DNA of 41,988 nt from Saprospiraceae bacterium (lineage in GTDB: Bacteria; Bacteroidota; Bacteroidia; Chitinophagales; Saprospiraceae): assembly GCA_020627985.1 (NCBI GenBank), contig JAHDFV010000001.1:12968-54955 (forward strand). The letters run 5' to 3'. The notes below the pieces were generated by a model. That model saw nothing but the letters and a program-made list of their open reading frames with translations. It had not been told where the DNA came from and did no database searches. Of the stretch, positions 1 to 41,988 are shown piece after piece (the stretch's first letter is position 1; each line of letters begins with the position of its first letter). The translations under genes and the position numbers were made by a program.

Positions 1-1808
1 AATTTCACAAAAGTAACAGTATTATCTGCATTAATATCTGTATCAGACAATAATCCTTTCTTCCAAGTAGCTTCTTTTAATCCAGGATAGTTATTCTTTC
101 CTTTTTCTATAGTTTTCTTAACAACAGTCAAAAGATTTCCACTCTTATTGATTTTCTTTAAGACATCATTTGATGATTTCTTTTGTGCTAATTTTCTAGC
201 TTTCGCTAAAATCTTTTCACTCGTAGATTTAAGCGTATAAACGCTAGCATCAGCTCGATCATTCCATAAATAATTATCAGAATTTTCAGCAAAAAATTGA
301 GTTAAACCAATAGTATCTTTTGAAGCTTTATCCCATACTAACATTTTAGTGACTTCAAATAAAAGGATACCTTCTTCGTATTCTCTCATTAATGATCTAA
401 AATCAGGATACTTTTTAGAAAGTTGAGATTTTTCATATTCCAATGCTTTTTCATTAGAATAATCCTCTAGCATAATATTTACAACAGTTGAAATATCGTT
501 TGTTCTTCCAAAGTTACTTCTTTTTCTGGCCGTTCTTAAAAGCATATCTGTGAAATCGCCTAAAGAATGGTTGGTATCTTCGCCAAAAGAAAACAACGTT
601 TTATTGCTTTTCTTTGGTGCTCTCCATTTTGTTGTTAAAAATTCTTTATTCAAAGAGCGAACAAACTCATCATAAACAGGCTTGTTAATTTTATAATTAC
701 TTTCCGATTTTATTTTTTTAACCATAGCCGTTCTCGCTTCCATAAACCGAGAATCTTGCTCTATTTTTACTTGAAGTCTATTCTTCTCTTCTTCGTATTT
801 GCCTAAAGCTGGCTTACTTACTCTTTTAATAATATGCCATCCAGTAGTCGTTTGTATTGGACTAGAATAGTCTCCATCTTTTTGCAGGGAAAAAGCAGCA
901 TCTTCAAAAGCAGGTTCATTTACACCAATTCCAAAAAATCCTAGATAACCACCTTTCGCTGCACTTTGTTTATCATTAGAATATTCACGAGCCAGTTTGT
1001 CAAAATCACCTCCATCTTCTAATAATTTATAAACATTATCAATAATGGCTTTTGGATCTTTCTCTTCTTCTTTAGGGTTGTTGGGGCGAATTAATATGTG
1101 AGCAACTTCAACAGTTCCTTTAGCAGGTCTTCTTTCATTGACTTTAATGATATGATAGCCCATTGTTGTTTTAACGGGCTTAGAATATTTTCCAATAGGA
1201 GTATTATAAGCAGCAGATTCCATTTCATAAAAACCTGAAGGAAGCAAAGCAGCCATCCAACCAATTTTACCGCCATTTTTATTAGAGTAAGTGTCTTCAG
1301 AATTATTTAAGACCAATTGGGCGAAATCCCCTCCATTATTTAATTGCTTTTGAACAGCCATAATGTTCTTATAAGCTACCAATGTATCTTTTGGTGTTTT
1401 ACGTCCTTTAATACTAATCATGATGTGACTAATGTTAACATCTTCTTTAAGGCGTTCATATCCTTCTCGCAATAATCTTTCTTTTACTTCTTTATCAATT
1501 AAATATGAATCAGAAAGTTGTTTACGATATCCATCTAATTCTCTATTAAGAGCAGGGATCGTATCAATTTTCATTTCTTTAGCTTTCTGGACTTTTAGCT
1601 TAAATTTTATATATAAGTCTAAATATTCTTCAACAGATGCTTTTGAATAATCAGCTTTATCGCCATTAGTTTTAGAATAAATATAATTAAATTCGGAAGC
1701 TCTGACTTCTGTATCATCTACATTAAATAGAACAGGATCGGTTTGAGATTGTCCAATTGAAATTGAAAAAACAAAAAGAAGAATAGTGAATAATAATCTT
1801 ATTTGCAT
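1..1808 (-). CDS. Periplasmic peptidylprolyl isomerase, SurA/PpiC-like (C-terminus beyond window)
   Basis: An open frame of 602 codons runs from the ATG at 1806-1808 to the left edge without a stop, so the C-terminus is missing. The protein starts with a Sec signal peptide (MQIRLLFTILLFVFSISIGQ). An N-terminal helical region is followed by two parvulin (PpiC) domains, roughly residues 120-230 and 235-335; each has the family pattern of an I-x-H-I-L/M-I strand, a GG-DF-L stretch, and a closing G-Y/W-H-I-I-K strand. The remaining 270 residues are charged and helical and I cannot assign them. By family knowledge it is a periplasmic prolyl isomerase/chaperone for outer-membrane proteins. The two-domain architecture is typical of SurA-like proteins in Bacteroidota. 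Confidence 0.88.
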   Translation of the reverse strand, partial: MQIRLLFTILLFVFSISIGQSQTDPVLFNVDDTEVRASEFNYIYSKTNGDKADYSKASVEEYLDLYIKFKLKVQKAKEMKIDTIPALNRELDGYRKQLSDSYLIDKEVKERLLREGYERLKEDVNISHIMISIKGRKTPKDTLVAYKNIMAVQKQLNNGGDFAQLVLNNSEDTYSNKNGGKIGWMAALLPSGFYEMESAAYNTPIGKYSKPVKTTMGYHIIKVNERRPAKGTVEVAHILIRPNNPKEEEKDPKAIIDNVYKLLEDGGDFDKLAREYSNDKQSAAKGGYLGFFGIGVNEPAFEDAAFSLQKDGDYSSPIQTTTGWHIIKRVSKPALGKYEEEKNRLQVKIEQDSRFMEARTAMVKKIKSESNYKINKPVYDEFVRSLNKEFLTTKWRAPKKSNKTLFSFGEDTNHSLGDFTDMLLRTARKRSNFGRTNDISTVVNIMLEDYSNEKALEYEKSQLSKKYPDFRSLMREYEEGILLFEVTKMLVWDKASKDTIGLTQFFAENSDNYLWNDRADASVYTLKSTSEKILAKARKLAQKKSSNDVLKKINKSGNLLTVVKKTIEKGKNNYPGLKEATWKKGLLSDTDINADNTVTFVK

Positions 1809-1851
1809 GGTTTGTAATTTAAACTGATAGCTAAAGGGTTAAAATTTAACG

Positions 1852-1884
1852 CGAAATTATATAAACTTCAATATATAACCCAAA
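1852..1884 (-). promoter_or_regulatory. Candidate promoter of the parvulin gene
   Basis: On the minus strand, TTTG (1881-1884) lies 21 nt upstream of TAATTTCG (1852-1859), one mismatch from the Bacteroidota -7 box TAnnTTTG. The start codon is about 43 nt downstream. This is a match to a known consensus, not proof of transcription. Confidence 0.35.
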
Positions 1885-1890
1885 CATATG

Positions 1891-1907
1891 GATGCTATAA
1901 CAGCATC
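1891..1907. other. Small hairpin downstream of the cyclase gene
   Basis: GATGCT (1891-1896) and AGCATC (1902-1907) form a 6-bp stem with a 5-nt loop just past the cyclase stop codon. No T-run follows on the minus strand, so terminator function is doubtful. Confidence 0.25.
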
Positions 1908-1911
1908 TTTG

Positions 1912-2664
1912 CTAAAATATTTCATATAAAACGGGTTTACTAGGGCTAACGTCTATTTCAAAAGAGGCAATTTGAATATTTAGAAGGTAGTTTCCGTCTT
2001 TAACTCGATCTGGAATAAAAATTAATTCAGTTATTGTTCGTTCAGATTTCGTGTTATTTGGGTATTCCCAAAAGGATTTGTGTGCCGCTAATGCACCTCC
2101 ATCTTCCTCACGATCTACAGATGGTAAATCAATTAATAAATGTTGAATCCCTTCTTGAATTAAATAACGAATGGCTTCTGCTTCAACATAAGTTGGATTC
2201 GTTCCCGAATAATGATGATCTTTTTTAGAGGTATGATTCGGTGAAGTACGAATAGCAATAGCATCGTTTTGATATTCTGTAGATGAATATGCTTTTTTAA
2301 TTTGTTCTAATGTTATCACTTTATCATTTTCACGAGTTTCAGGCTCAATTGTAATTACAGAACAGAGAAACCAAAATTTTGTTAAACATTGGTTGATCGT
2401 ATATTTTTCTTTAGCAATATGACCAACACATTCAGTATGCGTTCCATTACCATGTGGATTTAAAGAAACATTCATAAAGTTTAGAGAGCCTCCTTTTTCA
2501 GTAGAACCAATAAAATCATCTGAAATAACAGGAGAAACTTCCATAAAAGGAGCATAAAAGCAATTCACGTTTTTTTCACCTGTCCGTAAAGGAATTGAAA
2601 TATCTATAGGTTGCGATAAATCTGCTTTGTACGATTTTCCTTTATGGAATATTTGTATGTTCAT
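1912..2664 (-). CDS. Cyclase family protein (kynurenine formamidase-like metal hydrolase)
   Basis: The 250-residue protein has the length and fold signature of the cyclase/KynB family, which hydrolyses amide or ester bonds with a divalent metal. The metal-binding segment reads HGNGTHTECVGH (residues 71-82). Against the canonical HxGTHxDxPxH the first His is shifted by one, Asp is replaced by Glu78 and Pro by Val80; H76 and H82 are kept. I believe this variant recurs in Bacteroidota, so it is probably functional but may not act on formylkynurenine. No tryptophan-degradation gene is nearby, so the substrate is unknown. It is divergent from the following lipoprotein gene. Confidence 0.78.
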   Translation of the reverse strand: MNIQIFHKGKSYKADLSQPIDISIPLRTGEKNVNCFYAPFMEVSPVISDDFIGSTEKGGSLNFMNVSLNPHGNGTHTECVGHIAKEKYTINQCLTKFWFLCSVITIEPETRENDKVITLEQIKKAYSSTEYQNDAIAIRTSPNHTSKKDHHYSGTNPTYVEAEAIRYLIQEGIQHLLIDLPSVDREEDGGALAAHKSFWEYPNNTKSERTITELIFIPDRVKDGNYLLNIQIASFEIDVSPSKPVLYEIF

Positions 2665-2752
2665 ATTAAATTTGAATATTTGATATTCATTTAGCTTAAC
2701 TTAGAGTTCCTAATAAAACTATTCGAAATAGAATCTTGTAAACAAATAATGG

Positions 2753-3208
2753 ATGAAAGTAAGATATCTTTATGTAATTACCTTACTATTTTTTTTGTCC
2801 TGCCAATCTGATACAGAACAAAAAGAAGGAAAACGAGAACCCAAAGAAATAACGACTCAATGGTTAAATAGTTGGGACAAAGATGATTTTACAAGTTTGA
2901 AATCTATAAGTACAGGAAACACTTTAAAGTATGTTTCTGAAATGGAATCGTTTTATAAAGGTGTTAAAGAAACGAATCCCAAACCATCCATTACTATTAA
3001 AAAAATGAATTGTGATAAAGTTGACGACCAATTAGTGCAGTGTAAATACTGTTGTAATAAAGGGGAAAAAGAGATTTTTACGCTTATAAAAGAAAGGGGG
3101 CAATGGAAAGTAGCTGATATCATGGTTGATCTTGAATTGTTTGATCAAAAAGACAAAAAAAAGGAAGAAGATTTGGACAAGTTTTTGAATAAAAAATTAT
3201 CAAATTAA
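2753..3208 (+). CDS. Small lipoprotein, DUF4878-like
   Basis: The 151-residue product begins with a hydrophobic signal and the lipobox LFFLSC, with Cys17 as the predicted lipidated residue. The rest resembles the NTF2-like DUF4878 fold: a helix with a W-x3-W motif (TQWLNSW), then beta strands ending in ERGQWKVADIMVD. An unusual cysteine cluster, CKYCC, lies near residue 100. The C-terminal tail is very rich in Lys, Asp and Glu. It lies 11 bases before nadD and is probably co-transcribed with it. Function is unknown. Confidence 0.7.
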   Translation: MKVRYLYVITLLFFLSCQSDTEQKEGKREPKEITTQWLNSWDKDDFTSLKSISTGNTLKYVSEMESFYKGVKETNPKPSITIKKMNCDKVDDQLVQCKYCCNKGEKEIFTLIKERGQWKVADIMVDLELFDQKDKKKEEDLDKFLNKKLSN

Positions 3209-3219
3209 TATAAAGAAAA

Positions 3220-3822
3220 GTGAATAGAATAGGCTTGTTTTTTGGTTCTTTTAATCCTGTACATATCGGGCATATGATTATTGCTGAATTTATGGCAGAA
3301 AGGGCAAATATTGATAGAGTTTGGATGGTAGTGAGCCCTCAAAATCCTCATAAAAAGAAAAGTACACTTGCCAATGATTATGATCGACTACATTTGGTTA
3401 AATTAGCTATTGGAGATAATCCGAAATTAGATGCATCTAATATAGAATTTAATCTACCCAAGCCATCTTACACGATAGATACCTTAACATACTTAAAAGA
3501 GAAATATCCAGACAAAGAATTTTCATTGATTATGGGAGGAGATAATCTAGGGACGCTTCATAAATGGAAAAATTATGAATTAATATTAAAACATCATAGG
3601 ATATTGGTCTATAAACGTCCAGATTATGATTTAGGGGATTTACAAAATCACCCGAATGTTGATTTATTTGATGCACCTCTTTTAAGCATTTCCGCTAGCT
3701 ATATTCGAAAACAAATGAAACAAGGTCATTCTATAAGATATATGGTAGCAGATGCTGTCCATGAAGCTATAGTTGCAGACAAGATTTATCAAAAATTATG
3801 GGATTTAAAAGAGAATGAATAA
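3220..3822 (+). CDS. nadD: Nicotinate-nucleotide adenylyltransferase
   Basis: NadD adenylates nicotinate mononucleotide to deamido-NAD. The 200-residue protein shows the nucleotidyltransferase signature GSFNPVHIGH (residues 9-18) and, near the C-terminus, the ISASYIR segment corresponding to the family's ISSTxIR motif. Length is normal. The start codon is GTG (3220-3222). The stop overlaps the next gene's ATG by 8 bases, suggesting translational coupling. NadB is encoded two genes downstream, so this is a small NAD-synthesis cluster. Confidence 0.95.
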   Translation: MNRIGLFFGSFNPVHIGHMIIAEFMAERANIDRVWMVVSPQNPHKKKSTLANDYDRLHLVKLAIGDNPKLDASNIEFNLPKPSYTIDTLTYLKEKYPDKEFSLIMGGDNLGTLHKWKNYELILKHHRILVYKRPDYDLGDLQNHPNVDLFDAPLLSISASYIRKQMKQGHSIRYMVADAVHEAIVADKIYQKLWDLKENE

Positions 3823-4897
3823 ACCGTTTTCTGAATATAATTCCATAAGGATTAAAGGTGTTTTTTACAATAAAGAAAACTTGTTAGAATGGGTGGAGAA
3901 TGAAGCAATTCCTTCTTCTGAAGAATGGCTGAAAAACATTGGATTATTCCTGAATGATTGGTTAAATCCAAACCCTCATATTTTTGTAAAAACTTCAGGC
4001 TCTACAGGAAAACCCAAATCCATTTACATGGATAAACAAAAAATGATTCATTCTGCTTTAGCAACAGGTGATTATTTTGATTTAAAACCAAAAGATAAAG
4101 CACTATTGTGTCTACCTGCTAATTTTATTGCTGGTAAAATGATGATCATTCGAGCAATGGTTTTAGACTTAGATCTTTTTATTACCTCACCTAAAGGGAA
4201 TCCGTTTAAAGAAATAAATGAAATCTTTGATTTTGTAGCTATGGTGCCGCTTCAAGTAGATAAGATTATTGATGCTCAAATGCATCAAATTAGAAAATTA
4301 ATTATTGGTGGAGCAGCTATTTCAAGTAAATTGCAGCAAAAAATATTAAAAGTAGAAACGCAATGTTTTGCTACTTATGGAATGACCGAAACCATTACAC
4401 ATATTGCAGTTAAAAAATTAAATAAAATAAATGATTCTAATCAATATTATGAAGCGCTTAAAGAAGTAGAATTCTCTTTAGATAATAGAAATTGTTTAGT
4501 TATAAATGCTCCTAGAGTTAATGAAGATAAAGTAGTGACAAATGATGTAGTTCGATTAATTTCTCCAAATAAATTTGAATGGTTAGGAAGATGGGACAAT
4601 GTAATTAATTCAGGAGGATTAAAGATTCATCCAGAAAAAATAGAAGAAAAAATTATAAGTTTAATTCAACAACGCCATTTTATTTATAGCCGAAAACATG
4701 ATACTTTAGGTGAGGAAGTGATTCTCATTTTAGAAGGCGAATTAACAAAAAATGATCAAGAAAATATTTATCAACAATTAGGAAATGTTTTAACTAAATA
4801 TGAGATGCCCCGAAAAATATTTAATATTAGACAATTTTTAGAAACACCTAATGGAAAACTGAAACGAAAAGAAACCTACTTGCTATTAAAACAATAG
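3815..4897 (+). CDS. menE: AMP-binding ligase, probable o-succinylbenzoate-CoA ligase
   Basis: This is a 360-residue acyl-adenylate-forming enzyme. The P-loop-like motif TSGSTGKPKS is at residues 60-69, the ATP-binding ATYGMTET near residue 188, a GRWDNVINSGGLKI hinge region follows, and the C-terminal catalytic lysine lies in PNGKLKRK near residue 348. It is shorter than canonical MenE (about 450-500 residues), but compact versions are usual in Bacteroidota. The inferred role is activation of o-succinylbenzoate to its CoA thioester in menaquinone synthesis. The rest of the men pathway is not in the window, so substrate assignment rests on family resemblance. Confidence 0.72.
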   Translation: MNKPFSEYNSIRIKGVFYNKENLLEWVENEAIPSSEEWLKNIGLFLNDWLNPNPHIFVKTSGSTGKPKSIYMDKQKMIHSALATGDYFDLKPKDKALLCLPANFIAGKMMIIRAMVLDLDLFITSPKGNPFKEINEIFDFVAMVPLQVDKIIDAQMHQIRKLIIGGAAISSKLQQKILKVETQCFATYGMTETITHIAVKKLNKINDSNQYYEALKEVEFSLDNRNCLVINAPRVNEDKVVTNDVVRLISPNKFEWLGRWDNVINSGGLKIHPEKIEEKIISLIQQRHFIYSRKHDTLGEEVILILEGELTKNDQENIYQQLGNVLTKYEMPRKIFNIRQFLETPNGKLKRKETYLLLKQ

Positions 4898-4958
4898 GAT
4901 TAGCTTTTATTTTTTCCTTGATAAAAAGGATATTTATTTTGTCAAAAAAAGAATTGAA

Positions 4959-6566
4959 TTGAAAAAGACGACAGATGTATTAATACTCGGATCTGGGATT
5001 GCTGGATTGACTTTAGCTATTAAAACAGCAGAAGCTAGACCTGATCTAAAAATATCAATTGTTACTAAGGTTGAACAAGGAGAAAGTAATACAAAATATG
5101 CACAAGGTGGTGTTGCTGCGGTATGGAATCATGAAGCAGACGATTTTGGTAAACACATAGCTGATACATTAGATGCTGGAGATGGGTTATGTACAGAAGA
5201 AGTCGTTAAAATTGTTGTAGAAGAAGGACCAACGAGAGTTCGTGAAATTATAGATTGGGGCACCCGGTTTGATAAAAGCAAAGAAACCAAAGATTACAAT
5301 CTAGGAATGGAAGGAGGTCATTCGGAATACAGAATTCTTCATTATAAAGATTTAACAGGATGGGAAATCCAAAGAGCTTTAATGGAAAAAGCAAAATCTT
5401 TAGATAATATTGATTTATATGAACACTATTTTGCCATTAACCTTTTGACTCCTCATAATTTAGGCTTTAATATTACAAGAGTTACACCCAATATAGATTG
5501 TTATGGCGCTTATATTCTGAATAAAGAAGATGGAGATATCATAACTTTTTTGTCTAAAATTACTGTAGTTGCTACTGGCGGAGCGGGCCAAATTTATAGA
5601 AATACAACAAATCCAGTTATAGCAACAGGAGATGGTATAGCAATGGTATACAGAGCAAATGGTCGAGTAGAAAGTATGGAATTTGTTCAATTTCATCCTA
5701 CAGCACTATATAATCCTGCGGGAGAAAATCCAGATTTTTTAGTTTCGGAAGCAGTAAGAGGATATGGTGCTATTTTACGAGATATTGATGGAAAAGAATT
5801 CATGGAAAGATATGATCCTCGTAAATCGTTGGCACCAAGAGATATTGTTGCGAGAGCCATAGATAATGAAATGAAAAAAAGTGGTGCAGAACACCTATAC
5901 CTTGATTGTACTCATTTAGATAAAGAGGGCTTTTACGCACACTTCCCAACTATTTATGATAAATGTATTTCTTTAGGAATTGATCCAATGAAGGATTATA
6001 TACCCGTTACACCTGCTTGTCATTATATGTGCGGTGGAATTAAAGTTGATACTAAGGGTAGAACAACCATAAACCGTTTATATGCATGTGGCGAATGTAC
6101 ATATACTGGACTTCATGGTGCAAACCGTTTAGCTTCAAATTCATTATTAGAAGCAATGGTTTATGCACATCGAATTCATGAAGATATTTTAAATGAAGTT
6201 GAAAATTTTGATATAAAACATGAGATACCTGATTGGGATGCTACAGGTACAATGCAACCCAAAGAAATGGTCTTGATTACGCAAAGTATGAAAGAACTTA
6301 AAGAAATCATGAGCAGTTATGTAGGTATTGTTCGATCAAATGTAAGAATCAAAAGAGCTTTAGATCGGCTAAAATTATTGTTTGATGAAACAGAAGATTT
6401 ATATCGTTCAACAACTATTTCACCACAGTTATGTGAATTAAGAAATTTAATTTCTATTGGATATTTAGTGACAAAATCTGCTTCAATGAGAAGAGAAAGT
6501 AGAGGTTTACATTTTACAACAGATTACCCTGAAAATTTAAACTTTATAGACGTTACTATTTTGTAA
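4959..6566 (+). CDS. nadB: L-aspartate oxidase
   Basis: NadB oxidises L-aspartate to iminoaspartate in de novo NAD synthesis. The 535-residue flavoprotein has the N-terminal FAD-binding GSGIAGLTLAIKTAEA, the KYAQGGVAAVW segment typical of NadB, the VQFHPTALY active-site stretch, and the HGANRLASNSLLEAMVY motif with C-terminal FAD contacts. The C-terminal three-helix domain is intact. The start is TTG at 4959 followed by AAA; no upstream ATG extends the frame. NadA is not in the window. Confidence 0.95.
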   Translation: MKKTTDVLILGSGIAGLTLAIKTAEARPDLKISIVTKVEQGESNTKYAQGGVAAVWNHEADDFGKHIADTLDAGDGLCTEEVVKIVVEEGPTRVREIIDWGTRFDKSKETKDYNLGMEGGHSEYRILHYKDLTGWEIQRALMEKAKSLDNIDLYEHYFAINLLTPHNLGFNITRVTPNIDCYGAYILNKEDGDIITFLSKITVVATGGAGQIYRNTTNPVIATGDGIAMVYRANGRVESMEFVQFHPTALYNPAGENPDFLVSEAVRGYGAILRDIDGKEFMERYDPRKSLAPRDIVARAIDNEMKKSGAEHLYLDCTHLDKEGFYAHFPTIYDKCISLGIDPMKDYIPVTPACHYMCGGIKVDTKGRTTINRLYACGECTYTGLHGANRLASNSLLEAMVYAHRIHEDILNEVENFDIKHEIPDWDATGTMQPKEMVLITQSMKELKEIMSSYVGIVRSNVRIKRALDRLKLLFDETEDLYRSTTISPQLCELRNLISIGYLVTKSASMRRESRGLHFTTDYPENLNFIDVTIL

Positions 6567-6575
6567 AAATCAATC

Positions 6576-6596
6576 TTACACATTCGTTTTGTGTAA
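6576..6596. other. Short inverted repeat between nadB and the receptor gene
   Basis: TTACACA (6576-6582) and TGTGTAA (6590-6596) form a perfect 7-bp dyad 13 bases before the receptor start codon. It could be an operator or a weak hairpin; there is no T-run for termination. Confidence 0.25.
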
Positions 6597-6609
6597 TCAA
6601 TAAAGGCAA

Positions 6610-9078
6610 ATGAGAGGTATTTTAATCGTAGCAATGATATTGTTACCATTTATAGGTTTTTCTCAATCTATATTAAAGGGTAAAGTCATTGATGAATTGA
6701 CTAATGAAGGCTTAATTGGGGTAAGTATTAGTGCAGGGGATAATAATGGAACAAGTTCAGAGTTGGATGGTGAATATTTGTTGTCTCTTGAAAAAGGAAC
6801 CCATGTCATCACCTTTAGTTACTTAGGTTATGCAGAAGTAAAGGAAACAGTCATAGCTGATGGTATAAATGAAATAATTTTAGATATAAGATTAGAAGAA
6901 GAATCAGAGCTTTTACAAATTACAACGGTAACAGGCAGTCGATATGAAAGAGATTTTACAACTGAGCCTGTTTCTATGGCAGTAATTCGTCCCGAATTTA
7001 TAGAAAGAAATGCCAATACAGACTTAGCTCAAGTAATTGAAAGAGTACCTGGAGTACAAGTAGTAGATGGTCAAGCCAATATTAGAAGTGGTGGTGGTTT
7101 CGCATATGGGGCAGGAAGTAGAGTAGCTGTTGTAGTAGATGAACAGCCCTTATTATCTGCTGAATTAAGTGATGTGAAATGGAATTTTATACCCATAGAA
7201 AATGCTTCTCAAATCGAAATCATTAAAGGAGCCGCATCTGTTTTATATGGTTCAGGTGGTTTAAATGGTGTGATTAATGTAAGAACAGCCTATCCAACGT
7301 CAGAACCTTATACAAAACTGACATATTACACGGGGCTCTATCATATTTCTGGTAAAGAAAAAGTTTCTCCTACTGATCCTGATAGTATTATTCGATATAA
7401 TAGACAATGGTATAGGGAGAGTAGAGATAGCGTAGGAGCACGTCCTTTTTTCTCTGGAATATATTTTGCCCATCGAGAAAAATTATCAGATAATTTTGAA
7501 TTAGTCTTAGGTGCTAATTTACACTATGATCGTAGCTTCTTAAAAGATGCAGACGAACAACGTTACCGTTTTAATTTTAATACAAAATATCGTCTACCTA
7601 AGAATGAAAAAATTTCTATTGGATTGAATGGAAATCTAATGTACCACAATAAAGCTGATTTTTTTATTTGGGATAATGCCTACGAAAAAGCATACGAACA
7701 CCTAGGAGACCCTTCTTCATTTAATTATTATACGATCACAATAGATCCTTATTTAACTGCTTTTGATGGAGTAGGGAATAAGCATTCTCTAAAACTAAGA
7801 TATTTTACAATAGCGAAATATGTAAGTACAGGAAAATCCCCTACAGCGTTGTATAGTGGAGAATATCAATTCCAAAAGAAATTTGAAGACATCGGTTTAG
7901 CATTGACAACAGGTATTTCTTATCAACATGTTTTTGCAAAAAGTAATCTCTTTTCGAGCGAAGTAATTGAATCACCAACTGATACCGTTACGATTTATGA
8001 TACTCAAAGAATAAATGTGTCTTCATTCTACCTCCAAGCGGATAAAACTTTCTTTAATGAAAAATTAAATCTTACACTAGGCACAAGAATAGAGAATTTT
8101 AAATTTCCTAATGAAAATGCTAGAACAATACCTGTATTGCGAGGTGGTGCAAATTATGCTGTAACAAAAAGAGATTTTGTAAGAGCGTCGTATGGACAGG
8201 GCTATAGAATACCAAGTTTAGCTGAAAAATACATAGATGATGAAATTACAGAAGGCTTGAATGTTTATCCTAATCCTGATTTAAAAACGGAGAAAGGCTA
8301 TAGTGTTGAGATAGGATATAAAAGAGCTTTTGGAAAAAAGAAATGGAAAGGATTTATTGACTTTACTACATTTTGGATGGATTATGATGATCTGACAGAA
8401 TTTGAATTTGGAATTCATAGACCAGATAGCATTACTGGTGATACTACATTGTTAGATTATATTCGATACATAGGATTTAAAACTAAAAATGTAAGTAGAG
8501 CTAGAATAGCTGGTTTTGAATTATCTGCTTTTGGTGAAGGAAAAATTGGTAATATTCCTACACGATTTTGGGGAGGTTACACCTATTCATATCCTGGAGA
8601 TTTATCTGAAGATCCTTCACAAGATAAAATAGGAATTTACATTAAAAATGTATTTAAAGGTTTAGCACTTTCTCCTTCTGATCCAGAAGCAGGGAATTTA
8701 CTAAATTTCAGAGCGCTACATACGGCAAGATTTGATGCAGAGGTCGATGTCAAAGATTTTACTTTTGGAGCAGCACTAAATTACAATGGATTCATGTATG
8801 ATGTTGATAATCTATTTAAAGGAGAAGGAGAAGTTGTGGAAACGCTTATTTTGATTAATAATGAACTGGTTGTAGGAATAGTTGAAGGGCTATCAGATTT
8901 TAGGCAAAAAAATATTAGAGGAGATTGGGTTTTGGATATTAGAGCATCTTATAAATTCAAAGAAAAAAATAAAGTAGATCTTATGCTAAATAATGCTTTA
9001 AATAGAGAATACGCAGTAAGGCCTTTAAAAATGAGCCCACCTTTGACATTTAATTTTAGATATAATAGAGTTTTCTAA
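6610..9078 (+). CDS. TonB-dependent outer-membrane receptor
   Basis: The 822-residue protein has a signal peptide ending near FIGFSQS and a carboxypeptidase-like regulatory domain at about residues 20-95 (LKGKVIDELTNEGLIGVSIS ... DGEYLLSL). A plug domain follows at about 110-225, with VIERVPGVQVVDGQANIRSG and the IEIIKGAASVLYGSGGLNGV segment. A beta-barrel of about 600 residues ends in an aromatic residue (RYNRVF), as outer-membrane proteins do. The substrate cannot be read from sequence. No SusD-like gene is adjacent, so a siderophore, metal complex or vitamin is more likely than a glycan. Intact, normal length. Confidence 0.93.
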   Translation: MRGILIVAMILLPFIGFSQSILKGKVIDELTNEGLIGVSISAGDNNGTSSELDGEYLLSLEKGTHVITFSYLGYAEVKETVIADGINEIILDIRLEEESELLQITTVTGSRYERDFTTEPVSMAVIRPEFIERNANTDLAQVIERVPGVQVVDGQANIRSGGGFAYGAGSRVAVVVDEQPLLSAELSDVKWNFIPIENASQIEIIKGAASVLYGSGGLNGVINVRTAYPTSEPYTKLTYYTGLYHISGKEKVSPTDPDSIIRYNRQWYRESRDSVGARPFFSGIYFAHREKLSDNFELVLGANLHYDRSFLKDADEQRYRFNFNTKYRLPKNEKISIGLNGNLMYHNKADFFIWDNAYEKAYEHLGDPSSFNYYTITIDPYLTAFDGVGNKHSLKLRYFTIAKYVSTGKSPTALYSGEYQFQKKFEDIGLALTTGISYQHVFAKSNLFSSEVIESPTDTVTIYDTQRINVSSFYLQADKTFFNEKLNLTLGTRIENFKFPNENARTIPVLRGGANYAVTKRDFVRASYGQGYRIPSLAEKYIDDEITEGLNVYPNPDLKTEKGYSVEIGYKRAFGKKKWKGFIDFTTFWMDYDDLTEFEFGIHRPDSITGDTTLLDYIRYIGFKTKNVSRARIAGFELSAFGEGKIGNIPTRFWGGYTYSYPGDLSEDPSQDKIGIYIKNVFKGLALSPSDPEAGNLLNFRALHTARFDAEVDVKDFTFGAALNYNGFMYDVDNLFKGEGEVVETLILINNELVVGIVEGLSDFRQKNIRGDWVLDIRASYKFKEKNKVDLMLNNALNREYAVRPLKMSPPLTFNFRYNRVF

Positions 9079-9153
9079 TGTTTTAACACTTGAAAACTAA
9101 ATTTAGAACGCAATCGTTTTAGTTTCGTTCTTTTATAAATCGAATCTAGCTTT

Positions 9154-9792
9154 ATGCAAAAGATAAAATATAGTATCATCCTTTTATTTCTTCTTTTATT
9201 AACCTTTAATTTTGGCTATTCACAAGAAGAAAGTCTTTCTAAAAAAATAGAAACAATATTGTCGACTCTTTCAGAAAATGAGAAAAAAGAGCTTTTAAGT
9301 TTTGCAGAATATTTAAAAACTAAGGCAACAGAATCAGACGAAGAAAAACAAGAAAGAATTTACAAGGCGGATAATAATATTCCAACAGATGAATCCGTTT
9401 CTAAAATCATGGAATACTCTAGATATTTAACGGGAACACAAAAAACACCAAAAGAAAAAATGCTTAAAGACAATATTCCAAAAACAATCGTCAAATTTAA
9501 AACGAGAACGATGGATTTTGAAAAAGCAAAAGATGGTGATGTCTTAAAATTCACATACCGTTTTACAAATACTGGAAGAAATCCTTTAGTATTTTATGAT
9601 GTAACTACTCCCTGCGGATGCACGACTCCAGATTGGTCTTCTGAACCTGTCTTACCTGGTGAGTCTGGAGAGCTACATGTTACATTTGATACCAAAACTA
9701 AGGTAGGAAAACAGACAAAACTTGTTAAAATTCTAACAAATACTGACCCGAGTGAAATTTCTTTATTTATTAAAGGAGTAGTAGAACCCTAA
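9154..9792 (+). CDS. DUF1573 domain protein, secreted
   Basis: The 212-residue protein has a signal peptide ending near FNFGYSQ, then a charged helical stretch (about residues 25-70), then a DUF1573 Ig-like domain (about 105-210). The DUF1573 hallmark is TTPCGCTTPDW followed by PGESGELHVTFDT, ending in LFIKGVV. Proteins of this type are periplasmic or surface beta-sandwich proteins of uncertain role, very common in Bacteroidota. The paired cysteines of CGC could bind metal or form a disulfide; that is inference. Confidence 0.85.
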   Translation: MQKIKYSIILLFLLLLTFNFGYSQEESLSKKIETILSTLSENEKKELLSFAEYLKTKATESDEEKQERIYKADNNIPTDESVSKIMEYSRYLTGTQKTPKEKMLKDNIPKTIVKFKTRTMDFEKAKDGDVLKFTYRFTNTGRNPLVFYDVTTPCGCTTPDWSSEPVLPGESGELHVTFDTKTKVGKQTKLVKILTNTDPSEISLFIKGVVEP

Positions 9793-9826
9793 CGTACAAT
9801 GAATTGTGACTTAAGGCATAATATTT

Positions 9827-9855
9827 GATGATTAATTTTGATATCATCTTTTTTT
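9827..9855 (+). terminator. Weak terminator candidate after the DUF1573 gene
   Basis: GATGAT (9827-9832) can pair with ATCATC (9843-9848) and is followed by a run of seven T. The stem is only 6 bp, so strength is uncertain. Confidence 0.35.
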
Positions 9856-9965
9856 AGATGAATAAGTACCTGTTAATCATTGATTATGTCAATGCTGGCT
9901 TCCCAAAAGCTTAGTGAAAAAGCACATTTTTTGTATATTTGAATATAGTTGAACGAACCAAGGAG

Positions 9966-11459
9966 ATGCAAAAAACCATTTTTACCTTCACAGCATGGGT
10001 AACTATTATTTTGACTTGTAATATATTAATGGCTCAAAATAATACTTATGTACAAACGAGTTACACCCCCGTAAGTAACTCCTTTGGGCCTTATGATGCT
10101 TTGCCAAAATCTAAACCAGCATATAATGATGCTGAAATCAAAGAACGACTTTCTGAAATGCAAAGCGGTACAGTTAGACCTAAGCTAACGAATGGAGTTC
10201 GTTCTTTTATTAAGACGTATACCATTAGAAGACCCAACTCAACAGAAACATGGTTAGGGAGAACTTCGATGTATTTTCCAATATTTGAAGAATACTTAAA
10301 AAAATATAATCTTCCTTCAGATCTAAAATATTTACCCATTTTAGAATCAGCTTTAAATCCTAAAGCAGTATCTAAAGCTGGAGCAGTCGGCTTATGGCAA
10401 TTTATGCCTGCAACGGGCAGGGCTTATGGTCTAGAAATTAATGATGTTGTTGATGAAAGACAAGATCCACATAAATCTTCAGAAGCTGCAGCAAAATTTT
10501 TAAAAGATCTATATAAAAGATATGGCGATTGGGCATTAGCATTAGCTGCATATAATGCTGGACCAGGAAGAGTGAATAAAGCAATAAAAAGAGGGAAAAG
10601 TAAAAATTTCTGGACAGTTCAAAAATATTTACCGAAAGAAACAAGAAGTTATGTACCTGGCTATATTGCTGCCTCTTATATTGCTAATTATTATCAATAT
10701 CATGGTTTACAACCCATATATCCACAATATGAACTTCAAGTAACAGAAACATCTAAAGTATACGAACGAATTACATTTGATGAAATTTCTAGTCAATCAG
10801 GAACAACAATTGAAGTCATACAGAAATTAAATCCATCCTATAAAAGAGGTTTTATTCCAGGGAATATCGAAGGGAATTTTTTAATTCTTCCATATAAAGA
10901 TAGTAATCAATATGTGAGTAATAATATGGCACCAGATGCTCAATCAGTAAACTTACATGTATCTAATGAAAAAGAATTACCAGGATTAGTTTATAAAACA
11001 GTTCAAACAGAATATGTTGTTAGATCTGGTGATGATATTGTGATGGTAGCTAAAATGTTTAGTTGTAAACCTGAAAATATTAGAGCTTGGAATCAACTTA
11101 AAACGAATAGGTTAATGCCTGGACAAAGATTAATCTTTTTTGAAAGAGTTGCTTTTCACAAAAAACCTAAACACTTTGTTGCTTTGAGTCAATTAGAACG
11201 GATCAAAGCCAAATCAGTAAAACCTATTTATAAAGGGAAAACAAAATTAAAAAATAAAAGACCATCTCAAGGAAATAATAATGGGGCACAATCTGGCATG
11301 GATGATTTTATTTATTATTCCATAAGAAGAGGTGAATCTATTAGCGATATAGCAGATAAATTTGAAGGGATTAATATTGAAGATATCTTAGAAGACAATC
11401 ATATTAAATCAATTGGTCAAGTCAAATCGGGTAAAGTTTTGATGATAAGGAGGCTTTAA
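9966..11459 (+). CDS. MltD-like lytic murein transglycosylase with LysM domains
   Basis: The frame is open from a TTG at 9939, but the ATG at 9966 gives a clean signal peptide ([18 protein letters not shown]) and is preferred, giving 497 residues. A GH23/SLT domain follows: [20 protein letters not shown] carries the expected catalytic Glu, then [10 protein letters not shown] and [16 protein letters not shown]-terminal to this are one degenerate and two recognisable LysM repeats ([16 protein letters not shown] and [17 protein letters not shown]). It cleaves peptidoglycan glycan strands in the periplasm. The purine-rich AGGAG touches the ATG directly, so it is not a usable Shine-Dalgarno. Confidence 0.92.
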
Positions 11460-11493
11460 ATGACTTTGTCTCAATAATATCTATTAAAAGAAA

Positions 11494-11543
11494 AAAAATA
11501 AATAGTCTGATTTTCAAAATAGAAAGTCAGACTATTTATTTTT
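11494..11543 (+). terminator. Long terminator hairpin after the transglycosylase gene
   Basis: Two 22-nt arms (11494-11515 and 11522-11543) pair along their whole length with a single G-U pair, around a 6-nt loop. The A-rich 5' flank and T-rich 3' end make it usable in either direction. Confidence 0.8.
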
Positions 11544-11668
11544 AAGTGAAAAACAACAAAAAATACGATCTTCGCATCAATAAAGTAGTTGGGGCTAAGT
11601 TGAAAAAAGCTAGATGATAGTATTTAGTACCATTTCCTTAAATTGAGATTATAGAATTGAAAATAGAT

Positions 11669-12769
11669 ATGAAATATAAATCGAATCAATTAATACTATT
11701 ATTTTTCTTGATATTAGGCTATGCCTTTATAACAGGTTGTAATACCTCAGCTTTACAACCTGCGCCACAATCTTTTGGCTCATTAAATAGAATTGCAATT
11801 GTAGCAGATCAAAAAGTATGGGACGGACCTGTAGGAGATACCTTGCGATATTATTTAGCTGCAGCCTACCCTGTGTTACCTCAACCTGAACCCCTTTTTG
11901 ATCTTCAACATTTTACGATGAATGATATTGATGAAGATAATCATAGAAGAAGATTTAGATCTATGATATTTTTAGGAGATATAGATAATTCAAATTCACC
12001 CACAGCATCTTTTATTAAAAGTGCTTTGGGAGATGAAAATGTTTTGAAATTAAAAGAATTAGAAGAAAAAGCAGAAGTCAAAATATCTGAAAACAGATGG
12101 TCAAATAATCAGAAAGTTCTATTTATTTATTCATTAGGAGAAAAAGGATTAATCGAAAAGATTAGAGATAGAAGTGCTTCTATTGCGAATTTAGTTCATA
12201 AGAGTGATAATGGAATGCTTGACGCAAGAACATTTATTAGTGGTAGAAGTACAAGCCTTATGAAGTTAATTCGAGAATCTTTTGACATCAATATGCAGAT
12301 TCCTGGTGATTATATTTTGGCACATCATGATAAAGAAAAGAATTTCTTATGGATGCGAAAATTTGATAAGAATACGCACAATAATATCTTAGTTCATAAA
12401 ATTCCTTATAAGAATACAGATCAGTTAAAACCAGAAAATATTAAAAGTTTAAGAGATTCAATTGGTAAATGGTATGTGGAATCTGGTCAAGTAGATGGTT
12501 CTTATATGAGAGTCAATGATATTGATTTATCACTTTATTTAGAAAATAAACCCATTGATGAAAAATTCTCTGTACAAATGAAAGGCATTTGGGAAATGAA
12601 TGATATTGGAGACATGATGGGAGGACCTTTTGTTTCTTACGTTATTCATGATGCGATTGATAATGAATTAATATTTTTAGATGGTTTTGTTTATGCTCCT
12701 GGGAAGAAAAAGAGAGATATCATGCAAGGAGTTGAATTAATATTAGCAAAAACTAGAGTAGGGGAATAA
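11669..12769 (+). CDS. DUF4837 family lipoprotein
   Basis: From ATG 11669 the product is 366 residues, with a signal peptide and lipobox FITGC. A TTG at 11657 would add four residues and cannot be excluded, since TTG-AAA starts recur here. The mature part matches the Bacteroidota-specific DUF4837 family: an N-terminal NRIAIVADQKVWDGPVGDTL, a VLPQPEPLFDLQHF stretch, and the C-terminal half around RDSIGKWYVESGQVDGSYM. The family is of unknown function; the lipobox places it at the cell envelope. It is probably a single-gene unit, with a terminator upstream and the sigma gene about 80 bases downstream. Confidence 0.87.
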   Translation: MKYKSNQLILLFFLILGYAFITGCNTSALQPAPQSFGSLNRIAIVADQKVWDGPVGDTLRYYLAAAYPVLPQPEPLFDLQHFTMNDIDEDNHRRRFRSMIFLGDIDNSNSPTASFIKSALGDENVLKLKELEEKAEVKISENRWSNNQKVLFIYSLGEKGLIEKIRDRSASIANLVHKSDNGMLDARTFISGRSTSLMKLIRESFDINMQIPGDYILAHHDKEKNFLWMRKFDKNTHNNILVHKIPYKNTDQLKPENIKSLRDSIGKWYVESGQVDGSYMRVNDIDLSLYLENKPIDEKFSVQMKGIWEMNDIGDMMGGPFVSYVIHDAIDNELIFLDGFVYAPGKKKRDIMQGVELILAKTRVGE

Positions 12770-12846
12770 CGATCATTACTTTTAGGCTTAATATTTTATT
12801 ATCTTGTTCTCAGGATAAATAATTAAATAGGATTACAATCCCTTAA

Positions 12847-13455
12847 ATGCCTTTTTTTTCTAAGAAAAATAATATGGCCGCTTTATCAGATGAAGAACTA
12901 ATTCAACAATTTTCTTCTACAAAAGATATGGCTTTTTTTGGTGAATTATATCAAAGATATAATCACTTGGTTTATGGTGTTTGTTTAAAATATATCAAAA
13001 ATAAAGAAGAGTGTAGAGATATAACGATGAATATTTTTGAAGATTTAATTCATAAAATTCCGAAACAAAAAGAAATTAGATCTTTTAATTTTTGGATATA
13101 TAGTGTTGCAAAAAATGAATGTATTTCCTTTTTGAGGAAAACGAAAAAAAATCCAACTTCCGCTCTCGATGAAAATTTTTTAGAAAATAATCATGATTTT
13201 TATATGGAAAATGAAGTAATATTGACTCTATATAATAAAGAAGGATCTAAAAGTAAAGAAGAAACAGTACAAGAAGCGGTTAATCAATTAAGTACAGCTC
13301 AAAAAGAATGTATTAAAGCGTTTTATTTAGAAAAACAATCGTACAAACAAATTGCTGATAAATTGAATCTACCCTTGGTAAAAGTCAAGAGCCATATTCA
13401 AAATGGAAAAAGGAATCTGAAAACAATTTTATTGGACTTAAAATCAAGAGTATAA
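12847..13455 (+). CDS. RNA polymerase sigma factor, sigma-70 family (ECF-like)
   Basis: The 202-residue protein has a region-2 domain (about residues 14-100: DEELIQQF ... FGELYQRYNHLVYGVCLKYI ... FWIYSVAKNECISFLRK). Region 4 is at about residues 145-195, with the helix-turn-helix SYKQIADKLNLPLVKVKSHI. There is no region 3, as in ECF sigma factors. It directs RNA polymerase to a specific promoter set. The next gene starts 4 bases after its stop and encodes a membrane protein that may control it. Confidence 0.9.
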   Translation: MPFFSKKNNMAALSDEELIQQFSSTKDMAFFGELYQRYNHLVYGVCLKYIKNKEECRDITMNIFEDLIHKIPKQKEIRSFNFWIYSVAKNECISFLRKTKKNPTSALDENFLENNHDFYMENEVILTLYNKEGSKSKEETVQEAVNQLSTAQKECIKAFYLEKQSYKQIADKLNLPLVKVKSHIQNGKRNLKTILLDLKSRV

Positions 13456-13459
13456 CCTT

Positions 13460-14230
13460 ATGTGGAATCTTAAAAACATATTTGGGAATAGAAATAATTT
13501 ATCAAAAAAAGATATAAAATCTTATTTGAATGATGAACTAACGGATCAGCAAAAACAAGAAGTTGAAGAAATTGCGAATGCTTCTCCTTTAAATTCAGAT
13601 GCATTGGATGGCTTTGAACAAGCTGGTGCAAAAAGTATAAATGGAGTACCAAGTTTTGATGACTTTTTGAAGGATAGAAAAATAGATTCTACAACAAGCT
13701 CTGTTCGTAAAATTTCTCCATTCATCAATAAAATTGCTGCTGTTTTAATAGGGGTAGTGTCAGTATCTGCCTTGTTCTTGTATTGGAATGAAAATAAATC
13801 CGAACGTACTTTTGCAGAAGAATTTGAAACCTATGAAGATCCTAAAATGTTTGCGCTCAGAGATGGAACTTCAAATCAAAATACAAATGCTACATTACAA
13901 AAAGCTACGACTTATTATTTAGAAGAAGATTACAAAAATGCAATAGTTTATTTTGAAACATTCCAAAAAGAAAATAAAGAAGATATTCAAAGTTCTTTTT
14001 ATTTAGGAGTTTCGCATTTACAAGAAAAAAATACTAAAAAAGCAATTCCTTATTTATCTATTGTAGCGGGTCAAGATTCAGAATATAAAGATGCTGCCCA
14101 ATGGTTTTTAGCTTTGGCTCATGTTAAGATGAAAAACGAAATAGAAGCGAAAATGATTTTAGAAAAAATACAAAAAAATGCTTCATCTTTTTATAGTGAA
14201 AAAGCTAAAGAATTATTAGAACGACTTTAA
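13460..14230 (+). CDS. Membrane protein with TPR repeats, sigma-factor partner
   Basis: The 256-residue protein has a cytoplasmic-looking N-terminal segment (about 1-85), one transmembrane helix (about 88-108, IAAVLIGVVSVSALFLYW), and a C-terminal part with TPR-like helices (ATTYYLEEDYKNAIVYFETF; SSFYLGVSHLQEKNTKKAIPYL). The N-terminal segment with SYLNDELTDQQKQEVEEIA resembles the start of anti-sigma regulators but lacks a zinc-binding HxxxCxxC. The 4-base spacing to the sigma gene implies co-expression. An anti-sigma or sensor role is inference. Its 3' end overlaps the convergent GSCFA gene by 15 bases. Confidence 0.7.
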   Translation: MWNLKNIFGNRNNLSKKDIKSYLNDELTDQQKQEVEEIANASPLNSDALDGFEQAGAKSINGVPSFDDFLKDRKIDSTTSSVRKISPFINKIAAVLIGVVSVSALFLYWNENKSERTFAEEFETYEDPKMFALRDGTSNQNTNATLQKATTYYLEEDYKNAIVYFETFQKENKEDIQSSFYLGVSHLQEKNTKKAIPYLSIVAGQDSEYKDAAQWFLALAHVKMKNEIEAKMILEKIQKNASSFYSEKAKELLERL

Positions 14231-15199
14231 TTTTTCTTCAAAGTGATGAATCTCTTTATTAAAATCTACAGGTAAATGTTTCATTATGTTTTTAGATTTT
14301 TCTATTTGACGTTCTAAAAAAGATTGATGAGATTTACTCCCTTTATGTAATATCTTATGTTGAAATCCTTGAGCAATTTTTAAAACGTCTTTATAATTTC
14401 GATTCGTTTTTTCTGAAAAAAAAACAGCTCTAAATTTTTCCCAAATATATTCAATAGCACTTTCGTTTGGATGAATTAAATCAGAATTGTAAAAGCGATA
14501 GTCCCTTAATTCATCCATTTGTATTTCATAAGAAGGGAAATAATATACATGGTCAAAAGCATCACATAATTGCTCTGTTGCTAATAATAAAATAGATTTA
14601 CTTCTTTTATTTTCTAATAATCCATCTTTTATATGACGTACGGGGCTTACAGTGAAAATGATTTTCAATTCAGAATTAAAAGATTGTAATCGTTGAATAG
14701 TGTTAGAGAATCGTTGAAAAATTTCTGCTTGAGTTATTCTGATTTTTTGAAAAGAATTTTGTTGAACTTTATGGCAATTTGCTACATATTGATTCGTTTT
14801 TTTTTCTTGATAAACAAATGAAGTCCCCAATGTAATAATTAAATAATTAGACGCTTTGAGAAATAGAGAAGCAGAAGAAAAAGAATGATTTATTTGATGT
14901 AAGCAAAAATCTTTGTCAGGGTGAGAAAAACAACTATGATGCATCCAACTTTGCCATATATCATTGTGAGAAAATAATTCTTCTTCAAGAAAAGAATTGT
15001 TTTGAATTAATCGATTAATACCTTCACAAATTGAAATGGGATTAAATAATATTCCAAATGGATTAATACTCGTCTTGAATTTTCCGTTAAAAAATTTTTG
15101 ACCTATATTTTCTGCAAAGCAAGAACCAATAGAAAACAATTGATCAGTATATTCTATTTTAAAAGGAGAATTAAATTCTATTTCAGTCATTAATTTCAT
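14216..15199 (-). CDS. GSCFA domain protein
   Basis: The 327-residue product carries the family's name motif, FSIGSCFAENIG, at about residues 23-34. Further family segments are LIITLGTSFVYQ, IFTVSPVRHIKDG and the late DLIHPNESAIEYIWEKF, which places Ser, Asp and His in an SGNH-hydrolase-like arrangement. GSCFA proteins are putative esterases or lipases with no settled substrate. The start overlaps the birA stop in an ATGA arrangement, indicating translational coupling. Confidence 0.88.
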   Translation of the reverse strand: MKLMTEIEFNSPFKIEYTDQLFSIGSCFAENIGQKFFNGKFKTSINPFGILFNPISICEGINRLIQNNSFLEEELFSHNDIWQSWMHHSCFSHPDKDFCLHQINHSFSSASLFLKASNYLIITLGTSFVYQEKKTNQYVANCHKVQQNSFQKIRITQAEIFQRFSNTIQRLQSFNSELKIIFTVSPVRHIKDGLLENKRSKSILLLATEQLCDAFDHVYYFPSYEIQMDELRDYRFYNSDLIHPNESAIEYIWEKFRAVFFSEKTNRNYKDVLKIAQGFQHKILHKGSKSHQSFLERQIEKSKNIMKHLPVDFNKEIHHFEEKLKSF

Positions 15200-15954
15200 A
15201 AAAAAGAAATTTCTTTAAAATAAAAAGTATGAATTTTTTCTTGGTATTCCATTAATAGTTCGCCTGTCTTTTTCACTCCTTTAATTATTCCCTTGAATTC
15301 TTCTCCGTTTGTATTCTGATAAGAACACAAAACATCTTTTTGAAATAAAAAATCAAGATATTCTTGATGTATTACACCTTGCTTATTAGCAAGAAGCATG
15401 AGGTATTTTTTTTCTATACAAGAGCATAGAATTTGTAGCAATTTTTTTAATTCAAAATATTCTTGTTCTAAAACAATCGAGGTGGGATTTCCTATGCCTT
15501 CAGGAAATTCATTTTGATTTACATTAAGTCCAATACCAATGATGCTATGAGAAATATTTTTACCTGAAATAGAGTTTTGAATTAATACACCCGCAATTTT
15601 TTTACCCGCAATTAAAATATCATTTGGCCATTTTATAGAAACATGATTTAACCCGATTTCTAATAAAGCATCTTTAATTCCTAAGGAAACGACTTGGTTG
15701 AGTATAAACTGTTCTTTGGGTAAAATTATTTTCGGATAAAGAATTAAACTAAAAGTTAGATTTTTATATCGATCACTTTCCCAAGCATTCCCCATTTGAC
15801 CTCGACCCAAAGTTTGCTGTTCGGTATACACAATAGTACCTTCAGCTAACTTGTTTTTTTTGAGTAATCTTTCCGCTTCACTGTTCGTAGAATCCAAAAT
15901 ATCGTACTCTTTAAGAACTTTCCCTATAAATAATGTGTTATATCGAGCATCCAT
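15196..15954 (-). CDS. birA: Biotin--[acetyl-CoA-carboxylase] ligase
   Basis: BirA makes biotinyl-5'-AMP and transfers biotin to carboxyl carrier protein. The 252-residue protein shows LDSTNSEAERLL, the ligase signature GRGQMGNAWES and KWPNDIL with the downstream KKIAGVLIQ. It lacks the N-terminal helix-turn-helix of bifunctional BirA, so it is a class I enzyme without repressor function. It is divergent from rsfS (42-base gap); the birA/rsfS/ftsH arrangement is, to my knowledge, common in Bacteroidota. Confidence 0.93.
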   Translation of the reverse strand: MDARYNTLFIGKVLKEYDILDSTNSEAERLLKKNKLAEGTIVYTEQQTLGRGQMGNAWESDRYKNLTFSLILYPKIILPKEQFILNQVVSLGIKDALLEIGLNHVSIKWPNDILIAGKKIAGVLIQNSISGKNISHSIIGIGLNVNQNEFPEGIGNPTSIVLEQEYFELKKLLQILCSCIEKKYLMLLANKQGVIHQEYLDFLFQKDVLCSYQNTNGEEFKGIIKGVKKTGELLMEYQEKIHTFYFKEISFL

Positions 15955-15996
15955 TGATGGAAATACTTATTTTTAGTGTTGATTTCAAAATGAACA

Positions 15997-16443
15997 ATGA
16001 TAAACCATTGTAGAAATAGAACAAACTTAATTAAATTAAATACAGAATATCAATTGAGTATAGATAAAAAAGTTGAACAAGAAACATTTAGTATTGATGA
16101 ATTGAATGCATTAATAATAGATAGCATACAAGATATTAAGGGAAAAAACATCCTAAAATTAGATTTGAGGCATTTGGAAGATGCACCTACAGATTTTTTT
16201 ATTATTTGCGAAGGTGAATCAACGGTACAAGTCAAATCTATTGCAGATAATGTATATGGTCGTTTAAAAAGAGAAGCAGATAATTTACCAAACAACTTTG
16301 AAGGAGCTGGAGAATCAAGATGGGTATTAGTAGATTACTTCAATACAGTAGTGCATGTATTTTACCCAGAAGCTCGAGAATTTTATCAATTAGAACAATT
16401 ATGGAGTGATGCAATCATTACCGAATATGATAATTTAGATTAA
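15997..16443 (+). CDS. rsfS: Ribosomal silencing factor RsfS
   Basis: RsfS binds ribosomal protein uL14 and blocks subunit joining when nutrients are scarce. The core (about residues 30-145) has the family pattern: LNALIIDSIQDIKGKNI, LDLRHLEDAPTDFFIICEG, AGESRWVLVDYFNTVVHVF and the REFYQLEQLWSDA end. The frame as called is 148 residues, with about 20 more N-terminal residues than most family members. A TTG at 16054 would give a more typical length, so the start is uncertain. Confidence 0.9.
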   Translation: MINHCRNRTNLIKLNTEYQLSIDKKVEQETFSIDELNALIIDSIQDIKGKNILKLDLRHLEDAPTDFFIICEGESTVQVKSIADNVYGRLKREADNLPNNFEGAGESRWVLVDYFNTVVHVFYPEAREFYQLEQLWSDAIITEYDNLD

Positions 16444-16533
16444 AATTCTTTGTGTTTAAAGATAACCATATGAACTTTTCAATCGTTACTATGGTATAAC
16501 TTAAGAGAAAAAATTGTTTAGATAAAAAACTCG

Positions 16534-18537
16534 ATGGATACAGAAGACAAAAATAACGGGAATAATATACCAAAAAACCCTTTTGGTAATATCAATCCAT
16601 ATTGGATATACGCAGTTATTGCTATTGTTTTATTGTTGCTCAACTTTTACTTAATGAGTGATACCACCAATAGTAAGATTTCATTTGACCGTTTCAAAGA
16701 AATAGCTAGATCAGGTGATGTTGATAATATTTTAATTATCGACAATCAATCATTTGTTGAAGTTTATCTGAAAAAGGAAAGTCTGGAAAATAAACCAGAT
16801 GCTTTTAAAGACGCTGCTAAAAATAGATTAGGACTTTCGCCGCATTATACATTTAAAACTGGGCCAATTGAATCTTTTATGGATGATATAAAAGATTTAA
16901 GAAATGAATTGCCTGAAAATAAAATGTTTAAATTAGAACATGATCCGAGGCATAATTGGTTAGGTTCTCTGCTGGGATGGATCTTGCCTTTCGCATTAAT
17001 AATTTTGCTTTGGATTTATATAATGAAGCGGGTAAGCACTGGAGGAAGTGGTCCAGGCTCTCAAATCTTTAACATTGGTAAATCAAAAGCAACCTTACAA
17101 AGTGGATCTAAGGTAGATGTAACTTTTGCAGATGTAGCTGGTTTAGATGAAGCGAAAGAAGAAGTAATGGAAGTCGTTGACTTCTTAAAGAATAAAGATA
17201 AATATATCGCTCTCGGTGGTAAAATACCTAAAGGAGTTCTTTTAGTTGGCCCTCCAGGAACAGGTAAAACCCTATTAGCAAAAGCAGTTGCAGGTGAAGC
17301 TGAAGTACCTTTCTTTTCCTTGTCAGGATCTGATTTTGTAGAAATGTTTGTAGGTGTAGGTGCTTCTAGAGTACGAGATTTATTTAAAACAGCAAGAGAA
17401 AAAGCGCCTTGTATCATTTTTATTGATGAAATTGATGCGATTGGTCGATCAAGAGGTCGTTCTAATTTTTCTGGAAATGATGAAAGAGAAAACACCTTAA
17501 ATCAATTACTCGTTGAGATGGACGGTTTTGGTACAGACAAAGGAGTTATTTTGATGGGGGCTACCAACCGGTCTGATGTTTTAGATAGTGCTTTAATGCG
17601 TCCAGGTCGTTTTGATCGTCAGATTGGTATCGGTCGTCCTGACTTAAAAGGAAGAGAGGCTATTTTTAAAGTACACCTTAGAAATATCAAAATTGATAAA
17701 GAAGATGTAAAGCCAGAAGCATTAGCAGAAATGACACCTGGCTTTGCTGGAGCAGATATCGCCAATGTTTGTAATGAAGCAGCTTTGGTGGCTGCTAGAA
17801 GAAATAAGAGCTCAGTTCAAATGGATGATTTCAATTATGCATTAGATAGGGTTATTGGTGGTTTAGAAAAGAAGAGTAAAGTCATCTTACCAGATGAAAA
17901 GAAAGTAATTGCTTATCATGAAGCAGGTCATGCAATTTGTGGTTGGTTTTTAGAGCATGCTTCTCCTTTGGTTAAAGTAACGATCGTTCCTAGAGGAATT
18001 GGAACCTTAGGCTATGCTCAATATTTGCCAAAAGAACAATATTTGACTACTACAGAGCAATTGCAAGATAGAATGTGTATGACTTTAGGAGGTCGTGCAG
18101 CTGAATCTGTTTTCTTTGGTAAAATATCAACGGGAGCTCAGAATGACTTAGATCAAGTTACCAAAATGGCATACGGTATGGTAGCTGTTTATGGTATGAA
18201 TGAAAAAGTAGGTAATGTATCTTTCCATGATATGCAAAATCAAAACCAATTTGCTAAACCTTATTCTGATGAGACAGCCAGTCTGATTGATGATGAGGTT
18301 CGTAAAATGATTGATGATCAATATGAAAGGGCAAAGCAATTGTTGAAAGATAAACGCAAAGAAGTTGTTGCTTTAGCTGAAAAGTTATTAGAAAAAGAAG
18401 TACTGTTAAAATCTGATGTTGTTAAACTAATTGGATTAAGACCTTCTGATGCTAAAAAAGCAAAAGAGAATAATATCATTGAAGATATTAAAGAAGACAG
18501 TAAGCTAGACGAGGATAAAAAAGAAGATATTAGCTAG
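16534..18537 (+). CDS. ftsH: ATP-dependent zinc metalloprotease FtsH
   Basis: FtsH is a membrane-anchored AAA+ protease degrading membrane and short-lived cytosolic proteins. The 667-residue protein has two transmembrane helices (about 24-42 and 147-167) around a periplasmic domain. The AAA domain carries Walker A GPPGTGKT (239-246), Walker [10 protein letters not shown], the pore motif FVEMFVG and an SRH. The M41 domain carries the zinc site HEAGH (462-466). The C-terminal tail is acidic and Lys-rich. It lies about 90 bases after rsfS and is followed by a strong terminator. Confidence 0.97.
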
Positions 18538-18559
18538 AAATTTTCAATAGAATAAAATG

Positions 18560-18590
18560 AAAAGGCAGTGGTTTTACACTGCCTTTTATA
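18560..18590 (+). terminator. Terminator of ftsH
   Basis: An 11-bp perfect stem, AAAAGGCAGTG (18560-18570) with CACTGCCTTTT (18577-18587), a 6-nt loop and a T-rich 3' flank, lies 22 bases after the ftsH stop. Confidence 0.85.
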
Positions 18591-18615
18591 TTTCTTATTT
18601 TTAGAATGAATGAGA

Positions 18616-18655
18616 ATAAAAAAAGCCGCTTCAACACATATATTGAAGCGGCTTT
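18616..18655 (-). terminator. Terminator of ahcY
   Basis: A 13-bp perfect stem (18622-18634 with 18643-18655) has an 8-nt loop. On the minus strand it is followed by a T-run. It sits just past the ahcY stop and faces the ftsH terminator. Confidence 0.85.
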
Positions 18656-18676
18656 AATTATATCGAATCTTTCAGA

Positions 18677-19987
18677 TTAATATCTGTAATATTCTGGTTT
18701 GTAAGGTCCTTTAACTTCAACTCCAATATAGCTGGCTTGATCAGAAGATAACTCTTCTAATTCAACACCAATTTTAGCTAAGTGTAAACGAGCAACCTCT
18801 TCATCTAAATGTTTAGGCAACATGTAAACATCATTTTTATAATTTGAAGTATTATTCCAAAGTTCCATTTGAGCTAATGTCTGATTGGTAAAAGAATTAG
18901 ACATTACAAATGATGGATGACCTGTAGCACAACCTAAGTTCACTAAACGGCCTTCAGCTAAAATTAATACATCAGAACCATCAATAGTATACTTATCTAC
19001 TTGAGGCTTAATTTCAACCTTAGTAGAACCATATTTACCATTTAACCAAGCCATATCGATTTCATTATCGAAGTGACCAATGTTACAAACGATAGTTTTA
19101 TCTTTCATAGCTCTGAAATGCTTCTCCGTTAAGATGTCCTTATTGCCAGTAGCAGTAACAATAATGTTTGCATCTTTAATAGCATTCTCCATTTTCTTAA
19201 CAGCGAAACCATCCATTGCAGCTTGTAAAGCACAAATTGGATCGATTTCAGTAACAATTACTCTACATCCTGCACCCTTTAAAGAAGCAGCAGAACCTTT
19301 ACCAACATCACCATAACCAGCTACAACGGCAACTTTACCTGCCATCATAACATCTGTTGCTCTACGAATCGCATCTACACAAGATTCTTTACAACCGTAT
19401 TTATTATCAAATTTTGACTTTGTTACCGAGTCATTGATATTAATAGCTGGAATAGGAAGTGTACCATTTTTTACACGCTCATATAGTCTATGAACACCAG
19501 TAGTTGTTTCTTCACTAATTCCTTTGATATCCTTAGTTAATTCTGGAAAACGATCTAAAACCATATTCGTTAAATCACCACCATCATCTAAGATCATGTT
19601 TAAGGCTTTACCTCCTTCAAAAGCAAATAACGTTTGCTCAATACACCAATCAAACTCCTCTTCATTCATCCCTTTCCAAGCATAAACAGGAATGCCAGCA
19701 GCAGCAATTGCAGCAGCAGCATGATCTTGTGTTGAGAATATATTGCAAGAAGACCAAGTTACCTCAGCACCTAAGGCCGTAAGTGTTTCTATTAAAACAG
19801 CAGTTTGGATGGTCATGTGTAAACAACCAGCTATTCTAGCTCCTGCTAATGGTTTAGTGTCTCCATATCTTTCACGAAGAGACATTAATCCAGGCATTTC
19901 AGCTTCGGCTAATTCCATTTCTTTACGTCCCCAATCTGCTAAGGAGATGTCTTTCACTTTGTATTTCAAATCGGATGCAGTTTGCAT
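18677..19987 (-). CDS. ahcY: Adenosylhomocysteinase
   Basis: AhcY hydrolyses S-adenosylhomocysteine to homocysteine and adenosine, relieving inhibition of methyltransferases. ATG 19987 gives 436 residues ([20 protein letters not shown]); a TTG two codons upstream (19993) is in frame but less likely. Visible family marks are [36 protein letters not shown], the NAD-binding [17 protein letters not shown] and the C-terminal KPEYYRY. Length is close to the common bacterial form. A TATCTTTG box lies about 48 bases upstream of the start. Confidence 0.96.
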
Positions 19988-20034
19988 TATCAAAAGTTTT
20001 AGTATTTAATAAACTAAGATTTATAAATCGGCTG

Positions 20035-20042
20035 CAAAGATA
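20035..20042 (-). promoter_or_regulatory. -7 promoter box upstream of ahcY
   Basis: Read on the minus strand, the sequence is TATCTTTG, an exact TAnnTTTG match, about 48 nt before the ATG. No convincing TTG -33 element is at the expected distance. Confidence 0.4.
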
Positions 20043-20126
20043 CGGTTATCTTTTTAAAAAATCTATGACCTACAAGAGTTTAAGATTTAAACTATGAAAT
20101 GAATTAAAATATTGATAAGTAATGGG

Positions 20127-20804
20127 TTAAAAAGGGCTAAACTGTATCCCTGAAATACTTTTTTCAAACCACAATAATGGCTCTTGGTTTTTATCACCTG
20201 TTTTAGTATCGCATTTGAAAAACAAATAGAATAATTGCAAATCATCTCCAAGAAGAGATAATAATTTATCTAAACGAATTTGGCATTCTACAAATTGGTG
20301 TTGTTTATGCAGTTGCCAGCAATAATAAGCTTCATCATGTAATAATATCAATTGATGTAGCGATGGATTAGAAGTATATTTTTTTGAAAAATTAGAAGCA
20401 AAATAAGAATGGTGACTCTCAGGAATACGACCATGAATCAAGCGAGCATCATATTCTTTATATTTAAAAGTATCGTGTAAAATACAAATTAGCCGAAGTG
20501 TTGATCTGTCCGAAGCAGATAAATTAGGAATACGATCAATATTATCTAATACTTCCCTAATATGGAAAATAATTTTTCCTTCTGGATGTCCATACCGAGG
20601 TGTTCCCCAAAATAAGCCTTTACGATATTCTATGTCTGAAACTATGGCGCGCTCCAAATTACTTTCAGGGATAATTAATTCCTGAATAAGTTTTTCTTGT
20701 TCCTCCACAGTATTAGTATGCACGCTCAAATAACTTTTATAATTCAACGCAAAGGTATTCATGTTCCAGTTATTATTTAAATAAGTTGTTGATGTATTTC
20801 CCAT
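20127..20804 (-). CDS. HD-domain protein, probable metal-dependent phosphohydrolase
   Basis: The 225-residue product has the spacing of an HD-superfamily fold: His81 (FHIREVL), His110-Asp111 (CILHDTFK), His131-His132 (ESHHSYF) and His156-Asp157 (LLHDEAY). Such proteins hydrolyse phosphate esters, nucleotides or cyclic nucleotides; the substrate is not evident. There is no signal peptide, so it is cytoplasmic. The start could be ATG 20804 or ATG 20762 (MNTFALNY). A perfect 9-bp inverted repeat includes the upstream ATG. It stands alone between ahcY and the divergent protease gene. Confidence 0.68.
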   Translation of the reverse strand: MGNTSTTYLNNNWNMNTFALNYKSYLSVHTNTVEEQEKLIQELIIPESNLERAIVSDIEYRKGLFWGTPRYGHPEGKIIFHIREVLDNIDRIPNLSASDRSTLRLICILHDTFKYKEYDARLIHGRIPESHHSYFASNFSKKYTSNPSLHQLILLHDEAYYCWQLHKQHQFVECQIRLDKLLSLLGDDLQLFYLFFKCDTKTGDKNQEPLLWFEKSISGIQFSPF

Positions 20805-20838
20805 AACATTACAATTTTAGATGTAATTCAATGTTATG
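20802..20838 (-). promoter_or_regulatory. Inverted repeat over the HD-gene start codon
   Basis: CATAACATT (20802-20810) and AATGTTATG (20830-20838) are perfect complements, with an inner ATTAC/GTAAT pairing. In the transcript the 3' arm ends exactly with the ATG at 20804. It could be an operator or an mRNA hairpin controlling initiation. Confidence 0.4.
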
Positions 20839-20876
20839 ATTCTTATAGCGAATAATTTTTTTCATTAGATATAAAT

Positions 20877-20897
20877 CAATTAACCTACGGTGAATTG
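20877..20897. promoter_or_regulatory. Imperfect dyad upstream of the protease gene
   Basis: CAATTAACC and GGTGAATTG flank a 3-nt centre, pairing 8 of 9 positions. It lies between the divergent HD and protease genes, so it is a plausible protein-binding site for either. Confidence 0.3.
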
Positions 20898-21067
20898 GCT
20901 TATAGTGTAACATTGTTTAATGTGTTGGTTTTGCTTTTTCAGATTCATTTGCTGTTAATGTACCGTTAAAATAAGTTAAGCCCAGAAACAATAAGAGATG
21001 TAAGGGCGTTATAACTCAAAATAAAATACCGCTTTAAAACCATTTTTTAAAATTTAAACCAACACCA

Positions 21068-22198
21068 TTGAAAAGATTAGTTTCATTAGTTTTTGCAGGA
21101 ATAATTGGCGGCTTAATCACTTTAGCTGGTTTACAATTTATGACTTCACAAACCGAAGAAGCCAAAGAAAATTATACGCAACCTGTTAATAACATCAACG
21201 TAAAAACAGGGGGAAGCGCTGTGCCTTTTGATTTTAAAAGTGCTGCAAAAAAGGCAATGCCTGTTGTTGTTCATATAACAGCTTCTGAGTCAGATGAATT
21301 AGCTGGACGTAGTAAGAAAAGAAGTGGAAATCCATTCGAAGACCTATTTGGAGGTTTTGGGGGAGGTCCTCAAAAAGGGACAGGTTCTGGAGTGATTTAT
21401 TCAGATGATGGATATATAATTACCAATAATCATGTGGTTGACTTTGCAGATATTGTAGAAGTTACTTTATATGATAATAGAACCTTCCAAGCCAAAGTAG
21501 TTGGAAAAGATGAAACGACAGATCTTGCCGTTCTTAAAATTGAAGCGGATGATTTGCCCACACTTAAAATTGCAGATTCTGATGCTGCAGAAGTAGGTGA
21601 GTGGGTCTTAGCTGTTGGTAATCCTTTTGACTTGACATCTACAGTAACTGTAGGTATAATTAGTGCTAAAGCAAGAGATATCAATATTCTGAGAGGTAAA
21701 AAATCTATAGAATCATTTATACAAACAGATGCTGCTGTTAATCCTGGGAATTCAGGAGGTGCATTGGTTGATGCTGAAGGAAGACTCTTAGGAATTAATT
21801 CAGCGATAGCAACACAAACGGGATCATTTGCTGGTTATTCATTTGCGATACCAACAAATATTGCTATTAAAGTTGTAAATGATTTAATTAAATATGGTAA
21901 AACGCAAAGAGGTTTAATCGGTATTGATATAGAAGATTTAGACAGTGATCAAGCAAGAGAGCTTAACTTAGATATTAATCAAGGGGTTGTAATTGTAGGA
22001 GTAATTGATGGTACTGCAGGACAATTTGCAGGTTTACTGCCTGATGATGTAATTACGAAAGTAGATAATAAAATAGTTAAAACAGGTCCAGAACTACAAG
22101 AGTTAGTAGGAAGGAAAAGACCTGGTGATATTGTGAATTTGACTATCCTTAGAAAAGGAAAAGTAAAAGAAATACCTGTCCGTTTAAAGGCAGGGTGA
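21068..22198 (+). CDS. DegP/HtrA-type periplasmic serine protease
   Basis: The 376-residue protein has an N-terminal signal or anchor helix (LVSLVFAGIIGGLITLAGL), a Gly-rich loop (about 85-100), and a trypsin-like domain with His122 (NNHVVDF), Asp152 (TTDLAVLKI) and Ser229 (NPGNSGGALV). One PDZ domain follows (about 275-372). A single PDZ makes it DegS/DegQ-short-like rather than two-PDZ DegP. The expected role is degradation of misfolded envelope proteins. The start is TTG (21068), immediately followed by AAA-AGA; no ATG gives a better N-terminus. Confidence 0.92.
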   Translation: MKRLVSLVFAGIIGGLITLAGLQFMTSQTEEAKENYTQPVNNINVKTGGSAVPFDFKSAAKKAMPVVVHITASESDELAGRSKKRSGNPFEDLFGGFGGGPQKGTGSGVIYSDDGYIITNNHVVDFADIVEVTLYDNRTFQAKVVGKDETTDLAVLKIEADDLPTLKIADSDAAEVGEWVLAVGNPFDLTSTVTVGIISAKARDINILRGKKSIESFIQTDAAVNPGNSGGALVDAEGRLLGINSAIATQTGSFAGYSFAIPTNIAIKVVNDLIKYGKTQRGLIGIDIEDLDSDQARELNLDINQGVVIVGVIDGTAGQFAGLLPDDVITKVDNKIVKTGPELQELVGRKRPGDIVNLTILRKGKVKEIPVRLKAG

Positions 22199-22250
22199 TA
22201 TAATTCAAGAATTTATCTTGTTTAAAGTTGGTTTTTCGTTTTGTTTTGAT

Positions 22251-22291
22251 GCGTCCGTCTCGCTTTTTGTGGGGCGGGCGTTTTTTATTTT
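22251..22291 (+). terminator. Terminator of the protease gene
   Basis: A GC-rich 13-bp stem (22251-22263 with 22269-22281), using five G-U pairs in RNA, closes a loop of five T and is followed by a T-run. The GC content stands out against the AT-rich surroundings. Confidence 0.8.
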
Positions 22292-22359
22292 CAAAAACTT
22301 TCATACTAATTTGAAAGAGAGTATATTTGTTTAGCGAAAATTCGCTAGAGTAATAAAAG

Positions 22360-23838
22360 ATGCCATTAAAAATGTCAAATACCGTTGTAAATAATGTACT
22401 AAAAGGAGGTGAATTTATCATTAAAGATTCTTCACCTGAAGATATATTTATTCCAGAACAATGGGATGAAGAACAACAAATGATCAAGCAAACGATTATC
22501 GATTTTGTAAATAAAATGGGTGATACGAGTAAGAAAATTGAAAACCAACCTAAAATTTTAAAAGAAGCTGGAGAACTTGGTTTTTTGGGTTGCCACATAC
22601 CAGATGAATATGGAGGGATGCTACTAGACACAAACACAGTTACCATGATCTGTGAATATGTAGGGGGAACATATGGAGGCTGGTCAACTTCTTTTGCAGC
22701 ACATACGGGTATAGGCATGTTACCAATTCTTTATTATGGTTCAGAAGAAATCAAACAGAAATATTTACCAGAACTTGCTGGAGGTACAAAATATGCTGCT
22801 TATTGTCTAACAGAACCCAGTTCAGGTTCAGATGCCCTAGCAGCTAAAACTAAAGCAGATTTATCAGAAGATGGCAAATCTTATATTTTAAATGGGCAAA
22901 AAATGTGGATTTCCAATGCAGGATTCGCAGATGTTTTTATCGTTTTTGCTCAAGTAGATGGTGATAAATTTACAGGCTTCGTTGTAGATGCTGATAGTGA
23001 AGGAATTAGCCTTGGAGCGGAAGAAGACAAAATGGGAATTAAAGGCTCTTCTACTCGTCAAGTTTTCTTTGAAAATGTACACGTTCCTATTGAAAATGTA
23101 TTAGGAGAAATTGGAAAAGGACATTTAATTGCCTTCAATGTTTTAAATGTAGGTCGATTTAAACTAGGTGCTTTAACAATTGGTGGCTGCAAGAAAGCTA
23201 CAGATATAAGTGTTAAGTATGCCAATGAAAGAAAACAATTCAAACAGCCCATTTCTAATTTTGGTGCGATTCAATATAAATTAGCGGAACAAACTATAAA
23301 AACCTTTACTCTAGAATCATCAGTGTACAGAGTGTCCGATATGATCAAGGACAAGAAAGATAGTTTACTCGCTACTGGTATGTCTTATTCAGATGCTTTA
23401 TTGGAAGCAGCAGAAGAGTATGCTGTTGAATGTGCGATCTTAAAAGTTTATGGATCTGAAGCAGCAGATTATTGTGTAGATGAGGCCGTTCAAGTTCATG
23501 GAGGTTATGGCTTTTCCGAAGAGTATGCTGTTGCTGGGGCGTATAGAGATGCACGAATTAATAGAATATACGAAGGAACTAACGAGATCAATAGAATACT
23601 TTCTGTGAGTATGTTATTAAAAAAGGCAATGAAAGGTCAATTGGATATTGTTGGACCAGCTTGGGCTGTTCAAAAAGAATTGTCTTCTATGCCCAGCATG
23701 GAAACAATGGAAGGAAAGTATGCTCCTGAACAAAAGGCAATTTCTGATTTCAAGAAAATGATTTTAATGGTAGCAGGTTCTGCTGTAAAAGAACAAATGG
23801 ATAGAAAATTAAATTTAAAAAATGAACAAGAAATATGA
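22360..23838 (+). CDS. Acyl-CoA dehydrogenase, N-terminal 492 residues before an in-frame TGA
   Basis: This is the catalytic part of a VLCAD/ACAD9-like flavoprotein that oxidises acyl-CoA in beta-oxidation. It shows the family start LKGGEFIIKD, the FAD/substrate motifs YCLTEPSSGSDA and MWISNAGFADVFIVFAQ, the dehydrogenase signature QVHGGYGFSEEYAV, and RIYEGTNEINR with the presumed catalytic base Glu405. It ends at TGA 23836-23838. The next codon is ATG, and the same frame continues for 104 residues that match the expected C-terminal extension. Full-length relatives are, from memory, about 600 residues. The start may be ATG 22360 or ATG 22372. Confidence 0.9.
   Translation: MPLKMSNTVVNNVLKGGEFIIKDSSPEDIFIPEQWDEEQQMIKQTIIDFVNKMGDTSKKIENQPKILKEAGELGFLGCHIPDEYGGMLLDTNTVTMICEYVGGTYGGWSTSFAAHTGIGMLPILYYGSEEIKQKYLPELAGGTKYAAYCLTEPSSGSDALAAKTKADLSEDGKSYILNGQKMWISNAGFADVFIVFAQVDGDKFTGFVVDADSEGISLGAEEDKMGIKGSSTRQVFFENVHVPIENVLGEIGKGHLIAFNVLNVGRFKLGALTIGGCKKATDISVKYANERKQFKQPISNFGAIQYKLAEQTIKTFTLESSVYRVSDMIKDKKDSLLATGMSYSDALLEAAEEYAVECAILKVYGSEAADYCVDEAVQVHGGYGFSEEYAVAGAYRDARINRIYEGTNEINRILSVSMLLKKAMKGQLDIVGPAWAVQKELSSMPSMETMEGKYAPEQKAISDFKKMILMVAGSAVKEQMDRKLNLKNEQEI
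23836..23838 (+). other. In-frame TGA interrupting the acyl-CoA dehydrogenase
   Basis: Codons read ...GAA-CAA-GAA-ATA-TGA-ATG-AAT-ATT... . Homologous enzymes, as I recall them, read EQEI-L-MNI here, so one T-to-G change of TTA would create this stop. birA, the protease gene and the first thioredoxin-like gene end naturally at TGA, so TGA is a real stop in this organism. Confidence 0.85.
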
Positions 23839-24153
23839 ATGAATATTTCTGATATGATGATACATTGTTTTAATGCAGAATCTACTTTATTAAGAGTTCA
23901 AAAAATAAAGAATTTAGATGCAAGCCATTCATTAGAAGTATATGAAGCGATATTAAAAACATATATTCATGATATCACTTCATTAATTCAAAAATCAGCT
24001 ACGGATGCTTTAGTTTCCTTTGCAGATGGTGATCTTTTAAACGTTATGTTGAAAGGTGTGAAAAGATTCTCAAATTATCCGCCACAGAATGTGAAAAACT
24101 TAAGAAGGCTTATCGCTAAGAAATTAATAGAAGAAAATCAATATTGTTTTTAA
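23839..24153 (+). CDS. Acyl-CoA dehydrogenase C-terminal extension (104 residues after the TGA)
   Basis: The frame continues directly from the upstream gene and opens with ATG touching the TGA, so reinitiation is possible. The protein (MNISDMMIHCFNAESTLLRV ... FADGDLLNVMLKGVKRF ... PPQNVKNLRRLIAKKLI ... QYCF) is the helical C-terminal domain of the long acyl-CoA dehydrogenases. It has no independent catalytic motif. With the upstream frame and the TGA codon it adds up to 597 codons, the usual full length. It is either a fragment of a disrupted gene, a separately translated subunit, or the result of a base-call error. Codon use looks like its neighbours, with no sign of decay. Confidence 0.75.
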   Translation: MNISDMMIHCFNAESTLLRVQKIKNLDASHSLEVYEAILKTYIHDITSLIQKSATDALVSFADGDLLNVMLKGVKRFSNYPPQNVKNLRRLIAKKLIEENQYCF

Positions 24154-24180
24154 TTGATTTCGATATGAAAAATCATTTAA

Positions 24181-24219
24181 AAAGGAGCAATACTATTTTG
24201 TTAGTGTTGCTCCTTTTTT
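24181..24219 (+). terminator. Terminator of the acyl-CoA dehydrogenase
   Basis: AAAGGAGCAATACT (24181-24194) pairs with AGTGTTGCTCCTTT (24203-24216) with one G-U pair, followed by T residues. Confidence 0.85.
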
Positions 24220-24227
24220 AATAAAAA

Positions 24228-24254
24228 AATCCTTTCCCGATTAGGAAAAGGATT
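24228..24254. other. Second hairpin after the dehydrogenase terminator
   Basis: AATCCTTTCC (24228-24237) pairs with GGAAAAGGATT (24244-24254) with one bulge. An A-run precedes it, so it could act as a terminator for minus-strand transcripts. Confidence 0.45.
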
Positions 24255-24673
24255 GAGTAGTATTTTGTGTATTGAGAGACCCTTCATTAAGAATAGATCA
24301 TATGAATTGAATTCATACCTCTCTACTGTGTCACAAATTTACAAATTATAGTGATAAAAAGCAATACTGAGACAAGGTAAATTTAAAAAATAAAATTTTC
24401 GGAAAACTCTATGATTTTTAATTGATTGATTATTAGTATTTTTATGTGTGATTTTTTACTATTAATTTATAATATCGATCTTTTATTTTGAGATATTCCT
24501 TATTACGATCAGAAAAGTATTATATAATACCTAAAATACTATAATATGGTTTTGGTGGCAGAAAAATAATAAAAATTTGGTAGCCTAATGATATGATTTA
24601 GTTTTAATTGGTTGTTTTTCAGTTTTTTACGATGTGTGTAAGGAAGTGTGTTTTTCTATTAAATGTCACAGAT

Positions 24674-25225
24674 TTACCCCTTGCAAAAATGTAAAAATGC
24701 AGGTGGGATATTCAGCGCAACAAACTGAGTTTCTACTTTGCCAAAGATTTCTTCATATAATCCTTTAGCTAAAGTAGAATAATGTAGTTGTGAAAAATTT
24801 CCTCCAGGTCTTAAATACAATTTTACTTCAGATAATATTTTTTTAGCTAAAGTTTTAGGTAAAGTAACAAAAGGAATCGCTGAAACAACATCATAAGCTT
24901 CTTCAAATCCATTTTCTTTTAAATGTCTACCAATATTTTCTGCTGAATCATTGATAACAATTAAGCGATCATCATCAATTTCATTTAATTTTTCACAAAA
25001 TGATTCTAAAATTTCAAAAGAGATAAGTTTAGAATTTGGCTTCATTGCTTTTAATAAGTGATGAGTTATCACTCCATCACCCGCTCCCAATTCAACAATA
25101 ACATCTGCATTTTCAAAATCTACATATTGTATGATCTGCTTACAGACGAATCTCGAACTTCGAGTGACTGTTGCAGATGTTTTCATATTTTTTAAACTCT
25201 CTTTAAAAAAGAAGAACCTTTTCAT
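24674..25225 (-). CDS. SAM-dependent methyltransferase, PmtA/rRNA-dimethylase-like
   Basis: The 183-residue protein is a class I Rossmann methyltransferase: motif I VELGAGDGVITHHLL (about residues 43-57), the acidic end of strand 2 at SFEILESF, DSAENI in the motif III region, and VVSAIPFVTLP in the position of motif IV. This pattern (FLKE-like N-terminus, TVTRSSRFVCKQ, SxIPF) resembles bacterial phospholipid N-methyltransferases and their Bacteroidota relatives more than KsgA, which is longer and has NxPY/F. Lipid specificity is inference. The upstream ATG 25225 is kept because the ESLKNMKTSATVTRSS stretch is part of the family N-terminus. Confidence 0.75.
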   Translation of the reverse strand: MKRFFFFKESLKNMKTSATVTRSSRFVCKQIIQYVDFENADVIVELGAGDGVITHHLLKAMKPNSKLISFEILESFCEKLNEIDDDRLIVINDSAENIGRHLKENGFEEAYDVVSAIPFVTLPKTLAKKILSEVKLYLRPGGNFSQLHYSTLAKGLYEEIFGKVETQFVALNIPPAFLHFCKG

Positions 25226-25257
25226 AAACTTAAATTTTTTTTAAAGGAAAAATCATG

Positions 25258-25265
25258 CAAACATA
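25258..25265 (-). promoter_or_regulatory. -7 box for the methyltransferase gene
   Basis: TATGTTTG on the minus strand matches TAnnTTTG exactly and lies 32 nt before the start codon. It is paired back-to-back with a plus-strand box at 25282. Confidence 0.4.
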
Positions 25266-25281
25266 GCAAAAAGAAATTGTG

Positions 25282-25289
25282 TAACTTTG
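25282..25289 (+). promoter_or_regulatory. -7 box for the 473-aa protein gene
   Basis: TAACTTTG matches TAnnTTTG exactly, 38 nt upstream of the ATG at 25328. No clear -33 element was found. Confidence 0.4.
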
Positions 25290-25327
25290 TATCATACTTT
25301 TTCTAATATAAAAAATGCCTTAAAAAA

Positions 25328-26749
25328 ATGGCAAGACAAGTTTTAGAACCAGAACAAAAAGCATTAGAAATAAATTTAGATCCTTCAATTTATGGTGCTT
25401 TCGCAGAAATAGGGGCAGGTCAAGAAGTAGCAAGATTTTTTTTCAAAGTAGGTGCAGCAGCAGGAACAATCGCCAAAACAATGTCTGCATATGATAAAGT
25501 CGTATCAGATGATATATATGGGCCAGAAGTTTCTGGACGGTATGTATGTGAATCTCGATTATATAAAATGTTAGATCATGAATATGATTTAATAATTAAT
25601 CGATTAAGAGAAGAGAGACCTGAAGCAAAGCTTTTTGCTTTTGCAGATACCGTTTCTGCTATTAATTATTCCAGAACAATAAAAGGAAGTGGTTGGGTAG
25701 GCATTCGCTTTCAATTGCATCCAAAATCAGAACCGAGTGAAGTTGTCCTTCATGTGAAAATGCAGGATAAAAATAATACACTTCAACAGCAAGCTGTAGG
25801 TATCTTGGGTGTGAATTTATTATATGCTTGTTATCATTATCATGATGATCCAGAAACGTTTATTGTTTCGTTAATGGATCAATTGGATGAAAGAGTCAAG
25901 ATCGATATGATTCGAATGGATGGTCCCGTTTTTAAAGAAATTGATCATCGTTTATTGAGTTTATATTTAGTGAAGAATGGTTTATGTGATGTAACCATGT
26001 TTAATTCGGATAAGAGAAATATTCATGGTTCAGAATTCTTATATAAAGCCCAAGTTCTTGTAGTGAGAGGCAGTTTTAGACCTGTTACCCATGTGAATTT
26101 GGATATGCTCAACCGTAGTTTTGAACAATTTAAAATGGAGCCTGATGTTATTCCAAAGAAGGCTAATTTAATGACGGAAATTACGATTGAAAATCTTAAA
26201 GCTGATGGTGAAATTGATGAAAAAGATTTTCTAGATCGTACAGATTTATTGTGTAGTTTGGGTCAAACGGTTATTGTATCTAATTGCAATGAACGATATA
26301 AATTAATGAATTATTTATCCGATTATAAAGTAACAAAAGTAGGAATAGTTATTGGGGCAAGAGAAATGCTAAATTTGGTCAATGAAAAATACTACCAAAA
26401 TGTTGACGGTAGACTTTTAGCTGCATTTGGAGCATTGTTTTCTCATGAAGTTAAATTGTATGTTTATCCTGCTTTACAAGAAGGAAGTTCCGAATTAATG
26501 GTATCTAAAAACCTACCAATTCCTGAAGGAATTAAATTTTTATACAAACATTTAGAAGAAAGAGGACAGATAGAGGATATTAAAGAAATAAATCCTGATA
26601 TATTGCATATTTTTTCCAAAGAGGTTTTACATATGTTACAAACAGGTGAAGAAGGATGGGAAAAAATGGTCCCAGATTCGGTGGCAAAAATGATTAAAGA
26701 AGATTGTCTTTTTAATTATCCTTGCCAGAGAATGGAATTTGAATATTAG
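25328..26749 (+). CDS. Conserved protein of unknown function (about 470 aa)
   Basis: The 473-residue soluble protein has no signal peptide or membrane helix. I recognise it as a highly conserved bacterial family with hallmarks ALEINLDPSIYGAFAEIGAG, SGRYVCESRL, FAFADTVSAINYS and GWVGIRFQLHP, and a second half containing ANLMTEITIENLK and GRLLAAFGALFSHEVKLYVY. Relatives often carry misleading automatic names such as TonB-dependent receptor or nicotinate-nucleotide adenylyltransferase. Neither fits: there is no barrel, plug, signal or HxGH motif. Function is unknown. It leads a plus-strand run ending in hemD. Confidence 0.75.
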   Translation: MARQVLEPEQKALEINLDPSIYGAFAEIGAGQEVARFFFKVGAAAGTIAKTMSAYDKVVSDDIYGPEVSGRYVCESRLYKMLDHEYDLIINRLREERPEAKLFAFADTVSAINYSRTIKGSGWVGIRFQLHPKSEPSEVVLHVKMQDKNNTLQQQAVGILGVNLLYACYHYHDDPETFIVSLMDQLDERVKIDMIRMDGPVFKEIDHRLLSLYLVKNGLCDVTMFNSDKRNIHGSEFLYKAQVLVVRGSFRPVTHVNLDMLNRSFEQFKMEPDVIPKKANLMTEITIENLKADGEIDEKDFLDRTDLLCSLGQTVIVSNCNERYKLMNYLSDYKVTKVGIVIGAREMLNLVNEKYYQNVDGRLLAAFGALFSHEVKLYVYPALQEGSSELMVSKNLPIPEGIKFLYKHLEERGQIEDIKEINPDILHIFSKEVLHMLQTGEEGWEKMVPDSVAKMIKEDCLFNYPCQRMEFEY

Positions 26750-26776
26750 TCTTAAAGAAAAGAATTTTTAGAAATT

Positions 26777-27223
26777 ATGAGTTTAAAGAAATTTGTGGTG
26801 ATCAGTGAAATGTCAGGCGTTCACAAAATGATCGGAAATAGAAGTAATGGTTTAATTGTAGAAAGTTTTGATTCGGGTAAAAGAAAATTTGTTTCTTCGA
26901 GGAAACATCAATTTACACCATTAGAATCTATTTCTATTTATACCAATGATAATACGACAGTACCCTTATCAGATGTTTTTAAAACCATGCGTGAAAAATC
27001 AGATGAAATAGCAGTACCTAGTACTAAAGTTACATCAAATGAGGCTTTCGATTATCTTGGGAAAATATTGCCAAATTATGATCAAGATCAAGTATATTAT
27101 AGCGATATAAAAAAATTAGTTAAGTGGTATTCTTACTTAAATGAGAGAGATTTACTTGATTTTTCAGAAGAGAAAGTTGAGGAAGAAACTGCAGAAAATA
27201 AAGAAGAAACTGCAAAAAAATAA
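26777..27223 (+). CDS. DUF5606 family protein
   Basis: The 148-residue cytoplasmic protein fits the Bacteroidota DUF5606 family: an N-terminal SH3-like half (LKKFVVISEMSGVHKMIGNR ... SGKRKFVSSRKHQFTPLESI) and a helical half (VYYSDIKKLVKWYSYLNERDLLDF). The tail is Glu/Lys-rich and low complexity. Function is unknown. It lies 27 bases after the upstream gene and 7 before the barrel gene. Confidence 0.82.
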   Translation: MSLKKFVVISEMSGVHKMIGNRSNGLIVESFDSGKRKFVSSRKHQFTPLESISIYTNDNTTVPLSDVFKTMREKSDEIAVPSTKVTSNEAFDYLGKILPNYDQDQVYYSDIKKLVKWYSYLNERDLLDFSEEKVEEETAENKEETAKK

Positions 27224-27230
27224 AATGTAA

Positions 27231-27704
27231 ATGTTACAAAAATGGTTTTTAGTTTTTGCTCTGATTCTTTTGGGCTTTACTACAAGTAATGCTCAGGATA
27301 ATTATATTAATGCAATTGGAGTAAGAGGTGGGAATCCAACAGGAGTAACATACAAACATTTTATTGGTAGATATGCGGTAATAGAAGGAATAGCTGGAGT
27401 TAATTTTTCTTATAAAGATCCAAAAGAACTGGGTGTAGCTCTGACTGGATTGTATGAATATCATAAATACATCACAGAAGGATTGAATGTTTTTGGTGGT
27501 GGTGGATTATCTATTGGAGGTGGAAAAAACCTCTTTATTTTTAATTTCGAACTGATAATTGGTTTAGATTATACCATTTCTAATTTTCCAATCAATCTGA
27601 CAATTGACTACAAACCTTATTATAGTCCAGTGAATAGAGATTTTGGTGTTCATGGAGTAGGTTTTAATGAATTTGGTTTGTCTATTCGCTATATAATTGA
27701 ATAA
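27231..27704 (+). CDS. Small outer-membrane beta-barrel protein
   Basis: The 157-residue product has a signal peptide ending near TTSNAQD. Alternating strands rich in aromatic and Gly residues follow (NAIGVRGGNPTGVTYKHFIG ... LNVFGGGGLSIGGG ... YTISNFPINLTIDYKPYY), ending in FGLSIRYIIE. The size and pattern suggest an 8-stranded barrel of the porin-like OmpA/OmpW sort. Function is unknown. It is embedded in the same plus-strand run as DUF5606 and DUF4271. Confidence 0.7.
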   Translation: MLQKWFLVFALILLGFTTSNAQDNYINAIGVRGGNPTGVTYKHFIGRYAVIEGIAGVNFSYKDPKELGVALTGLYEYHKYITEGLNVFGGGGLSIGGGKNLFIFNFELIIGLDYTISNFPINLTIDYKPYYSPVNRDFGVHGVGFNEFGLSIRYIIE

Positions 27705-27722
27705 TATTAAAAGAACGAAGCG

Positions 27723-28649
27723 TTGAAACGGTTATTAAATTTACCGCTATATCTCTGGTTAGTAATCTGTTTTTTGCTACCTTCTTTAGATATTAATGCC
27801 CAAGCAGAAAATGCGAATCCTTTTGATTTAATTCACCGTTTAGATAAAGAAGAACAAATAGCAATAACGGCTCCTGCTTATAATCCATTTGATGTTGTAC
27901 CGCCAGCAGATATTTTAGAAATAAAAAGGAAAGAAGCATTAAAAGAAAAAGCAAACTATGCTTTTGAAGTCACACGATTTGAAGGGGATAAATCTGTTAA
28001 TAAAAATAGCCTTTTATATTTAGTTATACCTTTTTTAATTTTAGTTACATTAATTGTGAGCTTATTTAGAGATAAAATTAATGTAATGATACAATCTGCT
28101 CGCTCCAATAATTTAATGAATATAGCTCATAGAGATTCTCAAGGTCGATTCCATCCTCATAACGTCTTTTTTTATGGATTAAGCATTGTTTCTTTTGCTT
28201 TATACGGCCTTCTTATGTGTATAAATAGTAATGTAAATCAAGATAATTTCATTAAAGCCCTCATTGTGGCGATCACTTTATCCTTTGCTTATCTTGTTTC
28301 AAAAATAATGTTACTTCATGGCTTGAAAAGCATTTTTCCAAATAAGAATGAATTTAGTCAATACATATTTATGGTGACGCAATACAATCATTTATTGGGT
28401 TTAGCTTTGGTGCCATTTATTATATTTTTGGCTTTTTCGACAACAAAAGTTATCGGAATTGTAAGCATAATTTCATATGTTATAATTGGGTTTTGGTGGC
28501 TTTTAAGAGCCCTGAGAAGTTTTCAAATTGGAGGTAAATTTTTGACTATTAATATATTCCGTTTTTTTGCTTATCTTTGCACCGTCGAAATAGCACCTTT
28601 AATTGTGTTATATACAACAATCAAACTTATACTGGGTTTGAACTTTTAA
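27723..28649 (+). CDS. DUF4271 integral membrane protein
   Basis: The 308-residue protein has a TTG start (27723), a signal-like N-terminal helix, a periplasmic stretch to about residue 95, and then about six hydrophobic segments (LLYLVIPFLILVTLIVSLF; FYGLSIVSFALYGLLMCI; ALIVAITLSFAYLVSKIML; LGLALVPFIIFLAF; IVSIISYVIIGFWWLL; YLCTVEIAPLIVLY). The arrangement and the adjacent hemD are what I know of DUF4271 proteins in Bacteroidota. Function is unknown; the constant association with hemD hints at a link to tetrapyrrole or envelope metabolism but is not proof. Confidence 0.82.
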   Translation: MKRLLNLPLYLWLVICFLLPSLDINAQAENANPFDLIHRLDKEEQIAITAPAYNPFDVVPPADILEIKRKEALKEKANYAFEVTRFEGDKSVNKNSLLYLVIPFLILVTLIVSLFRDKINVMIQSARSNNLMNIAHRDSQGRFHPHNVFFYGLSIVSFALYGLLMCINSNVNQDNFIKALIVAITLSFAYLVSKIMLLHGLKSIFPNKNEFSQYIFMVTQYNHLLGLALVPFIIFLAFSTTKVIGIVSIISYVIIGFWWLLRALRSFQIGGKFLTINIFRFFAYLCTVEIAPLIVLYTTIKLILGLNF

Positions 28650-28667
28650 ACAAAATTATATTACTGA

Positions 28668-29435
28668 ATGCCATCAAATCATTCAGCTGAGAAGTACAAT
28701 AAGGTTAAATCAATCTTAATATCGCAGCCTAAACCTGAAAGATCACCTTACTTTAATCTAGAAGAGAAGTGGGGATTAAAGATTGATTTTAGGCAGTTTA
28801 TTCAAGTAGAAGCTGTTACTCCAAAAGAGTTCAGAAAGGCAAGGATTAAACCGAGTGACTTTTCAGCAATAATATTCAATTCTAAGACATCTATTGATCA
28901 TTTCTTCAAATTAAATGAAGAAATGAGGGTTTCTATGTCTGCAGAAACGCGCTATTTTTGTTTGACAGAAGCGATTGCTAATTATTTACAGAAATTTATT
29001 GTTTATCGAAAACGTAAAGTAACTGTTGGTACAAGAACAATCGAAGATTTGAAGCCTGGATTAATGAAGCATAAGAAAGAAAAATTCTTATTGCCTTGTT
29101 CAAATTTAGGGGCTAAAAAAATATCTAATTTTCTTACAGAAAATGAATTCGATTGGCAAGAAGCTGTTATGCATAAAACAGTACCAAGTGATTTATCGGA
29201 TTTAAGTGATGTTACTTACGATATATTAGTATTTTTTAGTCCATTAGGAATAGATTCTCTTTATGAAAATTTTCCTGGTTTTAAACAAAATGATACTCGA
29301 CTAGCCATTTGGGGATCTTCTACTAAGGAATCTGTTGAAAAGCATGGTTTAACAACGAATATTTATGCGCCAACAGGAGAGTTTAAATCTATGACGATGG
29401 CAATTGAAAATTATTTAAATAAATCGAATAAATAA
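28668..29435 (+). CDS. hemD: Uroporphyrinogen-III synthase
   Basis: HemD cyclises hydroxymethylbilane to uroporphyrinogen III in heme synthesis. The 255-residue protein shows SILISQPKPERSPYF at the N-terminus, AIIFNSKTSIDHFF (the family's F-T/N-S-x-x-x-V/I region), an inter-domain hinge near residue 110, FLLPCSNLGAKKI, and VTYDILVFFSPLGIDSLYENF. HemD is poorly conserved in sequence, but this pattern with DUF4271 upstream is characteristic. It starts 18 bases after DUF4271 and is co-transcribed. Confidence 0.85.
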   Translation: MPSNHSAEKYNKVKSILISQPKPERSPYFNLEEKWGLKIDFRQFIQVEAVTPKEFRKARIKPSDFSAIIFNSKTSIDHFFKLNEEMRVSMSAETRYFCLTEAIANYLQKFIVYRKRKVTVGTRTIEDLKPGLMKHKKEKFLLPCSNLGAKKISNFLTENEFDWQEAVMHKTVPSDLSDLSDVTYDILVFFSPLGIDSLYENFPGFKQNDTRLAIWGSSTKESVEKHGLTTNIYAPTGEFKSMTMAIENYLNKSNK

Positions 29436-29483
29436 AAAATACCTAACATATATCTACAGAAATTTCTAGTAGAATCAATCGAA

Positions 29484-29518
29484 ACGAAAAAAAAGCCCAA
29501 GCAATTTACTTGGGCTTT
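29484..29518 (-). terminator. Terminator of panC
   Basis: AAAGCCCAAG (29492-29501) pairs with CTTGGGCTTT (29509-29518). On the minus strand a long T-run follows. It lies about 26 bases past the panC stop and may also act on hemD transcripts. Confidence 0.8.
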
Positions 29519-29544
29519 CGATTATCTATCTTTTAAATGAATTT

Positions 29545-30390
29545 TTATTTTAGTATCACATTATCGATCAATCGAATTCCTCCTAGGTGAACAACAGTAC
29601 AAGCAACAGCAGTTTTAACTTTACTGATATCTGAAATCGGTTGCAGCGTAATACCATCAGCAATTTCAAAATATTCAACTTTGAACTCTGGAATATCTAA
29701 TTGTTTTAATGCTTCTTTTTTTATTTGAGCAATAGATTTTTTACCAATCTTTGCTTTAGCATCAAACAAGGTTTTTGAGATTAATGGAGCAATAGCTCGA
29801 TCTTTTTTTGTAAGTCTCATATTCCTCGAACTCATGGCTAATCCATCTTCTTCCCGAATAGTTTCGCCCATAACCAACTTGGTTTTGGATTTTAATTTTT
29901 TGAGCAAAGCTCTTACAATAGTGAATTGTTGAAAATCTTTTTGCCCCATATACATGGCGTCGGGTTTTACGATTTCTAAAAACCGTTTTAAAACCTGGGC
30001 AACACCTGCAAAATGACCAGGACGATGTTCTCCTTCCATTACTCGTTCTAGATCTCCAAAATCAACAGCATAACTATTATCTTTATCGGGTGGGTATACA
30101 ACATCAACACTGGGTAAAAATAAAACATTACATCCTGCATCTTTTAACATTTGAGCATCCTTCTTTTCTGTTCTTGGATATTTATCCAAATCTTCAGCTA
30201 CATTAAACTGTGTAGGATTTACAAAAATGCTGCAAACGGTAATATCAGATGTTTCATTTGATTTTTTAATCAATGAGATATGTCCTGGATGCAAAGCACC
30301 CATTGTAGGAACAAAACCAATAGTTTTACCTTCTGCTCTATATCTATTTAATCGATTGTTTAAATGGTGTATTGTAGAATATGTGTACAT
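29545..30390 (-). CDS. panC: Pantothenate synthetase
   Basis: PanC condenses pantoate and beta-alanine with ATP. The 281-residue protein has PTMGALHPGHISLI (His34 and His37 form the HIGH-like ATP site), VNPTQFNVAEDLDKYPRT, MEGEHRPGHFAGVAQVLKRF, YMGQKDFQQFTIVRALL and the KMSKS-like MSSRNMRL. Length is standard. It lies 7 bases downstream of the rhodanese gene on the same strand, so both are probably co-transcribed. PanB and PanD are not in the window. Confidence 0.96.
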   Translation of the reverse strand: MYTYSTIHHLNNRLNRYRAEGKTIGFVPTMGALHPGHISLIKKSNETSDITVCSIFVNPTQFNVAEDLDKYPRTEKKDAQMLKDAGCNVLFLPSVDVVYPPDKDNSYAVDFGDLERVMEGEHRPGHFAGVAQVLKRFLEIVKPDAMYMGQKDFQQFTIVRALLKKLKSKTKLVMGETIREEDGLAMSSRNMRLTKKDRAIAPLISKTLFDAKAKIGKKSIAQIKKEALKQLDIPEFKVEYFEIADGITLQPISDISKVKTAVACTVVHLGGIRLIDNVILK

Positions 30391-30397
30391 GGTTTAC

Positions 30398-30691
30398 TTA
30401 CTTCATTTGTTCATAAATCCCATTCTTGAGATTGTAAAAATTAGCCAATTTAAAAAAAGGGCTTAATCGCTGAATAGCAATAAGACTTCTTATTCCTCTT
30501 TTACAATAAATAACAACAGGAATATCAATGTCTTCGATTTCATCTTTCCGTTTCATGATTTCTCCTAAAGGAATAAGTGTTCCTCCAATATTGAACATCT
30601 CATGTTCGATATCCTCTCGAACATCAATTAGAAAAAAGTTTTTACCATTTTCTTTCCAATTCAATAATTCTTCGTAAGAAATTTCTTTCAT
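30398..30691 (-). CDS. Single-domain rhodanese-like protein
   Basis: The 97-residue cytoplasmic protein is one rhodanese domain: LIDVREDIEHEMFNIGGTLI, PLGEI and the active-site loop YCKRGIRS with Cys63. By family it carries a persulfide and donates sulfur or moves sulfane sulfur. A TAACTTTG box places transcription start within a few bases of the ATG, so the message may be nearly leaderless. It precedes panC, though no sulfur step occurs in pantothenate synthesis. Confidence 0.88.
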   Translation of the reverse strand: MKEISYEELLNWKENGKNFFLIDVREDIEHEMFNIGGTLIPLGEIMKRKDEIEDIDIPVVIYCKRGIRSLIAIQRLSPFFKLANFYNLKNGIYEQMK

Positions 30692-30697
30692 AGGTGC

Positions 30698-30705
30698 AAA
30701 GTTAA
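30698..30705 (-). promoter_or_regulatory. -7 box for the rhodanese-panC operon
   Basis: TAACTTTG on the minus strand matches TAnnTTTG exactly and ends 6 nt before the ATG at 30691, implying a start point at or beside the start codon. Confidence 0.4.
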
Positions 30706-30727
30706 GCTTATAAAAGATGAAAAGGAA

Positions 30728-30735
30728 TATCTTTG
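30728..30735 (+). promoter_or_regulatory. -7 box upstream of parC
   Basis: TATCTTTG matches TAnnTTTG exactly, about 100 nt before the parC ATG. It is divergent from the rhodanese box. Confidence 0.35.
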
Positions 30736-30836
30736 TACAACTCTAATCAATTTTAATAAAGACTTTGGCTCTCTATTTTTGTTTAAAACAAAAAATGTTT
30801 TATTTTGAGTCGAATTTAAAATATTTGTTTCAATAA

Positions 30837-33443
30837 ATGTCAGATCAAAAAAACGACAATAATGTTACTCCAGAAAGTACAGGAGATGATAGAGTGATTA
30901 CGCTGTCAGGGATGTATGAAAATTATTTTTTAGATTATGCTTCTTATGTAATTTTAGAAAGAGCTGTTCCTCATATTAATGATGGATTAAAACCTGTTCA
31001 AAGAAGAATCCTTCATGCAATGAAGGAAATGGATGATGGACGATTTCATAAAGTAGCCAATATTATTGGGCAAACGATGCAGTATCATCCGCATGGAGAT
31101 GCAGCAATTGGGGATGCTCTGGTAAAATTAGGACAAAAGAACCTTTTAATAGATTGCCAAGGAAACTGGGGAGATAATCGAACAGGTGATGGTGCAGCAG
31201 CACCAAGATATATTGAAGCAAGACTCACCAAATTTGCTTTAGATATACTCTTTAATGCTCAAACAACAGAATGGCAATTAAGTTATGATGGTCGTAAAAA
31301 CGAACCCATAACATTGCCTGTAAAATTTCCTCTGTTGCTAGCACAAGGAGTTGAAGGAATTGCAGTAGGATTATCCACGAAGATAATGCCTCATAATTTT
31401 AATGAAATATGCAAAGCCGCTATTCAGCATTTAGAAGATAAACCTTTTAGATTATTACCCGATTTTCAAGGAGGAGGTTTAGTAGATGTTAGAGATTATA
31501 AAAGAGGTAAAAGAGGAGGAAAAATTAGAGTTCGAGCTAAAATTGAATCTCTTGATAAATCAACATTAGTCATTCGAGAATTACCTTTTGGAGTTACTAC
31601 AACCTCTTTGATTGAAAGCATAGTAAAAGCCAATGAAAAAGGCAAAATCAAAATCAAGAAAGTAATAGACAATACTGCTAAGGATGTTGAAGTAGTTATT
31701 GAATTGGCACCAGGTATTTCGCCACAGGTAGCAGAAGATGCTTTATACGCTTTTACGCGTTGTGAGGAGTCAATATCACCTAATGCCTGTGTTATTGTTG
31801 GTGAGAAGCCTTTGTTTACAGATGTCAATGAAATTCTAAGAGTTTGTACAGATCAAACAAAAGAACTCTTAAAAAGAGAGTTAGAAATTAAGGAAAGTGA
31901 ATTAATGGAAAAATGGCATTTTGCCAGCCTTGAAAAGATTTTTATTGAAAAAAGAATTTATCGAGATATTGAGGAATGTGAAACTTGGGAAGAAGTTATT
32001 GCTGCGATTTACAAAGGATTGGATAAATATGTAGTTACTCCTAGTGGGAATCCTAAGAAAACAGATAAAAGATTACGTTTAGTAAGAGATATTACAGATG
32101 AAGATATTGTTCGTTTAACTGAAATTCGGATTAAACGTATTTCTAAATACAATGTATTTAAAGCAGATGAAAAAATAGCACAACTTGAAGAAGAATTAAA
32201 ACAGGTAAGGCATGATTTAGCTCATCTTGTTGAATACACTATTGCATGGTTCCAACGGTTGCTTGAAAAATATGGTAAAGGAAGAGAACGTAAAACTAAA
32301 ATTAGTGATTTTGATGAAGTGAATAAAGTAAGTGTCATCGCTAATAATGCAAAGTTATATGCCAACCTTAAAGATGGCTTTGTAGGTATGGGGTTAAAGA
32401 AAGAGCAATTTATTGGCGAATGTTCGGATATGGATAGTGTTATTGCTTTTCGAAAAAATGGAAAATTCTCCGTAACTAAAATTTCCAATAAGACATTTAT
32501 GGGGGAGAATTTAATACATGTTGCCGTTTGGAAAAAAGGAGATGATAGAACTACTTATAATATAGTGTATCTAGATGGAAAAACTGGCAAGAGTTATGTA
32601 AAACGATTCAATGTTAAAGCCATTACTAGAGACAAAGAATATGATTTAACGAAGGGATCACCTCGTTCAAAAATTCATTATTTCTCTGCGAATCCAAATG
32701 GTGAAGCTGAAACAATATCTGTACAGCTTTCGCCAACGTCTACAGCAAGAAAAAAACAATTAGAATTTGACTTTAGTGAATTAGATATCAAAGGAAGAGG
32801 TTCCCAAGGGAATGTGTTTACAAAATACCCTGTTCGTAAAGTAAGTTTATTGGAATCAGGTAAATCTACATTGGGTGCCATTAAAGTATGGATGGATAAT
32901 GTAAGCGGTCGTTTAAATCACGATGAACGAGGGAAATTCCTAGGAGATTTTGATACAGGAGATTACATTATTGTTTTACATAAAGATGGTTCATACGAGT
33001 TGACAAATTTTGAACTAAATCAAAAATTTGACATAAAGGATATATATGATATTGGGAAACTTGATAAAAAAACAGTAGTGAGTGCTGTTCATTTTGAAGG
33101 TTCAAAAGGATGGACTATGGTTAAAAGGTTTCAAGTAGAAACACAAACCTTAGGACAAAAGTTTTCTTATATTTCAGATCATTCTAAATCTAAGTTATTA
33201 TATGCAACGCTTGATCCCGATCCAAGGATTACTTACAATATGAAGGTTGGTACTCAAAAAATGGATGGCCAAATGGAATTAAAAGATTTTATTGGAGTAA
33301 AAGGATGGAAGGCATTAGGAAATAAATTAAGTGAACAAAGATTGACGAGTATTAAACCTATTGCTAAAGAAAAAAATAAAAAAGTATCTCCTGGTGATAC
33401 CATCGATTTTGATTTAGATAAAAATCAAGGAGAATTATTTTAA
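30837..33443 (+). CDS. parC: DNA topoisomerase IV subunit A
   Basis: ParC is the DNA-cleaving subunit of topoisomerase IV, which decatenates daughter chromosomes. The 868-residue protein has LDYASYVILERAVPHINDG, LKPVQRRILHAM, QYHPHGDAAIGDALV and AAPRYIEARL with the catalytic Tyr125. A Lys/Glu-rich coiled region follows (about 430-480), then the C-terminal beta-propeller. The PRYIE context and LDKNQGELF ending favour ParC over GyrA. The quinolone-region position equivalent to GyrA Ser83 is Ala89. ParE is not adjacent, although the two are often paired. Confidence 0.9.
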   Translation: MSDQKNDNNVTPESTGDDRVITLSGMYENYFLDYASYVILERAVPHINDGLKPVQRRILHAMKEMDDGRFHKVANIIGQTMQYHPHGDAAIGDALVKLGQKNLLIDCQGNWGDNRTGDGAAAPRYIEARLTKFALDILFNAQTTEWQLSYDGRKNEPITLPVKFPLLLAQGVEGIAVGLSTKIMPHNFNEICKAAIQHLEDKPFRLLPDFQGGGLVDVRDYKRGKRGGKIRVRAKIESLDKSTLVIRELPFGVTTTSLIESIVKANEKGKIKIKKVIDNTAKDVEVVIELAPGISPQVAEDALYAFTRCEESISPNACVIVGEKPLFTDVNEILRVCTDQTKELLKRELEIKESELMEKWHFASLEKIFIEKRIYRDIEECETWEEVIAAIYKGLDKYVVTPSGNPKKTDKRLRLVRDITDEDIVRLTEIRIKRISKYNVFKADEKIAQLEEELKQVRHDLAHLVEYTIAWFQRLLEKYGKGRERKTKISDFDEVNKVSVIANNAKLYANLKDGFVGMGLKKEQFIGECSDMDSVIAFRKNGKFSVTKISNKTFMGENLIHVAVWKKGDDRTTYNIVYLDGKTGKSYVKRFNVKAITRDKEYDLTKGSPRSKIHYFSANPNGEAETISVQLSPTSTARKKQLEFDFSELDIKGRGSQGNVFTKYPVRKVSLLESGKSTLGAIKVWMDNVSGRLNHDERGKFLGDFDTGDYIIVLHKDGSYELTNFELNQKFDIKDIYDIGKLDKKTVVSAVHFEGSKGWTMVKRFQVETQTLGQKFSYISDHSKSKLLYATLDPDPRITYNMKVGTQKMDGQMELKDFIGVKGWKALGNKLSEQRLTSIKPIAKEKNKKVSPGDTIDFDLDKNQGELF

Positions 33444-33765
33444 TTCAATTTAGTCTTTGTTCATAAAAAGGATCAGAATTTTTTTCTGATCCTTTTTTTA
33501 TAATAGATTTTTATAAAATGCATTTATTTTATGTCACGCTATTTATCAACAATACGATTAATTACCAACACTTTGGATATAAATTATTTGTAATAAGACC
33601 GTAAAGAAGGTGAAAAGAAAAAATATAAATTTTCTTTAATATTAAGAAATCATTTAATGTAGTCCTTTTTTTTCTATGTTTTTTTAGTCACTTTAAGTAA
33701 TGTTTATTTATGCCTATGGCATGATTTCTGAACTTTTGGAAGGAAACAATTAAAAGTATCTAACC
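33444..33765. other. Intergenic stretch of 322 bases
   Basis: It begins with the parC terminator (33465-33499). The remaining 265 bases are very AT-rich, with only a 28-codon ATG frame at 33518 that I do not support. A promoter for the next gene must lie here but no clear TAnnTTTG was found. Confidence 0.5.
33465..33499 (+). terminator. Terminator of parC
   Basis: AAAAAGGATCAGAA (33465-33478) and TTCTGATCCTTTTT (33484-33497) form a perfect 14-bp stem with a 5-T loop and a T-run. Confidence 0.9.
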
Positions 33766-34302
33766 ATGACCAAATGTTTTAAAATTTTAATTTTTGCTTT
33801 TGTAATTCTCCTCAACCTTAACGTAAAAGCAAATACAGATAGTGATAAAATAAGATTTATTAAATCCTCCTCATTTAAATCAATTCAACAAATTGCTCAA
33901 CAAAGAAATCAACCGATATTTATTGATTTTCACGCTTATTGGTGTATCCCTTGTCGAAACATGGAAAAAGATGTTTTTCAAAACATAAAAGTAGCTGAAT
34001 TTATGAATAATAATTTTGTGAATTATAAAGTAAATATAGAGCAAGGTAACGGTCCTTTATTATCTATTGCCTTAGGTGTCGAAAAATTACCAGGGATGGT
34101 AATCATAAATCCCAACGGGGATATTATTCAAATAAAAGACTCTGCAATCGGGAAAGATAATTTTTTAAGATGGGCAAAAAAAGGATTAAATTATTTTAAA
34201 TCTAATGCCTCAAAAGAAACTATAATTGCAAAGGAATCAACTCAGGAAATAAATAAATATTGTATTCCATATGTAGAGAAAAAACATTTTTTTTTCTTCT
34301 GA
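33766..34302 (+). CDS. Secreted thioredoxin-like protein (first paralogue)
   Basis: The 178-residue protein has a signal peptide (ILIFAFVILLNLNVKAN) and one thioredoxin fold of the Thioredoxin_7/DsbD-C type: QPIFIDFHAYWCIPCRNMEK with a WCIPC active site near residues 64-68, then VNYKVNIEQGNGPLLS, and the cis-proline segment KLPGMVIINPNG. Gly follows the cis-Pro where Thr is usual. The protein should act in the periplasm as a disulfide reductant or exchange protein. It is 37-45% alike by eye to the gene at 34759. The C-terminal 40 residues have no match I recognise. Confidence 0.82.
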   Translation: MTKCFKILIFAFVILLNLNVKANTDSDKIRFIKSSSFKSIQQIAQQRNQPIFIDFHAYWCIPCRNMEKDVFQNIKVAEFMNNNFVNYKVNIEQGNGPLLSIALGVEKLPGMVIINPNGDIIQIKDSAIGKDNFLRWAKKGLNYFKSNASKETIIAKESTQEINKYCIPYVEKKHFFFF

Positions 34303-34417
34303 AATAATATGCGAAGATGTAAATGAATTATTGAATAATTAACCTTTTTCACTATAAATCCCTATTTAATTTTCTAATCTTTTTAATAAAAAAAGATTAC
34401 TCATTGTAATCTAAATT

Positions 34418-34473
34418 AAATCGCTGGTCAAGTTTGTTTTATAAAATTGATAAGCTAAATCCAGCGATTTTTT
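34418..34473 (+). terminator. Terminator-like structure, possibly for the first thioredoxin-like gene
   Basis: AAATCGCTGG (34418-34427) pairs with CCAGCGATTT (34461-34470) around a 33-nt loop, followed by T residues. The loop is long for a simple terminator. Confidence 0.45.
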
Positions 34474-34546
34474 AGATTCTTTAAAATTTAAATCAAAAAG
34501 TAGTTTAGTAGTTTTTCTTATATTTTAATCAAAACAGAATGATGTT

Positions 34547-34586
34547 CCCTATTGCAGTTTTGCCCAAATTGCAGTAGGGTTTTTTA
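34547..34586 (+). terminator. Orphan terminator with no gene before it
   Basis: CCCTATTGCA (34547-34556) pairs with TGCAGTAGGG (34570-34579) with one G-U pair, followed by seven T. The nearest upstream gene ends 245 bases earlier and another terminator-like stem intervenes, so it may end a small RNA. Confidence 0.6.
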
Positions 34587-34758
34587 TTATAAATAAAGAT
34601 AATAAGATACGGAATTAGAATATTATTATACCTGTATAAAAGATTATTATTGGAGTTAAATAGTTTAGGTTGTCACAAATTTCACTTTTTTAAAAGTAAA
34701 ACATATTATAAAATATTGGATCATGCGATTAGTAAATAACATAACTAATTACAATATT

Positions 34759-35289
34759 ATGAACCAGTATTTTAATTTAATTTCAATTGTATTCTTTTTT
34801 CTATTTGTTTTTAAAACGGATGCTTGCGCATCTAATGGTAAAGGAAAAATTAATTTTTTAAATTTTTCTTCATTTAAAGAAGTTCAAAAAATAGCGAAGA
34901 AAAAGAATAAACCCATTTTTATTGATTTTTATTCTCCTTATTGTGCTCCTTGTAAAAAAATGGATAAAGAAGTTTTTAAACAAAAGAAAGTAGTTTCTTA
35001 TATGAATAGAAATTTTATTAATTATAAAATTGACATTACAAAAGGGAATGGTCCAATATTATCGCTATTGTATGAAATAAAATATTTGCCTACAGTAATT
35101 ATTGTTATGCCAGATGGTGAAATTATAGCAAAGAAAACTTCTACCATGAATGATATTAAATTTTTAAAATGGGTGAAAAATGCTAAAACGATATTTTACG
35201 CCTATTCTTTTTTTGAAAAAATAAAAAAGAATCTCAATTTTAAACCGAAGGAATTTATATTTAAAAATGAAGAAGAGATACTTGTTTAA
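34759..35289 (+). CDS. Secreted thioredoxin-like protein (second paralogue)
   Basis: ATG 34759 gives 176 residues with a clean signal peptide (LISIVFFFLFVFKTDACAS); an in-frame ATG at 34723 adds 12 polar residues and is less likely. The fold matches the upstream paralogue: KPIFIDFYSPYCAPCKKMDK, with YCAPC instead of WCxPC, VNYKIDITKGNGPILS-like spacing and cis-Pro in YLPTVIIVMPDG. Loss of the Trp before the active-site Cys is uncommon and may alter redox potential. The two genes look like a tandem duplication. A bidirectional terminator follows. Confidence 0.8.
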   Translation: MNQYFNLISIVFFFLFVFKTDACASNGKGKINFLNFSSFKEVQKIAKKKNKPIFIDFYSPYCAPCKKMDKEVFKQKKVVSYMNRNFINYKIDITKGNGPILSLLYEIKYLPTVIIVMPDGEIIAKKTSTMNDIKFLKWVKNAKTIFYAYSFFEKIKKNLNFKPKEFIFKNEEEILV

Positions 35290-35296
35290 TCCGTAT

Positions 35297-35333
35297 AAAA
35301 AAACCTCATTAATTATTTAATGAGGTTTTTTAT
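35297..35333. terminator. Bidirectional terminator between convergent genes
   Basis: A stem of about 14 bp (35299-35312 with 35317-35330) carries an A-run before it and a T-run after it. It serves the second thioredoxin-like gene (plus) and ywbE (minus). Confidence 0.85.
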
Positions 35334-35335
35334 TA

Positions 35336-35536
35336 TTATTCTTCAAGTAAAATTTCTTTTACTCTTCCAACTTGACCATCTTCTAGTCTTACTTTTATAC
35401 CATGTGGATGTTGAGGAGATTTAGTTAATATATCTCTTACAATTCCCCAAGTTAAATGACCTGATCGTTGATCTTTTTTTAGAACAATATTAACTGCAGT
35501 TCCTTTCTTTATTTTATTTCTGATAGTACCATCCAT
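35336..35536 (-). CDS. ywbE: YwbE family protein
   Basis: The 66-residue protein fits the small YwbE family in length and throughout: IRNKIKKGTAVNIVLKKDQR, the GHLTWGIVRDILTKSPQHPH segment and GIKVRLEDGQVGRVKEIL. Two KOW/SH3-like halves suggest nucleic-acid or ribosome association, but the function is unknown. It is a cytoplasmic protein, probably its own transcription unit or the end of the unit that begins with the TonB_C gene 45 bases upstream. Confidence 0.88.
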   Translation of the reverse strand: MDGTIRNKIKKGTAVNIVLKKDQRSGHLTWGIVRDILTKSPQHPHGIKVRLEDGQVGRVKEILLEE

Positions 35537-35581
35537 TTTTGATGTAATTTATGAATTCAAAATTACAGATTTAGAATGTAT

Positions 35582-36802
35582 TTATTTAATGATTTCAAAT
35601 ACTCTTTGAATATCAATCATTTCTCCTTTTTCTTGAATAGTAGCATTAATAGTAATAATTCCTCCTGCTTTTACTTTTTTTAGCATTCGCATCATTGCTA
35701 AGGTAACTTTACCGATTGAATTTTCTTCTTTAAATTTAGTTCTTCTTTCGTAGGAAAGATTGAGAGAAGAAATGGTAATATTATCTCCAAATCTATTTCT
35801 AACAATAATTTCTTCTTTCAGTACACGTTCTACTTGTTCAGGAGTTATAACTTCTTTTTTTAGATTTCCCCAATGAATTTTATATCGACTGTTATTTCCT
35901 GTAGATAATGAAAATCGAACAGGTAATGTCATAACAACATCAACGGCTTTTCCATTCATTGATCCAGGTTCCCAATTCGGCATTAAAGAAATAACCCTTA
36001 ATGCTTCTTTGCCACATCCTCCACCAATGTTTCTTTTAATTTGAGGTTTATAAAGTTCGCCTTTTTCATTTACATTAAAACTAACATAAACGATACCTTC
36101 TATCTCTTGATTTTTAGCTTCTTCAGGATAAATTAAATTTGAGGACACAAATTCAATCAATTTTTGATTCGAACAATTTCTCTTCTTTTTGTGATCGTCA
36201 TTAAATTCTGTACAACCTGCAAAAAAAGGCATTTCTCTTTTATCTGTAAAATACTGATTTAGATCATATTCTTCTTTTAGGGTATCTTTTGAATCGGTTG
36301 GAGTATTGTCAGATATATTTTTATTAGGGACAATCGGTTTTTGGGGTTCTAATTTTGTAATGGGTTTTTCATTTTTAGAAAAAATAAAAGGTACTTTTAA
36401 ATTATAAATTATATTAACGGGTTCTCCTTTTTCAGCAGCTGGAATCCATAAAGGCATATTTTTTACAAGCCTTAAAGCTTCTTCACCACATCCTGCTCCG
36501 ATATCTGTAATGATAGAAGGTTGTAATATTTTACCTTTTTTATTAATAATACAACCAATAATTACGGTTCCTTCTTTTTGTTGCGTAATAGCTTTCTTTG
36601 GGTATTTTAAATGTTTATCTAAATAGATTTTAAATTGTTCTTCTGAACAAATAGTTGGATTTCCTTCAACATCACAACCTTGCCAAAGCGGCATTTCTTC
36701 TGCTTTTATTAATACTTCTCCATTTAGGCCCTCAATTTGACTAGTTACGAGTTGGGTGGATAAAAGAAAGATAATTCCGAGAATGTAGTTTTTGAAAATC
36801 AT
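35582..36802 (-). CDS. Secreted protein with two TonB C-terminal domains
   Basis: The 406-residue protein has a signal peptide (YILGIIFLLSTQLVTSQ) and two TonB_C repeats, about residues 55-140 (LKYPKKAITQQKEGTVIIGC ... GAGCGEEALRLVKNMPLWIP) and 205-295 (LIYPEEAKNQEIEGIVYVSF ... GGGCGKEALRVISLMPNWEP). Each is preceded by a MPLWQGC/MPFFAGC box. A 110-residue C-terminal region has no family I can name. True TonB proteins keep an N-terminal membrane anchor to contact ExbB/ExbD; here the N-terminus looks cleavable, so energy coupling is doubtful. Cysteines recur at equivalent places in both repeats and may pair. Confidence 0.8.
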   Translation of the reverse strand: MIFKNYILGIIFLLSTQLVTSQIEGLNGEVLIKAEEMPLWQGCDVEGNPTICSEEQFKIYLDKHLKYPKKAITQQKEGTVIIGCIINKKGKILQPSIITDIGAGCGEEALRLVKNMPLWIPAAEKGEPVNIIYNLKVPFIFSKNEKPITKLEPQKPIVPNKNISDNTPTDSKDTLKEEYDLNQYFTDKREMPFFAGCTEFNDDHKKKRNCSNQKLIEFVSSNLIYPEEAKNQEIEGIVYVSFNVNEKGELYKPQIKRNIGGGCGKEALRVISLMPNWEPGSMNGKAVDVVMTLPVRFSLSTGNNSRYKIHWGNLKKEVITPEQVERVLKEEIIVRNRFGDNITISSLNLSYERRTKFKEENSIGKVTLAMMRMLKKVKAGGIITINATIQEKGEMIDIQRVFEIIK

Positions 36803-36847
36803 ATAATTAAAAACTAATATTGTATATATTTTTCATAATTATTTCAA

Positions 36848-37010
36848 TAAAGGTTATCACGAATTTTTTTTATGAGAGACGAATTAGAGATTTTTGGAAA
36901 AGACAAAGAAGGACTCGAAAAGCGTAGCCTTAGCTACGGTTGAGAGGGATGATGCAGTATTTTCCAAAAAAATCAATTCGTTCATAATCAATTATTCGTG
37001 ACAACCTTTA
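36848..37010. mobile_element. 163-bp palindromic MITE-like element
   Basis: Terminal 17-mers TAAAGGTTATCACGAAT (36848-36864) and ATTCGTGACAACCTTTA (36994-37010) are inverted repeats with one mismatch. Subterminal arms (36878-36901 and 36960-36982) also pair, and the centre is a hairpin CGTAGC-CTTA-GCTACG (36923-36938). Each end sits beside TA, the target duplicated by IS630/Tc1-mariner transposases. No coding capacity. It is either a miniature transposable element or a structured repeat; the class is inference. Confidence 0.55.
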
Positions 37011-37190
37011 ATATAGCAAAGAAAAAATTATAAAACTTTATCACAAATTGAAGTAGCTAAAAAAATGCCAACTCATTAAAGTTTTATGAAATTTATAGCT
37101 AACTCATTGTCAATTAGCAATTAATTAACGCTTTAATGTGTTACAGAAGCATCATTTTATAATATTCATTGTCATTTAATCGTGAAATTC

Positions 37191-37223
37191 TTGTAACAAA
37201 GTGTTGATTAACCATTATTTTTG
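37191..37223 (+). promoter_or_regulatory. Candidate promoter of the M16 peptidase gene
   Basis: TTG (37191-37193) and TATTTTTG (37216-37223, exact TAnnTTTG) are separated by 22 nt, close to the 19-21 nt of the Bacteroidota consensus. The leader to the ATG would be about 115 nt. Confidence 0.4.
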
Positions 37224-37344
37224 CAGGAAAGTCTATTTTTCAAATTAATGTACTTTTTAAAAATGGCGTGATCTTATCTTTTTAGACTTAAATTTTGCCA
37301 TTTCAAATAACTAATTCACCGTATTTATCAATAAATCTACTACC

Positions 37345-40341
37345 ATGAATCAAAAGTTGATTTTATTTTTTTCACTGACAGTATTGCTATCTATAACAGC
37401 ATGTACTAAGAAAGTTAGTGATGCAACAAAGGAAAACGTAAAAGAAGAAGCGGAAGAAATGATTGGCCTTACAACAACAGACAATGCAAAGTATGATTAC
37501 AAAACAATTCCAGGTGATCCAATAGGTGTAAAAACTTATACGATGAAAAATGGAATGAAAGTGATCATGAGTGTGAACAAAAAAGAGCCAAGAATTCAAA
37601 CAAACATTGCTGTAAGAGCAGGATCAAAACATGATCCAGCTGATGCTACGGGTTTGGCGCATTATTTAGAACACATGATGTTTAAAGGAACGAAGAATAT
37701 TGCTTCTTTAAATTGGGAAGAAGAAAGTAAGCTTCTAGAAAAAATTTCTGATCTATATGAAGAACATAGAAACGAAACAGATCCTGAGAAAAGAAAAGCG
37801 ATTTATGCGCAAATTGATCAAGTGTCAAACGATGCAGCTAAATTTGTTGCAGCGAACGAATATGATAAGATGGTGTCTTCAATGGGAGCAAAGGGAACGA
37901 ACGCTTATACTTGGGTTGAGCAAACAGTTTATGTCAATGATATTCCAAGTAATGAATTAGAGAAATGGATGAGTTTAGAATCAGAGCGTTTTAAAGAATG
38001 TGTACTTCGTTTATTTCATACAGAACTTGAAGCAGTTTATGAAGAATTTAATATCAATCAAGATAGAGATTTTCGTAAATCAAATGGTGCAATCAGAGAG
38101 GAGTTATTCCCAACGCACCCTTATGGAACACAAACAACCATTGGAAAAGGAGAACACTTAAAAAATCCTAGTCACGTAAAAATTCAAGAATACTTTAAAA
38201 AGTATTATGTACCTAATAATATGGCAATCGTTGTTTCAGGAGATTTTGATCCAGATGAAATGGTTGCTCTAGCTGAAAAATATTTTGGTGATTACCAAAT
38301 GGAAGAAATGGATCGTCCTAAATTCGAACCACAGCCTGAATTAACAAAAAGAGTAAAAAGAACAGTATATGGTCAACAAGATCCATATGTTGATATGGCT
38401 TGGAAATTTGGAGGCGCTTATACTGATGACCCTGATATGTTAGCTATGATTAACGGAATCATGTACAACAGAAAAGCTGGGATGTTAGATATTAATATCA
38501 ATCAAAAGCAAACCATGTTAGAAGCGGATGCTTGGACTTGGGATTATGAAGATTATTCTGTTTTTGGACTATTTGGGAAACCAAGAAAAGGACAAACTTT
38601 AGCAGAATGCGAAGAGATTCTTTTAAAAGAAATAGATAAGTTAAAAGCAGGTGATTTTGAAGAGTGGATGATGGAAGCAGTAATCAAAAATCTCAAACTA
38701 AGAGATATTAGTGCTGCTGAATCAAATGGTGCTAGAGTTGGAGCTATGACGGGTTCATTTACAGGAGGAAGATCTTGGGATAAATATGTGAATCGTTTTA
38801 ATGCAATGAGTAAAATTACAAAAGCAGATGTTGTTGCTTTTGCAAACAAGCATTTAAGAAGAGATAATTTTGTAATTGCATATAAAGAAACAGGAGAAGA
38901 TAAAGCTACCATGAAAGTAGATAAACCTTCTATTACACCTATTAGTGTAAATAGAGAAGAAATGTCTGATTTCACCAAGAATTTCATGGCGAAAAAATCT
39001 GGAACACTAGTTCCTGAATTCGTAAATTATAAGGAAGCGATTTCTTCTATGCCTTTACAAGAAGGTGTGAAGTTTGATTACATGAAGAATGAAAACAATG
39101 AGCTTTTCACTCTAATTTACATTTTGGAAATGGGTAAAAATCACGATAAGAAATTACCGATTGCTATTGATTATCTTCCTTATTTAGGAACAGATAAATA
39201 TTCTGCTGAACAATTACAAGAAGAGTTTTTTAAATTAGGATTAAGTTTTAGTGTAAACAGTGGAAACGAAAGAGTATATGTGAGTTTATCTGGTTTAGAA
39301 GAATCTTTAGAAAAAGGAGTTGAATTATTTGAACACCTTTTAGCAAATGTAAAAGGAGATCAAGAAGCATTGGATAATGTAAAAGCAGATATCTTGTTGC
39401 GTAGAGAAAATGCGAAGAAAGATAAGAACCAAATTCGTAGAGGAGGTTTAGGGAATTATTCTCGTTATGGAGCAAATTCTCCATTTACAGATGTTCTTCC
39501 AGAAAAAGAATTAAAGGCCATTACTCCAGAAGAATTGACGGCTAAGATCAAATCTTTAACTGGATATGAGCATGAAATCTTTTATTATGGTACAAAGTCT
39601 CAAGCGCAGGCTGCTGCAATTTTGAAGAAACACCATCAAGTACCTGCAAGCTTAAAAAGCATACCTGCGGGTAAAGATTACCCAGAAGTAGGTGGTACTA
39701 AAAATGAGGTATTCTTCATTGAATTCCCTATGGTACAAGCGGAAGTATTATTAATGTCAAAAGGAACAGAAGAATTTAGTCTAGACGAATATGTGATGGC
39801 TGAATTATATAATAATTATTTCGGTTTTGGTTTATCTTCAATCACGTTCCAAGAAATTCGTGAGTCTAGAGCTTTAGCTTATTCTGCATATTCTTTCTAC
39901 GGTTCGCCAAGTAAGAAAGATAAAGCACATTACTTCCAATCTTATGTAGGAACACAAGCTAATAAATTAGCTGATGCTATTAAAGCGGTTCAAGAGATCA
40001 GAGAAGATATGCCTATTTCTGAAGAACAAATAGAAGCTTCTAGAAAATCAATTTTAAAGAAAATTGAAACAGAAAGAATTAATGGTTCTTCTAGATATTG
40101 GAACTCGAGAAGCGCAGCAGAAAGAGGTTTAGATTACGATGTACGTAAAGCAGTGTACGAAAGAATGAAAACGGTTACTGTAGATGACTTAAAAGCATTT
40201 CATGCGAAGCACGTAAAAGGGCGTGATTTTGTAGTAATGGTTTTAGGAGAGAAGAAAAACATCGGACCTGAAGGAATGGAATATCTAAAGACTTTAGGAG
40301 ATGTTAAAGAATTAAGTTTAGAAGAAGTCTTCGGATATTAA
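37345..40341 (+). CDS. M16 family zinc metallopeptidase, lipoprotein
   Basis: The 998-residue protein has a lipobox (SITAC, Cys20), so it is envelope-anchored. The N-terminal M16 half carries the inverted zinc motif HYLEH (106-110) with the downstream glutamate in the LFHTELEAVYEEF region. The C-terminal half repeats the fold (LIYILEMGKN ... FFKLGLSFSVNSG) without the zinc motif, and contains the R/Y substrate-binding ESRALAYSAYSFYG. This active-plus-inactive pair in one chain is the pitrilysin type. It degrades peptides in the periplasm. A strong terminator follows. Confidence 0.94.
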   Translation: MNQKLILFFSLTVLLSITACTKKVSDATKENVKEEAEEMIGLTTTDNAKYDYKTIPGDPIGVKTYTMKNGMKVIMSVNKKEPRIQTNIAVRAGSKHDPADATGLAHYLEHMMFKGTKNIASLNWEEESKLLEKISDLYEEHRNETDPEKRKAIYAQIDQVSNDAAKFVAANEYDKMVSSMGAKGTNAYTWVEQTVYVNDIPSNELEKWMSLESERFKECVLRLFHTELEAVYEEFNINQDRDFRKSNGAIREELFPTHPYGTQTTIGKGEHLKNPSHVKIQEYFKKYYVPNNMAIVVSGDFDPDEMVALAEKYFGDYQMEEMDRPKFEPQPELTKRVKRTVYGQQDPYVDMAWKFGGAYTDDPDMLAMINGIMYNRKAGMLDININQKQTMLEADAWTWDYEDYSVFGLFGKPRKGQTLAECEEILLKEIDKLKAGDFEEWMMEAVIKNLKLRDISAAESNGARVGAMTGSFTGGRSWDKYVNRFNAMSKITKADVVAFANKHLRRDNFVIAYKETGEDKATMKVDKPSITPISVNREEMSDFTKNFMAKKSGTLVPEFVNYKEAISSMPLQEGVKFDYMKNENNELFTLIYILEMGKNHDKKLPIAIDYLPYLGTDKYSAEQLQEEFFKLGLSFSVNSGNERVYVSLSGLEESLEKGVELFEHLLANVKGDQEALDNVKADILLRRENAKKDKNQIRRGGLGNYSRYGANSPFTDVLPEKELKAITPEELTAKIKSLTGYEHEIFYYGTKSQAQAAAILKKHHQVPASLKSIPAGKDYPEVGGTKNEVFFIEFPMVQAEVLLMSKGTEEFSLDEYVMAELYNNYFGFGLSSITFQEIRESRALAYSAYSFYGSPSKKDKAHYFQSYVGTQANKLADAIKAVQEIREDMPISEEQIEASRKSILKKIETERINGSSRYWNSRSAAERGLDYDVRKAVYERMKTVTVDDLKAFHAKHVKGRDFVVMVLGEKKNIGPEGMEYLKTLGDVKELSLEEVFGY

Positions 40342-40361
40342 ACTAAATTAAATTTGAATTT

Positions 40362-40395
40362 AAAAGGGCAGTGAGTTTTCTTACTGCCCTTTTTT
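40362..40395 (+). terminator. Terminator of the M16 gene
   Basis: A 14-bp stem (40362-40375 with 40380-40393) with one G-U pair, a TTTT loop and a T-run lies 20 bases after the stop codon. Confidence 0.88.
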
Positions 40396-40522
40396 GATTG
40401 AATGAATAATATTTTTCTTACAGTTTCGAAATAATATACTATTGTTTTCAACTTTTATTTTTTATTAAAAACAATGAAATTAATGTATATTATCCTTTAT
40501 TTGCTAGAACACTAATTTTAAA

Positions 40523-41497
40523 ATGATGAAAAATATACTATTTACACTTTTATTTTTTGGACAATTAACAGCAAATGTATATTGTCAAACAGATGTTACA
40601 TTTAATATCTTTCATAATTTAGGGGATAATCCTTTTGAATTAAATGCAACATCCTCAAATAATTTAGGGCATGAATTTAATGTAACACGTTTACAATATT
40701 ATATTTCTGAAATTTCGATTATTCATGACAATGATCAAGAAACTGTAATTGAAGATTTACATGTTTTGGTAAATGCAACAGAAACAACAAATGTAAGTTT
40801 AGGGAATTATCCGATTACCGACGTAGAAAAAATTAAATTTCATGTAGGAGTAGATGAGGCTAGTAACCATGTAAACCCTGTTTCTTATTGGCCAGAAGGA
40901 CATCCTTTATATCCTACATCACCATCCATGCATTGGGGCTGGACAGCAGGCTATCGTTTCTTAGCTTTTGAAGGGAATAGTGGAATAGCTTTAGAACAAA
41001 TATTTGAATTTCATGCATTAGGGGACGTAAATTATTTTACGACGGAAGTAGAAATAAATTCAACAGCAAATAACGGATCTTTAGCTATTAATTTAGATGC
41101 AGATTATACAAGAGGCTTAGAAGGAATTGAATTAGAAAATGGAGTAATTGTTCATGGAGAAGATGGCGATGCTAAAATAGCATTAGAAAATTTTAGAGAT
41201 TATGTTTTTTCTCCTTCTACGAATGTGGTTTCAAATATTGATTTTAGTGAAATAAATGATTTTAATATTTTTCCTAATCCTTCAGAAAATGGCTTAGTAA
41301 ATATTAAAATTAATTCAACTAAAGATTTATCATACGAATTATCAATCGTAAATATTATAGGTCAAGAAATTGAACACATTTATGAATTTAAGAGTAATAA
41401 TGATCAAGAAATAGAAATAAATAAAAAAGGAATTTATTTTGTAAATATAATTAAAGAAGGAGTAGTTGTACTTAATAAAAAATTAGTTATAAAATAA
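40523..41497 (+). CDS. MbnP family copper-associated protein with T9SS sorting domain
   Basis: The 324-residue protein has a signal peptide ending near NVYCQ and an MbnP-type domain (about 22-225): FNIFHNLGDNPFELN, VTRLQYYISEISI, IKFHVGVDEASNHVNP, and the hallmark MHWGWTAGYRFLAFEG (from residue 136; Trp138 and Trp140). The C-terminus (about 248-324) is a type A T9SS sorting domain: FNIFPNPSENGLVNIKI, LSIVNIIGQEI and GIYFVNIIKEG ... KKLVIK. In methanotrophs, MbnP binds copper after the partner peroxidase MbnH oxidises a Trp to kynurenine. The next gene, one base away, encodes such a peroxidase, so the pairing is conserved. Confidence 0.82.
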   Translation: MMKNILFTLLFFGQLTANVYCQTDVTFNIFHNLGDNPFELNATSSNNLGHEFNVTRLQYYISEISIIHDNDQETVIEDLHVLVNATETTNVSLGNYPITDVEKIKFHVGVDEASNHVNPVSYWPEGHPLYPTSPSMHWGWTAGYRFLAFEGNSGIALEQIFEFHALGDVNYFTTEVEINSTANNGSLAINLDADYTRGLEGIELENGVIVHGEDGDAKIALENFRDYVFSPSTNVVSNIDFSEINDFNIFPNPSENGLVNIKINSTKDLSYELSIVNIIGQEIEHIYEFKSNNDQEIEINKKGIYFVNIIKEGVVVLNKKLVIK

Positions 41498-41498
41498 A

Positions 41499-41988
41499 AT
41501 GAGATATAATATAAAATTAATATCTCTCTTTTTTATTCTTGTGTTTTGCTCTTGTCAACAAGATGAAAAAATAAATCCTTTTTATTTTCCAGAACAAATG
41601 GAAATTCCTGCTCACTTTCCTGAAATGGAAATTCCAGAAGGGGCAGAATATACCTATGATAGATGGGCTTTAGGTAAAAAATTATTTTATGATAAAGCCT
41701 TGTCTCTAGACTCTACAATAAGTTGTAGCTCATGTCATAAATCCGAATTAGCTTTTAGTGATGATGTAAGTTTTAGTTTAGGAGTAGAAAATAGGTTAGG
41801 TAATCGGAATGCTCCTTCATTAACTAATGTAGCGTATCATCCTTACTTTACAAGAGAAGGTGGAGTGCCTTCTTTAGAAATGCAAGTATTAATACCTATA
41901 GAAGAACACAATGAGTTTGGTTTTAATATCATTTTAATTGAAGAGCGTTTATCAGCCGATTCTACCTATTTAGAAATGGCACAAAAAG
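41499..41988 (+). CDS. Di-heme cytochrome c peroxidase, MbnH/MauG-like (partial)
   Basis: The ATG at 41499 opens a frame that runs off the right edge after 163 codons. The product has a lipobox (FCSC, Cys19), then WALGKKLFYDKALSLD and the first heme-binding site CSSCH (76-80), followed by AFSDDVSFSLGV and RNAPSLTNVAY. These are standard for the CCP/MauG superfamily. The second heme site lies beyond the window. The start is one base after the MbnP stop, so the two are co-translated. A role as the MbnP-modifying enzyme is inferred from the pairing, not shown. Confidence 0.87.
   Translation, partial: MRYNIKLISLFFILVFCSCQQDEKINPFYFPEQMEIPAHFPEMEIPEGAEYTYDRWALGKKLFYDKALSLDSTISCSSCHKSELAFSDDVSFSLGVENRLGNRNAPSLTNVAYHPYFTREGGVPSLEMQVLIPIEEHNEFGFNIILIEERLSADSTYLEMAQK

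Follow-up and report, generated by a model that had tools for sequence, protein, structure and literature searches.

A FadE-like acyl-CoA dehydrogenase (ACAD) gene in a draft Saprospiraceae genome is interrupted by a single in-frame TGA found in no relative compared, and the stop is probably a real nonsense mutation, or a strain-level variant, in an otherwise intact gene. The gene lies in a stretch of 41,988 nucleotides (the window) on contig C71 of a 4.07-Mb draft of 445 contigs that is 82.66% complete. An open reading frame on the forward strand (22360 to 23838) runs for 492 codons and ends in the TGA at 23836 to 23838. An ATG at 23839 adjoins this stop directly, and the same frame stays open for 104 more codons to a TAA ending at 24153; given the base composition, an open run of 104 codons has a chance of ~1e-4.

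The catalytic part (22360 to 23835) scores 666.5 bits on its own against the NF058590 profile (curated cut-off, 600), which identifies it as a FadE-like ACAD, and the three core ACAD domains (N-terminal, middle, and C-terminal; PF02771, PF02770, and PF00441) each exceed their gathering scores within it. Of the 586 positions of NF058590, 1 to 481 are matched before the TGA and 483 to 585 after it. The C-terminal extension, PF21263 (96 positions), is not matched as one chain, as the TGA divides the match into positions 2 to 27 before the stop (22.9 bits, below the cut-off of 27) and 29 to 96 after it (54.9 bits, over the cut-off). The 104 codons and TAA at 23839 to 24153 therefore encode most of PF21263 in the frame of the catalytic part. 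These coordinates and split profile matches confirm the original prediction of a catalytic core and a C-terminal tail lying in one frame and separated by TGA-ATG. Among 20 other window proteins scanned, 17 had a match over the curated cut-off.

Hairpins flank the ACAD gene on both sides, at 22251 to 22281 (+), 24181 to 24220 (+), and 24228 to 24254 (-); two of the three are terminator-like by scan and the third by a sub-threshold Rfam match. This third hairpin, 3' of the gene at 24181 to 24220, is perhaps a terminator: it matches an Rfam 3'UTR hairpin family at 34.3 bits (gathering score, 48.4) and is not among the matches listed by the terminator scan.

The read-through frame was modeled with AlphaFold2 together with 37 of 101 homologues (mean pLDDT, 87.5; pTM, 0.90). 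Residue 493, the position of the stop, is the fourth residue of helix 490-517 in the model. Truncation at the TGA would leave helix 455-480 of the C-terminal extension in place and remove the four helices that end the extension, 490-517 (all but the first residues), 525-554, 557-570, and 578-592. The invariant Glu of the YEGTNE stretch (E405), which we take to be the catalytic base, is within the part kept, and on this model the truncated core may be partly active. Among solved structures, 3owa (TMq up to 0.93) and 2z1q (up to 0.85) are nearest in fold, followed by ACAD9 and VLCAD (0.71 to 0.73). FadE-type ACADs (NF058590; PDB 3owa and 2z1q) share the domain order and the length of ~597 residues, and 3owa and 2z1q match the read-through model over nearly its whole length, whereas here the TGA splits PF21263 after its first ~27 positions. 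VLCAD and ACAD9, the mitochondrial very-long-chain ACADs, have the same overall fold and a C-terminal extension but show 28 to 31% identity in structural alignments and are free of the stop.

The stop position was compared in an alignment of 102 rows comprising the window and 101 distinct homologues, with exact duplicates counted once and with a short contig-edge locus (L088) and the loci of the same genome (L001 to L007) left aside. All 101 other rows carry a sense codon, so in this comparison the stop is unique to the one genome. The column reads Leu in 54 rows, Val in 16, Ile in 15, Thr in 7, Met in 7, Cys in 2, and TGA in one (the window); the residue in relatives is thus hydrophobic or Thr or Cys, and mostly Leu. 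All six same-genus orthologues have Leu. The original prediction gave the lost codon as Leu, and the comparison with same-genus genomes bears this out.

Zero-gap TGA-ATG spacing favors reinitiation of translation, and the arrangement could in principle reflect gene fission, in which the 492-residue core and a 104-residue C-terminal subunit, reinitiated at the ATG after the TGA, assemble together. Constraint on the tail (see below) is compatible with such a split, and in the model the break comes shortly past a loop, on the fourth residue of helix 490-517, which would be a tolerable place for one. In the modeled split, however, the core would retain helix 455-480 and the tail would carry the four helices that follow, which argues against fission. 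Furthermore, 94 of the 102 rows, the window among them, have Met in the column after the stop; the adjacent ATG is therefore an old internal Met position, and no special start has to be invoked to explain why it adjoins the stop. When 150 family genomes were searched with the 104-residue half, 119 gave a match and 31 none, and a stand-alone C-terminal frame was not seen among the matches listed, which are the stronger ones. Frames in that listing are full-length but for five short ones. Four of these (G169, G159, G138, and G133) run off a contig end, and the fifth (G018) has 571 codons with no stop before the contig end. Two matches flagged as containing a stop (G160 and G158) were rejected, as each has its terminal stop only. 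Since neither the aligned homologues nor the matches listed include a split ACAD, the suggestion of reinitiation or a conserved split finds no support in relatives, and gene fission is very unlikely.

The gene was compared across 60 genomes, including this one. Six of eight same-genus genomes have an orthologue at 78 to 84% identity with an open frame of 594 to 640 codons, and in the other two (G003 and G004) the best match is only a paralogue at roughly 61%. The interrupted genome itself has an intact paralogue at 48% (contig C172). Loss of the gene looks tolerable given these two genomes with the ~61% paralogue only and the intact 48% paralogue here. A second FadE-like paralogue, at 61 to 62% to the window gene, is listed in six of the eight same-genus genomes; it is not among the matches from the interrupted genome, an incomplete bin in which the next best match is at 48%.

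Gene order among the same-genus loci is only partly conserved. In one genome (G001, locus L038) the whole block of HD, HtrA, ACAD, methyltransferase, and the gene at 25328 is conserved. HtrA is upstream in three of the four same-genus loci with at least 1.5 kb of upstream sequence (present in G001, G007, and G005; absent from G002), while G006 and G008, with <200 bases upstream, fall outside this count. The methyltransferase is downstream in two of the five loci with at least 1.1 kb (present in G001 and G006; absent from G007, G002, and G008). Orthology is accordingly based on identity together with partial gene order.

The tail after the stop carries no mark of decay. Its identity to the six same-genus proteins is 57.7 to 67.3%, and among those six it is 58.7 to 74.0%; the ranges overlap, with the window at the low side. 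At near-invariant columns, defined as the same residue in 95% or more of the other rows, the window has changed 0 of 13 in the tail, 0 of 10 in residues 426 to 492, and 0 of 134 before that. In a codon model of nine taxa, tail omega was 0.028 on the window branch against 0.032 on the remaining branches, approximately background, although absolute values mean little here because synonymous sites are saturated at genus level and the window branch hit its bound. Freeing the three window-branch omegas gained only 1.9 lnL, whereas forcing tail omega to 1 over the whole window branch cost ~94 lnL. Because of the synonymous saturation, limits on how long the tail could have evolved neutrally late on this branch were recomputed with three branch-length caps; the upper limit is ~0.14 to 0.25 substitutions per codon depending on the cap, a loose bound given saturated sites and short fits (60 iterations). 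No relaxation of constraint after the stop was detected in these tests, and the data are compatible with a short neutral period. The expectation that neither half has decayed thus holds, and it follows that the stop is young, not real, or tolerated. Absence of decay is expected equally under readthrough or a separately made tail chain.

A stop that is not real would be an error of assembly or base calling, or a base from a minority strain that entered the consensus of the metagenome-assembled genome, with the real gene intact. This is the less probable reading but carries a substantial chance, as the record is a bin of 445 contigs that is 82.7% complete and a unique stop between undecayed halves is what an error predicts. 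Many putative pseudogenes in bacterial assemblies are reported to stem from assembly errors, and such spurious pseudogenes resemble the present case, a draft-assembly gene that is intact apart from a single internal stop (PMC11017572). Set against this is a scan for other genes split by stops, which found no second gene split by an in-frame stop in ~396 kb of the genome, so the assembly does not look error-ridden; the test catches in-frame stops with sizeable coding-like stretches on both sides, and not frameshifts.

The scan required at least 100 coding-like codons before a stop and at least 40 after it, and so misses stops near gene ends. It gave 17 in-frame neighbor pairs in 299 kb (window gene included) and 7 in 96 kb. 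The 23 pairs besides the window gene were searched against Pfam with the stop replaced by a placeholder residue, and, as we read the best-stretch ranges, none of these pairs has a domain that extends across the stop. Twelve have separate matches on both sides, seven have matches on one side, and four have none (one in L182 and three in L186); the test is weak for the 11 with matches on one side only or none. Among all 24 pairs, one family running across the stop was seen only in the ACAD. The three TGA pairs in L186 are on the minus strand opposite other genes, presumably those for EF-Tu, ribosomal protein L11, and, more tentatively, RpoB, and are taken as antisense artefacts. At L216 (12150 to 13664), a yicC-like gene and a guanylate kinase gene share a frame with only a TAA and a few codons between them, and the two full domain sets mark them as two genes. 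At L182 (5065 to 5763, minus strand), three coding-like in-frame segments of 75, 106, and 50 codons are separated by single TAAs; the last two segments, when joined, have no Pfam match.

TGA is an ordinary stop codon elsewhere in this genome. It ends 4 of 33 likely genes in the window, interrupted ACAD included (37 ORFs of at least 100 aa minus four overlapping antisense), and 23 of 282 coding-like segments of at least 100 codons in ~396 kb, a count that includes the ACAD and some antisense frames. The upstream HtrA gene (21068 to 22198) also terminates at a TGA, four residues beyond its PDZ match. In addition, prfB is present (contig C144, L140), and its 5' end has a leader of 20 codons that closes with CTT TGA C, from which a +1 shift enters the main frame; we take this to be the RF2 autoregulation (programmed-frameshift) site. 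A TGA-recoded organism of the code 4 or 25 type was rejected, since TGA ends HtrA, prfB is present, and the ~396 kb scanned gave no other gene split by TGA. The earlier argument that recoding is unlikely because other genes end at TGA is thereby strengthened.

Selenocysteine insertion, or reassignment of TGA, would be suggested by the identity of the stop as TGA but is extremely improbable. No selA match was found in the genome (82.7% complete), in a search that matched 4 of 14 control genomes, one of them over the cut-off. All five tRNA-Sec matches fall below the cut-off and correspond to tRNAs for Leu (two), Phe, Trp, and Cys. Homologues mostly have Leu at the stop position, with Cys in 2 of 101, and the sequence after the stop has no fold beyond that of shuffled sequences (z = -0.07). 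A selenoprotein was thus rejected for want of selA, tRNA-Sec, or a fold after the TGA in the 82.7% complete genome, and reassignment is opposed by prfB and by the segments that end in TGA.

Leaky reading of a real TGA, mostly as Trp, could keep the full-length enzyme, helped by a tRNA-Trp(CCA) in which 27:43 is unpaired. The only tRNA-Trp found in the genome (contig C128, 1402 to 1475; L148) has the anticodon CCA and a 4-bp anticodon stem, with G27:A43 unpaired and with A9 and G24 kept. The best DNA match of this contig among tRNA-Trp loci is the same-genus genome G006, yet this and the other three same-genus tRNA-Trp loci fetched (G008, G002, and G005) are all paired at 27:43. Among the best 30 tRNA-Trp loci, 27:43 is unpaired in three, from this genome, G033, and G056. 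The tRNA is of the "Blastocrithidia-like" type described in PMC13092985, in which 27:43 is unpaired without A9C and G24A, but no recoding is seen in the sampled genes of this genome. According to that source, 4-bp stems without A9C or G24A make up 2.0% of tRNA-Trp genes, and overexpression of a 4-bp version increased UGA readthrough ~2.5-fold in Escherichia coli (PMC13092985). The constraint on the tail also fits leaky reading, as does the report that in-frame stops in constrained bacterial genes are widespread and mostly short-lived (PMC7918605).

Several observations weigh against leaky reading. All 4-bp stems together account for 8.9% of tRNA-Trp(CCA) genes and are the only form in ~6.5% of standard-code genomes, so that coincidence is easy, and in vitro work cited in the same source obtained no UGA readthrough from the stem change alone (PMC13092985). 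Trp occupies the stop position in 0 of 101 homologues, no stimulatory fold was detected after the stop, and ~396 kb of the genome yielded no further gene interrupted by an in-frame TGA. Leaky reading at a level that preserves the enzyme is therefore improbable, and a link between the tRNA-Trp type and this TGA is a guess. Even more doubtful is the proposal that the tRNA-Trp with unpaired 27:43 was recently acquired and reads UGA well enough for the ACAD to work, as a first step to UGA reassignment.

The preferred reading remains a nonsense change. A single-base mutation would have struck the vertically inherited ACAD gene so recently that the downstream part has not decayed, or the stop may be a strain-level variant captured in the consensus. 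Translation would mostly end at the TGA and yield a 492-residue core lacking the final four helices of the C-terminal extension; this product would probably be unstable or of reduced activity, and leaky reading of UGA would add at most a little full-length protein. Of the four options in the original prediction, a recent null mutation and a sequence error both agree with all measurements, while reinitiation finds no support in relatives and readthrough has no positive evidence at this gene. The stop is known from one draft assembly and most likely has one of the first two origins, mutation or error.

Either way, the find belongs to a known kind, an ordinary nonsense change or an assembly error. 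The short-lived stops surveyed in PMC7918605 are likewise single stops in genes that still look constrained, although that survey focuses on stops common to at least two species, whereas the window stop occurs in a single assembly. No literature on this particular case was found among the best matches listed.

Whether it arose by nonsense mutation or by assembly error, the stop matters little beyond a caution that one stop in a draft genome turns one gene into two. A readthrough case would matter, as the same genome carries a tRNA-Trp type tied to UGA leakiness. If the TGA is real in the reads and junction peptides are found, the gene would be a natural, testable case of early UGA tolerance in a standard-code bacterium.
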